Made by a program: the position numbers and the translations under genes. From Gordonia sp. KTR9 (GTDB lineage: Bacteria > Actinomycetota > Actinomycetes > Mycobacteriales > Mycobacteriaceae), in contig NC_018581.1 in the NCBI RefSeq assembly GCF_000143885.2, forward strand, positions 2,914,001 to 2,978,000: 64,000 nt of DNA, written 5' to 3'. Shown piece after piece: positions 1 through 64,000 of this stretch (positions are counted from its first letter, which is position 1; every line of letters starts with the position of its first letter). A model generated the notes under the pieces. The model searched no databases. It had not been told where the DNA came from and worked only from the letters and a program-made list of their open reading frames with translations.

Positions 1-230
1 TCGACCGGTCGTGCGGCCCAGGCTTTCTGCACCGTGCGGGCGCGGTGCGCGGCGGCAACCACGTCGGCAGGCGTGCAATGCGGAACGGCACTGAGCACCC
101 CGCCGGTCATGGCGTTGGTGACCTCGAGGACAGCTTCGGGATCGGCTGCCTGCACCCGCCGGGTCAGGGCGTCGAGTCGGTTCGCGTCGATGCGACGGGT
201 GATGGTTGGGGTGACCACTGGGCTCCTCAT
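1..230 (-). CDS. Aldehyde dehydrogenase, N-terminal part (runs off the window)
   Basis: Only the first 76 codons are present; the gene continues past the left edge. The reading begins MRSPVVTPTITRRIDANRL and contains LEVTNAMTGGVLSAVPHCT, followed by a stretch ending HRARTVQKAWAARPV. This matches the start of NAD(P)-dependent aldehyde dehydrogenases, where a conserved helix of A-R-A-Q-W type precedes the Rossmann domain. Catalytic Cys and Glu lie outside the window. Its ATG overlaps the stop of the upstream acetoacetate-decarboxylase-like gene (ATGA), so the two are cotranscribed. Substrate cannot be told; succinate-semialdehyde or another short aldehyde is possible. Confidence 0.75.
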   Translation of the reverse strand, partial: MRSPVVTPTITRRIDANRLDALTRRVQAADPEAVLEVTNAMTGGVLSAVPHCTPADVVAAAHRARTVQKAWAARPV

Positions 231-1153
231 TTCGCGGGGACGGACACCGGGACGGGAATGTGCAGCGCGTTCTGGCACTCGGTGGCCACGTCCAGTCGCA
301 GCGGCTTGATGGGCGCCAGAGAGCGCACATCGTCGGCCAGACGGCCCGACCCCAACTCGAGGTTCACATCCCTGGGCAGCAGCTTGCTGCCCGCCGACAG
401 AGTGTTGGTCTGGCTGAGTGTCGCGTGCCAGGCACCTTCGAGCTGCGTGTAGGAGACCAGCGTGGACACATTGGTGCCGCTGGGAAACGTCTTCTGTTGC
501 GGGGTGGGCACCGTCAGCGCGATGTCGGTGCCACCGTCGTCGTTGGCCACTCGTCCGGTCACCCGCCGGTGGTCTATGTCGACGTCGATGTCGGTGACCC
601 ACTTCGGAAAGCCGTAACCATCATGACCACGTACCTGCGCGATCTCAGTGTTGACCGGCAACGACAGGACGTAGGCGTGCATCGAGTCGTTGGCCAGCGC
701 CGTCAGGGCGTCGACGGTTCCCAGGCCGCCGTGGCGCGCGGGCCGGACCGCGATACCGACGGTGGCCTCGGTGTAGAAATCGATGTCGCACACGTCGTAC
801 CGGAAGAACACCACCGAAAACAGTCCGAGCCCCGGAGCGATCTGCAACGGATCGAGCTCATCCGGCAGCCGGGAGCGCAGCGCCTTCATCGGAGCGACAT
901 AGACGATCTGTGCCCGAGACATCGAGTAGTAGAAGTTCGGGGTCCGGGTCGGCCCGATCGCCGACTGCACCTCGGTCTTCGGCAGAGCCCGGAAGAAATC
1001 GACACTCCGCACGCGCGGGTCCCCGGCCACCTCGTCGAGATCGGTGTTCATCCGGTAGCGGTCGTACAGCCCGCCCTTCGGCACGCTGACGGTACGGCCG
1101 CCGAGGTCGACCTCGACCACCTCGATGTTCGGCCCGGCCTTCGACGATGTCAT
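227..1153 (-). CDS. Acetoacetate decarboxylase family protein
   Basis: 308 residues, slightly longer than classical acetoacetate decarboxylase (about 245-265). The hallmark is the segment with GYGFPKWVTDIDVD near residue 180; the Lys there is the candidate Schiff-base residue of the family. The N-terminal half carries PNFYYSMSRAQIVYV and FFRYDVCDIDFYTEATVGI, typical of the beta-barrel fold. Known members decarboxylate acetoacetate, but many actinobacterial homologues sit in other pathways and are only ADC-like by fold. It is the first gene of an operon with the aldehyde dehydrogenase (4-nt overlap) and diverges from a TetR regulator, the probable controller. A small keto-acid substrate is inferred. 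Confidence 0.75.
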   Translation of the reverse strand: MTSSKAGPNIEVVEVDLGGRTVSVPKGGLYDRYRMNTDLDEVAGDPRVRSVDFFRALPKTEVQSAIGPTRTPNFYYSMSRAQIVYVAPMKALRSRLPDELDPLQIAPGLGLFSVVFFRYDVCDIDFYTEATVGIAVRPARHGGLGTVDALTALANDSMHAYVLSLPVNTEIAQVRGHDGYGFPKWVTDIDVDIDHRRVTGRVANDDGGTDIALTVPTPQQKTFPSGTNVSTLVSYTQLEGAWHATLSQTNTLSAGSKLLPRDVNLELGSGRLADDVRSLAPIKPLRLDVATECQNALHIPVPVSVPAK

Positions 1154-1173
1154 GGCAACTCCCTAGAATGTGT

Positions 1174-1204
1174 ACATTGCTCACATCAGGGTAGAGTGCA
1201 ATGT
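1174..1204. promoter_or_regulatory. Inverted repeat in the ADC/TetR divergent region (candidate operator)
   Basis: ACATTGC (1174-1180) and GCAATGT (1198-1204) form a perfect 7-bp inverted repeat with a 17-bp spacer, 20 bp upstream of the decarboxylase start and within the region shared with the TetR gene. A second imperfect symmetry, TGTG-N9-CACA, lies at 1169-1185. TetR regulators usually bind such elements in divergent promoters. Binding is inferred. Confidence 0.4.
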
Positions 1205-1334
1205 GTGCAGCGTCAACATAGTCCGGCCGCAGACCCAGCCGCCCGCATCGGCGGCCTGCCCCAGAGCGGATCACCGGCCCCATGACGACGACAATCAAGA
1301 CCCGAGCACAATGACTATGAAAGGAGGACCGGCA

Positions 1335-1925
1335 ATGCCCGCGAGTACCAAGAAGAGCTACCACCACGGCGATTTGCGTGCCGCGCTGCTCACGACAGCG
1401 ATGCGCATGCTCGAGCGCGGCGAATCATTCTCCATTCGCGCGGTCGCCCGCGAGGCCGGCGTCTCCGCTACCGCGCCATACCGACACTTCCCGGACCGCG
1501 ACGCCCTGGAGTCCGCCCTGGCAGCTCAGGGATTGCGGGATCTGAAGACAGATCTGTCCCGCGATCGCGACCTCCCGGACACTGTGGAACAACTTGCCGA
1601 CCTCGGTGCTGCCTATGTCGAATTCGCACTGCGCCGCCCCGCGCTGTTTCGACTGATGTTCGGCAACGAATGCGATCACGAGAGCGACGAGCGTGTCGCC
1701 GCCGCAGCGGCGGTACACGAGCTGCTGGCGGCAGCCATCACCGGCGTCTTTCCCGATTCCGACCCGATCGACCTCGCCCTCGGCGGCTGGGGCTTGGTGC
1801 ACGGCATGGCCTGCCTTTATCTGGACCGTAAGCTCGCCAGCCCTTCGATCGACGACACCGTCGCCCAGGTGCGCTCGTCCCTCATCGCCGTTCTCGCGGC
1901 CCAGCCAGGAACCGACCAGCGCTGA
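1335..1925 (+). CDS. TetR/AcrR family transcriptional regulator
   Basis: 196 residues, normal for TetR. The N-terminal helix-turn-helix is at about residues 32-55 (SIRAVAREAGVSATAPYRHF), with the characteristic tyrosine and following phenylalanine. The C-terminal part (AYVEFALRRPALFRLMFG) resembles the WHG/TetR_C_33 ligand domain. Start chosen at the ATG at 1335 because AAGGAGG lies 7 nt upstream (1321-1327); an in-frame ATG at 1170 would run through the promoter region. It is transcribed away from the acetoacetate-decarboxylase-like/aldehyde dehydrogenase operon and is probably its repressor. The inducer is unknown. Confidence 0.88.
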   Translation: MPASTKKSYHHGDLRAALLTTAMRMLERGESFSIRAVAREAGVSATAPYRHFPDRDALESALAAQGLRDLKTDLSRDRDLPDTVEQLADLGAAYVEFALRRPALFRLMFGNECDHESDERVAAAAAVHELLAAAITGVFPDSDPIDLALGGWGLVHGMACLYLDRKLASPSIDDTVAQVRSSLIAVLAAQPGTDQR

Positions 1926-1947
1926 CCCCTCCCCTGTGCACGACTCA

Positions 1948-1976
1948 TTGACTCTCCCGGACATCGGCGTTAGCCT
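1948..1976 (+). promoter_or_regulatory. Candidate sigma-70-type promoter for the hydrolase
   Basis: TTGACT (1948-1953), a 17-bp spacer and TAGCCT (1971-1976) precede the alpha/beta hydrolase by about 70 bp. A small inverted repeat ATGTA-N9-TACAT (1979-1997) lies at the expected transcription start and could be an operator. The -10 match is only partial. Confidence 0.4.
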
Positions 1977-2045
1977 CCATGTAAGCGCTGCATACATTTG
2001 AGCGTGTCCGACTCTCGAAGTGCCCAGCACACGGAGGAGACGATT

Positions 2046-3014
2046 GTGACCGAGCTGCCACCCCCGATAGACCCCGTTCTCGAACCCGAGGCGAAGCAGT
2101 TGTGCGAACAGACCGACCCGCATCCCCGGATCTATGAGGTTGCGCCGGAAGAGGGCCGAAAGATTCTCTCCGACTTGCAAAGTGGTGAGGACGTCGAGCG
2201 CCCGGAAGTCGACGAGGAATGGGTCGACGTCGACGCCGGCGAGTGGGGAACCGTCCGCACCCGCATCATTCGCCCCACGGGAGCCGCCGGTCCGCTGCCG
2301 GTGGTGTTCTACATCCACGGAGCGGGATGGGTATTCGGTGACGAACACACCCACGACCGCTTGTTCCGCGAACTCACGGTCGGTGCCGGGGCGGCCGGGG
2401 TGTTCCCGGTCTATGACCGGGCTCCGGAGAAGGGCTACCCCACCCAGGTCGAGCAGAACTACGCCGTGGGCCAGTGGGTGCTCGAGCACGGCGCCGAACA
2501 CGGCCTGGACACCTCCCGGATCGCGGTCACCGGCGAATCGGTCGGCGGGTGCATGTCTGCGGTGTTCGCAATGATGAACAAAGACCGCGGCGGCATCGAC
2601 CTCAAAGCCCAGGTGCTGCTTTATCCCGTCACCGACGCCGGATTCGATACCCCGTCCTACCTCCAGTTCGCCGAGGGATACTACCTGACCCGCGATGGCA
2701 TGCAATGGTTCTGGGACGCCTACACCACCGACCCGGCACAACGTGCCGAAAAATACGCCTCTCCCCTGCAGGCCTCGCTCGAGGACCTCACAGGACTTCC
2801 ACCGACACTGGTGATCACCGACGAGGCCGACGTCCTTCGCGACGAGGGTGAGCAGTACGCCAACAAGCTGCGCGAAGCCGGAGTCGACGTCACGTCGGTC
2901 AGGATCGCCGGCATGGTCCACGACTTCCTACTCCTCGACAGTCTGCGAAACACCAAGGGCGCAAACGTCGCGCGACATCTCGCGATCGATGCCCTGAGGA
3001 CCGCTTTGCAGTAG
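2046..3014 (+). CDS. Alpha/beta hydrolase, hormone-sensitive-lipase-like esterase
   Basis: 322 residues. The oxyanion-hole motif is HGAG at residues 91-94 (HGAGWVFGD), the nucleophile elbow is GESVGG with Ser165, and the acid and base are probably Asp262 (EADVL) and His292 (GMVHDF). This order and the HGGG-type motif place it in the HSL/family IV esterases, which hydrolyse short-chain esters or amides in the cytoplasm. Start chosen at GTG 2046 since GGAGGA ends 7 nt upstream; the longer reading starts in the promoter. It is followed 94 bp downstream by a DJ-1-like gene on the same strand, possibly cotranscribed. Confidence 0.85.
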   Translation: MTELPPPIDPVLEPEAKQLCEQTDPHPRIYEVAPEEGRKILSDLQSGEDVERPEVDEEWVDVDAGEWGTVRTRIIRPTGAAGPLPVVFYIHGAGWVFGDEHTHDRLFRELTVGAGAAGVFPVYDRAPEKGYPTQVEQNYAVGQWVLEHGAEHGLDTSRIAVTGESVGGCMSAVFAMMNKDRGGIDLKAQVLLYPVTDAGFDTPSYLQFAEGYYLTRDGMQWFWDAYTTDPAQRAEKYASPLQASLEDLTGLPPTLVITDEADVLRDEGEQYANKLREAGVDVTSVRIAGMVHDFLLLDSLRNTKGANVARHLAIDALRTALQ

Positions 3015-3108
3015 CCACGGTCGCGGAGATGACCCGGCTCGGAAGAGATCCGCTGCCTGGAAGGGCGTCGCCGACCTGCCACCACCACGAATCGAAGGAA
3101 GGGCACGC

Positions 3109-3792
3109 ATGCCCACACGAATCCTGAACGTCGTCACCAACGTCGGTCACTACGATGACCCCGAACACCCGACCGGCCTGTGGCTCTCCGAACTCACCCA
3201 CGCCTGGCATGTCTTCGAAGAGCACGGCTTCGAACAAACCCTGGTGAGCCCGCAGGGTGGCGCCGTACCGCTGGAGCCTCGCGCCCTGAAGTTCCCCAAC
3301 TACGACAAGACTGCCAAGGCCTGGCGCGCCAACCCAGCCAAGATGGCGCTCCTGGAGAACACCAAGCACCCCGACGACATCAACTCCGCCGATTACGATG
3401 CGATCTTCTTCACCGGTGGCCACGCGGTCATGTACGACTTCCCCGACAGCCCTGGCCTGCAACGCATCACCCGCGAGATCTACGAGCGCGGCGGCATCGT
3501 CTCCTCGGTCTGCCACGGTTACTGCGGCCTGCTCAACACTCGACTATCCGACGGCTCGTACCTGATCGCCGGCAAGAAGATGACCGGATTCGCCTGGCAG
3601 GAAGAGAAACTGGCGCGAGTCGACAAGCTTGTCCCGTACAACGCCGAAGAGGCTGCCAAGGAGCGTGGTGCTCTCTACGAGAAGGCCAAGCTCCCGTTCG
3701 TCTCCTACGCCGTCGTCGACGGCACCCTCGTCACCGGCCAGAATCCAGGTTCCGCCAAAGAAACCGCAAAGAAGGTGGCTGCCCTCCTCTGA
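3109..3792 (+). CDS. DJ-1/PfpI superfamily protein, Hsp31-like (glyoxalase III/protein deglycase type)
   Basis: 227 residues with a type-1 glutamine-amidotransferase-like fold. The nucleophile elbow is VCHG with Cys135-His136, and Glu28 (GLWLSELTH) is placed as in Hsp31 and DJ-1 relatives. FFTGGHAVMYDFPD around residue 100 is characteristic of the Hsp31/YhbO-like glyoxalase III clade. Family members convert methylglyoxal to lactate or repair glycated proteins; some have only chaperone or hydrolase activity. A GAAGGA Shine-Dalgarno sequence precedes the ATG. It follows the esterase gene and converges with the ECF41 sigma factor gene. Confidence 0.82.
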   Translation: MPTRILNVVTNVGHYDDPEHPTGLWLSELTHAWHVFEEHGFEQTLVSPQGGAVPLEPRALKFPNYDKTAKAWRANPAKMALLENTKHPDDINSADYDAIFFTGGHAVMYDFPDSPGLQRITREIYERGGIVSSVCHGYCGLLNTRLSDGSYLIAGKKMTGFAWQEEKLARVDKLVPYNAEEAAKERGALYEKAKLPFVSYAVVDGTLVTGQNPGSAKETAKKVAALL

Positions 3793-3861
3793 CATCGGCG
3801 CCCACTGTGCTGACCCTGCCACGCACTGCCATGGCTCTCGGCCACCACCGGGTCCACCGTG

Positions 3862-4767
3862 TCACCGTGCAAGTGTCCGCGGCTGCTCGACCCCGCCGAG
3901 CTTGTCGGGATTGCGCATCGCGTAGACGTGTTCGATCACGCCGTCGACGATGTGGAATGTGAACGCACCCTGGAGTTTTGCATCGAAGTACACGAGCATT
4001 CCCGGCTCGTGGTTGAATACGGCCGCCTCAACCCGGTAATCGTCGACAGTGGTCCCGAGCCGCGCGAACCCGGCGAGCAGGCGCGCCACCGGCAGCGCGC
4101 CTTGAACGGGTCGTTTGACCGCGGTGGCCTTGCCGTCGCTGTCGGCGGTGAACACCACATCGGGGGCGAGCATCGCCATGAGAGGCTCGATCTCCCCAGA
4201 CTGGGCGGCGGCCAGGAACTCCGCCACGACCGCGCCGGCGCGCTGCGCATCGACCTGTTCGAAACGCGGCCGGCGCGACTCGACATGCGCCCGTGCGCGG
4301 TGCGCGATCTGGCGAACTGCGGCAGCGGACTTCGAGACCATCGTCCCGATCTCGTTGTGGGAGAAGCCGAAGACCTCACGCAGGACGAATACCGCACGCT
4401 CGTCGGGGTTCAGGGATTCGAGCACCACCAGCATCGCCGTGGACACCGACTCGGCAAGTACGACGTCGTCGGCCAGATCGCGGTCATCGAGCAGGATCGG
4501 CTCCGGGAGCCACGGTCCGACATACTCCTCCCGCCGCCGCGACCGGGACCTCAGGGCGTTGAGCGCCTGGCGCGTGACGATCTTGGCGAGGTAGGCCTTC
4601 GGGTCGACGACATCGTCGTCGTCGACCCGGGCCCACCTCAGGTAGCTCTCCTGCAGGACGTCGTCCGCGTCGGCCGCGGACCCGACGATCTCGTAGGCGA
4701 CGGTGAACAGCAGCGGCCGAAGCTCGGCAAAACACATTGCACGACGGTCGGACTCGCTGACGGGCAT
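3862..4767 (-). CDS. sigJ: ECF41-family RNA polymerase sigma factor with SnoaL-like C-terminal domain (SigJ-like)
   Basis: 301 residues, longer than ordinary ECF sigma factors because of a fused C-terminal domain. Sigma-2 lies at about 12-75, sigma-4 at about 110-160 with helix-turn-helix GFSHNEIGTMVSKSAAAVRQ, and a SnoaL/NTF2-like domain at about 175-285. ECF41 signatures are visible: WLPEP (86-90) between the sigma domains, a DSDGK variant (209-213) of the DGGGK motif, and NPDKL (286-290) near the end. In this group the C-terminal domain, not an anti-sigma factor, tunes activity. It is the second gene behind an oxidoreductase, the classic ECF41 partner. Start at 4767 has GGAG 5 nt upstream; ATG 4785 is the alternative. 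Confidence 0.9.
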   Translation of the reverse strand: MPVSESDRRAMCFAELRPLLFTVAYEIVGSAADADDVLQESYLRWARVDDDDVVDPKAYLAKIVTRQALNALRSRSRRREEYVGPWLPEPILLDDRDLADDVVLAESVSTAMLVVLESLNPDERAVFVLREVFGFSHNEIGTMVSKSAAAVRQIAHRARAHVESRRPRFEQVDAQRAGAVVAEFLAAAQSGEIEPLMAMLAPDVVFTADSDGKATAVKRPVQGALPVARLLAGFARLGTTVDDYRVEAAVFNHEPGMLVYFDAKLQGAFTFHIVDGVIEHVYAMRNPDKLGGVEQPRTLAR

Positions 4768-4796
4768 GTTCACTCCGCTCCTCATCGTCCTGCCGG

Positions 4797-6011
4797 TCAG
4801 CGCGCGACCGGTTCGGGTTCGGTTGACGTCACCTTCGCCCCACCGAACCAGCTGAACCTACCGGGCCGAGCGGCCTCACGCCGGATGTTCTCCACCGTTC
4901 CGCGACACACCAGCTCCTTCGCCCAGGCCGCAACGCGACCGGTCACGACCGCTCGCGCAGGCGAATCGTCGCGGTGCGTGAACTGCAGGGTGGCGGCGTG
5001 GCGACCGACGCTGGCGCACTGCGCGACAAAACCCTGGTCGGCAGCGTTCGGCTGCTCACCGCCGATCTTCGCGAGGACGGCATCGGCAGCCTGAGCACCG
5101 AGCGGCTCGGCGGCCTGGCAACTCATCCGCAATCTCATGCCCTCGACCGCAACCGCATCCCCGGCGCCGACGATCCGGTCGTCACCGACGGCAACCAGGG
5201 TCGCATCGGTGCGCAACCGGCCGATCTCGTCGACGACCAGACCGCTGTCGGCGGCCAACTCGGGAGCCTCGAAACCCGTGGCGAGAATCGTTGCCGCGCT
5301 CGACAAGACCATCCGTTGGCCGTCGATCTCGACGCTGACGGTCCGCTCCCCCACCTCGACGGCGCGTCCCCGGTCCACGACGTCGACACCCAGTCGGTTC
5401 AGTTGCGTCCGCGTGGCGCGCCGGGCCCGGGCGCTCACCGAGGTCGCGATCCCCCCGCCGCCGACCAGCCGGACATCGTGTCCGGTCTCGGCGAGTTCGG
5501 CAGCTAACTCGACTCCGGTGAGTCCCCCGCCGACGACCGTGATCATGTCATTCGCCGCGAGGCCCTCGACGCGTTCCCGTATCCGTTGTGCGCCCGTCCA
5601 ATCGGCGATGGACAGGGCATGGTCCGCCGCTCCCGGGATCTCCGGAGTGCGACGGCGGGTCCCGATCGCATAGATCAGGTAGTCGTAGTCGAGACAAGCC
5701 CCCGAGGCGAGCTGCACCCGGCGCCCGCGCACGTCGATGCGCACGGCGGTGTCGACGAGGACGCGCACGTCGTCGGCCAGCACGTCGTCGAAACCGACCT
5801 TCGGATCACCGGTACCCGATACGAACTGATGTAACCGTATGCGCTGCACGAAGAACGGCTGCGGATTCACGACCGTGACGTCGACAGCGGGATTCCGCCG
5901 GAGCCGGTTGGCCGCCATCGCGCCGGCGTAGCCCGCGCCGAGGACGACAACGTGCGTCCGATGCCCGTTGGCGTTCGTGTCGTCGAATCCGATGATGTCG
6001 GTGGTGTTCAT
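4797..6011 (-). CDS. FAD-dependent NAD(P)H oxidoreductase (NDH-2-like), ECF41 partner
   Basis: 404 residues. The N-terminal FAD Rossmann motif VVVLGAGYAGAMAAN is at about residue 22, and a second NAD(P)-binding GxGxxG motif (VVGGGLTGVELAAELAE) is near 170. YLIYAIGTRRRTPEIPG is typical of the pyridine nucleotide-disulfide/NDH-2 family. No C-terminal membrane helix is obvious, so it is probably soluble or peripheral. ECF41 sigma genes are typically next to a carboxymuconolactone decarboxylase, oxidoreductase or epimerase gene, which are their targets; this is the oxidoreductase case. GGAAGG precedes the ATG. The sigma gene follows after about 30 bp, so the operon should be autoregulated. Confidence 0.85.
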   Translation of the reverse strand: MNTTDIIGFDDTNANGHRTHVVVLGAGYAGAMAANRLRRNPAVDVTVVNPQPFFVQRIRLHQFVSGTGDPKVGFDDVLADDVRVLVDTAVRIDVRGRRVQLASGACLDYDYLIYAIGTRRRTPEIPGAADHALSIADWTGAQRIRERVEGLAANDMITVVGGGLTGVELAAELAETGHDVRLVGGGGIATSVSARARRATRTQLNRLGVDVVDRGRAVEVGERTVSVEIDGQRMVLSSAATILATGFEAPELAADSGLVVDEIGRLRTDATLVAVGDDRIVGAGDAVAVEGMRLRMSCQAAEPLGAQAADAVLAKIGGEQPNAADQGFVAQCASVGRHAATLQFTHRDDSPARAVVTGRVAAWAKELVCRGTVENIRREAARPGRFSWFGGAKVTSTEPEPVAR

Positions 6012-6052
6012 GGTCCTGCCTTCCGTCGGGTGTTCGAGGTGGTCATCCTCGA

Positions 6053-6079
6053 GACACCGACGGTGTCGCGAATGTGACA
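6053..6079 (-). promoter_or_regulatory. Putative ECF41 target promoter upstream of the oxidoreductase
   Basis: On the minus strand TGTCACA (6079-6073), a 16-nt spacer and TGTC (6056-6053) lie 42 bp before the oxidoreductase ATG. The ECF41 consensus as I recall it is TGTCACA followed by about 16 nt and CGTC; the -35 is a full match and the -10 matches 3 of 4. A second CGTC lies 10 nt after the -35 but is too close. Confidence 0.7.
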
Positions 6080-6137
6080 GCTACGCGACATCGCGGACCG
6101 CACTGAGTCGGACGCGCGGCGACCACGCGCTGACGGG

Positions 6138-6983
6138 TTACACATCTTCGGGGAAGTCCGCGTCCCTGGAGAGGTCCTCGTTGGCTCGGATGTCTGTCAA
6201 CGCCGCTTCCAGCGTGTCGGTCACGGCATCAAAACCGTCACTACCCAGAATCAACCGGCGGGGAGGCTGGTCCTGGTCGATGGCAGCGATCACCGCACGG
6301 GCGCCGCGTCGCGGGTCGCCGGGTTGTCTACCGTCCATGTCCACGAACGCTGCGCGGATCTGCTCGAGCATCTCGTGGTACTCCGGAATCGGCTCCGACA
6401 CCGGCTCGTCGGCGAAGCCGGCGTAGGCGTTCGTGCGGAATGCTCCTGGTTCGACTGCCAGCACCGAGATCCCCTGCGCCACGACCTCCTCGCGGAGCGC
6501 CTCGGTGACGGCTTCGATGGCGAACTTCGTCGCGCTGTAGTAGCCGAAGCCGGTCGCCGCGACAAGCCCCGCCACCGAGCTCACGTTGACGATCCATCCG
6601 TCGCCGCGGGCACGCATGGCCGGCAGTACGGCGCGCGTCACGGAGAGCACTGCGAAGAAGTTCAGCTCGAACATCGCCCGCATCGACGATTCGTCCATAC
6701 CCTCGATCGATCCGAACCAGCCGCGGCCGGCGCTGTTGATCAGCACGTCGATACCGCCGAAGTGCTCCTCGGCTGCACCCACCGCTCGCTGCACCTGCGC
6801 GGGATCGGTGACATCGAGCGGTACGACGAGCACGCGGTCTCCGAACTGCTCGGCCCACGTCACCAACTCGTGCGGACGCCGGGACGTGAGCACAACGCGG
6901 CCCCCCGCCTCGAGTGCCGCTTCGGCGAACGCAACCCCGAACCCACCGGGTGTGCCCCCGGTGATGAACCAACGCCGCGTCAT
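6138..6983 (-). CDS. Short-chain dehydrogenase/reductase
   Basis: 281 residues, classical SDR. The cofactor motif is ITGGTPGGFG at residues 7-16, a variant of TGxxxGxG. NSAGRG near 87 replaces the usual NNAG, and YSATK (about 152-156) carries the catalytic Tyr and Lys, with the active-site Ser in NVSSVAG. Such proteins reduce carbonyls or oxidise alcohols with NAD(P)(H). The extended C-terminus (about 190-281) resembles actinobacterial oxidoreductases of unassigned substrate. It overlaps the upstream SnoaL-like gene by 4 nt (ATGA) and is therefore expressed from the MerR-type promoter at 7325-7355. Confidence 0.85.
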   Translation of the reverse strand: MTRRWFITGGTPGGFGVAFAEAALEAGGRVVLTSRRPHELVTWAEQFGDRVLVVPLDVTDPAQVQRAVGAAEEHFGGIDVLINSAGRGWFGSIEGMDESSMRAMFELNFFAVLSVTRAVLPAMRARGDGWIVNVSSVAGLVAATGFGYYSATKFAIEAVTEALREEVVAQGISVLAVEPGAFRTNAYAGFADEPVSEPIPEYHEMLEQIRAAFVDMDGRQPGDPRRGARAVIAAIDQDQPPRRLILGSDGFDAVTDTLEAALTDIRANEDLSRDADFPEDV

Positions 6984-7318
6984 GGCTCGATCACCAACCG
7001 GCTGATCAGCGCGTCGCGCAACGTGAAGCGGTAGTGCAGGTCGACGACGCCGCCCGGGAAGTCACCCTGCAGGCGCTGCCCGACGTCGACGATCCCAGCG
7101 GTCGTGGTTGCGCCGGTGAACTCGGACGTATAGGTGTACTCGCTGACCGAGTCGGCCAGCCATGCTTCGATCTCATCCCGGCCCCGGTAGTCGCGGCCGT
7201 CGTCGGTCACGACGGCATCGGCGGCGAACGCGGCGGACGCACGGTCGTCCTCTCGGGCGTCGAGCGCGGTCATGAACGTCTTTATGGTGTCCGGGAGAGC
7301 ATCCCATTCTGTGGTCAT
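6980..7318 (-). CDS. SnoaL-like / NTF2-fold small protein
   Basis: 112 residues matching the SnoaL_2 type of cone-shaped domain: an N-terminal helix (TIKTFMTALDAREDD), ADAVVTDDGRDYRGRDEIEAWL in the middle, and a final strand pair. Proteins of this fold act as small isomerases, hydrolases or binding domains, and function cannot be given. It is the first gene of a two-gene operon with the SDR and diverges from the MerR gene. The mapped promoter puts the transcription start almost at the ATG, so the mRNA may be leaderless; no Shine-Dalgarno sequence precedes it. Confidence 0.8.
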   Translation of the reverse strand: MTTEWDALPDTIKTFMTALDAREDDRASAAFAADAVVTDDGRDYRGRDEIEAWLADSVSEYTYTSEFTGATTTAGIVDVGQRLQGDFPGGVVDLHYRFTLRDALISRLVIEP

Positions 7319-7324
7319 GACCCA

Positions 7325-7355
7325 ACGATGGAGTTTCCCCCTACGGGAAAGTCAA
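7325..7355 (-). promoter_or_regulatory. MerR-type promoter/operator for the SnoaL-SDR operon
   Basis: Minus strand: TTGACT (7355-7350), a 19-bp spacer containing the quasi-palindrome TTCCCGTAGGGGGAA, then CATCGT (7330-7325) as a weak -10. The over-long 19-bp spacer with a dyad inside it is the hallmark of MerR-activated promoters. The same half-sites recur in the divergent promoter at 7393. Confidence 0.7.
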
Positions 7356-7392
7356 CTGTGAACGCCGCAGTTCGTCGGACTGCACCGACATG

Positions 7393-7423
7393 TTGACCTT
7401 CCCCCAGGGGCAGACTGCAGGAT
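7393..7423 (+). promoter_or_regulatory. MerR-type promoter/operator for the regulator gene
   Basis: TTGACC (7393-7398), a 19-bp spacer with the partial dyad TTCCCCCAGGGGCAGA, and CAGGAT (7418-7423). The spacing and half-sites mirror the promoter of the divergent SnoaL-SDR operon, which suggests that one regulator binds both and controls itself. Confidence 0.65.
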
Positions 7424-7466
7424 GCCCTCGAGTGGTAACACGCGCGACGGATCACAGGAGGACGCG

Positions 7467-8294
7467 ATGGGCGCACAGGTTTCGATCGGCGACTTCGCAG
7501 TGATGACGAGCCTGAGCCGGAAGGCCCTGAGGCATTACCACGACATCGGCATTCTCCAACCGACCCACATCGATTCCCGCACGGGCTACCGGTTCTACGA
7601 CACCAGCCAGGTCGATCATGCGCATATCATCCGCCGGTTCCGATCTCTCGGAATGTCCATACCCGACATCAAGGCGCTACTGAGCACCGACGACGCAGCG
7701 GCTCGCACCGAGATCATCGCAACTCATCTCGAGCAGATGGAGGTCCAGCTGCAGCAGACTCGTGACACCGTCGGCGCACTGCGCGAACTACTTTCTCCTG
7801 TGCACACCCCCACCGTGGTGGCGGTCCGGCATGAACCCGCGCTCGCCGTATGGTCCATTGGTGCCACCCTCGAGGTCTCCGAACTCGACGGGTGGTTCGC
7901 GGCGACGCTGAGTACGTTGCGGAACGCCGTCGCCACGGTGGGAGGCGCCACGTCCGCAATCGTGCCGGGCGGCCTCTACGATCGAGCGCTGTTCGTCGAA
8001 TCACGAGGTGAGGCAACCCTCTTCGTACCCGCACCGGAGTCCGCGACTCCCCCAGAGGGCATCCGTGCCGAGGTCTTGCCCCGGGCCGAATTCGCGGTGC
8101 TCACCCACTCCGGTGGCCATGAGGGCATCGACCGCAGCTACGGGGCCCTGGGGGTCTACGTGAACGAGCATCTGATCAGCGGCCCGGGGCCGATCCGCGA
8201 ACATTACGTCGGCGGCACACCGTCAGACCCGACATCGATCACCGCGACCGAGATCTACTGGCCGATCTTCAGCACCACTCCACCGCCCGACTGA
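7467..8294 (+). CDS. MerR family regulator with GyrI-like effector-binding domain
   Basis: 275 residues. The winged helix-turn-helix is at the N-terminus (SIGDFAVMTSLSRKALRHYH, then GYRFYDTSQVDHAHIIRRFR), followed by a coiled-coil dimerisation helix (about 75-110). A C-terminal AraC/GyrI-like effector-binding domain from about 120 to 270 makes it a BmrR-type multidrug or small-molecule sensor. Start chosen at ATG 7467, with AGGAGG 5 nt upstream; the earlier in-frame ATG at 7422 overlaps the promoter. It is divergent from the SnoaL-SDR operon, its likely target. The ligand is unknown. Confidence 0.88.
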   Translation: MGAQVSIGDFAVMTSLSRKALRHYHDIGILQPTHIDSRTGYRFYDTSQVDHAHIIRRFRSLGMSIPDIKALLSTDDAAARTEIIATHLEQMEVQLQQTRDTVGALRELLSPVHTPTVVAVRHEPALAVWSIGATLEVSELDGWFAATLSTLRNAVATVGGATSAIVPGGLYDRALFVESRGEATLFVPAPESATPPEGIRAEVLPRAEFAVLTHSGGHEGIDRSYGALGVYVNEHLISGPGPIREHYVGGTPSDPTSITATEIYWPIFSTTPPPD

Positions 8295-8302
8295 CAGCAG
8301 CA

Positions 8303-8343
8303 GGACCCGCGGTCCCACAACTCGCGGTCCGGCCGCCGGGTCC
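8303..8343. terminator. Hairpin between convergent merR-like and DUF4436 genes
   Basis: GGACCCG (8303-8309) pairs with CGGGTCC (8337-8343), extended imperfectly inward, between two convergent stop codons. There is no T-run. It probably serves as a bidirectional terminator. Confidence 0.45.
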
Positions 8344-8345
8344 GA

Positions 8346-9182
8346 TCAGGGAGCCTGCTTCCACCAGGCGATCACGTACAGCGCCAGCGATGCGACGAGA
8401 CCGCCGAGGACCCACAGCACCACGGAGTAATCGACCCACGACCCGAATGGGGGCGTACCGGGAAAGATGTTGCGCAACGGCAGCACAGCGAACAGCATCA
8501 CCGCGAACCAGGTGACCATCGGGGGCTGAAATGCCTTGCGACGGCGAACCGTTTGGATCGAGACGAACAGCGTGCAGATCGGCAGGACAACCAGCATCAC
8601 GCACAACGCGAGATCGAAGGTCAACGATCCGGCCGTTCTCGACGAGGAGATCGTGAAGGCCTTTCCGCCGGAGGAGGGCGTGTCTCCGGCTTCGATGTTC
8701 CAGCCGATGAGCGAATCGGTGAGCACGACGTCCGTCGGCAACTCCACGTCGTTCGGCCCGAAGGCCTGAACTGTCACGGAGTCGGACACATAGCTGTCGA
8801 ACGGCCAGTGTCGGATGTCGCCGTTGCTGTACAAGGTCACCGGCAGGGCGCCCGGGCGGGTACCAGCGGGGAACTGCAATTCAGCGGCCGAGACTCTCGG
8901 TGAGACATCGATGGTCAGATCTTCCCTGAGCTCTCCGCGCTCGTCGAGCAGATCGCTGCCGGCATAGACCGAGACGTTGCCCCCGACCTCGAACGCCGCA
9001 CCATCGACCGAGTCGATGTCCAGATAGACCAGAACCTCGTTGGCAGCGGGTTCGTTCGTATCCGGGTCGCCACCGGCACCGCCTGCTGCGTACGCCACCA
9101 GCACCGCGACATACAGAATCACTACTCCGACGACAATCGCCAGACCCTTGACCCAACCCGATCGTCTACCGCTCTCCGCCAT
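8346..9182 (-). CDS. DUF4436 membrane protein
   Basis: 278 residues. One N-terminal transmembrane helix (about 11-32, LAIVVGVVILYVAVLVAYAA), an extracytoplasmic beta-rich region (about 35-185), then three helices in the last 90 residues (FDLALCVMLVVLPICTLFV, TWFAVMLFAVLPL and YSVVLWVLGGLVASLALYVI). PFDSYVSDSV is a motif of the DUF4436 family, which is common in mycolata. The function is unknown. It is single, convergent with the MerR gene, and nothing around it suggests a partner. Confidence 0.75.
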   Translation of the reverse strand: MAESGRRSGWVKGLAIVVGVVILYVAVLVAYAAGGAGGDPDTNEPAANEVLVYLDIDSVDGAAFEVGGNVSVYAGSDLLDERGELREDLTIDVSPRVSAAELQFPAGTRPGALPVTLYSNGDIRHWPFDSYVSDSVTVQAFGPNDVELPTDVVLTDSLIGWNIEAGDTPSSGGKAFTISSSRTAGSLTFDLALCVMLVVLPICTLFVSIQTVRRRKAFQPPMVTWFAVMLFAVLPLRNIFPGTPPFGSWVDYSVVLWVLGGLVASLALYVIAWWKQAP

Positions 9183-9421
9183 ACGCCGGCCTCCGTCGTC
9201 ACCACCGTTCGGCGGCCAAGAGCAGGCGCCGGCTGGACGTGAGTGTATCGGTGATCATGCTGAGTAAGAGAGGTTCTCGTCATCGGAACGGCCCAACGAC
9301 GCACCTGTGAGCGTCATGGCGCACTCTCGCTGACCAGTATCCCGCGAACGATGATGAAATGAGCGATTCCGCTGGGCCGATTCTGCCGCGAACCATCACC
9401 CGTGCCCCCTGTCGATTCATG

Positions 9422-9877
9422 TCACGGTTTGTTCAGTTTCTCAGCGGCGATCCGTTCGATGCGTGGCAAGGCAACAGCCAGCACCGGCAGATACCCGATC
9501 GCCCACACCGGCGCACCGAAACTGAGGACGCAGCCACCCGGCACCGCGATCACCTCGTGACGGGTCGCGTTCACTCCTGCGACCTTCCACGCCCAGGATC
9601 GATGTTCCACGAACTCGGTGATCTCGAACGGCAGCGGAACTCCGGCGATCGTCGTGACGGTCCCCCTGGTCCCGAGCGTCAACCCGCCGGCACCTTCCAC
9701 CTGCGCACCCGAGACGGTGGGACCCCATCGCGGCCAGTCCCGCACATCGACGAGCGTTGCCCACACCGCCTCTGGGGCCAGGTTCATCCGAAGTTCGGCC
9801 GTCGGCATCCCGCGACGCCATGTACTGCGAACGCGCAGAGCCGACTTCAGCCACGTGGGTGAAGCTAGGTGGTTCAT
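9422..9877 (-). CDS. SRPBCC (START-like) family protein
   Basis: 151 residues. The pattern of an N-terminal strand with PEAVWATLVDVRDWPRWGPTV, a middle TVTTIAGVPLPFEITEFVEH and a C-terminal amphipathic helix is that of polyketide-cyclase/dehydrase-type SRPBCC proteins, which bind hydrophobic ligands in a deep cavity. The start could lie downstream at Met24 (MPTAELRMNL), which would give a more usual length. No operon partner. The 240 bp between this gene and the DUF4436 gene contain nothing recognisable. Confidence 0.7.
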   Translation of the reverse strand: MNHLASPTWLKSALRVRSTWRRGMPTAELRMNLAPEAVWATLVDVRDWPRWGPTVSGAQVEGAGGLTLGTRGTVTTIAGVPLPFEITEFVEHRSWAWKVAGVNATRHEVIAVPGGCVLSFGAPVWAIGYLPVLAVALPRIERIAAEKLNKP

Positions 9878-10086
9878 GAGGGGTCCAGCTCGCCGAGGAT
9901 GTGATGCAGCATCAGACCATCGTCGCAGAGCAAGCTGTATCGCGCGCTGACTTCTCGGCCCAGCCGGCGCCTCGCATCACGCGGGTGGTGCGCTCCCCCG
10001 CCGGGGATGGCATTTCCGCCCGTTCGAGGTCTCGGCATCCGATACTGGTGGCACCCGATCCCCCGCACCGAACTCGAGGAGACCTG

Positions 10087-10455
10087 ATGTCGGTCAGCGA
10101 GCCCGCCGCCGGTCGCGGCACGTATTTCGACGACCCGATCACGATCGATGAGCAGACCACGATGATCCCGGTGTCGCGCCGCGGGTTCCGCGGCCGGCCG
10201 GTCGCCGTCGGCGCCTATACGGTGACCGGCGGCGTCACGACCTGGACCCCGGCCGTCGACAGCGGTCGAGTGGCACTCATCGGAGTGATCACCGGCCTCG
10301 TCGCGGCCACGCTGGGATCGGCTGCAGTCCTGCGGCAACCGCCCTGGCCGCGAATGACCATCGAGCAGAGTCACCCGCCCCGCCACGGATCACCGACAGC
10401 GCCCTCCCGTCGTCTGCGGGTGGGCCGATTACACGGGCCGGCCAAGCACTCTTGA
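10087..10455 (+). CDS. Hypothetical protein, possible single-helix membrane protein
   Basis: 122 residues from an ATG preceded by GAGGAGA at good spacing (10075-10081). The first 50 residues are polar (TTMIPVSRRGFRGRPVAVGAY) and are followed by a hydrophobic stretch (ALIGVITGLVAATLGSAAVL) near residue 65, then a basic proline-rich tail that looks less protein-like and may be out of frame or unconserved. I do not recognise a family. The 200 bp upstream contain no other gene. Confidence 0.4.
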   Translation: MSVSEPAAGRGTYFDDPITIDEQTTMIPVSRRGFRGRPVAVGAYTVTGGVTTWTPAVDSGRVALIGVITGLVAATLGSAAVLRQPPWPRMTIEQSHPPRHGSPTAPSRRLRVGRLHGPAKHS

Positions 10456-10529
10456 CGCCGCCTACGCCCGGACGCCTGCTGCGAAATATTGCGATGCGTT
10501 GAGCACATCGAGTCTCTAGCGTTCGAGTG

Positions 10530-11060
10530 ATGAACGAGCACGGGAACGAGTGGTTCGAGGACTGGTTTGAGCCAGTCGCGCGCTGGACTCGATGGCTCGA
10601 TGGCGCGGTGACCGGAGGGCCCGGGGTGCTGCCACCCCATTGGCGGCTCGCCATCGATACAGTGCGGCGCGACATGCTGCACATGCAGACCGGTACGAAG
10701 TCCTACACATGGGATTGCGAGTCAGCCCTGTGGAACGTTTACCTCGACGGCAACGGCACACTCATATTCGACATCCGCGACCTCGACGGAAGAATCTGGG
10801 TGTGGACGCCCGAACCGACCCCCGCAGATTGTGCTGAGGCGGAAGCGATCAGCTGGACGGCGGGACGCGTGCAAGACGAGCTGATTTCTGACTTGTGGGT
10901 TCTGTGGCCGGCGTTTCGAGACGGGCCGCCCATGGATGTACGCACCGTGGAGGGTCGCGCAGTGTGGACCCGCAGCCGCTCGAGCAACGTCGTCGCGTCA
11001 GTCGGCGATCTCGCACGCCTGCAACCGAAAGACAACCCCGACCTCCGGCCTACCCGGTGA
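10530..11060 (+). CDS. Hypothetical protein, tryptophan-rich
   Basis: 176 residues (177 if started at the GTG three bases earlier). It is acidic and unusually rich in Trp (about a dozen), with blocks such as WFEDWFEPVARWTRWLDG and WNVYLDGNGTLIFDIRDLDG. No signal peptide or transmembrane segment. I do not recognise the family; the repeated W and D/G turns suggest a small globular all-beta protein. The Shine-Dalgarno sequence is poor, so translation may be leaderless or weak. A short gene follows 28 bp downstream on the same strand. Confidence 0.6.
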   Translation: MNEHGNEWFEDWFEPVARWTRWLDGAVTGGPGVLPPHWRLAIDTVRRDMLHMQTGTKSYTWDCESALWNVYLDGNGTLIFDIRDLDGRIWVWTPEPTPADCAEAEAISWTAGRVQDELISDLWVLWPAFRDGPPMDVRTVEGRAVWTRSRSSNVVASVGDLARLQPKDNPDLRPTR

Positions 11061-11088
11061 GACCGACCACTGAGAGGAGACTCGTCCG

Positions 11089-11409
11089 ATGCAAGCCGAC
11101 ACCTACCCCGATGACTGGCGTCCGGCGCAAGCCGACGGCCCGATCGGTCTCGTCGTCAACGGCGAGCTGTTCCTGGTGAGTATCCGGGCTGACGGAGGGT
11201 ATTCGAGCAGGTGGGTGTCAGGTGCGGGGACACCGCCCGACGGCGAGCGGACTCGACCTCAGCCCCGCGCGACGACCGACCGGCCGCGGACTGGCCACCA
11301 CAACACCCAGACCGTGATGGCGTTGATCACCGACATGGCGACGTACGGTGCGGTGAACACGAGCAGCTCGGCGGCCGTAAGGGTTGGGACCCAGGCGAAT
11401 TCGTCGTAG
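11089..11409 (+). CDS. Small hypothetical protein (C-terminal extent doubtful)
   Basis: 106 residues from an ATG with GAGAGGAGA upstream. The first 55 residues (YPDDWRPAQADGPIGLVVNG, then ELFLVSIRADGGYSSRWVSG) look like a genuine small beta-rich protein. The remainder overlaps the membrane protein gene on the opposite strand and is probably not meaningful, which hints at a frameshift or truncation around 11230. It follows the Trp-rich protein gene and may be cotranscribed with it. Confidence 0.35.
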   Translation: MQADTYPDDWRPAQADGPIGLVVNGELFLVSIRADGGYSSRWVSGAGTPPDGERTRPQPRATTDRPRTGHHNTQTVMALITDMATYGAVNTSSSAAVRVGTQANSS

Positions 11410-11732
11410 GGCTGCGGATCGAATGTCATGCGTGCGATGTCGGCCACCGCGACGGTCCACACCACGGTGGTCCACAGCAACCCCGTGGTCGCGATGATTC
11501 TTCCGGCCAACGGCAGGGCGGTGAGTACTGAAACGGCCAGCCCGGCAGCCACGAGAGCCGGCAGATAGAACAGCGCACCGAGTGTCATCAGCAACGCCCA
11601 GGTGGCGGTCACATCCAGCGCCGACGACGGATTGGCGACCTCATTGAGCACTGCCATGGACGCGAACCCGACCACCAGAAGCAGCGGGGGCCCCAAGACC
11701 GCACACCGCGTCCAGCGTCTGATTCGGGTCAC
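11259..11732 (-). CDS. Small integral membrane protein, unknown function
   Basis: 157 residues with about four predicted transmembrane helices: CAVLGPPLLLVVGFASMAVL, a long hydrophobic block from about 44 to 78, IIATTGLLWTTVVWTVAVAD, and ELLVFTAPYVAMSVINAITV. The N-terminus is positive (MTRIRRWTR). There is no recognisable domain. The 3' end overlaps the doubtful tail of the convergent small gene. It is separated from pyruvate kinase by 120 bp and is probably a separate unit. Confidence 0.6.
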   Translation of the reverse strand: MTRIRRWTRCAVLGPPLLLVVGFASMAVLNEVANPSSALDVTATWALLMTLGALFYLPALVAAGLAVSVLTALPLAGRIIATTGLLWTTVVWTVAVADIARMTFDPQPYDEFAWVPTLTAAELLVFTAPYVAMSVINAITVWVLWWPVRGRSVVARG

Positions 11733-11852
11733 CCGGCCGATACTCGCACAACTCTCGCACTACCCGTGTCGGCGTTCCCGTCCGTGTCGCCGGTCAGCGG
11801 CGATAGATCAGTCATGCACGACGATCGCTGCGACCGACGGTCATCGAACGGT

Positions 11853-13277
11853 TCAGTGGTCGTGCTCGCCGATCCGGTGCACGTGGATGAGGTTGGTCGA
11901 ACCCACCGTGCCGGGCGGAGCACCGGCGACGATCACCACCACATCACCCTCACTGAGCCGCCCGATGCGGAGCAGCTGATGATCGACCTGATCGATCATG
12001 TGGTCCGTCGTGTCGACGTGATCGACGATGAACGTCTCAGTACCCCAACTCAACGCGAGCTGACTACGCACCGCCTGCGTCGGCGTGAACGCCAACAACG
12101 GAAGACGCGAATGCAACCGAGCCAACCGCCGCACAGTATCCCCGGACTGGGTGAACGCCACCAACGCCTTCACCTCCAGGCGCTCACCGATGTCACGCGC
12201 CGCATACGAGATCACACCCCGCTTGGTGCGCGGCACATGCGACAACGGCGGCACATCACGAGGACCACCCTCGACCGCACGACAAATCCGGTCCATCGTC
12301 CGAACCGTCTCCAACGGATACTTACCCACCGAGGTCTCCCCCGACAACATCACCGCATCCGCACCATCGAGAACAGCGTTGGCCACATCCGAGGCCTCCG
12401 CCCGCGTCGGACGCGAGTTCTCGATCATCGAATCGAGCATCTGCGTCGCCACGATCACCGGCTTGGCATTCTCCCGAGCCATCTGAATCGCCCGCTTCTG
12501 CACCAACGGCACCTGCTCCAGCGGCAACTCCACCCCCAGATCACCACGAGCCACCATGATCGCATCGAACGCCAACACGATCGCCTCGAGATTCTCGATC
12601 GCCTCAGGCTTCTCCAACTTCGCGATCACCGGCACCCGACGGCCCACCCGATCCATCACCTCATGGACCAACTCGATGTCCGAGGGACTACGCACGAACG
12701 ACAGCGCCACCATGTCGACCCCGAGCTCCAACGCGAACTCCAGATCAGCGATGTCCTTCTCCGACATCGCCGGCACCGACACACTCATCCCCGGAAGCGA
12801 CAGGCCCTTGTTGTTGCTGACCGGCCCGCCCTCGGTCACCGTGCACACCACATCGTTGCCCTCGACCGCAGACACGGCCAGACCGACCTTGCCGTCATCG
12901 ACCAGCAGACGATCCCCCGGGCTCGCGTCCTCGGCGAGTTGCTTGTACGTCGTGGAGACCCGATCATGCTCGCCCACGACATCCTCGACGGTGATACGTA
13001 CCTGTTCACCGGTCTCCCACACCGTCGACCCATCACAACCATCGAAACGGCCCAAACGGATCTTCGGACCCTGCAGATCGGCCAGAACACCGACCGCCTT
13101 CTCCGTGGTGTCCGAAGCCTTACGAACGCGCGCATAAACGGCCGCATGATCCTCATGCGTACCGTGGCTGAAATTCATCCGAGCCACGTCCATACCGCTC
13201 TCGACAAGCTCTTTCAAACGCTCATCACTCGCGGTGGCCGGGCCCAGCGTGCAAACAATCTTGGTTCGGCGATGCAT
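11853..13277 (-). CDS. pyk: Pyruvate kinase
   Basis: 474 residues. It catalyses phosphoenolpyruvate + ADP to pyruvate + ATP in glycolysis. Family landmarks are present in order: RRTKIVCTLGPA at the start, RMNFSHG, LADLQGPKIRLGRF, the active-site block KLEKPEAIENLEAI followed by MVARGDLGVELPLEQVP, and TQMLDSMIENSRPTRAEASD then AVMLSGETSVGKYP. The C-terminal regulatory domain is intact. The start is set at 13277, where the family begins; the upstream extension reads through non-homologous sequence. It is monocistronic: a hairpin at 13354-13389 separates it from the acid-sugar operon. Confidence 0.97.
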   Translation of the reverse strand: MHRRTKIVCTLGPATASDERLKELVESGMDVARMNFSHGTHEDHAAVYARVRKASDTTEKAVGVLADLQGPKIRLGRFDGCDGSTVWETGEQVRITVEDVVGEHDRVSTTYKQLAEDASPGDRLLVDDGKVGLAVSAVEGNDVVCTVTEGGPVSNNKGLSLPGMSVSVPAMSEKDIADLEFALELGVDMVALSFVRSPSDIELVHEVMDRVGRRVPVIAKLEKPEAIENLEAIVLAFDAIMVARGDLGVELPLEQVPLVQKRAIQMARENAKPVIVATQMLDSMIENSRPTRAEASDVANAVLDGADAVMLSGETSVGKYPLETVRTMDRICRAVEGGPRDVPPLSHVPRTKRGVISYAARDIGERLEVKALVAFTQSGDTVRRLARLHSRLPLLAFTPTQAVRSQLALSWGTETFIVDHVDTTDHMIDQVDHQLLRIGRLSEGDVVVIVAGAPPGTVGSTNLIHVHRIGEHDH

Positions 13278-13353
13278 TCCGGCTTTCTTACTCGAAGGTG
13301 TTGTTGCGCAGATCATCACTGCGCATGGTTGTGACACGACGTCCGCGCGACGA

Positions 13354-13389
13354 CACCGTCTCGGCACCCGATCGAGTGCCGAGACGGTG
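13354..13389 (-). terminator. Terminator hairpin between kdgT-like gene and pyk
   Basis: A perfect 14-bp stem (CACCGTCTCGGCAC at 13354-13367 with its complement at 13376-13389) and an 8-nt loop, located just after the permease stop. No T-tract. It separates the acid-sugar operon from pyk, which has the same direction. Confidence 0.65.
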
Positions 13390-13422
13390 AGAATCATTCT
13401 TCCTCAGACTCTTCGGTCGCCG

Positions 13423-14460
13423 TTATGCGGTTGCGCTACCGTGCGTTTCGCGGGCTCGTGGGACATCTTCTGCGTCGGGGACATCGGTCTCGTCGTCTGT
13501 TCCGGCCCGCCGCTTCTTGACGCGCTTGGCCCATGCAGAGGTGATGATCGGGCACACGATTGCGGTGACGACGACCGATGCTGCAACCAGTACCGTGGCC
13601 TGTTCGGCCGCTGCTTCGTAGGCGGGATTGGCTTCCGCGATGATCGCCGGCACCAGCGCGGCGTTCCCTGCCGTGGTGGCAGCAGCAAGACCGGCCACTC
13701 CGTCTCCGCCGGTCAGTCGGTCGGCGGTCATCAGGACGAGGCCGCCGCCGAGGGAGACGAACAGACCCAAGGCGATTCCGAGAAGTCCCGCCTGCAGTAC
13801 GGCATTGAGGTTGATGGTCAGGCCCAGTGCGAGCCCGAGGAAAGGCACCATCGCCGGCACCAATGGGGCGAACAGTTCACGCATCCGTGGATCGAGGTTG
13901 CCGACCAGCATGCCGAGCGCGAGCGGCAGGATCGCGCCGACGAGTGCCTGCCAGGGGAACGCGGCCAGGCCGGCGATGCCCAGCGTGACCATGGTGAGGA
14001 ACGGGCCCGACTCGAGCGACATCAGGGAGTAGGCCCCGGCGTCCTTCTTTCGTCCGAACTGGGCCATCAGGGAGATGTAGAGGCCGCCGTTCGTGTCGTT
14101 GAGGGCGGCGACGATGGCCAGCACCGACAGGCCCGCGAAAATGCCACTGGCGACCGGGGCTTCGCCGAGGATGCGTCCGGCAATGACACCCACGATGATC
14201 GCGAAGACGACCTTCGTACCGAGAAGCACGCCGCCCTTCTTGAGAATATATGGGGTGGAACGGACTTCGAGTGTCGCGCCGAGACAGAAGAAGAACACTG
14301 CCAGCAAGGGCGCCAGGCCGGTGAAGAACGCGCCGGTGAACGAGCCGAAGAAGTCTCCGGCGTCGGGGGCGAAGGTATGGATGAGAGCGCCGATGAGCAG
14401 CGGCACGAGCATCATTCCGCCGGGAACACGTTCGATGGCACTTCTGATGGGTACGGACAT
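13423..14460 (-). CDS. 2-keto-3-deoxygluconate permease family transporter (KdgT-like)
   Basis: 345 residues with about ten hydrophobic segments. It starts with [20 protein letters not shown] and carries [36 protein letters not shown] and [11 protein letters not shown], all matching the KdgT family of inner-membrane, proton-coupled acid-sugar carriers. The C-terminal tail is charged and cytoplasmic. It is the last gene of the operon with a zinc alcohol dehydrogenase, a DUF1537 kinase and a RuBisCO-like protein, so its cargo is probably the acid sugar, or its keto or aldonate form, that the operon degrades rather than KDG itself. Confidence 0.87.
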
Positions 14461-14535
14461 GGTGACTCCTGAAGGGGTGGAACGAAGTTGGGGACCGATC
14501 TCGAGGTGTGAGGCGGTGGCGGGTACGGCTGGGCG

Positions 14536-15579
14536 TCAGCCCATTCCTGGGACGAGCAGCACCTTGCATGCGTCGCCGGTCAGCAGATCGATGGCTTTGT
14601 CGACATCGCTGAGCTTCTTGCGGTGTGTGACGAGCCAGTCCAGGTCGAGCCGGCCGGAGTCCAAGAGCAGCAGGCTCTGCTCCCAGGTCTCCCAGAGCCG
14701 GCGGCCGAAGATGCCGCGCAGGGTGATGCCCTTCTTGTTGATGAACTGTGCGATGTCGATGTCGACGGGCCGGCTCGGGTGGCCCACGGTGATGACGGTC
14801 GCTTCGCGGCGTAGTGCCTCGAACAGGGTGCCGAGTGCGACCGGGGCGCCGGAGCACTCGAACGCGACGTCGAATCCCCCTCGTGCGCCGGTCAGTTCGA
14901 GACATCTCTGCACAGGGTCGTCGTCAGGCGCCATGGCGATGACGCCGAGTTTCTCGGCTTGAGCGCGACGGTAGGGATTGGGCTCGACCGCGACGACGTA
15001 CGCGGCACCCATGAGCTGGGCCAGGTAGGCCACGACCAGTCCCACCGGCCCTGCGCCGCTGACGAGGACCGCACGACCCGCCACGGAGTAGTTCGCGCGC
15101 TGAACTGCGTGGACCGCGACTCCTGCTGCTTCCAGCAGTGCACCGGACTCGAAGGACAGGCCCTCGGGGAGTTTCACGCAAATGTCCTGCGGAACGTTCA
15201 TGTACTCGGCGAACAAGCCGTCGATGTGCATTCCGATGATGCGGGTTCGTTCGCACGTGTGGGCGTCGCCTGTTCGGCAGGCATAGCACCGGCCGCAGAT
15301 GAGGTGGCTCTCGAGTGCGACACGGTCGCCGACCTCGAGGTCGGTGACCCCGGGTCCGACCTCGACCACGGTGCCGGCACCTTCATGCCCCAGGACAACC
15401 GGAAGTGACAGGTTGAACGCCTGCGCCGAGGGTGTCCACTCATAGAGTTCGCGGTCGGTGCCGCACAGTGACGCGGCGGCCACCTCGATCACCACGTGAC
15501 CGTCGGTCGCTTTCGGATCGGGTGCGTCGGTGACGTATTCGACTCCGCGCTCGGCCGCGGTCTTCAGTACTGCTCTCAT
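14536..15579 (-). CDS. Zinc-dependent medium-chain alcohol/polyol dehydrogenase
   Basis: 347 residues of the MDR superfamily. Catalytic zinc ligands are Cys39 (SLCGTD) and His65-Glu66 (GHEGAG); the structural zinc site is Cys95, 98, 101 and 109. The Rossmann motif VSGAGPVGLVVAYLAQLMGA is at about 172. GTDRELYEW in the substrate lobe and FINKKGITLRGIFGRRLWET resemble threonine/sorbitol-dehydrogenase-like enzymes, as well as enzymes that oxidise C3 or C4 of aldonates. Within this operon it is placed to oxidise a hydroxy acid to the 3-oxo acid consumed by the kinase and the RuBisCO-like protein. Confidence 0.88.
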   Translation of the reverse strand: MRAVLKTAAERGVEYVTDAPDPKATDGHVVIEVAAASLCGTDRELYEWTPSAQAFNLSLPVVLGHEGAGTVVEVGPGVTDLEVGDRVALESHLICGRCYACRTGDAHTCERTRIIGMHIDGLFAEYMNVPQDICVKLPEGLSFESGALLEAAGVAVHAVQRANYSVAGRAVLVSGAGPVGLVVAYLAQLMGAAYVVAVEPNPYRRAQAEKLGVIAMAPDDDPVQRCLELTGARGGFDVAFECSGAPVALGTLFEALRREATVITVGHPSRPVDIDIAQFINKKGITLRGIFGRRLWETWEQSLLLLDSGRLDLDWLVTHRKKLSDVDKAIDLLTGDACKVLLVPGMG

Positions 15580-15615
15580 GGGTTGGATCTCTTTCTCACA
15601 GCTACGGGAAGGTGG

Positions 15616-16911
15616 TCACGCTGAAGTGGGTGCGGCGAAGCGGCGCAGGATGTCGACGGGACCGACCTGCCCGCCCTTGAGGAGCAGTCGACAGCCTGCA
15701 ACCGAGGAATCGTCGTCGGCGGTACAGATGGGGCCGGCGGTGACGAACTGCCGAGCGACGCGCAGATAACGAACGTCCATCGCAGCCAGGGCGTGGCTGG
15801 AGGTATCGCCGCCGAACACCACGATGTCGGAGGTCAGACTCTGTGTGGCCATCGTCGCCGCGAGTTCGCCCAGCACGGTGCCCACATGTTGGGCCGATAC
15901 CGTTCTGGTGGTCGAGTACCGTGGATCGCCGGCACCAAGCGTGGTGTGCACCATGACGTTTCGGCCGGCACCCAGCGCGTTCGACACGTCGGCGACGAGC
16001 GTTCTGGTCAGCTCGTCATCACGCTCATGCAGCAACCGTGCAGGTACCGGGATCTCGTCCCAACCGTGCTGCCGTGCGTCGTCGAGCTGGCGCGCGGTGA
16101 CACTCGAGGCGGACGCGCTCACCACCAGGACCGGCCCACCGGCGCGATCGGTGCCGGCACCGACCCCGCCGGCCCCGGCCGACTTCGCGAGTGCGGTCAT
16201 GATGCCGCCGGAACCGACGACCAGTGCCGGCTCGCCCCGCGACGAATCACGACGCAGCGCCGAGGCAACGGCGTCGAGCTGCGCATCGCTCACCGCGTCG
16301 ACGACGAACGCCGGGGAGTTCTCGTTGCTGCGCAACGCTTTCCACGATGCATCGAAGGATCCATCACCGTAGGCAGGCAGGTGCAGCGCTTCCGGAACGC
16401 GGTGGTCGCCGAACTGGTGGGACAACAGGTTCCGCAGATCAGCGTCCGACATCGGGGTCGACGGATGTGTGGCCATGACCGGATGGCGGTCGAGTCGGTA
16501 GATCTGGTCGCCGAACGCCGCGAAATGCTGGCTGAAGGCGGTGAACCGTCCGAAACCGGGTTGAGCCGGCACCACGGGCACCGGCCCGTGGCCGGGGAAT
16601 CGTTCGTGGAGCAGTTCGATTCCACGTCCGATACTGCCCAGAGTGGGTGCGCTGTCGAACGTCGAACACACCTTGTAGAGGACGACCTCGGCGTCGACCT
16701 CGGAGATTCGCGACAGGTCGCCGCGGACCTGCCGGTCGAATGCGGCTCCACCCAGCGAGCGGGCCGGCCCGGCGATTCCGACCACATCGGCGTCGGCGGG
16801 CAAGGGCGCGTCCCCGATGGCGAGAACGGCGTCCAACCCGTGAGCGTGTGCTTGTGCGAGGACGTCACCGGCGCCGGTGAGATCGTCGGCGACGAATGCG
16901 AAGCGTGCCAT
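15616..16911 (-). CDS. Four-carbon acid-sugar kinase family protein (DUF1537, OtnK/OiaK-type)
   Basis: 431 residues, usual for the family. The N-terminal DUF1537 domain (about 1-230) begins FAFVADDLTGAGDVLAQAHA; ADDLTGAGD is the family signature. The C-terminal NBD_C domain (about 255-425) has VVFGGDTSSHALAAMDV and LLKGGQVG. These enzymes phosphorylate tetronate or 3-oxo-tetronate-like acid sugars using ATP. The ATG at 16911 lies one base past the stop of the RuBisCO-like gene, showing translational coupling; the longer reading overlapping that gene is spurious. Together with a RuBisCO-like protein it resembles the OiaK-OiaX/OiaT pairs of D-apionate catabolism. Confidence 0.9.
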   Translation of the reverse strand: MARFAFVADDLTGAGDVLAQAHAHGLDAVLAIGDAPLPADADVVGIAGPARSLGGAAFDRQVRGDLSRISEVDAEVVLYKVCSTFDSAPTLGSIGRGIELLHERFPGHGPVPVVPAQPGFGRFTAFSQHFAAFGDQIYRLDRHPVMATHPSTPMSDADLRNLLSHQFGDHRVPEALHLPAYGDGSFDASWKALRSNENSPAFVVDAVSDAQLDAVASALRRDSSRGEPALVVGSGGIMTALAKSAGAGGVGAGTDRAGGPVLVVSASASSVTARQLDDARQHGWDEIPVPARLLHERDDELTRTLVADVSNALGAGRNVMVHTTLGAGDPRYSTTRTVSAQHVGTVLGELAATMATQSLTSDIVVFGGDTSSHALAAMDVRYLRVARQFVTAGPICTADDDSSVAGCRLLLKGGQVGPVDILRRFAAPTSA

Positions 16912-16912
16912 C

Positions 16913-18178
16913 TCAGCGCCCTCCGAACATCTCGACCGCGTGGGCCAGGTGCAGATCCCCGTCGCTCGCGTACGAGCGTGTCGCCTCCTCGAGCGTGACA
17001 CCGTCGACCGCTGCCTCCCAGGACTGGCGAAGGCTGCGCACGCCGGCCGCGGGCCCGTCGGGGTGGGCCGCCACACCGCCTCCGGCCAGCATGAGCACAT
17101 CGGTGGTCTGAACCGCGTCGAACGTCGGTCCCGGTGTCGAGACGTTCTGCCCGGAGGACAGCACCGGCAGCGGAGTGATGGTGTCACCCAGGGGGGTGAG
17201 CAGTGCCGCGACATTGCGGGACACCTCGTCGTCGGGCTCGTAGAACTTGCTACCGAGACCGCTGACGTGCAGGTGATCTGCACCTGCCAACCGGGCGAGC
17301 TTCTGCCACACGGCGTAGTCCACACCCAGCCCGGGGTAGCGCATGGAGGCGGCCAATCCGGCCCGGTGTCCGTGGATCGGGACCGAGCTGAACGACCGGA
17401 GCAGTTCGAGGGCGGGTAAACCCATGATCGGGATGTTGAGCATGACGCATCGGCCTCCGCCGTTGACGACGGTGTCATAGCGACGGCGCAGCCCGTACAG
17501 ATCGCCGGTGATGTTGAACGCGTACATCACCTGGTGGCCGGTCACCTGCTCGGCCTTGGCGATCTCGTCAGTCGCGACCGCAACCCGTCGCTCCAACGGC
17601 AGGTACGCCGGATCCGTCATCAGCTCGTCGTCTTTGATGACATCGATCGACGCCAATGCCAGCTCGCGGACGACCAACCGGAACTCGTCTTCGGACAAAC
17701 CCACGTTCGGCTTGACGATGGTTCCGATCAGCGCGCCCCGGGAGGCGTCGCTGATCAGATTCCTGGTCCCCCCGATCCCGAAGGCCGGCCCGGCGTGCGC
17801 CCCGACGAACTCGTCCGGAAGCTCGACGGACTGCAGGCGGCACGCGAACAGCTCTCCCAGCTCGAACAGGTTGCCGGCGATCGCCGTCTGCAAGCTGGCC
17901 AGGTCGACACCCACGTTCTCCATGGGGAACTCGATGGTGGCGATCGCCGCCCGGACCTTCTCCGGCTCGTGACGCGACGGCAGCGACGGGCGCACCCGGC
18001 CGAGTTCCCGGACATCCGCAACCCGGGCGGCGTGCCGTTCCCGAATCCGCGCGGATTCCCCCGGAACCGGGACGAAGGTGCCGCTCGACTGCTCACCGGC
18101 GAGCAACGCCGCGGCAGCGCTCGGGTCGATCTCCGACTCCAGGTAGTAGGTACAGCGAATGATTCGCGAGTCTCGCAT
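16913..18178 (-). CDS. RuBisCO-like protein (form IV), probable acid-sugar-phosphate decarboxylase or transcarboxylase
   Basis: 421 residues. The RuBisCO large-subunit fold is evident: TIVKPNVGLS with Lys156 (RuBisCO Lys175), the carbamylation/metal site IKDDE (Lys182, Asp184, Glu185), IHGHRAG (His271-Arg272) and a loop-6 Lys311 in GLGSKFYEPDDEV. The sequence around these sites differs from photosynthetic RuBisCO and from the methionine-salvage enolase. In D-apionate pathways such proteins (OiaX, OiaT) act on 3-oxo-isoapionate 4-phosphate made by a DUF1537 kinase, and that kinase is the next gene. Start at ATG 18178 (AAGAAGG upstream); the longer reading crosses the GntR operator. First gene of the operon. 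Confidence 0.9.
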   Translation of the reverse strand: MRDSRIIRCTYYLESEIDPSAAAALLAGEQSSGTFVPVPGESARIRERHAARVADVRELGRVRPSLPSRHEPEKVRAAIATIEFPMENVGVDLASLQTAIAGNLFELGELFACRLQSVELPDEFVGAHAGPAFGIGGTRNLISDASRGALIGTIVKPNVGLSEDEFRLVVRELALASIDVIKDDELMTDPAYLPLERRVAVATDEIAKAEQVTGHQVMYAFNITGDLYGLRRRYDTVVNGGGRCVMLNIPIMGLPALELLRSFSSVPIHGHRAGLAASMRYPGLGVDYAVWQKLARLAGADHLHVSGLGSKFYEPDDEVSRNVAALLTPLGDTITPLPVLSSGQNVSTPGPTFDAVQTTDVLMLAGGGVAAHPDGPAAGVRSLRQSWEAAVDGVTLEEATRSYASDGDLHLAHAVEMFGGR

Positions 18179-18229
18179 CGATGCGGCCCTTCTTCTGATC
18201 GCGGTGACCATCGACATCGCCACGACTTT

Positions 18230-18250
18230 GTACGTATGATTTGTACGTAC
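18230..18250. promoter_or_regulatory. GntR operator (perfect inverted repeat)
   Basis: GTACGTA (18230-18236), a 7-nt spacer and TACGTAC (18244-18250) form a perfect dyad; read differently, TTGTACGTA occurs twice, 13 bp apart. It covers the -10 box and expected start site of the RuBisCO-like operon promoter and sits 84 bp upstream of the GntR gene. Repression by the adjacent GntR/UTRA protein is the natural reading. Confidence 0.75.
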
Positions 18251-18277
18251 TTTACGGGTGACATGAGTCACTGTCAA
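18249..18277 (-). promoter_or_regulatory. Promoter of the RuBisCO-like acid-sugar operon
   Basis: Minus strand: TTGACA (18277-18272), exact consensus, a 17-bp spacer, and TAAAGT (18254-18249), 4 of 6. A second palindrome, GTGAC-N4-GTCAC (18258-18271), lies wholly inside the spacer and could bind another regulator such as a CRP-like protein. The leader would be about 65 nt. Confidence 0.75.
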
Positions 18278-18333
18278 ACACGGGAGGAAAGCCGATCACG
18301 TCGACGTCCACGACGAAGTTCTACGATCAGCAT

Positions 18334-19233
18334 GTGCAGAACGAGGCAGAAGCGGACCGTCCCGGCATCGATCGGGACGACACCCGGCCACTGCACGTGC
18401 AGATACGCGACCTGCTGCACGCCGAGATCACCAGTGGGCGCGCGCGCCCCGGGAGTGCGCTACCCACCGAGCAGGAGCTTCAACAACGTTTCGGCGTCTC
18501 ACGGAGCGTCGTGCGCCAGGCACTCGGCGCCCTCGTCGAACTGGGCCTGGTACAGCGGTCGCGCGGTCGCGGAAGCATTGTTGCGGCGACCCCCACGCTC
18601 CGCCGCCGAGTCCAACGGGCCGGCGGCCTCGACGAGCAAGCCCAATCCCACGGCCAGCAGCTGGTGACACGAGTGCTCTCCGTCGAGACATCCCTGGCGC
18701 CTGAAACGGCTAGAGCCGCCCTGGGTTCCGGCCGTACAACCCGCATCGAACGACTCCGCTACCTCGGAGACCTGCCGGTTGCCTACATGACGACATGGGT
18801 CTCCGCCGACACCTTTCCGCACTTCACCGCGCAGCTGCTCGAGGGCAACTCCCTGCTCGGGCTCATGCGCGCCCATGGTTACGTACCCGTCGGCGGACCA
18901 CGACAGGTACAAGCGGTCGCCGCCGACGAGGTCGTGGCAGACCATCTGAAAGTCTCCCCCGGCGATCCACTGCTGTTGCTCGAAGGCGTGACCCGCGACG
19001 AATCCGGTTACGGACTCGAATGGTTTCGGGTGTGGCACCGGCAGAACACCGTCTTCGACGTCGATGCGTGGGTCGCTGACACGCACGACACCAAGGCAGT
19101 CGACCTCGACGCCGCGAGATCGCTCCTCGTCGAGCTCCAGAACACCGTGTCGGAACTACGTAGGGAACTCGGCAGCGAGGACAGCGCTCCAGGCCCGACC
19201 GGTGAGCGGTCCACCGTGGCCACCGATACATAG
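18334..19233 (+). CDS. GntR family regulator, HutC/UTRA subfamily
   Basis: 299 residues. The winged helix-turn-helix is at about 18-85 (LHVQIRDLLHAEITSGRARP, then LPTEQELQQRFGVSRSVVRQ and LVELGLVQRSRGRGSIV), and the UTRA effector domain at about 105-260, which usually binds a sugar phosphate or organic acid. It diverges from the RuBisCO-like operon and is its likely repressor. The start is uncertain: GTG 18334 lacks a Shine-Dalgarno sequence, while GGGAGG (18282-18287) stands 7 nt before an in-frame ATC at 18295, with no ATG, GTG or TTG between. About ten extra residues may therefore be translated. Confidence 0.9.
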   Translation: MQNEAEADRPGIDRDDTRPLHVQIRDLLHAEITSGRARPGSALPTEQELQQRFGVSRSVVRQALGALVELGLVQRSRGRGSIVAATPTLRRRVQRAGGLDEQAQSHGQQLVTRVLSVETSLAPETARAALGSGRTTRIERLRYLGDLPVAYMTTWVSADTFPHFTAQLLEGNSLLGLMRAHGYVPVGGPRQVQAVAADEVVADHLKVSPGDPLLLLEGVTRDESGYGLEWFRVWHRQNTVFDVDAWVADTHDTKAVDLDAARSLLVELQNTVSELRRELGSEDSAPGPTGERSTVATDT

Positions 19234-19386
19234 CAGCCGAATCAGGCGGCAACGAGGACGACCGGGGAAACGAAGACCTTTGGCAGAGAACCCAGCCCCC
19301 TCACCACACGCAGCGAAACTTGATGGTTCGAGCGCATGTGATGTGGGTCGCTAAAGCAGTCGTGAGACGAGACGACCGTGCAATAG

Positions 19387-19406
19387 TTAGGCAATGCTTG
19401 CCTTAA
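19387..19406 (+). promoter_or_regulatory. DtxR/IdeR-like inverted repeat over the doxX start codon
   Basis: TTAGG (19387-19391), 9 nt and CCTTAA (19401-19406) resemble the TTAGG-N9-CCTAA skeleton of iron or manganese boxes; the inner GGCAA-TGC-TTGCC is a perfect dyad. It overlaps the ATG at 19394. One base is inserted relative to the consensus, so the call is tentative. Confidence 0.35.
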
Positions 19407-19873
19407 CTGAGAGTGCTCGTCCGTGGCTGATCGGCGTCTACCGCATCGTCGTCGGTTTCCTTTTCTTCTGTCACGGGACGACGACGCTGTTCGCGTGGCC
19501 GATCGAACCGTACGGTGGCTCGACAGCAGAGTTCGGCGCGTGGCCGTCGTGGTGGGCCGCCGCGATCCAGGTGGTCGGCGGACTGCTCATCATGACCGGC
19601 GTCGGAACCCGGGTTGCGGCATTCGTCAGTGCGGGAAGCATGGCGGTGGCCTACTTCTGGAAGCACCAGGGCGACGGGCTGCTGCCGATTCAGAACGACG
19701 GTGAGTCCTCGGCGCTCTTCTGCTGGGCGCTTCTGATCCTGGTCGTCATCGGCCCGGGCAAGCTGACCGCGCAGTCCGTTCTCGATCGTCTACGCGGCAA
19801 CGCGATCCCCGTAAATCAGACAGACACAGAGTCGATCTCGGAGCCACCCGAAACGTCGATGGTCCGACAGTAG
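19394..19873 (+). CDS. DoxX family membrane protein
   Basis: 159 residues with four transmembrane helices (about 12-30, 50-68, 72-90 and 108-125). The motifs YRIVVGFLFFCHGTTTLF, GGLLIMTGVGTRVAAFVSAG and AYFWKHQ are those of DoxX. In mycobacteria a DoxX protein works with superoxide dismutase and SseA in thiol and oxidative stress defence, but most family members are unassigned. The C-terminal tail is polar. It is a single gene; its start codon lies in an inverted repeat resembling a metal-regulator box. Confidence 0.85.
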   Translation: MLALTESARPWLIGVYRIVVGFLFFCHGTTTLFAWPIEPYGGSTAEFGAWPSWWAAAIQVVGGLLIMTGVGTRVAAFVSAGSMAVAYFWKHQGDGLLPIQNDGESSALFCWALLILVVIGPGKLTAQSVLDRLRGNAIPVNQTDTESISEPPETSMVRQ

Positions 19874-20018
19874 GACACCGGCAGGACAATGAATCCTGAG
19901 CCAAGCGCGCACCGATGAATTCTGCCAGTCGTGAGGGTCTGCCTCGGTGTGGACAACGTCGTCCGCACCGAGGCAGACCGATGTCCACAGACATCGACGA
20001 CCAGAAGGCAGGCTCACG

Positions 20019-20459
20019 ATGACCGACGCGACCGGGGCGACCCTCACCTATACCTTCGGCGCTTCGCCTGACGCGGTGTTCGACGCGTGGACGACACCGG
20101 CGCTCTTCGCGACCTGGTTCGGCGGCAGCACAAACGAGGTGCCCGTCGATTCGGTCGCGCTCGACGCCCGATCCGGCGGCACTTGGGCCGCGACGATGAT
20201 CGTCGCGGAAGACATGCCCGAATTCCACTGGCGCGGTGAGTACGTGGAGGTCGTGCGACCGAACAAGCTCGTGCTGACGATGACGGACGAGCCCGGTGAC
20301 GAGCGCGAACTCCTCACCGCGGACTTCATCGCCGTCGATGCCGGTACCGAACTCCGATTCAGCCAGACCGGCGGGAACCTCACGGACGAGCAGTACGACT
20401 ACGCCGCCGCCGGCTGGCGCGCGGCGTTCGAGACGCTGGACTCGCTGCTGGCCGACTGA
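20019..20459 (+). CDS. SRPBCC/AHSA1 domain protein
   Basis: 146 residues. YTFGASPDAVFDAWTTPALF, then ATWFGG, is the typical opening of Aha1/CalC-type START-like proteins, and the end (QYDYAAAGWRAAFETLDSLL) matches the conserved GW...L.L helix. Such small soluble proteins bind lipids or drugs or act as resistance factors; the actual role is unknown. Start chosen at ATG 20019 with AGAAGG 10 nt upstream rather than the GTG/ATG codons further up. It converges with the DUF5996 gene across a strong hairpin. Confidence 0.8.
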   Translation: MTDATGATLTYTFGASPDAVFDAWTTPALFATWFGGSTNEVPVDSVALDARSGGTWAATMIVAEDMPEFHWRGEYVEVVRPNKLVLTMTDEPGDERELLTADFIAVDAGTELRFSQTGGNLTDEQYDYAAAGWRAAFETLDSLLAD

Positions 20460-20519
20460 CCGACCCGCCGGTGTCTCGATCCTGACCCGGGGCTGCGGGC
20501 TGCGGGCATCGGACTGGCA

Positions 20520-20573
20520 GACTTCGTTTCGTCGACGCGACCTCGACCGAAGTCGCGTCGACGAAACGAAGTC
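20520..20573. terminator. 22-bp perfect inverted repeat between convergent genes
   Basis: Arms 20520-20541 and 20552-20573 are perfectly complementary over 22 bp (starting GACTTCGTTTCGTCGACG) with a 10-nt loop. It sits in the 150-bp gap between convergent stop codons, so a bidirectional terminator is likely. No T-tract follows. The stem is unusually long. Confidence 0.65.
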
Positions 20574-20612
20574 CGGGTGTCCGGTCCCGACTGTCGATGG
20601 CCTGGCCCGCGC

Positions 20613-21500
20613 CTACTCCCAGCCCGCGGTCTCCGCCGCCGCCTGATGGGTTTGCCGAAGGAAGTTCAGAACCATGGCGTCCGGATCCTCGGCTTGGCGC
20701 ACGAGGTGATACGGCAGAACGTATTCCCCCAGCGCGGCATCCCAGCGGGCCGGGGCCTCGACCGCAGGGTGGGTGTCGTAGCCCTCGGGATGCGGGTACG
20801 CGTATGCGTAGAAGGCGCCCTCCTCGGCGCCCCCTGGCCAATATCCCGCGCTCGACACCTCGTCGCTGTAAGCCTCGTGCATCACCCAGTCGGGACAATT
20901 CGGCACCCCACCGGGATGTTGCGGCGCACTGCGTCCCGAGAAACGCGTGACAGCCAGATCGAAAGCGCCCCAGAAGAAGTGCACTGGTGACGACTTTCCC
21001 CGGAACTCGCCGCGGAACGTCGACAACACACGATGAGCACTGACGAGCGACCGCCAGAACCTCGACACGGCCTCTGCGTCGTACGACGAGTGGGCGGTGT
21101 CCTCGGCGAACGGGGTCGCCTCGGGCAATTCGACGGGGGTCGCGACGATGTCGATGTCGAAACCCAGATCGGTGAGGTGGGACGTGTACTCGGTGTAGAA
21201 GTCGGCCACCGTCCGAGGTTCGAGCTTCATTCGACGAGTGGTTCCGTCGGTCACCAAGAGGAGCAATTCGTGGTCCAGGAAGTCGAAGCGGATCTCGAGA
21301 CCGCGGCCTCCGACGGCCATCAGCGATGTGGTGAGTCCTCGCGCGTCGACATACAACGGCACCCCCCACCAGTGATTGACCTCCGGACCGAGAGCCAGGC
21401 GCGTCTTGCCGACGATCTGGGTCCACAACTGCACTGTGTCCCTGGTATCGATCCACGAATCCACCGGTAGCGCGGGCCATGCCTCGTATTGCGTCTCCAT
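20613..21500 (-). CDS. DUF5996 family protein
   Basis: 295 residues, soluble. It has the family pattern WPALPVDSWIDTRDTVQLWT near the start, VNHWWGVPLYVDARGLTTS near 45, SSPVHFFWGAFDLAVTRFSG near 170, and AYSDEVSSAGYWPGG near 210. Aromatic residues and histidines are well conserved in the family, suggesting an enzyme, but no reaction is known. It is monocistronic, with its promoter presumably in the 190 bp shared with the divergent small membrane protein gene. Confidence 0.75.
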   Translation of the reverse strand: METQYEAWPALPVDSWIDTRDTVQLWTQIVGKTRLALGPEVNHWWGVPLYVDARGLTTSLMAVGGRGLEIRFDFLDHELLLLVTDGTTRRMKLEPRTVADFYTEYTSHLTDLGFDIDIVATPVELPEATPFAEDTAHSSYDAEAVSRFWRSLVSAHRVLSTFRGEFRGKSSPVHFFWGAFDLAVTRFSGRSAPQHPGGVPNCPDWVMHEAYSDEVSSAGYWPGGAEEGAFYAYAYPHPEGYDTHPAVEAPARWDAALGEYVLPYHLVRQAEDPDAMVLNFLRQTHQAAAETAGWE

Positions 21501-21690
21501 GCCCCTATGATCCCGGACGCGTCAACTCGACGAGCGCGCCCCAGAATGCCCACGAGGTCGGGGCTGGGTGATGGCTACACGGCGGCGCCTGCCACCTGTG
21601 GAGTTCGGCAACAGGAGGGTCGAAGGACCGCTTAACCTGTCGGGATCAGAGGCGCCACGCTACGTGTGCGCCATCACCGAGGAGGGCACA

Positions 21691-22041
21691 TTGCCGCGTA
21701 TCACGTTGGGAGCGATTCTGGTCTTCGTCGCGATCGGGAGCACCATGGTTGCCGCGCTGCTCGGGGCACCGGACTGGTTGATCATCGTCGTACTCACCGT
21801 GCTCTTCGTCTTTGCTCTCGTGCTGCCTACGGCGATCCGCGAGTTCGGACGGGATCAACCGACGTCGGTCGGCCGGTCGGGGCTCGGGAACCCGGAGGGT
21901 CCGCGTCCGACGCCGACGCGGCGGCGTCGACATGCCCAGAGCTCGGATTCGTCCTCGGGTTGGTTCGGATTCGATGGCGGCTGGTCGGGCGACGGCGGTT
22001 CTGATTCCTCCGGCGGAAGCTCGGGTGGCGGAGGAGACTGA
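21691..22041 (+). CDS. Small membrane protein with Gly/Ser-rich C-terminal tail
   Basis: 116 residues from TTG 21691, which has GGAGGG 4 nt upstream; an in-frame ATG at 21568 would add 41 residues. Two adjacent transmembrane helices (LGAILVFVAIGSTMVAALLG and WLIIVVLTVLFVFALVLPTA) precede a basic linker (TPTRRRRHAQ) and a low-complexity tail built of S, G, D and W that ends GGSSGGGGD. Such tails occur in actinobacterial envelope proteins of unknown role. The start is uncertain. It is followed by an SDR gene 98 bp downstream. Confidence 0.6.
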   Translation: MPRITLGAILVFVAIGSTMVAALLGAPDWLIIVVLTVLFVFALVLPTAIREFGRDQPTSVGRSGLGNPEGPRPTPTRRRRHAQSSDSSSGWFGFDGGWSGDGGSDSSGGSSGGGGD

Positions 22042-22139
22042 GCGGCCAGAGGCGGCTCGGCGACCGGTCGGGGCCGCTGTCAGGTCGTCGACACGATCCC
22101 CCGGTGGGCGGCATTGACGTGATCAGAAGAGGAGACCCG

Positions 22140-22979
22140 GTGAGCACGATCAGAACTGATCTGACGGCAGTTCTCGGCAGGAGCGTCGGTATGGCACTGC
22201 AGCGCCGCACGCTGCTACCTCGGGCAGTTTCCGAGGCCATCGCCGGCGAAGGACGCAGTGTTCGTGGACTCACCGTCGTCGTGACCGGCGCCTCGGCGGG
22301 GATCGGACGGGAATCCGTACGACAGCTCACCGCGCGCGGCGCGCATGTGGTGGCCGTGGCACGACGTCGGCAAGAACTGAGCGAGCTGTCCGACGAGACC
22401 GGCTGCGACTACAGACTCTGCGACCTTTCCGACGAGGCCTCGACCGCTGAATTGATCGACGAACTCCGACAGGAACCGGTCGACGTACTGGTCAACAACG
22501 CGGGCCATTCGATCCGACGAACCATCGTCGACTCCACCGACCGGTTGCACGACTACCAGCGCACCATCCGTCTCAACTACCTCGCCCCCGTCCAACTGTC
22601 TCTCGGCCTGCTGCCGGACATGATCGACCGTCGGTCAGGACACATCGTCAACGTGTGCACGTGGGGAATCATGGCGAACACCTTTCCCAGGTTCTCGGCC
22701 TACGCTGCGTCGAAGAGCGCACTGGCCATCTTCGGCCGGAGCCTCAACGCGGAAAACCCTCACCCACACGTTCGGGCGACGAACGTCTACTTTCCACTCG
22801 TACGAAACGAGATGATCTCGCCCACAGCGGAATACGACAACACTCCGGCACTCAGCGTTGACGAGGCCGGCCGGTGGATCGTCCGCGCGATCACCCACCG
22901 TCCGACCTCCGTGGCGCCGGCTGCCGTACGTACACTGCTACCGGTCATCGACTATTTCGCACCGACGGCCGCCGACTAG
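22140..22979 (+). CDS. Short-chain dehydrogenase/reductase (lipid-type)
   Basis: 279 residues. TGASAGIG (49-56), NNAGHS, VNVCTWGIMAN and YAASK give the SDR cofactor site and catalytic Ser/Thr-Tyr-Lys region, though the active-site serine position reads VCTWG, which is unusual. The roughly 40-residue N-terminal extension is typical of mycobacterial SDRs that act on lipids or sit next to acyl-CoA ligases. The end (IRPTSVAPAAV-type block and ADLLPVIDYF-like tail) also fits. GTG start with AGAGGAG 5 nt upstream. No clear operon partner. Confidence 0.78.
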   Translation: MSTIRTDLTAVLGRSVGMALQRRTLLPRAVSEAIAGEGRSVRGLTVVVTGASAGIGRESVRQLTARGAHVVAVARRRQELSELSDETGCDYRLCDLSDEASTAELIDELRQEPVDVLVNNAGHSIRRTIVDSTDRLHDYQRTIRLNYLAPVQLSLGLLPDMIDRRSGHIVNVCTWGIMANTFPRFSAYAASKSALAIFGRSLNAENPHPHVRATNVYFPLVRNEMISPTAEYDNTPALSVDEAGRWIVRAITHRPTSVAPAAVRTLLPVIDYFAPTAAD

Positions 22980-23210
22980 GCGATCGCGTCGATCACCTGA
23001 CCAGCTGCGGACAGGCTCTCATCCGCTTCTGCGGCAACCGAGCTGTTGCCCGGCATGAAGCCGGAAGAGTCATCGTGGACGATCAGGCCTATTGGAATCA
23101 CGACGACAGCGAATTGCGCTCATACGGACCGCCGTCCCTATTTTCATTTGTTCCGGTGTCAATTCTCGGTGTGATAGACAGTGGTGAGACCTCAAGGCGG
23201 CGAATAGACG

Positions 23211-24050
23211 ATGAAACGACATATGCGGGTAATTCTGGTCCTGATACTGGCAATTGGGATCGGACAATGGTCGCCGGTCGTCGCCGGCGCGGCACCGGGC
23301 CCTGGAGGTGCCACGGTCCTGACACTGGACCCGGCGTTTCGGTCGCTACCGATGAACTGGCTCCGCGGGGAGCTGTTCGCAGCACCGAATCACGTTGTGA
23401 ACGTGCCGTACAACAACTTCCCGGGCGCGACGAACACCCACCGCGGACGAGACAAGCTCAACGAGATGCTGCACGAGATCCCAGGGCGGAAGATCGTGGT
23501 GGGCCACAGTCAGGGTGCGCAAGTTCAAGACGACTGGCTACGCACATACGGACCGACCAGCGACATCGACCCCGCCACAGTGATGTTCGTGCTGACCGGT
23601 GATCTCGAATCGAAGTACAACGGCTGCGCCAATCAAGGCGGATGCCGGGCCGACTATGGCGGGAACAACTTCCCCGATGACACCCGGTACACCGTCAAGG
23701 TCGTTGCGAGACAGTACGACTACTGGGCCGACGCACCCAATCGTGATCTGATGACCGACGCTGCTCGTCGCAACCACAGCGCGTCGAACTCTGTTGGCGG
23801 ACAGGGCGAAGGCCGACCCGTCCACAACGACTACAGCATGATCGGGCTCGACGATCCGGCCAACAAGACCTTCGTCGAAGGCAACGTCACCTACATCCTC
23901 GGGTCGCCGGCCACCTACTACCTGCCGATGGTCACGCAGATGTGGACAACCGCCGCCCGAAAAGCGGTCGAGGACGCCCGACTTCGCCCAGAGGTCGAGA
24001 GGGCCTACGACCGGCCGATGGGGGATCCACCAGCACCCTCGGGCACCTGA
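23211..24050 (+). CDS. Secreted PE-PPE-domain serine hydrolase
   Basis: 279 residues with an N-terminal signal peptide (about 1-28: RVILVLILAIGIG then WSPVVAGAAPG). The rest is a PE-PPE (PF08237) alpha/beta-hydrolase domain: VVNVPYNNFPGATNTHRGRD, nucleophile elbow GHSQGA (Ser near 97) and HNDYSMIGLDDPANKTFVEG. In mycobacteria this domain has esterase or cutinase-like activity and is often fused to PE or PPE modules, which are absent here, as is usual outside Mycobacterium. The protein is probably exported to the envelope and acts on lipid esters. The 230 bp upstream are AT-richer and probably hold its promoter. Confidence 0.82.
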   Translation: MKRHMRVILVLILAIGIGQWSPVVAGAAPGPGGATVLTLDPAFRSLPMNWLRGELFAAPNHVVNVPYNNFPGATNTHRGRDKLNEMLHEIPGRKIVVGHSQGAQVQDDWLRTYGPTSDIDPATVMFVLTGDLESKYNGCANQGGCRADYGGNNFPDDTRYTVKVVARQYDYWADAPNRDLMTDAARRNHSASNSVGGQGEGRPVHNDYSMIGLDDPANKTFVEGNVTYILGSPATYYLPMVTQMWTTAARKAVEDARLRPEVERAYDRPMGDPPAPSGT

Positions 24051-24154
24051 CCCCGGCAACCATCTCGCGTGGATCAGGTGGAAACCGACGTCGAAACGGA
24101 CGCCGAGATCTACCATCAGTGCACAATCGGACGATGTGGTGAGCGAGGACCGGC

Positions 24155-24685
24155 ATGAAGAAGACTCTGAATTCTCTGTCCGAGAGCGACTATCTTCTCG
24201 TCCGTGAGACCAAGAAGTCCCAGATGGCCGGGCTCGACGAGGACGGGCTGATCGACCTCCATTCCCGCATCCGCCGCGCACGCAACAAACACGTCACCTT
24301 GTATCGCCGCGCGGGAGCGGAGAAGGTCAAGGCCAAGGGCGGCCGTGGCAGCGCCAAGGCGGCGAATGTCCGGAACGCCGCGAAAGCCGAGGTGTTCGAG
24401 GACGCGCTGAGTCGAGTGAGTCGGCGACTGGCTCGGGTCTCCCGCGACGCCGCGCTCGAGTTGAAGGCCGAAAGACTGGCACGCGCGCGTAACGATGAAC
24501 CAGTGTCGGGCAAGGGCGGCAAACCGCGCAAGAACGCGAGCGACGGTAAGGGCAAGGTGAACTCGTCGGGACGAATCCGTACGGACGACACGCGCGATTC
24601 GCCGGGCCGGAAGAAGTACGAGGCGTCGACCATCGCGGCCGGCGCGCGCCGTCAGACCAAGAAGGACCGGCGTCACGACTCCTGA
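24155..24685 (+). CDS. Conserved basic hypothetical protein
   Basis: 176 residues, very rich in Arg and Lys. The N-terminal half is predicted helical (SESDYLLVRETKKSQMAGLD, then LIDLHSRIRRARNKHVTLYR), and the C-terminal half is low-complexity and basic (GKGGKPRKNASDGKGKV). It looks like a nucleic-acid-associated or ribosome-associated protein, but no named domain was recognised. It is preceded by a weak Shine-Dalgarno sequence (GAGCGAGGA) and converges with a GNAT gene across a small hairpin that includes its own stop codon. Confidence 0.7.
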   Translation: MKKTLNSLSESDYLLVRETKKSQMAGLDEDGLIDLHSRIRRARNKHVTLYRRAGAEKVKAKGGRGSAKAANVRNAAKAEVFEDALSRVSRRLARVSRDAALELKAERLARARNDEPVSGKGGKPRKNASDGKGKVNSSGRIRTDDTRDSPGRKKYEASTIAAGARRQTKKDRRHDS

Positions 24686-24691
24686 CGCCGG
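24667..24691. terminator. Hairpin at the stop codon of the basic protein gene
   Basis: CCGGCGTCA (24667-24675) pairs with TGACGCCGG (24683-24691) over 9 bp with a 7-nt loop. The stem includes the stop codon. It lies between convergent genes. Confidence 0.5.
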
Positions 24692-24763
24692 CCGGCGTTG
24701 ACGGTCGCCGATGGTGAGCCGCCCGATCTTGTAGTGACAGTGGGGATATGGCGCCGACTAGTG

Positions 24764-25204
24764 CTACGAAATCCCGGGCCGCCGAAGGTGCAGCAGCGGG
24801 AACGGCCGGCCGTCGGAATCGAGAGGCGAGCGTCCCACTTGTTCGAACCCTCTGCGGCGATAGAACTCCACCGCACCCGGATTCTGTTCGTTGACGTCGA
24901 GCTCGTCGATGCCCGCGTGTTCGACCGCATGATCGAGCAGCGCCGTGCCGACGCCCCGCCCGTGGGCGGCCGAGTCGACGAACAACATCTCGAGCCGGTT
25001 GTCGGCGGTTCCACTGAAGCCCACGACGACCCCGTCGACCTCCGCGACGACCAGCTCCACCGCCGGGAAGAAGTCCCGCGCGAGTCGATCCGCAAAGCCG
25101 TCGATGTCCGCGGGGCTGAGGAAATGATGCGTCGCCTCGACCGCCGAACGCCACACGGCCACGAGACGGTCGGTGTCGCTCGGCTCGGACGGTCGTAGTT
25201 TCAC
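24764..25204 (-). CDS. GNAT family N-acetyltransferase
   Basis: 146 residues from GTG 25204. LRPSEPSDTDRLVAVWRSAV opens the fold; the acetyl-CoA-binding motif A is LFVDSAAHGRGVGTALLDHA (R/Q-x-x-G-x-G/A form HGRGVG), and motif B reads NPGAVEFYRRRGFEQVGRS. This matches the PA4866/YjaB-type small GNATs; the substrate is unknown. Longer readings upstream overlap the divergent 97-residue gene and are not supported. The Shine-Dalgarno sequence is weak. It is convergent with the basic protein gene. Confidence 0.8.
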   Translation of the reverse strand: MKLRPSEPSDTDRLVAVWRSAVEATHHFLSPADIDGFADRLARDFFPAVELVVAEVDGVVVGFSGTADNRLEMLFVDSAAHGRGVGTALLDHAVEHAGIDELDVNEQNPGAVEFYRRRGFEQVGRSPLDSDGRPFPLLHLRRPGIS

Positions 25205-25391
25205 CCCACCCGCCGCCGGGGTTTCTGCCGGTGAGCGAAGGGGTCGCCGATGTGGTCGGTCAAGCACGGTCGGCACTGTAGCGGGCGCCGCCGTCGCAGG
25301 ACAACGTAATACGATCTCCCGCAAACCTCGGCGTCGACGGTCGCGCCGGATATCGTGATGACGACACATCCGCAGGGACGAGGGGTAACAG

Positions 25392-25685
25392 GTGCTCGAG
25401 ATCCATGGTCTGTCGAATGAAACGGTCGTGCTCGACGGGGACTGGTTCGAAAAACTCCGGGGTGGCACATCGAAGACCCGGTTGCCGGCGGCCTCGTTCG
25501 TCTCCGCGGAGATCACGGAGATCGACCGGCGGAAGAAGCTGTTCGGCGGCGAACGCGAACAACTCCTCCAGGTCACTCTCACCTTCTCGCGTCCGCCGTT
25601 CGTCGGCCTGATGACGTCTGCCGACAACCGCGCCAAGGTCGACGCGCTCGTCGCCGGACTCGAAGCCGCCCGCGACGCCGGCTGA
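25392..25685 (+). CDS. Small hypothetical protein
   Basis: 97 residues from a GTG start with GAGGGG upstream. The sequence (ETVVLDGDWFEKLRGGTSKT, then TFSRPPFVGLMTSADNRAKV) has no signal peptide or transmembrane segment and looks like a compact alpha/beta or PH-like small domain. I do not recognise it with confidence. It sits between the divergent GNAT gene and the convergent MarR gene (13 bp gap) and is probably expressed alone. Confidence 0.6.
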   Translation: MLEIHGLSNETVVLDGDWFEKLRGGTSKTRLPAASFVSAEITEIDRRKKLFGGEREQLLQVTLTFSRPPFVGLMTSADNRAKVDALVAGLEAARDAG

Positions 25686-25698
25686 GCCCAGCCCCGCG

Positions 25699-26139
25699 TC
25701 ATGGTGAACCCGCGCCCCGATCCTGTTGCACGCGAATCAATTCGAGTAGCAACCGGCGGAGCTCCGGTTCGGATTCACCGATGGACGCGATCAGTGCCGG
25801 ATCGGTTCGCTCGCGCTCGAGCAGGGCGTGATAGACCTCGCTCCCGGCCGGCGTCGAGCTCACGTGCTTGCGGCGCTCGTCGTCGGGGTCGATCTGGCGT
25901 TGCACATAACCCATGCGTTCCAGTCGTTCGATGGTGCGGCTCGCCGTCTGGTCGGTCACCCTCGCCTTCTTGGCGATCTCGCGCTGGGTGGCCGGCCCGG
26001 CGCTCAACACGTGCAGTACGACGAGTCCGGCGCTGGAGATGTGATACTCCCGCAGCACGGCCTCCCAGGCATGCTCGACAAGTCTCGCCGCCGCCGACAG
26101 CAGCCGGCCGGTCGGCCACCCGTCCATCCCGTCGTCCAT
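25699..26139 (-). CDS. MarR family transcriptional regulator
   Basis: 146 residues, normal for MarR. The winged helix-turn-helix spans about 45-105: PATQREIAKKARVTDQTASR, IERLERMGYVQRQIDPDDER (wing) and RKHVSSTPAG. Terminal helices (about 10-35 and 115-140) form the dimer interface. It diverges from an MMPL exporter, whose promoter contains a 16-bp palindrome in the -35/-10 spacer, so it is probably a repressor released by a substrate of the pump. The N-terminus MDDGMDGW allows a start at Met5 as well. Confidence 0.9.
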   Translation of the reverse strand: MDDGMDGWPTGRLLSAAARLVEHAWEAVLREYHISSAGLVVLHVLSAGPATQREIAKKARVTDQTASRTIERLERMGYVQRQIDPDDERRKHVSSTPAGSEVYHALLERERTDPALIASIGESEPELRRLLLELIRVQQDRGAGSP

Positions 26140-26176
26140 CGTGTCCTGCCGATTCTCGTTGTCACATCACACAGAC

Positions 26177-26205
26177 TTGCAATTGTTCAGCCTGCTGAAC
26201 ATCAT
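26177..26205 (+). promoter_or_regulatory. Promoter of the MMPL gene with embedded MarR-type operator
   Basis: TTGCAA (26177-26182), 17 bp, CATCAT (26200-26205). The palindrome GTTCAGC-CT-GCTGAAC (26185-26200) fills the spacer, so a bound MarR dimer would block RNA polymerase. The start codon follows 42 bp downstream. Confidence 0.65.
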
Positions 26206-26247
26206 GGTGCTGTCCCCGGCCCGCCGCAACCAACGAACGGAAGCCCC

Positions 26248-28374
26248 GTGAACCCACCCACCCCTTCTCGGCGAGTCAGTCGCCTGCGATGGATTCTGCC
26301 AGCCCTGTTGGTCATCGGATGGCTGGCCCTGGGCTCCGTCGGCGGGCCGTTCGCCGGGAAACTCGGCGACGTGCAGGCCAACGACAACACCTCGTTCCTA
26401 CCCGCATCCGCCGAGGCCACCGAGGTCTCCCGACTCGAAGCCGACTTCGTCGACTCCTCTGAGATCCCGGCGGTGGTCGTCGCCGAACGTACAAGCGGCA
26501 TCACCGACGCCGACCTCGCGTTCGTGTCCGACGCCGTGGCCACGGTGGCCGGCACCGACGGGATCTCTGAACGAACGTCGCCGCCGATCCGCTCTCAGGA
26601 CGGTCAGGCCATCCAGATGATCGTGCCCGTGGACTCCTCGGGCGAGGTATCGGGGAGCATCGAGGCGCTGCGTGCGGAACTCGCGAACGGCCCGCCCGAG
26701 GGGCTGTCGCTGTACGTGACCGGGCCCGCGGGCACCGCCGGCGATCTCACCATCGCATTCGGCGGAATCGACGGCCTGCTGCTACTGGTTGCCGGTGCGG
26801 TCGTGATCCTGATCCTGATCGTGGTGTACCGCAGTCCCATTCTCCCGTTCGTCGTCATCGTGTCCGCCGTGTTCGCGCTCGGACTCGCGAGCCTGCTGGT
26901 CTACGTACTCGCCTCGAACGACGTGCTGACCCTCAACGGTCAGAGCCAGGGCATCCTCTTCATCCTGGTGTTCGGTGCGGCGACGGATTACGCCCTGCTA
27001 CTGGTGTCCCGCTATCGAGAAGAACTACGCGTGACCGACGACAAGTACGACGCGATAAAGGCCGCGTGGCGCGCCACTCTCGAGCCGGTCGCGGCCTCCG
27101 CCGGCACGGTCATCGCCGGAGTCCTGTGCCTGCTGCTGTCGGACCTGAATTCCAACCGCGGACTCGGCCCGGTAGCGGCCATCGGTATCGCGGCGTCCTT
27201 CCTGGCCTCGATGACATTCCTTCCCGCGGCTCTGACACTGCTGGGACGCACCGCATTCTGGCCGAAGCGTCCGGTCCTCGATCCCGACTCGGCGCAGCGA
27301 GACGACAGCAGCAACCATCGTTTCTGGGGCGCCCTGGCGAACCGGATCGGGCGACACCCCCGCCGCTTCTGGGTGGCCACCACGCTGCTTCTGGTCTTCT
27401 TCGCGTTGTTCCTCCCCCAGTTCAAGGCCGACGGCGTCGCGCAGTCCGACACCTTCCTCGTGCCGGTGGAGTCGCAAGAGGGCCAAGAGGTACTCACCGC
27501 CCACTTCGACGCCGGGGACGGTTCGCCCGCGGTCATCATCGCCAACGGCGCATCGTGGCAACAGGTTCAGACCGCCGCAGCGAACGTCGAGGGCGTGGCC
27601 GAGGTCGTTCCGGTCACCGACCCGGGGGGCGCACCCAAGACCGTCGACGGACGGGTCGCACTTCAGGCGACCTTGACGGACCCGGCTGATTCATTGGCCG
27701 CCGAGGAGACCATCGGGCAACTTCGCGACGCGGTCGGGAACGTGAACGGCGCCGATGCGCTCGTCGGTGGCCCGACGGCGGTCGACCTCGACACCAAGAC
27801 GACGGCCATCCACGACCGGAATCTGATCATCCCGATCGTCAGCATCGTGGTGCTGCTCATCCTGTGTGCGCTCCTCCGCGCGATCGTGGCCCCGATCCTC
27901 CTGATGGCCACCGTGATCCTGAGCTTCGCCGCGACGCTGGGAATCTCGTCGATCGTGTTCAACCACATCCTCGGGTTCCCCGGCGCAGATCCGGTCGTAC
28001 CGCTGTTCGCGTTCGTGTTCCTGGTGGCGCTGGGCATCGACTACAACATCTTCCTGATGACCCGCGTCCGTGAGGAGGCACTCCAGATCGGCACGCGCCG
28101 AGGTGTTCTCCGTGGACTCACCGTGACCGGCGGAGTCATCACCTCCGCAGGTGTGGTCCTCGCCGCGACGTTCTCGGCGCTGGCAGTCATTCCGCTGATC
28201 TTCCTGGCGCAGATCGCGTTCATCGTCGCCTTCGGCGTTCTCCTCGACGCACTGATCGTGCGGACGCTCCTGGTCCCCGCGCTCGTCTACGACATCGGCC
28301 GACCGGTGTGGTGGCCGAGTGCGCTGGCCAAGAAAGAGGACGTGCCGGAAGACAAGGAGCTGGTGGGCCCGTAG
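26248..28374 (+). CDS. MMPL/RND family transporter
   Basis: 708 residues with the duplicated RND layout: TM1 near 15-35, a periplasmic loop (about 40-185), five helices (about 185-360), TM7 near 375, a second loop (about 395-545) and five more helices to about 690. FGAATDYALLLVSRYREEL and ALGIDYNIFLMTRVREEA hold the Asp-Tyr proton-relay pairs of the two halves, as in MmpL3. Length and the short cytoplasmic tail place it with actinobacterial MMPL drug or lipid exporters. GTG start at 26248 with ACGGAAG upstream. It is divergent from, and probably repressed by, the MarR protein. Confidence 0.9.
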   Translation: MNPPTPSRRVSRLRWILPALLVIGWLALGSVGGPFAGKLGDVQANDNTSFLPASAEATEVSRLEADFVDSSEIPAVVVAERTSGITDADLAFVSDAVATVAGTDGISERTSPPIRSQDGQAIQMIVPVDSSGEVSGSIEALRAELANGPPEGLSLYVTGPAGTAGDLTIAFGGIDGLLLLVAGAVVILILIVVYRSPILPFVVIVSAVFALGLASLLVYVLASNDVLTLNGQSQGILFILVFGAATDYALLLVSRYREELRVTDDKYDAIKAAWRATLEPVAASAGTVIAGVLCLLLSDLNSNRGLGPVAAIGIAASFLASMTFLPAALTLLGRTAFWPKRPVLDPDSAQRDDSSNHRFWGALANRIGRHPRRFWVATTLLLVFFALFLPQFKADGVAQSDTFLVPVESQEGQEVLTAHFDAGDGSPAVIIANGASWQQVQTAAANVEGVAEVVPVTDPGGAPKTVDGRVALQATLTDPADSLAAEETIGQLRDAVGNVNGADALVGGPTAVDLDTKTTAIHDRNLIIPIVSIVVLLILCALLRAIVAPILLMATVILSFAATLGISSIVFNHILGFPGADPVVPLFAFVFLVALGIDYNIFLMTRVREEALQIGTRRGVLRGLTVTGGVITSAGVVLAATFSALAVIPLIFLAQIAFIVAFGVLLDALIVRTLLVPALVYDIGRPVWWPSALAKKEDVPEDKELVGP

Positions 28375-28412
28375 GGATACCACGACAGCGGCGCGAGTTC
28401 CCGTCGGCGGTC

Positions 28413-28450
28413 GGTGCTGCCGGTCCAGCGATCAGCGGACCGGCAGCACC
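28413..28450. terminator. Terminator hairpin between MMPL and ABC ATPase genes
   Basis: GGTGCTGCCGGTCC (28413-28426) and its complement at 28437-28450 form a perfect 14-bp stem with a 10-nt loop between convergent genes. The right arm encodes the last residues of the ABC ATPase. Bidirectional termination is likely. Confidence 0.65.
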
Positions 28451-30141
28451 TTGTCCACATGAACAGCCGGCCGCGGCGACCGCGGTCTCGGCGACAGCAC
28501 CGCGTCGACGAGACGACGTGTGACGGGATCGCGGTCCGGAGCACGGAAGTCACGCGCCTCGAACCGGTCGACAACCCGTCCCCCGTCCAGAACCACGACA
28601 TCGTCGGCAAAAGCCTGTACGACGGCGAGGTCGTGAGCGATGAGCACGTAGTCGACCGATGTCGTCGACCGCAGGTCCGCGAGGAGTTCGAGGATCTCGT
28701 CCTGAGTCGTGACGTCCAGAGCCGACGTCGGTTCGTCCAGGATCACCAGGGCCGGCTCGACCCCGAGCGCCTGGGCGATGCCGACCCGCTGGCGTTGCCC
28801 GCCGGACAGCTGGTGAGGGTATCGGTCGCCGATGACCGAGGGATCGAGTCCGACGAGATCGAGGAGTTCGTCGGCACGCCGACGCGCTGCCGGACCAGAA
28901 GCCACCCCGAGCCGGCTGATGGGCCGCGAGATCTGTCCGCTCACCCGGATCCGCGGATTCAGCGCACTCCCGTGATCCTGGAACACCAGTTGCACGTGCC
29001 GTGCGCGTTCGGCATCCCGCAGTCGCGAGATCTCGATCTCGACTCCGTCGCGGTGGATGGTCGCCGATCCCCGGGAGGCCGGTTCGATCCCGGCGAGAAT
29101 GCGGGCGAGCGTGGACTTCCCGGACCCGGATTCGCCGATCAGCCCGAGTGTGCGTCCGCGGTCCACCCGAATCGACACGTCGTCCAGCGCCGCGAAATCC
29201 TCGCTTCGCCCGCCGGTCGCGGGGAACACCTTCGACACCCCGGAGATCACCGCGGCCGGGGCGGTGGCGGGCCTGGATGTCTCACGCTCGCCGAGGTGCG
29301 CGTCGGCGGAGAGTTCGGGAACCGCCGAGATGAGCCGCCGCGTGTACTGGTGTCGCGGATCTGTGAGCAACTCGGCCGTGGCGCCGTACTCCACGAGACG
29401 GCCGTGCCGGAGAACCGCGACCGAGTCACTCAGGCGTGCGACGACGCCGAAGTCGTGGGTCACCAGCAGTACCGCCATGCCGAGCTCCCGGCGCAGGCCG
29501 TCGATGAGGTCCAGGATGTGGACCGACAGGGTCGGGTCGAGTGCGGTCGTCGGCTCATCCGCGATCAGCAGATCGGGCTCGGGCAGGCAGGCTGCGGCGA
29601 TCATGACCCGCTGCCGCATCCCACCGCTGAGCTGGTGCGGATAACTGCCCAGGACACGTGCTGCGTCGTGGATACCCACGCGCGCCAGCCACTCCGCGGC
29701 CAGCTCGCGGGCGTCCGCCCTACTCGACCGACGGTGCAGTCTGATCAACTCGATCAGCTGGTTGCCGATCGTGAACGACGGGTCGAACGAGGTCGCCGGA
29801 TTCTGGAAGATCGTCCCGATTCTCCTGCCTCGCAGTGTGTTCAGTTGACGTTCCGGCGCACCGACGATCTGCCGCCCGTCCAGTGAGATCGATCCGGTCA
29901 CCTCGGGCCGAGCACTCGCCGGCAGCAGACCGGCTATCGCGGACGCGGTGACGCTCTTACCCGAACCCGACTCCCCGACAAGGGCCAGGACATGGTCGGC
30001 GGGCAAGTCGAGACTCAGGTCGGTGACCGCGTCCACACCGCCGTCGCGGTGGGGAAAGCGAACCGACAGGTGATCGATGCGCAGTAGCGAAGCAGCGGGC
30101 TCCGTGGCGCGGGCGGCGACATCGTGGTGGGTGGCGGTCAT
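28432..30141 (-). CDS. Fused ABC transporter ATPase (DppD-DppF-type)
   Basis: 569 residues holding two complete ABC domains in one chain. Domain 1 (about 20-270): Walker A GESGSGKS, signature LSGGMRQR, Walker [14 protein letters not shown]-loop VTHD. Domain 2 (about 300-560): [32 protein letters not shown]. Each is followed by an oligopeptide-type C-terminal segment ([16 protein letters not shown] and [12 protein letters not shown]). It energises the Dpp/Opp/nickel-type importer encoded just upstream; its ATG overlaps the permease stop (ATGA) at 30138-30141. It is the last gene of the four-gene import operon. Confidence 0.93.
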
Positions 30142-31040
30142 GGTCGAGGACTCCATCGCGGGTCGAGTACGTCACGTAATCCGTCGCCGAGCCAGTTGAA
30201 CGCCAGACCGACGACGAGGATCGCGATACCCGGGACGATCGCCACGAACGGGCTTCCCGAGATCAGGACCTTGGCGCCCTCGGCCACCATCCGGCCCCAG
30301 TCCGGGGTCGGCGGCTGCACGCCGATGCCGAGTGCACTGAGACTCGAAGCCAACACGATCAGGATCCCGATCAGACTGGTCCAGTAGACGATGATGGTCG
30401 CGCCGACGTTCGGCAGGATCTCCGACCGCAGGACCGTCCACGACGACGCTCCCAGACCGACTGCGGCGTCGACGTATTCGAGTTCACGCTGCCGACGCGT
30501 CTCGGCGTGCACGATACGCGTGACGTACGGGACGGCTGCGAAGACGACCGCCGAGGCCACCACCCAGACCCCCATCCCGATCACCTCGGCCAGTGCGAAC
30601 GCGACGATGACGACGGGGAAGGCGAACAGGATGTCGGTGATGCGCATGACCGCCGAGGACAGCCACGATCGCGACCATCCGGTGAGCAGGCCGATCACCG
30701 ACCCGATCAGGACCGCGACCGAGGTGGCGATCGCGGTCGGCCCGATCGTCGCCCGACCACCCCAGATGAGGCGGCTCAAGATGTCGCGACCCTGCTCGTC
30801 GGTACCGAACAGATGACCCTCGGTGCCCGGTGTCAGGTACCGCGACGCCGGATCGCCGACGGTGGGGTCATGGGGCACGATCCACGGCGCCAGCACCGAT
30901 ACGACGATGACCGCCGCCAGCACCGACACCGCGACGAGGAGTTGCCGGTGATGGGTCCACGCCGGGCGCCGCGGCCGACGTCGAGGGACCGGGACGCCGG
31001 CGTCGACCGTGCGGTCGACTGATTCCTCGGACAGGGTCAC
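30138..31040 (-). CDS. ABC transporter permease (DppC/OppC-type)
   Basis: 300 residues. A basic N-terminal tail is followed by TM1 (about 35-55), the conserved HLFGTDEQGRDILSRLIWGG segment of DppC proteins, and five more helices. The EAA-type cytoplasmic loop is EYVDAAVGLGASSWTVLRSE, with ILPN following. It pairs with the DppB-type permease (1-nt gap) to form the channel. GTG start. Imported substrates of this transporter class are di- or oligopeptides, nickel chelates or small modified amino acids. Confidence 0.92.
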   Translation of the reverse strand: MTLSEESVDRTVDAGVPVPRRRPRRPAWTHHRQLLVAVSVLAAVIVVSVLAPWIVPHDPTVGDPASRYLTPGTEGHLFGTDEQGRDILSRLIWGGRATIGPTAIATSVAVLIGSVIGLLTGWSRSWLSSAVMRITDILFAFPVVIVAFALAEVIGMGVWVVASAVVFAAVPYVTRIVHAETRRQRELEYVDAAVGLGASSWTVLRSEILPNVGATIIVYWTSLIGILIVLASSLSALGIGVQPPTPDWGRMVAEGAKVLISGSPFVAIVPGIAILVVGLAFNWLGDGLRDVLDPRWSPRP

Positions 31041-31041
31041 G

Positions 31042-32118
31042 TCAGCTCCTCAGGCGCGGATCGAGTAGGTCGCCGACGACATCGGTGACGAGGTTGACGA
31101 GGACGAACACCACGGTGACCAACATGACGCCGCCCTGGATGACGGGATAGTCGTGCGCACTGATGGCGTTCATCAGGTCGGTGCCGACACCGGGCCAGCT
31201 GAAGACGAACTCGACGAACACCGCACCGCTGAGGAGTGTCCCGACCTCGAGACCGGTGGTGGTGACGATGATCGGCGCGACATTGCGCCCCACGTGCTTG
31301 ACGAGGATCCGCCGTCGCGGCATGCCCTGGCTGCGCAGCGTCCGGATGTAGTCCGACTCCATGCTCTCGATGACCCCGGCACGGGCGAAGCGCGCCAGGA
31401 TCAGCATGGAGATGAGCGCGGCGGAGAACGCCGGGAGGATGAGGTGATGGAACAGGTCGCCGGCTCCCCCGTCGCCCGAGGCGTCACGCATGCCGGTGGC
31501 GGGCAGCACCTTCCACTCCAGGGCGAACAGCCAGATCAGCAGCAGCCCGAACCAGTACACCGACAGGTTGGAGCCGACCTGCACGAGCAGCATGATCGCC
31601 CGGTCGACGAACCGGTTGTGGTTGAGTGCAGCCACCGTCCCGATGAACACGCCGAAGACCACGAACACGAGCGCCGCGGCCGCGGTGAGGACGAGGGTGT
31701 TGCCGAACGCCGTACCCAAGGTGTCGAACACTGTCGAGCCGTTGATGATCGAGCGTCCACCGCCGTCGGTGAACAGACTCGACAGCCACGTGAGGTACTG
31801 GACCACCACGGGGTCGTTCAGTCCGAAGGCCTTCTGGAGGTCGGCCACCGCGTCGGGCGAGAGCACGCCGTGCAGGCTCGCTTTGACGGGATCACCCGGA
31901 CTGGCCTTCCCGAGGACGAAGACCAGGATCGAGATGACGAACAGCACCGGCACGAGGAGGAGGACGCGGCCCGAGATCCGGAGCGCGAGACGGTGTCTTC
32001 GGGCCGCGCGACGGATCGTGGCCAACCGGACCGGCCGCTCCTCCACCGGCTCTCCGGGCTGCGGCGGAGGCGGTCCGGGCCGGGCGACGGTCTCGTTCGT
32101 GAACAGGGTCGTCGACAT
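31042..32118 (-). CDS. ABC transporter permease (DppB/OppB-type)
   Basis: 358 residues, longer than usual because of a roughly 45-residue proline-rich N-terminal cytoplasmic tail. TM1 is near 50-72, followed by FVLGKASPGDPVKASLHG, typical of DppB; the EAA loop reads SDYIRTLRSQGMPRRRILVK. Its ATG overlaps the stop of the solute-binding protein gene by one base (TGATG), so expression is coupled. It is the channel half together with the DppC protein. Confidence 0.92.
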   Translation of the reverse strand: MSTTLFTNETVARPGPPPPQPGEPVEERPVRLATIRRAARRHRLALRISGRVLLLVPVLFVISILVFVLGKASPGDPVKASLHGVLSPDAVADLQKAFGLNDPVVVQYLTWLSSLFTDGGGRSIINGSTVFDTLGTAFGNTLVLTAAAALVFVVFGVFIGTVAALNHNRFVDRAIMLLVQVGSNLSVYWFGLLLIWLFALEWKVLPATGMRDASGDGGAGDLFHHLILPAFSAALISMLILARFARAGVIESMESDYIRTLRSQGMPRRRILVKHVGRNVAPIIVTTTGLEVGTLLSGAVFVEFVFSWPGVGTDLMNAISAHDYPVIQGGVMLVTVVFVLVNLVTDVVGDLLDPRLRS

Positions 32119-33710
32119 CAGCCCTCCTTCGACACCGGACCGAGGTCGTACCAGTTCGTGTTCGGCCAGACGAATCCGCGGACCTGCGGCGAGATCGCGT
32201 AGTAGCGGGTGAAGTTCACCGTGGGGATCACCGCGTGATCGGCGGCGATGACCTTGTCGGCGTTCTGCCAGTTGGCGATCCGGACAGCGGGATCGGCTGT
32301 GTACCGCGCGGCGTCGAGAGCACGGGTGATCGCCGGGTAGTCGACGTAGCGCTCACCGCCATTGGCTACAACGGTCGAGTTGAATCCCTCGAGGGCCCAC
32401 TCCGGGTAGGTGCCGCCGTACTCGCCGAGATGGAAGCCGTCGTCGGGCTGCGGGTTGGAGATGCGCGACGAGTAGTTGCCGCGCTCGAGCGCGACTACCG
32501 GCGCGTTGATCCCGACGGCCTTCAAGTTCGCCGAGATGGCCTCTGCCTCGGGCTGACCCGCGAGGTCGGCGATGATGTTGAACGACACCTGACCGTTCCC
32601 GACGCCGGCCTCGGTGAGCACCGCTCGCGCACGCTCGGGATCGTAGGAGTAGTTCCGGAGGTTCGCGTCGTATGCCTCGTTGCCGGGATTGAGGAACGAC
32701 CACAACGGCTGGGCGTGACCGGAGTAGATGTTGTCGGCGAGACCCTGCCGGTCGATGGCGAGCGAGACCGCCTCGCGCACCGAGGGATTCTGCGCCCACT
32801 TGTTGCCGAACAGGAACGACACGTAGTCCAGTTGCGCCCCGGTCCCCTTCGGCACCACCGCGCCCTGCCGTTCGAGCAACTCGACATCGGTCGGCTGCAC
32901 TCGGGTGAGGATGTCGATCTCGCCACTCTGGAACGCGGCGAGCCTGCTCTGGTTGTTGGGGATGGTGCGGAACACCAGGCGCTTGAGCGCGGGAGACTCA
33001 CCCCAGTAGCCGTCGAAGCGATCGAGAGTGATGTGGTCGTTGATCTTGCGCTCGACGAATCGATACGGCCCCGTGCCGGTCGGATGCTCGGACAGGCCGT
33101 CGTTGCCGTACTCCCGCAGGGCCGCGGGACTGAAGATCAGCGGCGAACCGATGGACTGGGCGAGCAGACGGGGAAAGCCCAGGTACGGGCGGTTGAACGT
33201 GAACTCGTAGGTGTGATCGTCGACGATGCGGGTGCTCTCGAGGTCGTTGAAGCGCGCCTTGAGCATCGCGGCACTCTTCTCGTCGTAGAACTCGAAGCCG
33301 GGGTCGGTGAACCGCTTGACGTTGAAGTCGAGTGCGGCAGCGTCGAAGTCCGTTCCGTCGTGGAACTTCACTCCGCGTCGGAGGTCGAATGTCCAGGTGG
33401 TGGCGTCGGGAGTGTGTCGCCACGCGGTCGCGAGCCCCGGTGCCAACTCCGTGACGCCCTGGTCGCTCGACAGCACCTCCTGCACCAGCGGCTCGTAGAT
33501 GTTCCGTGACGCGCGGAAGGTCTCCCAGAAATACTCGCGCTGCGGGTCGATCGCCGTCGGTTCCGTGTAGAGACCGACCACCAAGGTGTCGGTGGGGTTC
33601 TTCGAGGAGATCGAATCACCTCCTCCTCCGCAGGCGGTCGCGATGACGGCGACCGACAGTGTCAGGGCGGCAACGATGACGCCGCGACGACGGATCCGTT
33701 CGATGAGCAT
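32118..33710 (-). CDS. ABC transporter substrate-binding lipoprotein, family 5 (SBP_bac_5)
   Basis: 530 residues. A lipoprotein signal with lipobox ending IATAC (Cys near residue 27) follows a basic start (MLIERIRRRG). The mature domain has the family-5 pattern: EPTAIDPQREYFWETFRASR, WRHTPDATTWTFDLRRGVKF, HDGTDFDAAALDF, and VREAVSLAIDRQGLADNIYS. It captures the cargo of the Dpp-type importer at the outer face of the membrane; the ligand cannot be read from sequence. Start set at ATG 33710 in front of the signal; the longer reading lacks homology. It diverges from the Eis-like/monooxygenase genes. Confidence 0.92.
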   Translation of the reverse strand: MLIERIRRRGVIVAALTLSVAVIATACGGGGDSISSKNPTDTLVVGLYTEPTAIDPQREYFWETFRASRNIYEPLVQEVLSSDQGVTELAPGLATAWRHTPDATTWTFDLRRGVKFHDGTDFDAAALDFNVKRFTDPGFEFYDEKSAAMLKARFNDLESTRIVDDHTYEFTFNRPYLGFPRLLAQSIGSPLIFSPAALREYGNDGLSEHPTGTGPYRFVERKINDHITLDRFDGYWGESPALKRLVFRTIPNNQSRLAAFQSGEIDILTRVQPTDVELLERQGAVVPKGTGAQLDYVSFLFGNKWAQNPSVREAVSLAIDRQGLADNIYSGHAQPLWSFLNPGNEAYDANLRNYSYDPERARAVLTEAGVGNGQVSFNIIADLAGQPEAEAISANLKAVGINAPVVALERGNYSSRISNPQPDDGFHLGEYGGTYPEWALEGFNSTVVANGGERYVDYPAITRALDAARYTADPAVRIANWQNADKVIAADHAVIPTVNFTRYYAISPQVRGFVWPNTNWYDLGPVSKEG

Positions 33711-33958
33711 GGTGCTGTGGCCGTTCCTCGAAGGGGTGCGCCGCGATCGCCAGCGCACGTCGGGGGACGACGCTACGGGGCGGGCGCGTTCTTCGGCATG
33801 TCTTCGATTCAACGCGATCCGATGTCGGGCAGAAGGAATATGGGCCTGGTTGGCGTCTCATCTTCGGTTGCCACACACTATGATTCCCAATCTGGACAAT
33901 CGAATCTCGGCGCGCGAAACAGTCGATTTCCATCGCCCGCACGCCGATACTCGGGCGA

Positions 33959-35158
33959 GTGACCCTCGAGATCCGGAACCTGTCGACGCCAGAGGAAGTG
34001 CGGTCGGCGCTCGGCGCCTTCTTCCGCTCCATGGTGGGACTACCGCCGTTGACTCTCGACGCCGCCACGATCACCGACCCCGGGCGGTACATCGGCGCGC
34101 TCGACGAGGGCCGGGTGATCGGCGGAACCGACTCCTACAGCGGGTATCTCGTGGTCCCCGGCGGCACCCGGGTACCCCACGCCGCCGTGACGCACGTCGG
34201 CGTGCTGCCGACGCACCGGCGCCGCGGCGTGCTCAGACGGCTGCTCGCAGCGCAGTTCGACGACCTCGCACGCCGTGGAGAGGTCGTAGCGACGCTGCGC
34301 GCGTCGGAGGCGGTCATCTACGAGCGCTTCGGCTACGGAGTGGCGAGCAGCGCCCGCTCGGTGCGGGTGGATGCCCGGCGTGCCCGTCTCCGACCCACAC
34401 ATCCGGAGGGAGGCCGGATCGTCCTCGTCGACGACGCGGTGACCACCAGCCGGCTGCGAGATATCGCCGGGCTCGTCGAGTCGCCGGGCTCGATCGGTCT
34501 CCCCGAGCCGTGGTGGGAACTCCAGCGTCTGCGTCGTGCGGGTGATCCGGCCTCCGTCCACGTAGCGGTGCATCGCACCGGAGACGTGGACGACGGCTTC
34601 GTCATCTACCGCCCCGAGGGCTCCGACCACTGGTTCGAGAGCAGCGAACGGACGATCACGGTCACCGACTTCGTCGCCGCGAACGACTCGGCACGGGCCG
34701 GCCTGTGGCGGCACCTGCTCTCGCTCGACCTCGTGGACGTCATCGACATCGCGGCTGTCCCACTTGACGATCCGATCGTGGTCGCGGTCGACGACCGCCG
34801 GTCCCTCACGCTCGGGCCGGAACGCGACGAGACCTGGCTTCGACTCATCGACGTCGAGGCGGCGCTCGGTGCACGGGCATACGCCGAGGAGGACCCGGTG
34901 AGCGTCGCCGTCGTCGATCCGCAACTGCCGTCCAACTCCGGCATCTACGAGATCGGCTCGAAATCTGTGCGGCGCACCGACGCCCGGCCGGATGTCACGG
35001 TCGACGTGTCCGCGCTCGGCGCCACCTACCTCGGCGGCACCCGCTGGCGTCAACTCGCCGCGGTCGGCCGGGTCACCGTGCACCGAGACGACGCGATCCG
35101 TCGTCTCGACGTGCTGTTCGGCACCGACCGGCTGCCCTTCTCCGGAACCTCGTTCTGA
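33959..35158 (+). CDS. Eis-family GNAT acetyltransferase
   Basis: 399 residues, the Eis length. The N-terminal GNAT domain has THVGVLPTHRRRGVLRRLLA (acetyl-CoA site) and EAVIYERFGYG, whose Tyr corresponds to the proton donor of mycobacterial Eis. A second GNAT-like domain and a C-terminal SCP2-like domain follow. The chain ends in Phe (SGTSF); in Eis the terminal Phe carboxylate is the catalytic base. Eis enzymes acetylate amines of varied substrates, including aminoglycosides. Here it heads a run of monooxygenase genes, suggesting that it acetylates an imported amine before oxidation. GTG start at 33959. Confidence 0.87.
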   Translation: MTLEIRNLSTPEEVRSALGAFFRSMVGLPPLTLDAATITDPGRYIGALDEGRVIGGTDSYSGYLVVPGGTRVPHAAVTHVGVLPTHRRRGVLRRLLAAQFDDLARRGEVVATLRASEAVIYERFGYGVASSARSVRVDARRARLRPTHPEGGRIVLVDDAVTTSRLRDIAGLVESPGSIGLPEPWWELQRLRRAGDPASVHVAVHRTGDVDDGFVIYRPEGSDHWFESSERTITVTDFVAANDSARAGLWRHLLSLDLVDVIDIAAVPLDDPIVVAVDDRRSLTLGPERDETWLRLIDVEAALGARAYAEEDPVSVAVVDPQLPSNSGIYEIGSKSVRRTDARPDVTVDVSALGATYLGGTRWRQLAAVGRVTVHRDDAIRRLDVLFGTDRLPFSGTSF

Positions 35159-35219
35159 GGCCGATGCCGATACCGGAACCCGTTCCCCGACAGACTCCCG
35201 ACAAGAAAGCAGTGAGCAC

Positions 35220-36470
35220 ATGACCGACACCGTGGCGCCGACCGCGCCGGTGTACCTGCAGCCCGCAACGGCAACCGACACCGAACTGGACGAACGCTTC
35301 ACCCCGATCTTCGAACGCATCGCCGCGGGCAACATCGACCGCGAGCGCCACCGCGAATTCGCCCACGACCAGGTGTCGTGGCTCAAGGCCGCGGGCCTGG
35401 GCCGGATCCGTATCCCCGTCGAGCAGGGCGGACTGGGCGCATCGCTCGAGCAGACCTTCGCGCTCCTCGCCTCACTGGCCGAGGCCGACGCCAACGTGGC
35501 CCACGTCTGGCGCAACCACCTCGCGTTCGTCGAGGACCGGCTCAACGCACCGCAATCGGCCGCCAACGACCGGTGGATCGACAGATTCCTGGCCGGCGAG
35601 TTCGTGGGCGGCGGTTGGACGGAGGCCAACAACGGCACCCTCGCCGCGATGGCCACGACCATCCGGCCCGACGGCGATCAGTACCGCGTGACCGGGGCGA
35701 AGTTCTACGCGACCGGCAGCCTGTTCGCCGACTGGCTCGACGTCATCGGCCGGACCGACGACGGAGCACTGCTCACCGCCCTCGTCCGCCGCGACCACCC
35801 CGGCGTCGAACTCGTCGACGACTGGACCGGTTTCGGGCAACAGACCACCGCGAGCGGCAGCGCGAACTACATCGACGTGCCGGCCGAGGACGGGAACGTC
35901 TTCCCGGTCGCCGAGCGGTTCGTGTACCAGGGGCACTTCTACCAGGTCGCGATACTCGCGGTCCTGACCGGGATCATCCGTGCGGCCTTGCGCGACGGCG
36001 TGATCGCCCTGCGCTCGCGCGGGCGCAACTACCCCCATGGTCTCGACCCGGTGCCTGCCTCGGATCCCCAGCTGCTGCAGGTCATCGGCAGCGTGTCGGC
36101 GCATGCATTCGCCGCGGAGGCGGCTCTGCGGCAGACCGCACGCGAGTTGGATCGCCTCGCCATCGCTCACGCTGCCGGCGACGCCGACGAGCGCGCACTG
36201 CGAGTCCGGACTTCCCAGGTGGCCACCGACCAGGCTCAGCTGGTGATCATCGACGCCGCGCTGGACGCCACGACCACCGTGTTCGACGCACTCGGGGCAT
36301 CCGGCGTCTCGACCACCACGTTGCTCGACCGACATTGGCGCAATGCGCGGACCCTCGCATCGCACAATCCGCGTGTATACAAGGCACGCATCCTCGGGGA
36401 CTGGGTGGTGAACGGCGCCGATCCGGTGCCCGACCTCTTCGCCGCCGGTCGCGGTGGACAGGGCAACTGA
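35220..36470 (+). CDS. Acyl-CoA-dehydrogenase-fold flavin monooxygenase (DszC/SfnC-like)
   Basis: 416 residues. It has the acyl-CoA dehydrogenase fold (helical N-domain, central barrel with GGGWTEANNG and KFYATGSLFADWLDV, C-terminal helical bundle with QLLQVIGSVSAHAFAAEAAL) but lacks the usual catalytic Glu context and resembles the two-component monooxygenases DszC, SfnC and related enzymes that use reduced FMN and oxygen on sulfur or nitrogen compounds. ATG 35220 is the start. It is followed 2 bp later by an LLM-like gene and then an LLM monooxygenase, so the set is an operon. A flavin reductase is not encoded nearby. Confidence 0.82.
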   Translation: MTDTVAPTAPVYLQPATATDTELDERFTPIFERIAAGNIDRERHREFAHDQVSWLKAAGLGRIRIPVEQGGLGASLEQTFALLASLAEADANVAHVWRNHLAFVEDRLNAPQSAANDRWIDRFLAGEFVGGGWTEANNGTLAAMATTIRPDGDQYRVTGAKFYATGSLFADWLDVIGRTDDGALLTALVRRDHPGVELVDDWTGFGQQTTASGSANYIDVPAEDGNVFPVAERFVYQGHFYQVAILAVLTGIIRAALRDGVIALRSRGRNYPHGLDPVPASDPQLLQVIGSVSAHAFAAEAALRQTARELDRLAIAHAAGDADERALRVRTSQVATDQAQLVIIDAALDATTTVFDALGASGVSTTTLLDRHWRNARTLASHNPRVYKARILGDWVVNGADPVPDLFAAGRGGQGN

Positions 36471-36472
36471 CG

Positions 36473-37372
36473 ATGGCCGAGCCCTACCTCGCACTCGGGC
36501 TGACCGGCACGGCGGTTCTGCGGCTGCTCGACGATCCGCAGCTGAGGGCCGAGTGGGACGACCTTCCGCTGGCGTTCTCCATCCTCGGGATCGACCGGCT
36601 CGACGGCCGTTCCGGTCCCACTGAGGTCATCGTCGACGGGAGTGCTGCCGCGGCAGTCCTTCTGGCGCGCACCGTGGCTGCGCGAGTCCTCGTTCCCGCA
36701 CCGCCTCGTCGTGATCACCCGTACAACCTCGCCCGTCGCGTTGCATCCCTCGGTCACCTGTCGACCGGACGGAGCGGGGTGGTCTTCGGACCCGAAGATC
36801 ACGCGGGCGCGTCCGGGGACCCGTGGTCGGTGTCCACCGGCGGGGTAGCTGCAGACACGTCCCCGGCGGGTCGCGCGGTCGCCGCGGCCCGAGCGGTGCG
36901 GGCCTTGGAACGTAGCTGGCAACTGGACTCGGTGGTGGGCGACCGCGAGTCGGGGATCTTCGTACGCTCGGACGAGATCGAACACGTCGACGTCGAGGGC
37001 GTCTTCCGGATCGCCGGCCCACTGACGGTCCCAGAGCCGCCGCACGGCCCGTCCGTCATCGGGTGGTACGCCGCCGGAGAGCACGACCCCGAGGCGGACG
37101 ACGCGGTCGACCTCGTGATCGGCGGAAACGGCCCGGTCCGCGTCGTGGAACCAGGTGAGCCACTCCCCGGCGACGCGACGGGCGTCGTCCTCGCGTCCCG
37201 CGCCGACACAGACCTCACCGAGTTGCTGTCCACCGCGCGCCGGTGGTTGGCCGACGGTGCTCGTGCCACCGAACGGTCGCAGCCCCTGCGCGCGGCCCTC
37301 TCCCTGCCGGCACCCCCGCGCGACCGCGGTCGGCCGGCTTTCGCTGTACCCCAGCCCCATCCGTGGCTGTAG
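36473..37372 (+). CDS. Degenerate luciferase-like (LLM) protein
   Basis: 299 residues. Parts align with bacterial-luciferase-like monooxygenases: PLAFSILGIDRLDG, the strand VLVPAPPRRDHPYNLARRVA followed by SLGHLSTGRSGVVFGPED (the ..LD.LS.GR.GW.. region) and a C-terminal barrel strand. Flavin-site residues and the normal C-terminal insertion look eroded, so it may be an inactive subunit or partner of the true LLM enzyme encoded next. ATG 36473 lies 2 bp after the DszC-like stop. The end is proline-rich (FAVPQPHPWL). Confidence 0.65.
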   Translation: MAEPYLALGLTGTAVLRLLDDPQLRAEWDDLPLAFSILGIDRLDGRSGPTEVIVDGSAAAAVLLARTVAARVLVPAPPRRDHPYNLARRVASLGHLSTGRSGVVFGPEDHAGASGDPWSVSTGGVAADTSPAGRAVAAARAVRALERSWQLDSVVGDRESGIFVRSDEIEHVDVEGVFRIAGPLTVPEPPHGPSVIGWYAAGEHDPEADDAVDLVIGGNGPVRVVEPGEPLPGDATGVVLASRADTDLTELLSTARRWLADGARATERSQPLRAALSLPAPPRDRGRPAFAVPQPHPWL

Positions 37373-37430
37373 TCGCCACCGACGAGCCCGGTCCGACGCC
37401 GGCACCCCGACACAATCCTCAGGAGTACCC

Positions 37431-38726
37431 ATGACCGAGCGCCGCGACGGACACGTCATCCTCGGGATCAACGTGCTGGTCCTCGGCTACCTACCCGCCG
37501 CGTGGCAGTCGCCGGAACTCGACGCCTTGTCCTTCGTCGACCCCGCGTACTGGCGGCGGATCCGGGCGGCCGCCGAGCGCGGCACCCTCGACGCCTTGTT
37601 CCTCGCCGACGTCCCGGCCCTCGGCGATCCCGCCCACGACGCCAACCCCGCGCACCTCGAGCCGACGGTGAACTGGGGTTATGTCGCCGGGGTCACCGAG
37701 AACGTGGGACTGGTGTCGACGGCCTCGACGACGTTCAACGACCCCGTCGAACTCGCCGAACGGCTGTTGTCCCTCGACCACGCGTCGGGTGGCCGCGCCG
37801 CATGGAACATCGTCACCAGCCGTGGCACGGCGCCGGCCCGCAACTTCGGCCTGCCCGACGTCCCGCTCCGCGACGACCGGTACGAACGTGCCGCCGAGTT
37901 CGTCGACGTCGTTCGCGCGCTGTGGGATTCGGCTGTGACCGGACAGGAGGTGCACCATCGGGGCGACTTCTTCTCGGTGGATGCGCAGCTTCGCGTGCCG
38001 CCCTCCCGGCAGGGCTATCCGGTACTCTTCCAGGCCGGCGGCTCGGCCAAGGGCCGCGCACTGGCGGGACGGGTGGCCGAAGGAGTGTTCGCCGCCGAAC
38101 TGACACGGGACAAGGCAATCGAACACTACCGGCTGGTCAAGGGGCTGGCCCGTGCCGCGGGTCGCTCCCCCGACGACGTCAAGATCCTCCCGGGATTGCT
38201 GCTGTCCCTGGGGAGCACGGAAGAGGAGGCTCGTCGGCGAAGCGACGAGCTGCACGACCGCGGCCCCGCGTCGTACTCGCTCGGATGGCTGTCGCAGGCC
38301 ATCGGCTATGACGCCGCCAAGCTCGAACTCGACGAACCGTTCCCCGAAGACGTGCTGGCCGCCCCGGTGGACCTCCAGACCTTTACCGGCAGTGTGGGTT
38401 TCCGGGAATCGATCGTGGCCCAGATCAGGCGGACGAACCCGACGGTGCGGGAATATCTCACACAGACGCGCTACACCGGTTCCGGACATGCCGGTTTCGT
38501 CGGGACGCCGGACCAGCTGGCCGATCACATCGAGGACTGGTTCCATTCCGGCGCGATCGACGGCTTCAATCTGCAGCCGGATGTCCTCGTCGACGGCCTG
38601 GACGTGATCGTGCACGAGCTCGTGCCGATTCTGCGCCGCCGCGGATTGTTCCGGCACGAGTACGAGACCCACACCCTGCGTGAGCATCTGCGGGCGGCGT
38701 CACCGACTCCTGTCTGGGCGCTCTGA
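37431..38726 (+). CDS. LLM class flavin-dependent monooxygenase (NtaA/SnaA/DszA-type)
   Basis: 431 residues. The TIM-barrel LLM signature is clear: LDALFLADVPAL, STTFNDPVELAERLLSLDHA, SGGRAAWNIVTS, YPVLFQAGGSAKGRALAGRV, and GFVGTPDQLADHIEDWF. This is the NtaA/DszA subfamily, which uses reduced FMN from a separate reductase to cleave C-S or C-N bonds or oxidise thioethers, as in nitrilotriacetate, dibenzothiophene sulfone or N-acetyl-S-alkylcysteine metabolism. AGGAG lies 5 nt before ATG 37431. It sits in the operon with the Eis-like, DszC-like and degenerate LLM genes. Confidence 0.9.
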   Translation: MTERRDGHVILGINVLVLGYLPAAWQSPELDALSFVDPAYWRRIRAAAERGTLDALFLADVPALGDPAHDANPAHLEPTVNWGYVAGVTENVGLVSTASTTFNDPVELAERLLSLDHASGGRAAWNIVTSRGTAPARNFGLPDVPLRDDRYERAAEFVDVVRALWDSAVTGQEVHHRGDFFSVDAQLRVPPSRQGYPVLFQAGGSAKGRALAGRVAEGVFAAELTRDKAIEHYRLVKGLARAAGRSPDDVKILPGLLLSLGSTEEEARRRSDELHDRGPASYSLGWLSQAIGYDAAKLELDEPFPEDVLAAPVDLQTFTGSVGFRESIVAQIRRTNPTVREYLTQTRYTGSGHAGFVGTPDQLADHIEDWFHSGAIDGFNLQPDVLVDGLDVIVHELVPILRRRGLFRHEYETHTLREHLRAASPTPVWAL

Positions 38727-38892
38727 CTTCTCGCCGAACCCGAGGAGAAAGAACCGCAGCGAGCGCAACGAGTTTCTCGGCGACCGAATCCGCGCATACT
38801 CGGTCCCGACCGTTATCACCTCGCGACAATCATCGAAACAGCTGCGCGCCAGCGTTTTCCGACGGCATCGCGATTCGAGAAAGCAGGGAGTC

Positions 38893-40521
38893 ATGACCGC
38901 ATCCGCGGAGACCCCACCGACCACCGATGCCGGCACGTCCCGGCCTTCTCCGACGGGCCCGGATTCGCCGGCACCATCGCCGACGACGCTGTCCCTCGGT
39001 GGACGCAACCTGACGTCCGCGGAAACCACAGGACTGGAGAAGGACGCGCTGGGCACCTGGGGCGTGTTCGCCCAGGGGCTCGCCGCGGCGGCACCGAGCG
39101 TCGCGATTGCCGTCGTACCGTTCGCGCTGTACACGGCGGCCGGTAAAGGGGCGGCCTGGGCGGCGATCGTCGGGCTGGTGATCGCTCTGCTGATCGCCGG
39201 CACGATCGGTTTCCAGGCCCGCCGCACGGTGTCGAGCGGTTCCCTGGGCACCTACACCGGTAACGGTCTCGGCCCGGGATTCGCGTTCGTCGCGGGCACC
39301 AGCCTGCTGCTGGGGTACATCGGTTTCGCCACCACCGGCACCCTCGGCGGCGTCCTGTACGTCGACGCGTTCCTGTTCGAGATCGGATTGGGCAGCGAGG
39401 CAACGTGGTTCAAGCTGCTTCTCGTCGTCATCGTCGTCGGAGTCGGCATCTACCTGCCACTTCGCGGAGCGACCCTCGCGGCGAGGTACGAACTCGCCTT
39501 CGAGGTGCTGGCACTGGTGTCCATCGCCGTCATCATCATCGCGTCGTATGTCGCCTACGGGTTCCGGTTCGACGCCGAGCAATTGAGCCTCTCCAATCTG
39601 GGTGACAGTTCGACATTCGTCGCGGCAGTCACCGCCGTGGGTGCCTATGCGGGATTCGAGAGCGTGGCATCGCTCGGCGCCGAGGCACGCGATGCGCACC
39701 GCACGATCGCCCGGGCACTGTTGCGCGTCGTGCTCATCATCGGGGTGCTCTACCTGCTGGCCACCTACCCCCAGGTGCTGCACTTCGACGGTTTCGACGG
39801 GGACAAGGCCGTCCTGCCCCAGCTCGCCGACGACACCGGGGTGGCGTGGATCAACCCGGTCGTGAGTGCGGCGGTGGCCATCGCGTTCATCGTCTTCGTC
39901 ACGGCTGTCACCACCTCGGCCGCCCGGTCACTGTTCACCCTCGCCCACGAGGGAGCCCTCCCGAAGGTGCTCGCGCAGGCGCACCCGCGCTATCGCACGC
40001 CGTGGGTCGGCATTCTCCTCGTCGGCGCGGTGGCGCTGGTGTTCGCCGTCGTCGCGACGTTCAGCTCGGCCGGGCGGCTGGTCTTCGATGTCTACGGCGC
40101 CTACGTGGCCAACTGGGGCTTTCTGATCAGCTACCTTCTCGTGGTCATCGCGACGCCGATCTGGCTGTATCGGATCAAGGCCCTCACACCGGTGCGTGCC
40201 ATCGTCTCCGGTCTCGCCGCGCTCGGTCTCGGCTACGTCATCCTCAACAACGTCTACCCGCAGCCCGAGTGGCCGTTCAATGTCCTGCCGCTGGTGTATG
40301 CGGCCATCCTGGCCGTCGCGGTCGGCTGGTACCTGTACCTGCGCCGCGCACGCCCCGATGTGGCGCGCCGCATCGGTAGCATCCAGACGCTGTCGGTCGA
40401 GGAGCACGCCCGGCTCGCCGACCTCGGCATCGTCGAGGTCCTTCGCGCCGACAGCGACTCCACCACAGACGATCACCGGCGCCCCGACACAGACCACTTC
40501 GACGCGGCAGCGCGTCACTGA
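38893..40521 (+). CDS. APC family amino acid permease
   Basis: 542 residues with about 12 transmembrane helices. It starts with a cytoplasmic Pro/Thr-rich tail of some 35 residues, then LGTWGVFAQGLAAAAPSVAI. GAYAGFESVASLGAEARDAH is the conserved TM6 region of APC carriers (FESVA..GEE type). The C-terminal tail is long and acidic. It probably imports an amino acid or amine. Following the LLM gene after 166 bp on the same strand, it may belong to the same metabolic set as a second uptake route or an exporter of a product. Confidence 0.87.
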   Translation: MTASAETPPTTDAGTSRPSPTGPDSPAPSPTTLSLGGRNLTSAETTGLEKDALGTWGVFAQGLAAAAPSVAIAVVPFALYTAAGKGAAWAAIVGLVIALLIAGTIGFQARRTVSSGSLGTYTGNGLGPGFAFVAGTSLLLGYIGFATTGTLGGVLYVDAFLFEIGLGSEATWFKLLLVVIVVGVGIYLPLRGATLAARYELAFEVLALVSIAVIIIASYVAYGFRFDAEQLSLSNLGDSSTFVAAVTAVGAYAGFESVASLGAEARDAHRTIARALLRVVLIIGVLYLLATYPQVLHFDGFDGDKAVLPQLADDTGVAWINPVVSAAVAIAFIVFVTAVTTSAARSLFTLAHEGALPKVLAQAHPRYRTPWVGILLVGAVALVFAVVATFSSAGRLVFDVYGAYVANWGFLISYLLVVIATPIWLYRIKALTPVRAIVSGLAALGLGYVILNNVYPQPEWPFNVLPLVYAAILAVAVGWYLYLRRARPDVARRIGSIQTLSVEEHARLADLGIVEVLRADSDSTTDDHRRPDTDHFDAAARH

Positions 40522-40528
40522 TGTCGAG

Positions 40529-40573
40529 CCCGGCCGACCCGGGGACCCGGGCGCCGTCCCGAGGTCGGCCGGG
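40529..40573. terminator. Strong hairpin between APC permease and LtrA genes
   Basis: CCCGGCCGACC (40529-40539) pairs with GGTCGGCCGGG (40563-40573), with a further GC stem inside (CGGGGAC with GTCCCG, one bulge). It fills the gap between convergent stops and probably terminates both. Confidence 0.65.
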
Positions 40574-40575
40574 GG

Positions 40576-41898
40576 TCAGGTCTCGGTCGTCTCGACGGGG
40601 CTCCGCCGCCGCCGGACGACCCCGGTCGCCACGGTGATGACGGCACCGACGGCGAGGACAACCGCCGACGCATACGGAAGAGCGTTGTCGACGGCGCCCA
40701 CCACGAGCACCACCGGGATGACCAACGCGGGCCAGGGGACCACGGTCTTCCAGTTGCCCGAGCTCCACCCGAGGATCGAGCAGACCCCCACAGTGAAAAG
40801 AGCGATACCGCCGCACAGGATCCATCGCCCGGCAGACTCCAACTCACCGATCGGGTGGAGCACATACTGTTCGATACCCACCCCCACGAGAGCGGCACCC
40901 AGGGTGAGCGGCAGATGACCGTAGATGTACCCGTCGGCCCGTCCGCTGCCCACCGCACTGTCGTCGTCTTGGATCTCGACCTTGGCCTCGGCCCCGCCGA
41001 TGTCGAAGTACATCCACCAGACGGAGGCGGCGATCGTGAACCCCAGGGCTGCCACGGCGGTCGACGACCATGCCCAGTGGCTGTCCTTCATGCCGAGCAC
41101 GATGGCCGAGATCGACTCGCCGAGAACGAGGATGACGAACAGCCCGAAGCGTTCCGGAAGGTGTTCGAGGTGTAGCGGTACGTCCGGGCCCCAGCGCGTC
41201 GCGGCGAAGGGCGCCACCGCCTCTACGAGAATGCCCACCGCCCACAGGATGTAGGTGACCGGTGACGGCATGAACAGCGAGACCGTCCAGATCAGCCCAC
41301 TCACGATGGTGGCCGCGAGATAGATGTCGACCGTGACGCGCACCTCGATGATGTGTCGCCAAGCCCGGAAATACAACGCTGCCAGGATGACCCGGGTCGT
41401 GATGTAACCCACCCCGAATGCCACGGTACCGTCGCCGCCGACCGCGGTCGCGGCACCCGCGGCCATCACCGCGACCGCGAATGTCGCGGCCAGTTTCAGG
41501 ACCCGGTAGAACACATCGTTGGTGTCGAAGCGGTTGGCGTACAGCGTCGTGGTCACCCACGACCACCACGTGACCACGAACAACCCGGCGAACACACCCA
41601 CGCCCCGCCAGCCCATGCTGTCGGTGAGCGAGATCGCCAACTGGTGGATGACGAGGACATAGGCGAGATCGAAGAACAACTCGAGCCTGGTGGCCGCCCG
41701 GTCCTCCTCCACGCGCAACCGTGGGGGTTCGACGAGCGGGGCCCGCTGGCCCGCACCGCTGCTGTCCTCGCTGTCCCGTACATCAGTCGCGTCGTCGACG
41801 CCGGCAGCGTCGTCGTGCCCACCGTCCGGCGGCGACTGCGTACTCTCACCCATCATCGGCGTCCCATCCTCGGCGTGGCGGGCTCGTCCGCTACCCAT
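40576..41898 (-). CDS. Low temperature requirement protein A (LtrA) family membrane protein
   Basis: 440 residues (426 if started at the ATG at 41856). A charged, disordered N-terminus of about 60 residues is followed by ATRLELFFDLAYVLVIHQLA, the LtrA signature, and about ten hydrophobic segments. RWGPDVPLHLEHLPERFGLF followed by VILVLGESISAIVLGM is also characteristic. LtrA was named for low-temperature growth in Listeria; molecular function is unknown. No partner gene is evident. It is convergent with the APC permease gene. Confidence 0.87.
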   Translation of the reverse strand: MGSGRARHAEDGTPMMGESTQSPPDGGHDDAAGVDDATDVRDSEDSSGAGQRAPLVEPPRLRVEEDRAATRLELFFDLAYVLVIHQLAISLTDSMGWRGVGVFAGLFVVTWWSWVTTTLYANRFDTNDVFYRVLKLAATFAVAVMAAGAATAVGGDGTVAFGVGYITTRVILAALYFRAWRHIIEVRVTVDIYLAATIVSGLIWTVSLFMPSPVTYILWAVGILVEAVAPFAATRWGPDVPLHLEHLPERFGLFVILVLGESISAIVLGMKDSHWAWSSTAVAALGFTIAASVWWMYFDIGGAEAKVEIQDDDSAVGSGRADGYIYGHLPLTLGAALVGVGIEQYVLHPIGELESAGRWILCGGIALFTVGVCSILGWSSGNWKTVVPWPALVIPVVLVVGAVDNALPYASAVVLAVGAVITVATGVVRRRRSPVETTET

Positions 41899-42037
41899 CC
41901 TGCCCTACGGGCGTCGACGCATTCGAGCGACGCCTCGTCGGTGCACTCCGGTACCCCACCGTCGCAACACCCAAACGACAGGGGCAACCCTCGAACAGTG
42001 GCCGCCCCCAGCCCCGGTGGGGTCCGGACATCGCGAC

Positions 42038-43213
42038 CTAGGAGGCGAGTCGTTCGTAGATCGTGGCGTTCGCCAGTCCGCCCGCCTCACACATCGTCTG
42101 GAGGAGGTAGCGACCTCCACGATGCTCGAGGGCATTGAGCCCGGTGGTCGCGAGGCGCGCGCCACTGGCGCCCAGCGGATGACCGACCGCGATCGCGCCG
42201 CCGTTGACATTGACCTTGTCCAAGTCCACGCCGAACTCCCTCGACCATGCGAGCACCACCGGCGCGAACGCCTCGTTGACCTCGAACAGGTCGATGTCCT
42301 CGATGCGCAGCCCGCTGCGCGACAATGCCTTTCGGGTTGCCGGGATGATGCCGGTCAACATCAGCAGCGGATCGTCACCCGCGACCGCGATGGTGTGTAC
42401 CCGGGCTCGGGCACGCACGCCGAGCTCGGCGGCCTTCTCCTCGCTCATGAGTAGTACCGCGGACGACCCGTCGCTGATCTGACTCGCGCTCGCCGCGGTG
42501 ATCTTCCAGTCGATCTCCGGGAATCGGCGTGCGATCGCCTCGTCGTAATAGGCGGGCCGCAGTCGGGCCAGATCGTCGAGACTGCCCCCGAGCCGGATCC
42601 CCTCGTCCGACGTCAGTCCGGCAAGAGCCGCGAGTTCGTTGTCGAAGAGTCCGTTCTTGGTGGCCGTGGCGGCCAGATCATGGGACCGCAGGGAGAATTC
42701 GTCGATCTCGCGCCGCGAGATGTCCCAGCGGGCGGCGATCAGTTCGGCCGAGATCCCCTGACCCACGAGCCCCTCCGGGTATCGCTCGTCGAATGCCCGC
42801 CCGTTCAGATCGCCGGTACCGGCCGCGGCCGAACCCATCGGAACCCGGGACATCGACTCGACTCCCGCGGCGACCGCGACGTCGTAGGTACCCGCGATGA
42901 TGCCCTGTGCAGCGAATGCGATGGCCTGCTGGCCGCTGCCGCATTGGCGATCGACGGACACGCCCGGCACCGACTCGGGATAGCCCGCGGCCAGGAGGCC
43001 GCGGCGCGCGAGGTTGAAACTCTGCTCGCCCACCTGGCTGACCACTCCGGTGATCACGTCGTCGACGAGTTCGGGGTCGACGCCCGAGCGATCCACGACC
43101 GCGCGCAGGCTGTGCGCCAGCAGGTCGACGGGATGGACGTCATGGAGGGCGCCGGTGGGCTTGCCCTTGCCGATGGGCGTGCGAACAGCGTCGACGATGA
43201 CCGCAGATCTCAT
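42038..43213 (-). CDS. Acetyl-CoA C-acyltransferase (thiolase)
   Basis: 391 residues, standard length. The nucleophile is Cys91 in VDRQCGSGQQA; the second active-site elements are NEAF (near 310), GGAIAVGHPLGASGAR (His near 347) and MCEAGG (Cys near 377). It condenses or cleaves 3-ketoacyl-CoA in beta-oxidation or related pathways. It is a single gene, divergent from an HxlR regulator, with a good promoter overlapped by inverted repeats, so it is probably induced by a fatty-acid-like or aromatic substrate. It is not next to a hydratase/dehydrogenase gene, hence the pathway is open. Confidence 0.95.
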   Translation of the reverse strand: MRSAVIVDAVRTPIGKGKPTGALHDVHPVDLLAHSLRAVVDRSGVDPELVDDVITGVVSQVGEQSFNLARRGLLAAGYPESVPGVSVDRQCGSGQQAIAFAAQGIIAGTYDVAVAAGVESMSRVPMGSAAAGTGDLNGRAFDERYPEGLVGQGISAELIAARWDISRREIDEFSLRSHDLAATATKNGLFDNELAALAGLTSDEGIRLGGSLDDLARLRPAYYDEAIARRFPEIDWKITAASASQISDGSSAVLLMSEEKAAELGVRARARVHTIAVAGDDPLLMLTGIIPATRKALSRSGLRIEDIDLFEVNEAFAPVVLAWSREFGVDLDKVNVNGGAIAVGHPLGASGARLATTGLNALEHRGGRYLLQTMCEAGGLANATIYERLAS

Positions 43214-43269
43214 GACTGATCCTCCATCAGTTCGCGGGTCGGAAACTCCAGCCGACCCGGATATCCAGC

Positions 43270-43320
43270 TGACTTTTGTCTGCCATAGTCAGATCTACGC
43301 CCTGGCTATGGTTCTGTCAA
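43270..43320 (-). promoter_or_regulatory. Thiolase promoter with two overlapping inverted repeats (HxlR sites)
   Basis: Minus strand: TTGACA (43320-43315), 17-bp spacer, TAGATC (43297-43292). CCATAG (43283-43288) and CTATGG (43306-43311) form a perfect dyad over the spacer and -10, and TGACT (43270-43274) with AGTCA (43287-43291) forms another over the start site. These are the likely binding sites of the divergent HxlR regulator. Confidence 0.65.
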
Positions 43321-43339
43321 GTCAGGGTAGGGTGGAGCC

Positions 43340-43813
43340 ATGATGCACCTGAAGGGACCGCTGGCCGAGCGCGACAGCTGGGAGGCCACCGGTTGCTCGA
43401 TCGCGAAGGCGATCGACCTGGTGGGGACCCGGTCGGCGATCCTCATCCTGAGGGAGGCCTTCTACGGCGCCACCAGGTTCGATCAGTTCAGTCGCCGGGT
43501 CGGGATCACCGATGCGGTCGCGTCGGCCCGCCTGAGAGAACTCACCGAGGCGGGGATCTTCACCAAGGTGCCCTACCGCGAAGCCGGGCAGCGTGAACGG
43601 TTCGAGTATCAACTCACCGACAAGGGCCGCGACCTGTTTCCCGTGGTGATGTCGTTGATGCAATGGGGCAACGACCATCTGCAGCCCGACGGCGCGCCGC
43701 TCACCGTGACCGACAAGGAGCATGCCCCCGTGCGTGTCGGGGTCGTCGCCGAGCCCACCGCGGTGCTCGCACCCGAGGATGTCGAGCTGCGCGTCGCCCG
43801 GCACACGCGCTGA
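43340..43813 (+). CDS. HxlR family transcriptional regulator
   Basis: 157 residues. The winged helix is canonical for HxlR: GCSIAKAIDLVGTRSAILIL, RFDQFSRRVGITDAVASARL and RELTEAGIFTKVPYREAGQR (wing), then YQLTDKGRDLFPVVMSLMQW. The C-terminal extension of about 40 residues is not conserved. It diverges from the thiolase gene, whose promoter carries matching dyads, so it most likely represses that gene and itself. ATG 43340 and 43343 are both possible starts. It is followed by an Imm-5-like gene 24 bp downstream. Confidence 0.9.
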   Translation: MMHLKGPLAERDSWEATGCSIAKAIDLVGTRSAILILREAFYGATRFDQFSRRVGITDAVASARLRELTEAGIFTKVPYREAGQRERFEYQLTDKGRDLFPVVMSLMQWGNDHLQPDGAPLTVTDKEHAPVRVGVVAEPTAVLAPEDVELRVARHTR

Positions 43814-43837
43814 TTCGCGCAGACAGGAACGGTCGGG

Positions 43838-44347
43838 ATGATTCTCCCCAAGGTGTTCGATCCCCGCTTGGTCACCATCCGCCGTGGCGGGACACTCACC
43901 GACGCCGACCATCACTTGCTGGCACTCTGGGCCGCGGCGTGCGCCGAGCACGTCCTCCCCCTGTTCGAGTCGGCGCGACCCGAGGACACGCGACCCCGCG
44001 ACGCCATCGCCGCGGTCCGCGCGTGGACCAGGGGTGAGCTGGCGATGATGGAGTCGCGAGCCGCGGGCGGACACGCCATGGGTGCCGCTCGTGACCTCCG
44101 TGGCGCTCCACGATTCGCCGCATACGCCGCCGGACAGGCAGCGGTGACCGCACACGTTGCCTCGCATGATCTGGGCGCCGCGGCGTATGCGATCAAGGCG
44201 GTAAGCGCCGAACACGGCAGCGATGACGCCGGCAGGCGCGAATGCGCCTGGCAGCGTGCACAACTCCCGGACCAACTGCGCGACCTGGTGCTCGCCGACC
44301 AGCGCGCACGAAATGACCTGTGCTGGTCGGTGTTCTCCGACGGCTGA
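43838..44347 (+). CDS. Imm-5-like putative immunity protein
   Basis: 169 residues, mostly alpha-helical. LPKVFDPRLVTIRRGGTLTD, then HHLLALWAAACAEHVLPLFE, and the middle AYAAGQAAVTAHVASHDLGA match the domain annotated as putative immunity protein (Imm-5), found in polymorphic toxin systems but also, as here, standing alone in actinobacteria. No toxin or secretion gene is nearby, so an immunity role is doubtful. It lies 24 bp after the HxlR gene and may be cotranscribed with it. Confidence 0.65.
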   Translation: MILPKVFDPRLVTIRRGGTLTDADHHLLALWAAACAEHVLPLFESARPEDTRPRDAIAAVRAWTRGELAMMESRAAGGHAMGAARDLRGAPRFAAYAAGQAAVTAHVASHDLGAAAYAIKAVSAEHGSDDAGRRECAWQRAQLPDQLRDLVLADQRARNDLCWSVFSDG

Positions 44348-44420
44348 TTCCGGCACCACGGTCCACGATTGGCTTCCGCCGCGGTAGGCCTGATAGTGTC
44401 GGACTCACGCTCGCGCGGTG

Positions 44421-44472
44421 CTGTAACCCGCATGTCGAGCCAGAGGCCGGGGTGATTACAGAAAACCCCCGG
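44421..44472 (+). promoter_or_regulatory. Candidate RNA switch/attenuator upstream of the MBL hydrolase
   Basis: Two mutually exclusive pairings are visible. In the first, CTGTAACCC (44421-44429) pairs with GGG (44450-44452) and TTACAG (44456-44461). In the second, CCGGGG (44447-44452) pairs with CCCCGG (44467-44472). The shared strand 44447-44461 could flip between them. No known riboswitch class was recognised. Confidence 0.35.
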
Positions 44473-44525
44473 TCTTGTCCAAACTTCCAAGGTCGTACCA
44501 CGGTTTGCCGCTGCCCCCGCCGGGT

Positions 44526-45284
44526 ATGCGCCCGAGCATGACCTTGCATCGCGACGTCGTCCCCGGCATCCATTGGCTCGAACACGCGCACACGAATCAG
44601 TATCTGGTCGAGGACGGTGACCGGCTGGTGCTCGTCGACTGCGGACTCCCCCGGTCGTACGAGCCGCTCCGCAAAGCCGTCCGCGAACTCGGCCGGGACA
44701 CCGACGCGGTCTCCGATCTGATCATCACCCATGGCCATTTCGACCATGTCGGCACCGCGCGACGCCTGGCGCGTGAGTGGCGGATCCCTGTCCACGTCCA
44801 TCGTGACGACGCGTGGCTGGCATCGCATCCCTACCGCTACGCACATCAGAACGCCACCAGATTCGGGGTGCCCCTTCGTCATCCGCGTGCCCTCCCGCTG
44901 CTCGGGCGCATGGCAGCGGCGGGCGCGCTCACCGTGCGCGGCGTCGACCACATGGACGTGACGACCTTCGGCGACGACGCGGTGCTCCCCGGCGGCGCGC
45001 AGGTGGTCCCCACCCCAGGGCACACCTACGGCCATGTGTCACTCCACTTTCCGTCCCGCGACGCGGTCATCGCCGGCGACGCCCTGGTGACGCTCGATCC
45101 GTACACCGCAGCGACCGGCCCGCGCATGATCGCCGGGTCCGCAACCGCCGACCTCGATCGCAATCGCACATCGCTCGACGCGCTGGCGGCAACAGCGGCG
45201 AAATCGCTCCTGCCCGGCCATGGCGTCCCGTGGCACCACGGGGTGGCCGTCGCCGTCGCCCGCGCGCGTGAGACCAGCGGCTGA
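44526..45284 (+). CDS. Metallo-beta-lactamase-fold hydrolase
   Basis: 252 residues from ATG 44526 (ATG 44538 is equally possible). The metal site is intact: THGHFDHVG (HxHxDH), a downstream His in PTPGHTYGHVSLHF, Asp in VIAGDAL and a final His in LLPGHGVPWHHG. This resembles glyoxalase-II-like and lactonase-like MBL proteins. HTNQYLVEDGDRLVLVDCGL is the usual N-terminal strand. It is cytoplasmic. The substrate is unknown; a thioester or lactone is typical. About 180 bp of leader precede it, with a possible RNA switch. Confidence 0.87.
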   Translation: MRPSMTLHRDVVPGIHWLEHAHTNQYLVEDGDRLVLVDCGLPRSYEPLRKAVRELGRDTDAVSDLIITHGHFDHVGTARRLAREWRIPVHVHRDDAWLASHPYRYAHQNATRFGVPLRHPRALPLLGRMAAAGALTVRGVDHMDVTTFGDDAVLPGGAQVVPTPGHTYGHVSLHFPSRDAVIAGDALVTLDPYTAATGPRMIAGSATADLDRNRTSLDALAATAAKSLLPGHGVPWHHGVAVAVARARETSG

Positions 45285-45298
45285 CCCAGCCGAAGACA

Positions 45299-45337
45299 GC
45301 AGGGCGGGCCGACGCTTCTCGCGTCGGCCCGCCCTGC
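45299..45337. terminator. Bidirectional terminator between MBL and gabD-like genes
   Basis: A perfect 17-bp GC-rich stem (45299-45315 with 45321-45337) with a 5-nt loop TTCTC, between convergent stop codons. Confidence 0.75.
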
Positions 45338-45374
45338 ACGTCGTGGAGACCCGCTCGTCGTCGGGTGATCCGAT

Positions 45375-46751
45375 CTATGCGGAGGCTGTCCGACGGAGCT
45401 TCGTGTTGACGAATTCGCCCATGCCCCAGCGTCCGAGTTCGCGGCCGTAACCCGAACGCTTGACCCCGCCGAACGGGAGCCCGGGCAAGGTGGTGCCGTG
45501 CTCGTTGACATAGGCCATCCCGACCTCGAGCCGGTCGGCCACCTGTTCGGCCTTGCCGATGTCGCCGCTCCACACCGAACCGCTCAGGCCGAACTCGACA
45601 TCGTTGGCGAGCGCCACGGCGTCCTCGGCGGAGGCGACCTTGTAGATCATGGCGACCGGACCGAAGATCTCTTCGGAGTACGCATCCATGTCCGGGGTGA
45701 TGTCGGTCAGGACGGTGGGCTCGAAGAAGGCGCCGTCCCGCTGCACGGGCTTCCCACCCGTGCGCAGCGTGGCACCTTGTTTCACCGCGGTCTCGACCTG
45801 CTCGGCCACGGTGTCGCGCGCCGAGAGAGATGACAACGGCCCCATCTGGGTGGATTCGTCCGCCGGATCACCGACCGCGGTCGACTCGAACTGCTTCACC
45901 ACCCCGTCGACGAAATCGTCGTACAACTCCTCGAGCACGATGAAGCGCTTCGGTGAATTGCACGCCTGACCGGCGTTCGACAATCGTGCCCGAGCCGCGA
46001 TCTTCGTCGTGCGTTCCATGTCGGCGGAATCGAGGAGGATGTACGGGTCCGACCCCCCGAGCTCGAGCACGGACTTCTTCAGGTTCTCCGCCGCCACCTT
46101 CGCCACGGCGGCGCCGGCCTTTTCGCTTCCGGTGAGAGACACACCGCGTATCGCGTTGTGGGCCAGCAATTCTGCGATCTGATCACTGCTCGCGTACACG
46201 TTGATGTACGCGTCGGCGGGCACACCCGCGTCGTGCAGGATCTCCGCCATCAGAGCCGACGACGCGGCGCAGATCGATGCGTGCTTGAGGATGACGGTGT
46301 TGCCCGCCAACAGGTTCGGCGCGACGAATCGAGCGACCTGATAGTACGGATAGTTCCATGGCATGACGCCGACGAGCGGCCCGATCGGCGTCACCTGCAC
46401 GATCGACGCGTCCGCTCCCTGTGGATCGAGGGCTTCGGTCTCCAGGAGATCGGGTCCGTGCTCGGCGTACCAGCGATAGATGTCGGCGGCCAGCTGAACC
46501 TCACCGGCAGCTTCCTTGGCCGGTTTGCCCATCTCGGTCGTGATGACGGCCGCCAGTTCATCGGCTCGCTTCTCGTACAGATCCGCGGTTCGCGACAGTA
46601 TCGCGGCACGCTCGGACGCCTCGGTCGAACGCCAGTCCTGGTAGGCAGCCAGCGACCGTTCGGCAACGCCGGCCACCTCGTCGTCCTTCAGTCCGGGGAA
46701 TTCCCGGTCGGTCACACCCGTGGTCGGATTCGCGGTGACATATGTGCTCAA
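45375..46751 (-). CDS. gabD: Succinate-semialdehyde dehydrogenase-type aldehyde dehydrogenase
   Basis: 458 residues from TTG 46751 (TAGG 6 nt upstream), the standard length of actinobacterial GabD1. Landmarks: MPWNYPYYQVARFVAPNLLA (oxyanion Asn), SLTGSEKAGAAVAKVAAENL, the general base in LELGGSDPYI, the catalytic Cys in NAGQACNSPKRF, and EEIFGPVAMIYKV. It oxidises succinate semialdehyde (or a similar aldehyde) to the acid with NAD(P)+, feeding the TCA cycle. The longer reading from ATG 46832 lies in the promoter region. It is monocistronic and convergent with the MBL gene. Confidence 0.88.
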   Translation of the reverse strand: MSTYVTANPTTGVTDREFPGLKDDEVAGVAERSLAAYQDWRSTEASERAAILSRTADLYEKRADELAAVITTEMGKPAKEAAGEVQLAADIYRWYAEHGPDLLETEALDPQGADASIVQVTPIGPLVGVMPWNYPYYQVARFVAPNLLAGNTVILKHASICAASSALMAEILHDAGVPADAYINVYASSDQIAELLAHNAIRGVSLTGSEKAGAAVAKVAAENLKKSVLELGGSDPYILLDSADMERTTKIAARARLSNAGQACNSPKRFIVLEELYDDFVDGVVKQFESTAVGDPADESTQMGPLSSLSARDTVAEQVETAVKQGATLRTGGKPVQRDGAFFEPTVLTDITPDMDAYSEEIFGPVAMIYKVASAEDAVALANDVEFGLSGSVWSGDIGKAEQVADRLEVGMAYVNEHGTTLPGLPFGGVKRSGYGRELGRWGMGEFVNTKLRRTASA

Positions 46752-46999
46752 GGAGCACCTACCTTCCTCTGTCGTTGCATCCCGACTGTCCACAGCCCGG
46801 GAGCAGTCGGGTACCCGCGTCCCACGGCCCAAAACCCCGACCGTCGGCGCGCTCTGGTCCCACGACGGTCACGAACCTGTTCTACTATGGCGGCGGTCCG
46901 AGTTCGGACCCGTGATCGACCGACACGCGGCGGATGCCGGACGTCGACCTGGGGGTGGGTCGCGACTCGTGATCGGCAGCGTCCGAGGGGGATCGAAGA

Positions 47000-47995
47000 G
47001 TGTCACACTGGCGGCGAGCCGCGGGGCTCGGTTGTGCTTTCCTCATCGCGATCGTCGCGAGCCTCTCGACAGGGCAGCCGGCCGCGGCGACTCCACCGAA
47101 GCTCGGCGATTCGGCGCGCATCCTCGCGGTCTCCCCGGAGACTGCGACGCGCACGACGATGACCGTGTATTCGGCAGCGATGAAGCGGCCGGTCCGAGTG
47201 AGCGTGCTGGTTCCCCGCGACCGGACCGGACCGCGCCCGACGCTGTATCTACTCGACGGAATCGACGGTGGGGTCTACACCAATTACACCCAGAGTGGAT
47301 GGACGTTCCAGACCGACATCGCACGTTTCGTCGCCGACAAGAAGGTCAACGTGGTTCTGCCGATCGGGGGTACGGGCTCGTACTACACCGACTGGCGCCG
47401 GCTCGACCCGGTGCTGGGGCGGAACATGTGGGAGACCTTTCTCACCGACGAACTCCCGCCACTGGTCGACCGGCGCTTTCGGGGCGACGGACGCAACGTG
47501 ATCGGCGGGCTGTCGATGGGAGCGCTGGGCGCGATGTCCATCGCGGTGCGCAACCCCGATCTCTACCGGGGCGCCGTCGCGTTCAGCGGGTGCCTCGATC
47601 AGGGATCGCCCGAGTTCCGGCAGGCGACCGCCACATCGGTCAGCACGAGGGGCGGAAATCCGGAGAACATGTGGGGGCCGCTCGACCACGACACCTGGGA
47701 TGCCCACAATCCTGCCGATCACGTGTCCGCGCTGCGCGGCAAGCCCGTGTACGTGGCGGTCGGCAACGGGCTCCCCGACCCGGCACTCGGAATTGCCGGT
47801 CTCGCGTCACCCGTCGGCGGCGTCCTCGAGGGTATCGTCGCCCGATGCACCGAGAGCTTCAAACGTCGCGCGGACCGCGCGGGAGTCGACATCACGTATG
47901 ACTTCCGCGCCGGACTGCACTCATGGGGCTACTGGAACCAGGACCTGCATCGTGCCTGGCCGACCATCGCGCGGGCACTGAACGGCCCGCGCTGA
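47000..47995 (+). CDS. Secreted antigen-85-like esterase (mycolyltransferase family)
   Basis: 331 residues with a signal peptide (about 1-30: RRAAGLGCAFLIAIVASLST, then GQPAAA). The alpha/beta-hydrolase esterase_D fold shows TLYLLDGIDGGVYTNYTQSG, the nucleophile elbow GGLSMGALGA (Ser near 175) and His in AGLHSWGYWNQDL near 312, as in Ag85/Cmt mycolyltransferases. Such enzymes transfer mycolates to trehalose or arabinogalactan in the envelope; paralogues may be plain esterases. GTG start with GGGGGATCGAAGA upstream. It supports a mycolic-acid-bearing host. Stand-alone. Confidence 0.87.
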   Translation: MSHWRRAAGLGCAFLIAIVASLSTGQPAAATPPKLGDSARILAVSPETATRTTMTVYSAAMKRPVRVSVLVPRDRTGPRPTLYLLDGIDGGVYTNYTQSGWTFQTDIARFVADKKVNVVLPIGGTGSYYTDWRRLDPVLGRNMWETFLTDELPPLVDRRFRGDGRNVIGGLSMGALGAMSIAVRNPDLYRGAVAFSGCLDQGSPEFRQATATSVSTRGGNPENMWGPLDHDTWDAHNPADHVSALRGKPVYVAVGNGLPDPALGIAGLASPVGGVLEGIVARCTESFKRRADRAGVDITYDFRAGLHSWGYWNQDLHRAWPTIARALNGPR

Positions 47996-48057
47996 CGCCG
48001 CGATCGGCCGTTCACCGCTCCTCGAAGGAACTGCTCGCTCCTCAGAGAGCAGCCACG

Positions 48058-48174
48058 TCAGCGGGCACTTTTCCTCCTCCGAACAATTGAGGTGTCCTCG
48101 AGTGCGCGTTTCCGCTCACGGCGCTCCTTGAGTTCTTGGCGGCGTTTCTTGGAACTCGAATTCTTTTCTGCCAT
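48058..48174 (-). CDS. Small basic protein, 38 residues
   Basis: An ATG at 48174 preceded by a near-perfect Shine-Dalgarno sequence (GGAGGAAAA) opens a 38-residue reading MAEKNSSSKKRRQELKERRE that continues with RKRALEDTSIVRRRKSAR. More than a third of the residues are Arg or Lys; one long amphipathic helix is predicted. It resembles no family I can name; a nucleic-acid-binding or ribosome-associated micro-protein is plausible. It diverges from the unknown gene at 48420 across an AT-rich gap of 245 bp. Confidence 0.55.
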   Translation of the reverse strand: MAEKNSSSKKRRQELKERRERKRALEDTSIVRRRKSAR

Positions 48175-48419
48175 TTTTCCTCCATCGGTTGTCGACCACA
48201 GGGGCTCTGACCTACCACCTCCGTGACCATAGCCCGGAAAAAACAAAAGTCCAGTCTCGCCGCGCGTTCACCTTTGCCGTGACCGTCACCTACTGGCGTA
48301 CAAGCGATTTCGTCGCTATCAGACAAACCGAAACCGTCGAACTGGCTTTTATTTTTTTCTCGGCTAGAGTCCATGGCACCGGTCGGACTCGACCGGAAAC
48401 TATGAAAGGAAGAGTGGCC

Positions 48420-48866
48420 GTGAAAGCGGTTGTGATGGAGTGTCGGATACGCGTATGCGGGTCTCCGAGTCGGGTGAGAGAATTCGTGGATCGCGCGTCG
48501 ACACGCGCCCTGAACGCCTTTTCTCACCCCGCCAGATGCTCGGTTGTCGTCGAAGAGTCGGACTCGTTGCTGCTGCGCAGGCAGTGGCACCGCGAGAACG
48601 ACGTGGACGTGTTCGGGGTCCCGGAGGGTCGAGAGGTGTGCTTCGGATTCGCGGACTCCTCCGGTCGCCTGACCGTCGCGAAAGTCGAGAGCCTGTCGCG
48701 CGACATCCTGGCCCACCTCGAGTTGGATCCATGGGTGTCAGACGACACCGAATCGGTGCCCTGGATTCTGACGCTCACCACCGGCGCCGACCCGACGTCC
48801 CGGCGTGAGATCGCGACTCGGCACCCGACGCTCGAGATACGGCGACCCGTTCTCGCGTCATCGTGA
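48420..48866 (+). CDS. Hypothetical protein
   Basis: 148 residues from GTG 48420 (GGAAG upstream); ATG 48402 is in frame and gives 154. The sequence begins KAVVMECRIRVCGSPSRVRE and contains FGFADSSGRLTVAKVESLSR in the middle; soluble, mixed alpha/beta, three or four cysteines in the first half. I do not recognise it. The upstream gap holds an unusual T-rich run (48348-48361) and a possible -10 (TAGAGT at 48365). Its neighbour on the other strand is the 38-residue protein. Confidence 0.6.
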   Translation: MKAVVMECRIRVCGSPSRVREFVDRASTRALNAFSHPARCSVVVEESDSLLLRRQWHRENDVDVFGVPEGREVCFGFADSSGRLTVAKVESLSRDILAHLELDPWVSDDTESVPWILTLTTGADPTSRREIATRHPTLEIRRPVLASS

Positions 48867-48921
48867 TGCGCGCGTCGCGGTGAGCGCGATCCCCCTCGTC
48901 GTCAGGGCGAGTCCATCCTGA

Positions 48922-50412
<1,491 letters not shown>

Positions 50413-50482
50413 CCCGAAGCCGCGACGCCGGAGATGCACGGACACTTGACCTTCAAGTAGGTCGAAGCCGGATGATCTCCGA

Positions 50483-51166
50483 TCAGACCTCGCGGCGTCG
50501 GACCATCTCGGCTATCCACACCGGCGCATACGGCGACGTGCACCCAGGTGACGTCGGATAGTCCTCGAGCACCTTCAACCGCTCCCCGATGTCGATTGCA
50601 CGGGTACGGAACTCGGGATTCTCGATGCCGATGGTCGCCAAGCAGGTGTTCATCGCCCACTGCAGACGAGGCGGAGCCTGTGTCATCTCCGACTCGATGA
50701 CGTCGAGCAGGACCGCGAGGTCGAGATCACCGGGGCGCTTGGCCACCCGATCGGAGGTCAGGGCCCAGCCCGCTGCCGCGACACCGGGATCGGGGTCACC
50801 CATCCACGCCGTCCGCAGTTCCTCGGCATGCGCATTCTTCTTGACGACATGGTTGACGAACCAATCGTGCACCTTCGGCCGGTCGGCCTCGCGGACCATC
50901 GTGTCGAGCGCCGCGGCGTCGAACGACTTCGGGCGGCAGATCAGCAGAGCGAGCAACCGCGCCGCCGTGTCCTCGGTCACCCACAGCGCCGCGGAGAGGT
51001 CGGGCTGTATCCGAAGTCGTTTCGCGAGGGCCCTGAGCTTCGTGAGATTGACCCCGTGATCGTCCCCGTGCCGCTCGTTCACCGCCCGGATCTTCGGGTC
51101 ATCGAGTGTCCGTAGCTCATCGAGGACCTCGGCGAGACTCTGGTGGACGTCGGTACTGCCGGTCAT
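50483..51166 (-). CDS. DNA alkylation repair protein (AlkD-like HEAT-repeat)
   Basis: 227 residues from ATG 51166 (GGGGAG upstream). An all-alpha protein made of HEAT-like repeats: NLTKLRALAKRLRIQPDLSA near 40-60 (GVNLTKLRALAK is the family signature), then LLALLICRPKSFD and TAWMGDPDPGVAAAGWALTS. AlkD enzymes are DNA glycosylases for 3- and 7-alkylpurines; the actinobacterial DNA alkylation repair family is broader and function is inferred. It is monocistronic and convergent with gdhA. Confidence 0.8.
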   Translation of the reverse strand: MTGSTDVHQSLAEVLDELRTLDDPKIRAVNERHGDDHGVNLTKLRALAKRLRIQPDLSAALWVTEDTAARLLALLICRPKSFDAAALDTMVREADRPKVHDWFVNHVVKKNAHAEELRTAWMGDPDPGVAAAGWALTSDRVAKRPGDLDLAVLLDVIESEMTQAPPRLQWAMNTCLATIGIENPEFRTRAIDIGERLKVLEDYPTSPGCTSPYAPVWIAEMVRRREV

Positions 51167-51222
51167 CTCTCTCCCCTCGCGTGGCGCGCACACAGCGTAC
51201 GACGACGGCCGGCGCACGGTCG

Positions 51223-51522
51223 TCAGTCCGGATCGCCGGCGAGGATCCGGATGTCGGCGACATCGTATTCGGCGACCGCCGCCGAGAGGATCGCCTGCGC
51301 CTGCTCGTCGCCGACCCCGTCACCCCGGAAGGCGTCGACTGCCGACTGCGAGTCCCATCGCTCGAAGATGTTGACACGGCCCGGGTCCGTCGTGTCGGCG
51401 CTGATCCCGAAGTCGCGACACCCCGGAGCCCGACGGGCCGCACCGATGACCTCCTCGCATCCGGCGAGGTAGTCAGCCCGCCCCCGCGGGTCCACTCGAA
51501 GACTGCCGGCCACGATCACCAT
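51223..51522 (-). CDS. Antibiotic biosynthesis monooxygenase (ABM) domain protein
   Basis: 99 residues, a single ferredoxin-like ABM domain: VIVAGSLRVDPRGRADYLAG at the N-terminus, APGCRDFGISADTTDPGRVN followed by FERWD, and a C-terminal strand. Small ABM proteins are cofactor-free oxygenases or heme-degrading or quinol-modifying enzymes; some are merely structural. Start at ATG 51522 with GGAGGAAC upstream. It diverges from the PhoD-like phosphatase gene at 51680. Confidence 0.8.
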   Translation of the reverse strand: MVIVAGSLRVDPRGRADYLAGCEEVIGAARRAPGCRDFGISADTTDPGRVNIFERWDSQSAVDAFRGDGVGDEQAQAILSAAVAEYDVADIRILAGDPD

Positions 51523-51679
51523 GGGTTCCTCCTCCGTCGATTCTCGGTGCGCCGTCCTGCCGGCGTGACCGTCTCCCCACGTGCAGCGGGAACACGAGTA
51601 CAGACCGGCTCTCCCGAACGAACTCATCGCGCCGATCGACGCGGGCGCACGAGCGCGCGCGACGGCCTACTCTGATCGA

Positions 51680-53323
51680 ATGGCTTTGGTTCTGGGTCCG
51701 ATCCTCCGGCACGTCGACGAGACCTCCGCGCTGGTCTGGGTGCAAACCGACGAACCGGGCGAGGTCGAGGTGCTCGGTTGCGGCACCCGGACATTCGAGG
51801 TGTCCGGTCATCACTATGCGTTGGTCGAGGTCACCGGCCTGGTGCCCGACACGATCACCGAGTACCAGGTCCGCGTCAACGGCGCCCTCGAGTGGCCGCT
51901 TCCCGACATGGAATTCCCGCCCAGCGTCATCCGAACCCGGGGACCGGACACCGCGGACCGGCACCGATTCGTGTTCGGGTCCTGTCGGTATCCACGTGCC
52001 GAAGACCCGAAGCTCGACCAGAAACTCGGACTCGACGCGTTGGACTGCTACGCCATCCGGATGCGTCATCTCCCGGTCGACGAGTGGCCGGACACGCTCA
52101 TCCTGCTCGGCGACCAGGTGTACGCCGACGAACTGACCCCGCAGGTGAAGGAGTCGCTGGAATCGAATCGGACGTCCACCGCCGGACCGTCGGACGAAGT
52201 CGTCGACTTCGAGGAATACGAGGGCCTCTATCGGCACACCTGGGGTGACCCCGAGATCCGATGGATCCTCTCCACCGTGCCCACGGCCATGATCTTCGAC
52301 GATCACGACATCCGTGATGACTGGAACACCTCCGACACCTGGCGTCGTCAGATGCGGGAGAAGCCGTGGTGGCAGGACCGTATCCGCGCCGGCCTGGCGT
52401 CGTACTGGGTGTATCAGCACCTCGGCAACCTCTCCCCCGCCGAACTGGCCGAGTCCGAGGACTACCGCCGCGTGCGCGAGATCGACGGTGACTGTTGGCC
52501 CCACCTGATCGGTGTCGCGGATCGCGCCGACCACGAAACCGACGGAACCAAGGGCATCCGGTTCAGCTTCCGATGGGACCTGGGCAACACGCGGCTCGTC
52601 ATGATCGACTCCCGCAACGGTCGCATCCTCTCCGGGGGGACGCGAAAGATGTTGAGCGACGTCGAATTCGATTGGGTCGAGAGCCAGGTCGACGACGATC
52701 TGGACGGGCTCGACCACCTCGTCCTCGGTTCATCGCTGCCGTGGTTGCTGCCGCCCGTCGTCGGCGATGCGGAGACCCTCAACGAGATCGGCGCCCGGCG
52801 GTCGGGGCGTCGAGGGCACCTCGCCGAGAAGATCCGGCAGGGGGCGGACCTCGAGCACTGGCCTGCCTTCTTCGACTCCTTCGTCCGGCTCAGTGACATG
52901 ATCCGGCGGGTCGCGACCCGCGATCCGGGGCCGGCGACGGTCAGCGTACTGTCCGGCGACGTCCACCACAGCTACGCCGCGCGTGCGACCTTCTCGGACG
53001 CGACCACCGCCGACGTCCACCAGCTGGTGTGCTCGCCCGTGCACAACGCGATCCCGCCGTACATCAAGGTGGTGTTCCGGCTGGGATGGTCCAATCGGCT
53101 CGCCTCGATCGTCCGACGCTGGGCCCGTCGCGGCGGGTCGCCGGATCTGCCGGTCGCCTGGCGCAACTCTCTCGGCCCGCTGTTCGGCAACACCATCGCG
53201 ACGCTCTCGGTGGAGGGGCGTTCCGCCGAGGTCACCTTCGAGCAACCCGACCTCGACGGGACGCTGGGTAGGGCCCGAAACATCTCCCTGACCCCGGATC
53301 TCGTAGCAAGAGAACGCACATAG
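51680..53323 (+). CDS. PhoD-like metallophosphatase family protein
   Basis: 547 residues. After an N-terminal Ig-like strand domain (about 1-95) comes the metallophosphatase fold: FGSCRYPR, LLGDQVYADEL (metal Asp and Tyr), MIFDDHDIRDDWNTSD, VMIDSRNGR, and LSGDVHHSYAA (His-x-His). This is the alkaline phosphatase D family, here without a signal peptide, so probably cytoplasmic and perhaps a phosphodiesterase rather than a secreted phosphatase. ATG 51680 is chosen because homology begins there. Adjacent genes share no obvious pathway. Confidence 0.85.
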   Translation: MALVLGPILRHVDETSALVWVQTDEPGEVEVLGCGTRTFEVSGHHYALVEVTGLVPDTITEYQVRVNGALEWPLPDMEFPPSVIRTRGPDTADRHRFVFGSCRYPRAEDPKLDQKLGLDALDCYAIRMRHLPVDEWPDTLILLGDQVYADELTPQVKESLESNRTSTAGPSDEVVDFEEYEGLYRHTWGDPEIRWILSTVPTAMIFDDHDIRDDWNTSDTWRRQMREKPWWQDRIRAGLASYWVYQHLGNLSPAELAESEDYRRVREIDGDCWPHLIGVADRADHETDGTKGIRFSFRWDLGNTRLVMIDSRNGRILSGGTRKMLSDVEFDWVESQVDDDLDGLDHLVLGSSLPWLLPPVVGDAETLNEIGARRSGRRGHLAEKIRQGADLEHWPAFFDSFVRLSDMIRRVATRDPGPATVSVLSGDVHHSYAARATFSDATTADVHQLVCSPVHNAIPPYIKVVFRLGWSNRLASIVRRWARRGGSPDLPVAWRNSLGPLFGNTIATLSVEGRSAEVTFEQPDLDGTLGRARNISLTPDLVARERT

Positions 53324-53346
53324 CGCGCAGTGTCGCTACGAAATCC

Positions 53347-53784
53347 CTAGTCCAGGCAGAACTCGTTGCCCTCGGGGTCCTGCAGGACGATGTGCCCCTC
53401 GCCGAGCGGTGGGGCCGGATCGTGCCGTTCGACCCGGGTCGCGCCGAGTCCGACGAGACGGTCCGCCTCAGCCTCGAGAGCGTTCATCCGCTCGTCCCCG
53501 CGCAGACCGGGTGCGGCACGGACGTCGAGGTGGACCCGGTTCTTGGCCGCCTTGCCCTCGGGGACGCGCTGGAAGAACAGCCGGGGCCCGCGTCCGTCCG
53601 GATCGATCACCCCCGACGCGTCGTTCCGGCGTTCCGGCGGGACACCGAACGCATCGAGCGCGGCATCCCAGCTGTCGAAACCGGGTGGTGGGTCCTGGAG
53701 CCGATAGCCGAGCACCTCGGCCCAGAATTCCGACAGCGATGCCGGATCACCACAATCGAACGTCACCTGAAATTCAGTCGCCAT
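53347..53784 (-). CDS. VOC family (glyoxalase-like) protein
   Basis: 145 residues. Two beta-alpha-beta-beta-beta units: MATEFQVTFDCGDPASLSEF with WAEVLGY first, and NRVHLDVRAAPGLRG with VLQDPEGNEFCLD second. GPRLFFQRVPEGKAAKNRVH is typical of the actinobacterial glyoxalase/bleomycin-resistance-like group. Metal-dependent lyase, dioxygenase or drug-binding roles are possible. Start at ATG 53784. It overlaps nothing and converges with the PhoD-like gene by a 23-bp gap. Confidence 0.82.
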   Translation of the reverse strand: MATEFQVTFDCGDPASLSEFWAEVLGYRLQDPPPGFDSWDAALDAFGVPPERRNDASGVIDPDGRGPRLFFQRVPEGKAAKNRVHLDVRAAPGLRGDERMNALEAEADRLVGLGATRVERHDPAPPLGEGHIVLQDPEGNEFCLD

Positions 53785-53849
53785 GCCTCCACTGTGCGCC
53801 ACCATGAGGACAGCGCGCGTCCTCATTCGACAACGCGGCGCCCGACATC

Positions 53850-54281
53850 TCAGCGAAGACGTTCGCCGTACACCCGGTCCACCGCCATGACCATCAGGAC
53901 ACGACGGTCGGCGACCATCACCCTGCGGTACTCATCCCAGTCCGGGTGCTCGCCGGCAGCTCGGCGGTAGTAGTCCACGAGGGCCTCGACCTCGGGCCCG
54001 TCCGGTTCGGTACCCGGACCTATCAGTGTCACGGTGCCCTCCGCCGTCGCCCAGGTGTAGCGATCGGGGCCGGTGATCTCGAGGGCTGCGCGTGGATCGC
54101 GCCGGAGGTTCGCCGTCTTGGCCCGCCCCTCGGTCATCGAGACATAGATGATCTCGGCGTCGCGGTCGTAGAAGGGCGTCACCGGCGACAGCTGAGGAAG
54201 TCCCGATGCCTTGATCGTGGCCAGGACACCGAGCCCGCCTTCGGCGAGAAGGTCACGAGGGTCTTACGCAGAGTCGGTCAT
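53850..54281 (-). pseudogene. PPOX-class F420/FMN-dependent protein with an in-frame stop at codon 6
   Basis: From ATG 54281 the reading is MTDSA, a TAA stop (54266-54264), then DPRDLLAEGGLGVLATIKAS followed by GLPQLSPVTPFYDRDAEIIY and the rest of a normal PPOX-fold protein ending at 53850 (DRRVLMVMAVDRVYGERLR). The residues after the stop are typical family sequence, so the full protein would be 143 residues. Only a shorter form from GTG 54182 (110 residues, lacking the first beta strand, no Shine-Dalgarno sequence) is uninterrupted. A recent nonsense mutation, stop read-through or sequencing error are the options. Confidence 0.65.
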
Positions 54282-54402
54282 GCCTGCGGCAACCCGGCGA
54301 ACATGCCGGCTATTCCGGAACGCCGAACACCTCCGGGCGGCGCGGCGGTGCGCTGTTGCGACATTCTTCAGATCCTGTGTCTTTGCACGTACGATCGACG
54401 GC

Positions 54403-54963
54403 ATGCATGTGCGCGAGCTCCTGACCACCACGCCGACGACGACCACCGAGGCACTCGACCTGTTCGACTCTTCCGCCGCGGTCGAACCCGACTTCATGAT
54501 CGGCACCTGGCGTGGCGCCGAAGTGCCCACCGGGCACCCCCTGGACGGATTCCTGGCCGCAAGCGGCTGGTGGGGCAAACAGTTCGTCGACGCCGAGACC
54601 GTGCATCCGCTCCTCTTCCCGACCCGCGACGGTTCGGCTCTGTGGGCGATGAACCCGGCGATCGCGTTCGGCGGACTCGGGATCGCCGAGAAGGCACCCG
54701 GGGTCAGATCGCTGTCGTTCGCGACGCCGATCGCGGCGACCCGTCTCCTCAGTGGCACCCGACGAGCGCGTGCCCGTCTGCGCACCACCCGGTACCGCGG
54801 CACGGACTCGGCCACGATGGTCTACGACCAGCTGCCGATCAACGACGTCTTCCGCCGGATCTCCGACGACGCCGTCCTGGGCGCCATGGATCTCAAGGGT
54901 TCGCCGAAGCCGTACTTCTTCGTGCTCCGGCGCGACGACTCTCTGCGCCTCGTCGGCCACTGA
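54403..54963 (+). CDS. GXWXG/DUF4334 domain protein
   Basis: 186 residues. The N-terminal GXWXG motif is visible as MIGTWRGAEVPTGHPLDGFL (residues about 32-51), followed by WWGKQFVDAETVHPLLF, and a DUF4334 C-terminal domain with TTRYRGTDSATMVYDQLPIN and FVLRRD. This pairing is found in small actinobacterial and fungal proteins of unknown function; lipocalin-like ligand binding has been suggested by fold. ATG 54403 is used. It stands alone. Confidence 0.82.
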   Translation: MHVRELLTTTPTTTTEALDLFDSSAAVEPDFMIGTWRGAEVPTGHPLDGFLAASGWWGKQFVDAETVHPLLFPTRDGSALWAMNPAIAFGGLGIAEKAPGVRSLSFATPIAATRLLSGTRRARARLRTTRYRGTDSATMVYDQLPINDVFRRISDDAVLGAMDLKGSPKPYFFVLRRDDSLRLVGH

Positions 54964-55035
54964 CCCTCGCTACCGGTTCCGTATCGGCATGGCCGATCCC
55001 AGGTCAACGGGATTGCACGGGCGTTCAATCGACAG

Positions 55036-55449
55036 GTGGACACCGCACTCACATCCCATCTCCGACACTGTGCCGCGCCGGCCGCCGCGGTTCTGATCGC
55101 GGGGGTGATCACGCTCGTCGCGCCCGGTACCGCGCTGGCCGCCCCGCCCATGCCGACCGGGTACTACCGCGGCGATGTCACGAGTGCCCCCATCGCCGAC
55201 ACGGTGTGGTTCGGCAAGAACTTCACGGGCTCGCGAGTCGTCAACGACACAGCCATCGGATGGGCGTTCCCCGGTGCGGTGTACCCGGGCCGCTCGGTGC
55301 AGGACGGCGCGCCCGTCATCGTCGTGGACTACTCGGGAACCCCCGTCGGATTCGTGCGTGACGAGCTCCGCGCCGACGGCCGCGGCGGCTACTGGGGTCG
55401 TGCGCTCAACGGCACCTCCGAGTTGCTGCGCTTCCACTTGACGCGCTGA
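55036..55449 (+). CDS. Secreted hypothetical protein
   Basis: 137 residues with a Sec signal peptide: RHCAAPAAAVLIAGVITLVA then PGTALAAPP, cleavage near residue 36. The mature part of about 100 residues is beta-rich (PTGYYRGDVTSAPIADTVWF, then RVVNDTAIGWAFPGAVYPGR) and has no cysteine. No domain recognised; small exported proteins of this kind are common in mycolata. GTG start without a clear Shine-Dalgarno sequence. Stand-alone. Confidence 0.65.
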   Translation: MDTALTSHLRHCAAPAAAVLIAGVITLVAPGTALAAPPMPTGYYRGDVTSAPIADTVWFGKNFTGSRVVNDTAIGWAFPGAVYPGRSVQDGAPVIVVDYSGTPVGFVRDELRADGRGGYWGRALNGTSELLRFHLTR

Positions 55450-55488
55450 CCCTCAGGCGCCGACCATCCGCGGTGGTGCGTGGTCCCC

Positions 55489-56382
55489 TCAGAGTTCGGC
55501 CAGCGCCGCGCGGATCTCGTTGGTCGCCGCGACCGCCTCGCGGAGCGCGATCCGGGCCTCGGCCCTGCCATGCTCGGCGGTCGACAGTCGCTGGCGCGCA
55601 AAACGCAGCGACTCCTCGCAGCGCGCCAGCTCAGCCCGTAGTTCCTGAGCCCGGCCGACGATCTCGTCCACTTCCGACGACACACCGTCGACCGTCTTCG
55701 AGGCATCGTCGAGGTCGGATCGCGCAGCCCGCTCCCCCGCCTCCGCGTCGGCCAGCCGGGCCTCGAGCTCACGGCGTTCGCGTTCGCTGTCGGAGTCGTC
55801 CGACGGGGTCGGCTCATCTAGGTCGTCGGCCGTACCTCCCGCATCGTCGACCTCCGGCTCGTCCTCGCCCCGTTCCGGTGACGGCTCCGGCACCACGAAC
55901 ACGCCGGCGGGTCCGAAGCCGCTGTACTCGGCAGACGCGGTGAGATTGCCCCGCAACACCTGCTCGAGTACCTCCTGGTCGGCCACCGCGGCGCGCAGTG
56001 TCTGCGTGACCTCTCGAACGGCACCGTCCGCCAGCCTCACCTGACGGTCAGCCGCTGCCCTCGCGACCGCAGTCACCGACGAGCTGATCAGCTCCTGGCG
56101 GCGCCGGGACAGTGCCCGCATCTTGTCGACCGCCGAGCGGCGCTGCGCCGCAGTCAATTCCGACGCCAACTCGGCGATGAGCGCACTGTCGTCGGGGTAC
56201 GCGCGCACCCACTGGTTGATCGCCCAGGCCGATTGCGTGGGTCGCCGCAGCTTTTCGATCCGACCGGCGAGTTCGCGGTCGCCATCCGCCTTCACCTCAC
56301 GAGCCAGTTCATTCCGGCGGGTCACGAACGCGCCGGGCGCGAGACCGTAGAGCTCGTCGACGATCTCGTCGTAACGGGTCAT
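55489..56382 (-). CDS. Coiled-coil hypothetical protein, conserved in actinobacteria
   Basis: 297 residues from ATG 56382 (MTRYDEIVDELYGLAPGAFV); upstream ATGs at 56469 and 56577 run into the furA promoter. The N-terminal domain (about 1-150) contains RRNELAREVKADGDRELAGR and RPTQSAWAINQWVRAYPDDS; an acidic linker (about 170-215, rich in E, D and P) follows, then a long coiled coil (about 215-290: RRELEARLADAEAGERAARS and onward). No known function. It diverges from furA-katG, an arrangement that may share the promoter region. Confidence 0.7.
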   Translation of the reverse strand: MTRYDEIVDELYGLAPGAFVTRRNELAREVKADGDRELAGRIEKLRRPTQSAWAINQWVRAYPDDSALIAELASELTAAQRRSAVDKMRALSRRRQELISSSVTAVARAAADRQVRLADGAVREVTQTLRAAVADQEVLEQVLRGNLTASAEYSGFGPAGVFVVPEPSPERGEDEPEVDDAGGTADDLDEPTPSDDSDSERERRELEARLADAEAGERAARSDLDDASKTVDGVSSEVDEIVGRAQELRAELARCEESLRFARQRLSTAEHGRAEARIALREAVAATNEIRAALAEL

Positions 56383-56472
56383 CAGCTCACCCGCGAACGA
56401 GTCGGCGTCGCTGTCGGCATGAGCCGATCCTACGACTTCGGGGGTGATCGGCACCTCACTTCCCCACATAAA

Positions 56473-56502
56473 CTTGAATGGTTCCAGAAAAGCGGGCACG
56501 AT
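56473..56502 (+). promoter_or_regulatory. furA promoter with FurA-type box
   Basis: CTTGAATGGTTCCAGAAAAG (56473-56492) resembles the conserved FurA-binding sequence upstream of mycobacterial furA genes (CTTGACT-N-ATTCCAGAAAAG form, from memory). TTGAAT (56474-56479) would be the -35 and CACGAT (56497-56502), 17 bp on, a weak -10, which puts transcription start at or next to ATG 56510. Confidence 0.65.
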
Positions 56503-56509
56503 GGGCGTC

Positions 56510-56935
56510 ATGCTCACCGACGACGACTGCACCCAGCACCTGCGGGCGGCCGGACTGCGGGTCACTCGTCCGCGCATCGCGGTGATGCAGGCCGTCCGGG
56601 CCTACCCCCACGCCGACACCGACGAGGTGCTGCGTTCGACTCGCGCACGACTGCCCGAGGTCTCGCAACAGACGGTGTATGACGTTCTGGGCGTGTTGAC
56701 TTCGGCCGGCCTGATCCGACGTATCCAACCGTCGGGCCACGTGTCTCGATATGAGTCACGGGTCGGGGACAACCACCACCACGTGATATGCCGTACATGC
56801 GGGTCCATCGGTGACGTCGACTGCGCAATCGGCGAAGCCCCGTGCCTGACCCCGTCCGACGAGCGAGGTTTCGTCATCGACGAAGCCGAGGTCATCTACT
56901 GGGGCTACTGCCCCGACTGCATCCCCGACCGATAA
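56510..56935 (+). CDS. furA: Fur-family regulator FurA (peroxide/iron-responsive, controls katG)
   Basis: 141 residues. [20 protein letters not shown] opens the winged helix; [20 protein letters not shown] is the recognition region; [20 protein letters not shown] holds the His/Cys metal site, and CPDC near the end the structural zinc pair. ATG 56510 is preferred over 56501 because the residue count to LRVTRPR equals that of M. tuberculosis FurA, and the promoter predicts a leaderless message. It should repress itself and katG and release on oxidation. Confidence 0.93.
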
Positions 56936-59260
<2,325 letters not shown>

Positions 59261-59297
59261 TCGAGGCGGCGCACCTCGTCACCACGACGGTCAGAAC

Positions 59298-59332
59298 GTG
59301 GCGGCGGCACCCTCGGCGGGTGCCGCCGCCAC
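59298..59332 (+). terminator. katG terminator hairpin
   Basis: GTGGCGGCGGCACCC (59298-59312) and its complement (59318-59332) form a perfect 15-bp stem with a 5-nt loop, 38 bp after katG. No T-run. It also shows that reading the next gene from 59298 is wrong. Confidence 0.75.
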
Positions 59333-59426
59333 GGCGTTCGGCATCACCCGGCACGCACGGGCATCCGCAACTATGCTGGCGCTTTCCCTGAAGTGGCGGG
59401 TGACCGTCTCGACAGAAGTGAGGACG

Positions 59427-60680
59427 ATGACGATGTCCGGCGAACACAGGTCCCTGGGCCACATCCGACTGACCTCCCACAGCGGCGGGATCGACGCGCC
59501 GTCCATCCACTGGGGGGCCGCCACCGCGGCCGAGCGCGGTCCCGTCATCGGGACCACGGGCACGCGTGGGCATCGCAATGTCATCGGCACCCACAGCGGC
59601 TCCTACAGCGTGTACCGCGCCCTGGCCGTCGCCGCCGGCGCCCTGGCGCGCGAGCACCGGGCCGACCTCACCAACACCTCGCCCACCGACCACATCGGAC
59701 CGTATCCGCAGTGGGGTGACCCGCGCGCCATCGTCTCGATGGATCCCTGGGGTGCCACGGTCGCCGAGAGTTTCCCCGACGAGATCGGGCGCGGTTACGA
59801 CATCCGGCCCACCATCGCGGTGACCAAGGCGCACGTCATCCTCCCAGAGATCGCCGAGGCGATCGAGAAAGGTCGTCTCATCCCCGACGGCGAGGTCCTG
59901 CTGCCCAGTGGCGCCGCGCTGGTCACGAAGGCGGCCGTGGAGCCGGTGTGGCATCTGCCCGGCGTCGCCGATCGCTTCGGATGCTCCGAAGCCGAGCTGC
60001 GTCGGGTGTTGTTCGAGGAGACCGGCGGCATGTACCCCGAACTCGTGACCCGCTCGGACCTGGAGGTGTTCCTGCCACCCATCGGCGGCCAGACGGTCTA
60101 CATCTTCGGCGACCCCCGCGACCTCGCCGATTCGTCGGTGGAACTCACCGCACGCGTCCACGACGAGTGCAACGGTTCCGACGTCTTCGGCTCCGACATC
60201 TGCACGTGCCGTCCCTATCTGACGCACGCGATCGAGGAGTGCATCCGCGGGACCCAGCGCGGCGGCGTCGGCCTGGTCGCCTACTCCCGCAAGGAGGGAC
60301 GCGCGCTCGGCGAGGTCACCAAGTTCCTCGTCTACAACGCCCGCAAACGTCAACTCGGCGGCGACACCGCCGATCAATACTTCGCACGCACCGAATGCGT
60401 TGCGGGCGTTCAGGACATGCGGTTCCAGGAGCTCATGCCCGACGTCCTGCACTGGTTCGGCATCACCAGGATCCACCACCTGGTGTCGATGTCGAACATG
60501 AAGTACGACGCCATCACCGGCTCGGGCATCGAGGTCGGCGAACGCGTGAACATCCCCGACGAACTGATCCCCGCCGACGCCCGGGTCGAGATCGACGCGA
60601 AAATGGCTGCCGGCTACTTCACCCCCGGACCTGTCCCGGACGCCGAACAGTTGCGACAGGTCAAGGGTCGGGCGCTCTGA
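59427..60680 (+). CDS. GTP cyclohydrolase II-like protein, URC1-type (uracil catabolism)
   Basis: 417 residues. The C-terminal half has the GCH II core: DECNGSDVFGSDICTCRPYL supplies three zinc cysteines, RKEGRALGEVTKFLVYNAR replaces the QEGRGIGL block, and CVAGVQDMRFQELM differs from riboflavin enzymes. The roughly 200-residue N-terminal region (GHIRLTSHSGGIDAPSIHWG, then SYSVYRALAVAAGALAREHR) is peculiar to URC1/RibA-like proteins. URC1 of Lachancea kluyveri acts in uracil breakdown. The next two genes are URC4 (DUF1688) and uracil phosphoribosyltransferase. ATG 59427 or 59433 is the start (GAGG upstream). Confidence 0.85.
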   Translation: MTMSGEHRSLGHIRLTSHSGGIDAPSIHWGAATAAERGPVIGTTGTRGHRNVIGTHSGSYSVYRALAVAAGALAREHRADLTNTSPTDHIGPYPQWGDPRAIVSMDPWGATVAESFPDEIGRGYDIRPTIAVTKAHVILPEIAEAIEKGRLIPDGEVLLPSGAALVTKAAVEPVWHLPGVADRFGCSEAELRRVLFEETGGMYPELVTRSDLEVFLPPIGGQTVYIFGDPRDLADSSVELTARVHDECNGSDVFGSDICTCRPYLTHAIEECIRGTQRGGVGLVAYSRKEGRALGEVTKFLVYNARKRQLGGDTADQYFARTECVAGVQDMRFQELMPDVLHWFGITRIHHLVSMSNMKYDAITGSGIEVGERVNIPDELIPADARVEIDAKMAAGYFTPGPVPDAEQLRQVKGRAL

Positions 60681-61924
60681 TGGCCGGTGCGCCGGACGTG
60701 GAGTTGTCGGCTTCCCAGGCCGGTCGGATGCTTCGGTCCACCGCCACCATCCGGAGCCGATCGCGGCAGCTCCTGGAACGAGCACGGTCCGGCGAGTCAT
60801 CGTGGTTCGTGGTTCGCGACGAGGCACTGGACGCGACGGCCGACCTCGTCGCGGAGACGACGCTGTCACGATATCCCGACGGGGACATTCCTTTTCACAG
60901 CCGGTGGCGACACTTCGAGGCCGGCGGCGTCGACCGCCTCGGCGCGATCGATGCCGCCTTGCCCGCGGCCGGCTCGGCCGAGCGGACCCGCGCCCTCGTC
61001 GACGTCGTGCTCGTCAGTGTCCTGCTCGACGCCGGGGCCGGTCCCGAGTGGTCCTACCGCGAGCAGTCGAGCGATCTCGTCCTCACGCGTTCGGAGGGAC
61101 TCGGCGTCGCGAGCTGGGTGGCCTTCTGTGACGGGCTGTTCTCGAGTGACCCGACCGATCCCCTGCGAGTCGACGCCGGCGGTCTGAGCCGGATCAGTGC
61201 CGACACTCTCGGCGCCGCCTTCCAGACAGGTCCCGACAATCCGCTCACCGGCCTCCCCGGACGAGTCGATCTGCTGCGCCGACTGGGTGAGACCCTGTCC
61301 CGCCGGCCCGAGATCTTCGGTCCGGACGCGCGGCCCGGCGGCCTGTTCGACCACCTCACCCGCGGTGGGCGCTCGGAGGTGTCCGCGGTGGACATCCTGA
61401 GTGCCATCCTCGAATACCTGGGCCCGATCTGGCCGTCGGACAACGCGATCGACACCAATCCACTGGGTGACTGCTGGCATCACGACGCCGTCGTCGGTCC
61501 GGGTCTGACAGCAGGCTGGGTGCCGTTCCACAAACTGTCGCAGTGGCTGACCTACTCACTGCTGGAGCCGTTCCGGTGGGCCGGTGTCCGGGTGACCGGA
61601 CTCGACGAGCTCACCGGTCTCCCCGAGTATCGCAACGGCGGACTTCTGATCGACTCCGGGGTACTCGAGCTCCGCGACGAGGGCTGGGCGGATCGCGAGT
61701 GGGAGGTCGGCGACGAACTCGTCGTCGAATGGCGTGCGCTCACCGTCGCCCTGATCGACGAGATCGCCGACCTCGTGCGCAAGCGGCTCGGCGCGGATAC
61801 GACCACCATGCCGCTGGCCTGCGTGCTCGAGGGCGGGACATGGGCGGCCGGTCGAGTTCTGGCGAACCGGATTCGAGATGGTCTGCCGCCCTTGTCGATA
61901 CGCAGCACCGGCACCGTGTTCTGA
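60680..61924 (+). CDS. DUF1688 family protein, URC4-type (uracil catabolism)
   Basis: 414 residues. DUF1688 blocks: [60 protein letters not shown], and [23 protein letters not shown]4 is required for uracil degradation by the URC pathway in yeast; its reaction has not been fully established. The ATG overlaps the stop of the URC1-like gene by one base (TGATG), implying coupled translation and a joint function. It is followed 64 bp later by the uracil phosphoribosyltransferase gene. Confidence 0.9.
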
Positions 61925-61988
61925 GCACCGGCGTCCAGACCACGACCCGATCCACACATCGCTTCACACACTCGACCGAGAGGTATTC

Positions 61989-62618
61989 ATGGGCAGCGTC
62001 GCCGTCATCGACCATCCGCTGGTGCAACACAAGCTGACGCTGATGCGTCGCAAGGAAACGTCGACCAACGACTTCCGCCGCCTCCTCGACGAGATCTCGA
62101 TCCTGATGGCGTACGACGTCCTGCGCGACATCCCGATGCACGAGATCACCATCGACACGCCACTTGAGACCACCACCGCGCGAGTCATCGACGGCAAGAA
62201 GCTGGTGTTCGCCGCCGTCCTGCGTGCCGGTGCGGGCATCGCCGACGGCATGCTGACGGTGGTCCCGGGCGCGCGCGTCGGCCACATCGGTCTCTACCGT
62301 GACCCGAAGACCATGGTCGTCGTCGAGTACTACTTCAAGATGCCGTCGGAGCTGTCCGAACGTGACGTCGTGATCGTCGATCCACTGCTGGCGACCGGCC
62401 ATTCGGCCGTCGCCGCCATCGACCGCATCAAGGAATACGGTCCGAAATCCATCAAGTTCGTCTGCCTGCTCGCCTGCCCGGAGGGCATCGAGGTACTGCA
62501 CCGCTCGCACCCCGACGTGCCGATCTACACCGCAGCGGTCGATCGGGAACTCGACGACAACGGCTTCATCCGCCCCGGGCTCGGCGATGCGGGCGACCGC
62601 ATCTTCGGAACCGCGTGA
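61989..62618 (+). CDS. upp: Uracil phosphoribosyltransferase
   Basis: 209 residues. It makes UMP from uracil and [24 protein letters not shown] at the start, [20 protein letters not shown], the PRPP loop [16 protein letters not shown] and the uracil-site end [13 protein letters not shown] are all in place. The PRPP loop reads TGHS where most UPRTs have TGGS. In the URC pathway UPRT is the entry enzyme, since UMP is the pathway intermediate, which fits its place as third gene after URC1 and URC4. GAGAGG lies before ATG 61989. Confidence 0.95.
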
Positions 62619-62645
62619 GGCCGACGATCCGCGGGTGATGCCCGT

Positions 62646-63356
62646 CTAGGACACCTGCCAGGCCACTGCGGCACCGATCGCCCCGGTCGCGTTCAGGGCC
62701 CAGTGGAGAGCGATGGGCGCGAGCAGGCTCGTGGTGCGCTGCCGGAGCCAGCCCAGCACGAAACCCGCGACCGCGGTCGCGAGCACGGCTCCGGCGATGC
62801 CGACGATCTGCGCCATCGTCCCGGCGCCCAAGATGCCGCTCAGTCCTTCGTTGCCCGCGGTGAGCCCCGTCGAGGACAGGATGTGCCAGAGGCCGAAGGC
62901 GATCGCGCCGACGACCAGCGTCGTCAACGGGGCGAACAGCCGGCCCAGAACCCCTTGCAGCACACCGCGGAACAAGACCTCCTCGGGGAGAACCGTCTGC
63001 AGCGGAATGATCACGAATGCCGCGAGAAGGGCCTCGGAGGTGTCGTCGTACCGGTCGGACAGGAAGAACTCACGCGTGGCCGGGATCGCGACCGCCGTGG
63101 ACACCACGGCGGCGACCACGAGGACCGCTGCCACGGTAACCGGGATCCCGGCACGCAGCTCCGCGCGGCTCAGGCCGAGGTCCCGCCAGCCGAGGCCGGC
63201 GAGACGAGCGATGACCACGGCCACGACGGCGGCCACGGGGACGATCGCCACCGACACCGCACCTTCGGTGAGATGCGCGCCCACGTTCACCGCGACGAGA
63301 AGCGCGACCACCACGATCAACAGCGCGACGTCGGTGCGCCGGGAGGGGGTGATCAC
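62646..63356 (-). CDS. CPBP family intramembrane metalloprotease (CAAX protease-like)
   Basis: 236 residues from GTG 63356. About seven transmembrane helices. The motifs of the family are present: PEEVLFRGVLQGVLGRLFAP (EExxxR) and FGLWHI with its His, plus a final helix with LLAPIALHWALNATGAI (HxxxN). Some members process bacteriocins or prenylated peptides, others are sigma/anti-sigma regulators or of no known activity. The longer reading from 63467 would overlap the divergent transporter gene. It is convergent with upp (27 bp gap). Confidence 0.83.
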   Translation of the reverse strand: MITPSRRTDVALLIVVVALLVAVNVGAHLTEGAVSVAIVPVAAVVAVVIARLAGLGWRDLGLSRAELRAGIPVTVAAVLVVAAVVSTAVAIPATREFFLSDRYDDTSEALLAAFVIIPLQTVLPEEVLFRGVLQGVLGRLFAPLTTLVVGAIAFGLWHILSSTGLTAGNEGLSGILGAGTMAQIVGIAGAVLATAVAGFVLGWLRQRTTSLLAPIALHWALNATGAIGAAVAWQVS

Positions 63357-63392
63357 CCGTCGAGTCTGCCCCACCGCGTCCCTGCGGTGCCG

Positions 63393-64000
63393 GTGAACGA
63401 GACCGCGGTGTCGCAGAATGATGCGGTGCCCGGATCCGCGACCGTCGTCGACCGCCTCGAACGCCATCAGGTGGTGCTGTATCTCGGCGCGATCCTCACC
63501 GGACTGGTCGCCGGTGTGGTGGTTCCCGGTCCTGCCGAGTTGCTCGAGGCGGCGATCACGCCACTGCTCGCAGCGCTGCTCTACGTCACCTTCTTGCAGA
63601 TCCGCCTGTCGGACCTGCTGGCTTCGTGGCGCGACCGCCGGTTCATGGCGGCGGTGTTGCTCCTGAACTTCGTCCTCGCCCCGCTGCTGATCGCGGTGCT
63701 GTCCCTCACCCTGCCCGCCGACGACGCGATACGGCTCGGTGCTCTGTTGGTGCTGCTGTGCCCGTGCGTCGACTACGTCGTCGTGTTCGCCGGACTCGGC
63801 GGCGGTGACGCCCGTCGTCTGCTCGCGGCCACGCCACTGCTGCTCCTCGCCCAGATGCTGATGACACCGCTCTACCTGCTGGTACTGCTCGGCGACGGGC
63901 GGTCGGTGATCGAGCCGGAGCCCTTCCTCTGGGCGTTCTTGATCCTCATCATGTGCCCGCTCGCGCTGGCGTGGGCCACCCAGGCGTGGGCGGACCGGTC
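63393..64000 (+). CDS. ArsB/ACR3/BASS-type transporter, N-terminal part (runs off the window)
   Basis: 202 codons present, stop outside the window. Start uncertain among in-frame GTGs at 63393, 63408 and 63426. DRLERHQVVLYLGAILTGLV, then LLYVTFLQIRLSDLLASWRD and RRFMAAVLLLNFVLAPLLI, mark the arsenical-resistance/bile-acid:sodium symporter superfamily; LLCPCVDYVVVFAGLGGGDA holds a Cys typical of ACR3-like arsenite carriers. At least five transmembrane helices are visible. An arsenite or organic anion exporter is likely; ars regulators are not in view. It is divergent from the CPBP gene. Confidence 0.78.
   Translation, partial: MNETAVSQNDAVPGSATVVDRLERHQVVLYLGAILTGLVAGVVVPGPAELLEAAITPLLAALLYVTFLQIRLSDLLASWRDRRFMAAVLLLNFVLAPLLIAVLSLTLPADDAIRLGALLVLLCPCVDYVVVFAGLGGGDARRLLAATPLLLLAQMLMTPLYLLVLLGDGRSVIEPEPFLWAFLILIMCPLALAWATQAWADR

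What the first reader, a model, noticed from the sequence alone, without database searches (positions are those of the whole stretch)
13423..19233. RuBisCO-like protein operon for an unassigned acid sugar
A form-IV RuBisCO-like protein, a DUF1537 kinase (1 nt apart), a zinc alcohol dehydrogenase and a KdgT-type permease share one direction, are bounded by a terminator (13354) and a consensus promoter (18249-18277), and diverge from a GntR/UTRA regulator. RLP plus DUF1537 kinase is the arrangement of the D-apionate 3-oxo-isoapionate-phosphate routes (OiaK with OiaX or OiaT), but the usual oxidoisomerase genes are absent and an MDR dehydrogenase takes their place. This points to a variant pathway: oxidation, phosphorylation, then decarboxylation or transcarboxylation of a different C4-C6 acid. 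The RLP keeps Lys156, the KDDE metal site and Lys311, so it should be catalytic.
Basis: partly seen in the sequence, partly recalled or inferred. Interest (0 to 1): 0.78.

Follow-up and report, generated by a model that had tools for sequence, protein, structure and literature searches.

The report
Uncharacterised RuBisCO-like acid-sugar catabolic operon

Summary
The operon is real: a GntR/UTRA regulator diverging from RLP, DUF1537 kinase (1 nt apart), Zn-type MDR dehydrogenase and KdgT-family permease. It is not the OiaX pathway. The RLP scores 362 bits against an OiaX cut-off of 700; a rooted tree puts it in an actinobacterial clade (100/100), with one Streptomyces RLP as sister, apart from OiaX and ApnO-linked RLPs; grouping it with OiaX is rejected (AU p 0.009). 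RLP, kinase and MDR sit together in 33 of 33 clade loci examined; no oxidoisomerase ApnO or tetrulose-phosphate isomerase was detected in their flanks. The RLP keeps RuBisCO residues E60, N123, K175, K201, H294, H327, K334, S379; four of these are altered in 6 of 6 OiaX compared. A GntR-type box pair, the only one in the genome, overlaps the RLP -10. A recent second pyruvate kinase lies just downstream; in Rhodococcus DMU1 pyk follows KdgT behind a second box. Most likely a 2-C-branched 3-hydroxy acid is oxidised at C3, phosphorylated, then cleaved by RuBisCO-like transcarboxylation/hydrolysis to 3-phosphoglycerate plus a small acid. Substrate unknown; chemistry inferred. New variant of a known kind.

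The parts
16913..18178 (-). form-IV RuBisCO-like protein (421 aa), predicted C-C cleaving enzyme
15616..16911 (-). DUF1537 (SBD_N + NBD_C) four-carbon-acid-sugar-type kinase, 431 aa
14536..15579 (-). zinc-type MDR dehydrogenase, L-threonine-3-dehydrogenase-like, 347 aa
13423..14460 (-). KdgT-family permease, 345 aa
18334..19233 (+). GntR/UTRA (HutC-type) regulator, divergent
18230..18250 (.). predicted GntR operator GTACGTAC-AAATCA-TACGTAC; only such place in the genome at up to 1 mismatch
18249..18277 (-). sigma-70-like promoter of the RLP operon; its -10 overlaps the operator
13356..13387 (-). 14-bp hairpin after KdgT, possible terminator or processing site, no T-run
11853..13277 (-). second pyruvate kinase gene, recent duplicate of the gltBD-pyk-tesB copy; possible associate of the cassette

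Best explanation
A substrate-inducible catabolic operon for a 2-C-branched 3-hydroxy aldonate (for example isoapionate = 2-C-hydroxymethyl-tetronate, or a related acid). KdgT imports the acid; the MDR dehydrogenase oxidises the C3 hydroxyl beside the branched C2, giving the 3-oxo (beta-keto) acid directly, so that no oxidoisomerase is needed; the DUF1537 kinase phosphorylates the terminal hydroxyl; the RLP, using its RuBisCO residue set and a carbamylated Lys182, loses CO2 to form the enediolate, re-adds CO2 at the neighbouring carbon and hydrolyses the C-C bond, as OiaT is reported to do, giving 3-phosphoglycerate plus a small hydroxy acid (glycolate for a C5 substrate). 3-Phosphoglycerate enters lower glycolysis, helped by the extra pyruvate kinase. 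GntR represses by binding the box on the -10 until the substrate is present. Shown: gene content, conservation, clade, residues, box. Inferred: every chemical step, substrate class, regulation.
For: RLP, kinase and MDR together in 33 of 33 clade loci while transporter and regulator vary: three enzymes form the core. No ApnO, TIM-like or RpiB-like gene found in the flanks held for these loci (the same queries found ApnO in other loci). The listed RuBisCO residues are kept in 119 or 120 of the 120 best-scoring homologues but E60D, N123G, H327Q, S379G/C in 6 of 6 OiaX compared. A second pyk beside KdgT here and in Rhodococcus DMU1, where a GntR-type box precedes KdgT-pyk; pyk in Azospirillum oryzae and Bradyrhizobium RLP loci, eno + ppc in Cupriavidus. 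The R. etli OiaX locus has TIM- and RpiB-like genes instead.
Against: pyk lies near the cassette in only 1 of 33 other clade loci; the window copy is 96.6% identical to the genome's other copy, so it could be a chance recent duplication, and a hairpin separates it from KdgT. TIM/RpiB isomerases were seen in only 1 of 6 OiaX loci (6-9 kb flanks), so their absence says little. No characterised OiaT sequence was in the comparison, and residues alone do not prove a reaction. The MDR's nearest solved relatives are L-threonine dehydrogenases; its action on a branched acid is guesswork. The sister locus L057 has an MDR only 37% identical over 200 residues, so the two may not be orthologues.
Confidence: 0.45

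Rival explanations
1. Decarboxylase version: the RLP only decarboxylates the 3-oxo acid phosphate (OiaX-like outcome by another clade), making a ketose phosphate used by housekeeping isomerases.
For: OiaX is the best-scoring family model for the RLP; decarboxylation is half of the OiaT reaction and should need fewer residues.
Against: Residues altered in 6 of 6 OiaX compared are kept here; grouping with OiaX rejected, AU p 0.009, though the group was named after the tree was seen; no isomerase genes found in the cassettes' flanks.
Confidence: 0.2
2. C4-acid version: the MDR oxidises a threonate or erythronate to 3-oxo-tetronate, the kinase makes the 4-phosphate, and the RLP replaces the decarboxylase OtnC to give dihydroxyacetone phosphate.
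For: DUF1537 kinases include 3-oxo-tetronate and threonate kinases; the product would be a central metabolite without extra enzymes.
Against: Kinase scores 205 bits to OiaK against 126.5 to OtnK and 79 to threonate kinase, all below cut-off; OtnK of L059 is only 25% identical; a full RuBisCO residue set should not be needed for this reaction; the pyk link is unexplained.
Confidence: 0.12
3. C6 version: the acid is hamamelonate (2-carboxyarabinitol) and the RLP cleaves the 3-keto 5-phosphate to 3-phosphoglycerate plus glycerate, or uses O2 as reported for the hamamelose RLP.
For: An Ochrobactrum RLP is placed in hamamelose assimilation, with 3-phosphoglycerate and glycolate named at its last step (citing passage with unclear wording); residues of both RuBisCO phosphate sites are largely kept; a glycerate kinase and a D-glycerate dehydrogenase lie about 5-6 kb beyond the DMU1 cassette.
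Against: No recurrent further enzyme gene was found around the cassettes with a crude gene caller; the DMU1 glycerate genes recur in no other clade locus apart from one 36% dehydrogenase hit in L017; no direct test.
Confidence: 0.13
4. Plain D-apionate route with the oxidoisomerase step done by the MDR or by an unlinked enzyme.
For: The sister RLP locus L057 sits in a pectin-type glycoside hydrolase cluster, and RG-II contains apiose (recalled); JGI names 4 of the 120 listed homologues as OiaT.
Against: ApnO not found in window or clade loci nor by two genome searches that lacked a positive control; an MDR is not known for the ketol rearrangement (recalled); no Gfo/Idh apiose-dehydrogenase hit in the clade loci.
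Confidence: 0.1

Closest known systems
D-apionate pathway with OiaT (RLP 3-oxo-isoapionate-4-phosphate transcarboxylase/hydrolase; Carter et al. 2018, not read, seen through a passage in PMC6302742)
   Same: RLP + DUF1537 kinase; RuBisCO catalytic residues are kept in ApnO-linked non-OiaX RLPs as in the window clade
   Different: MDR dehydrogenase instead of ApnO and Gfo/Idh; separate RLP clade (99/94 with L057); kinase 30-36% identical to the kinases of the other RLP loci compared outside the clade
D-apionate pathway with OiaX decarboxylase
   Same: RLP fold, metal site, DUF1537 kinase
   Different: OiaX residue changes absent; model score half the cut-off; no TIM/RpiB-like genes found nearby; AU test rejects grouping
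D-hamamelose pathway RLP of Ochrobactrum anthropi (Kim et al. 2018, not read; seen through passages in PMC8914248 and PMC10176493)
   Same: branched sugar, RLP, 3-phosphoglycerate named at the last step
   Different: sequence and gene order could not be compared
Burkholderia fungorum RLP, PDB 3nwr
   Different: its title states no function; it falls with L034 and L037, the VOC/TRAP-linked RLPs

Membership tests
OiaX (3-oxo-isoapionate-4-phosphate decarboxylase) | NCBIfam NF042437 score at least 700 | tested here: not met
   362 bits; R. etli OiaX gives 784
OiaX | falls in the OiaX clade | tested here: not met
   AU p 0.009 against window clade + OiaX, group named after the tree was seen
OiaX | D60, G123, Q327, G/C379 as in 6 of 6 OiaX compared (a pattern found here, not from the literature) | tested here: not met
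   window has E, N, H, S
OiaT | sequence kinship to the characterised Xanthobacter enzyme | not testable with these tools
   sequence not found by name; with Xanthobacteraceae/Ancylobacter and related RLPs as stand-ins (11 rows) the grouping is weakly rejected, AU p 0.043
OiaT | RuBisCO carboxylation and hydrolysis residues kept (expected from the reported reaction) | tested here: met
OiaT | transcarboxylase/hydrolase activity on 3-oxo-isoapionate-4-phosphate | not testable with these tools
   needs assay
D-apionate pathway | ApnO oxidoisomerase gene with the cassette | tested here: not met
   ApnO queries hit L033 and L038 but neither the window nor the clade loci L002-L032, nor L092-L094
D-apionate pathway | ApnO anywhere in the genome | tested here: inconclusive
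   no hit by protein or by PF16896, but neither search had a positive control
MtnW | TIGR03332 score at least 513.6 | tested here: not met
   130 bits
Form III RuBisCO | TIGR03326 score at least 497 | tested here: not met
   213 bits
OiaK | NF042436 score at least 700 | tested here: not met
   205 bits; note that the kinase of the non-OiaX locus L062 also misses it at 472.5
3-oxo-tetronate kinase | NF043035 score at least 350 | tested here: not met
   126.5 bits
KdgT | Pfam PF03812 over cut-off | tested here: met
   372 bits
KdgT | NCBIfam equivalog TIGR00793 score at least 453.8 | tested here: not met
   393 bits
L-threonine 3-dehydrogenase | NF003808 score at least 380 or TIGR00692 at least 458 | tested here: not met
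   292 and 289.5 bits
Form IV RLP with RuBisCO fold | fold and metal-binding KDDE | tested here: met
   AlphaFold mean pLDDT 89.9; TM 0.90 to 3nwr; KDDE at 182-185

The most novel reading that the evidence does not exclude
The substrate is a dephosphorylated RuBisCO inhibitor or misfire product from plant matter: 2-carboxyarabinitol (identical with hamamelonate) or 2-carboxytetritol (the isoapionate skeleton). Oxidised at C3 and phosphorylated, these become mono-phosphate analogues of RuBisCO's own six-carbon keto intermediate (or its C5 counterpart), and this RLP would run RuBisCO's cleavage half-reaction on them to 3-phosphoglycerate. A RuBisCO relative would thus recycle RuBisCO's own waste.
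Probability: 0.12. Interest if true: 0.85.

Novelty: new variant of a known kind. Interest (0 to 1): 0.55.

Why it matters
It marks a separate RLP clade with a fixed three-enzyme partner set, and gives a sequence test (E60, N123, H327, S379) that sets the RLPs annotated OiaX apart from those that keep the residues expected for RuBisCO-type carboxylation and hydrolysis. If the chemistry holds, it is a further natural use of that half-reaction in sugar-acid breakdown, and would identify an unknown branched acid used by soil actinobacteria.

Tried and rejected
Considered and dropped: OiaX and MtnW membership (scores, tree, residues). The argument that the RuBisCO P1 phosphate site is lost: the first residue table (repeated) placed S379 and G381 one residue too far; one search corrected it (S379 = Ser341, kept; G380 is Ser; G381 kept; Ile382 is Gln), so both phosphate sites are largely kept (W66F, G380S) and carbon number cannot be read from them.

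Led nowhere: search for a characterised OiaT by name (120 best of 8000 rows listed, none shows an OiaT name in the part of the names printed; Xanthobacteraceae and Ancylobacter proteins used as stand-ins). Empty insertion site in congeners: a DoxX-type match was found in 13 of 21 genomes including the own one, several weak; in the 8 loci of other genomes taken further no other flank gene was found, inconclusive. Recurrent extra neighbour families: a crude gene caller gave four recurrent clusters; the largest consists of reverse-strand frames lying on the cassette, the other three span three loci each and were not annotated. Glycolate use: four FAD-oxidase_C matches in the genome, not identified further (one search failed); no glyoxylate carboligase over cut-off. 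Composition gives no clear foreign signal. Literature: in the rows listed (2 to 20 rows each, of up to 4,467 papers holding the terms) I saw no paper on this actinobacterial cassette or on bacterial use of 2-carboxyarabinitol; the library lacks most subscription papers.

L021 and L022 have identical RLPs, and L093 and L094 lie in one genome, but each was counted as a locus. L005 and L029 (MDR), L015 (kinase) and L030 (RLP) match in two pieces or 17 and were counted as present. The 21 non-OiaX and 6 OiaX comparison loci are those I fetched of 365 plasmid records with a match plus L097 and L098; the choice was mine, for spread.
Full report
OBSERVATION. On the minus strand: RLP 16913-18178, kinase 15616-16911, MDR 14536-15579, KdgT 13423-14460; on the plus strand GntR/UTRA 18334-19233. 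Gaps are 1, 36 and 75 nt. Pfam: RuBisCO_large and RuBisCO_large_N; SBD_N and NBD_C; ADH_N and ADH_zinc_N; KdgT; GntR and UTRA. The MDR sequence shows a four-Cys structural-zinc stretch and the GHE motif (printed; motif reading from general knowledge). The RLP is the only RuBisCO_large match in the genome.

CATALYTIC RESIDUES. In spinach RuBisCO numbering (recalled; mapped through an aligned form I sequence) the window RLP keeps E60, T65, N123, K175, K201, D203, E204, H294, R295, H327, K334, S379, G381, G403, G404, and differs at W66 (F), K177 (N), G380 (S). In the 120 listed homologues each kept residue is conserved in 119 or 120 (these are the best 120 of 4413 hits, so near relatives). In 120 Xanthobacter-type homologues all are conserved. 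In 6 of 6 OiaX sequences compared the residues are D60, G123, Q327 and G or C at 379. N123, H327 and S379 are tied to carboxylation, hydration and phosphate binding in RuBisCO (recalled). So the window RLP looks equipped for the whole RuBisCO-type sequence, while OiaX, described as a decarboxylase (passage in PMC6302742), has lost parts of it. Without the characterised OiaT sequence this stays an inference.

CONSERVED CASSETTE. A genome scan gave 30 loci; L031 was dropped as partial. Adding Rhodococcus DMU1 (L032) and L092-L094 gives 33 loci. RLP, kinase and MDR are together in 33 of 33; a KdgT-family permease homologue (34-86% identity, in L032 by annotation) in 32 of 33, the exception L092 having an MFS-type transporter and a DeoR-type regulator near (my reading of the translations); a GntR homologue in 29 of 33. 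ApnO, TIM-like and RpiB-like queries found nothing in the flanks held for these loci, while the ApnO queries hit L033 and L038. The transporter and regulator vary, the three enzymes do not: they are the core.

RELATED CASSETTES. Among 21 non-OiaX loci outside the window clade (L033-L037, L057-L066, L068, L069, L097, L098, L103, L104) a kinase was found beside the RLP in 20 (not L060), an ApnO-like gene in 8, and pyk, eno or ppc in 3 (L035 pyk, L036 pyk, L059 eno + ppc). Of 6 OiaX loci 0 have pyk/eno/ppc and 1 (R. etli) has TIM + RpiB. Flanks differ (6-9 kb) and plasmid annotation is incomplete, so presence was checked by tblastn. L057 places MDR, RLP and kinase inside a pectin-type glycoside-hydrolase cluster, but its MDR is only 37% identical to the window's over 200 residues.

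PYRUVATE KINASE. The genome has two complete pyruvate kinase genes, and a further 633-aa open frame with a divergent PK match in two pieces. The window copy (11853-13277) is 96.6% identical in DNA and 99.2% in protein to the copy beside gltBD and tesB (neighbours named from their translations); 45 synonymous and 3 non-synonymous codon differences of 475. The similarity covers the gene alone. In Rhodococcus DMU1 a 79% identical pyk lies directly behind KdgT. An extra gene for lower glycolysis fits a 3-phosphoglycerate product. Against: no pyk in the other 32 loci, and in the window a hairpin separates KdgT from pyk.

REGULATION. GTACGYA-N6-KTACGYAC boxes stand between GntR and the first gene in the window and in 14 of 30 other loci tested (L002-L030 and L032). 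The window box (18230-18250) is the only place in the genome at up to one mismatch of TACGTAY-N6-TACGTAC, matched on both strands as a near-palindrome, against one match of the reversed control pattern; 0.06 expected per window at up to two mismatches. It overlaps the -10 of the TTGACA/TAAAGT promoter, as a repressor site would. In DMU1 a second box lies 5' of KdgT-pyk, which would put pyk in the regulon.

DISTRIBUTION. 0 of 36 congeners have the RLP at E 1e-20 (four other genomes of the order gave 30-31% identical matches, E 1e-25 to 1e-28). 6 of 396 genomes of a phylum draw (only the own genome and G008 above 50% identity) and 6 of 397 of an order draw match at E 1e-60 or better, own genome included. 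The nearest relative, L002, is labelled Kitasatospora (85% RLP, 93% MDR identity). This patchiness suggests horizontal transfer (inference).

CHEMISTRY (inference). KdgT suggests an imported acid. With an MDR in place of ApnO, the substrate should already carry the branch at C2 with a free C3 hydroxyl, so that simple oxidation gives the beta-keto acid that ApnO otherwise makes by rearrangement (reaction recalled). Kinase and RLP then act as OiaK and OiaT. Decarboxylation, recarboxylation at the neighbouring carbon and hydrolysis would give 3-phosphoglycerate plus glycolate for a C5 substrate (my deduction). Candidates: isoapionate, 2-C-methylerythronate, hamamelonate. Hamamelonate 2'-phosphate and the RuBisCO night inhibitor 2-carboxyarabinitol 1-phosphate are the same compound (title of Beck et al. 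1989 in the reference list of PMC9833046), and carboxytetritol bisphosphate is a listed RuBisCO misfire product (PMC9833046 passages): hence the bold reading. A passage in PMC8914248 places an Ochrobactrum RLP in hamamelose assimilation and names 3-phosphoglycerate and glycolate at its last step, in unclear wording; a review cites the same work for an RLP oxygenation (PMC10176493 passages). Neither Carter 2018 nor Kim 2018 was read (Carter not held; Kim not looked up).

VERDICT. A real, conserved, apparently uncharacterised variant of the RLP/DUF1537-kinase pathways; mechanism class moderately supported, substrate open.

Noticed in passing
window 11853-13277 and G000:C2:3391380-3392800: Two near-identical pyruvate kinase genes in one genome; the window copy is outside the gltBD-pyk-tesB context of the other.
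   Followed up: yes
L057 5961-9651: MDR, RLP and kinase embedded in a pectin-type glycoside hydrolase cluster on a Streptomyces plasmid; RG-II also contains aceric acid, a branched acid (recalled), a possible substrate.
   Followed up: partly
L003 and L009: Arthrobacter sp. EpRS71 has two versions of the cassette with different KdgT-type permeases on opposite sides of the RLP.
   Followed up: no
L033, L058: Haloarchaeal plasmids carry RLP + DUF1537 kinase + ApnO-like cassettes.
   Followed up: no
L034, L037, L104: A VOC-family gene sits directly before the RLP, with TRAP transporter genes; L034 and L037 group with PDB 3nwr; role unknown.
   Followed up: no
L059 1-15233: Cupriavidus plasmid cluster joins ppc, eno, otnK, otnC, SDR, RLP, kinase, TRAP transporter and an ApnO-like gene.
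   Followed up: partly
L031 8001-8321: Only 107 residues of an RLP match next to a 69% identical KdgT in Streptomyces diacarni: a remnant or assembly break.
   Followed up: no
L030 1464-2718: RLP of Arthrobacter sp. ISL-85 matches in two pieces; broken gene or sequencing error.
   Followed up: no
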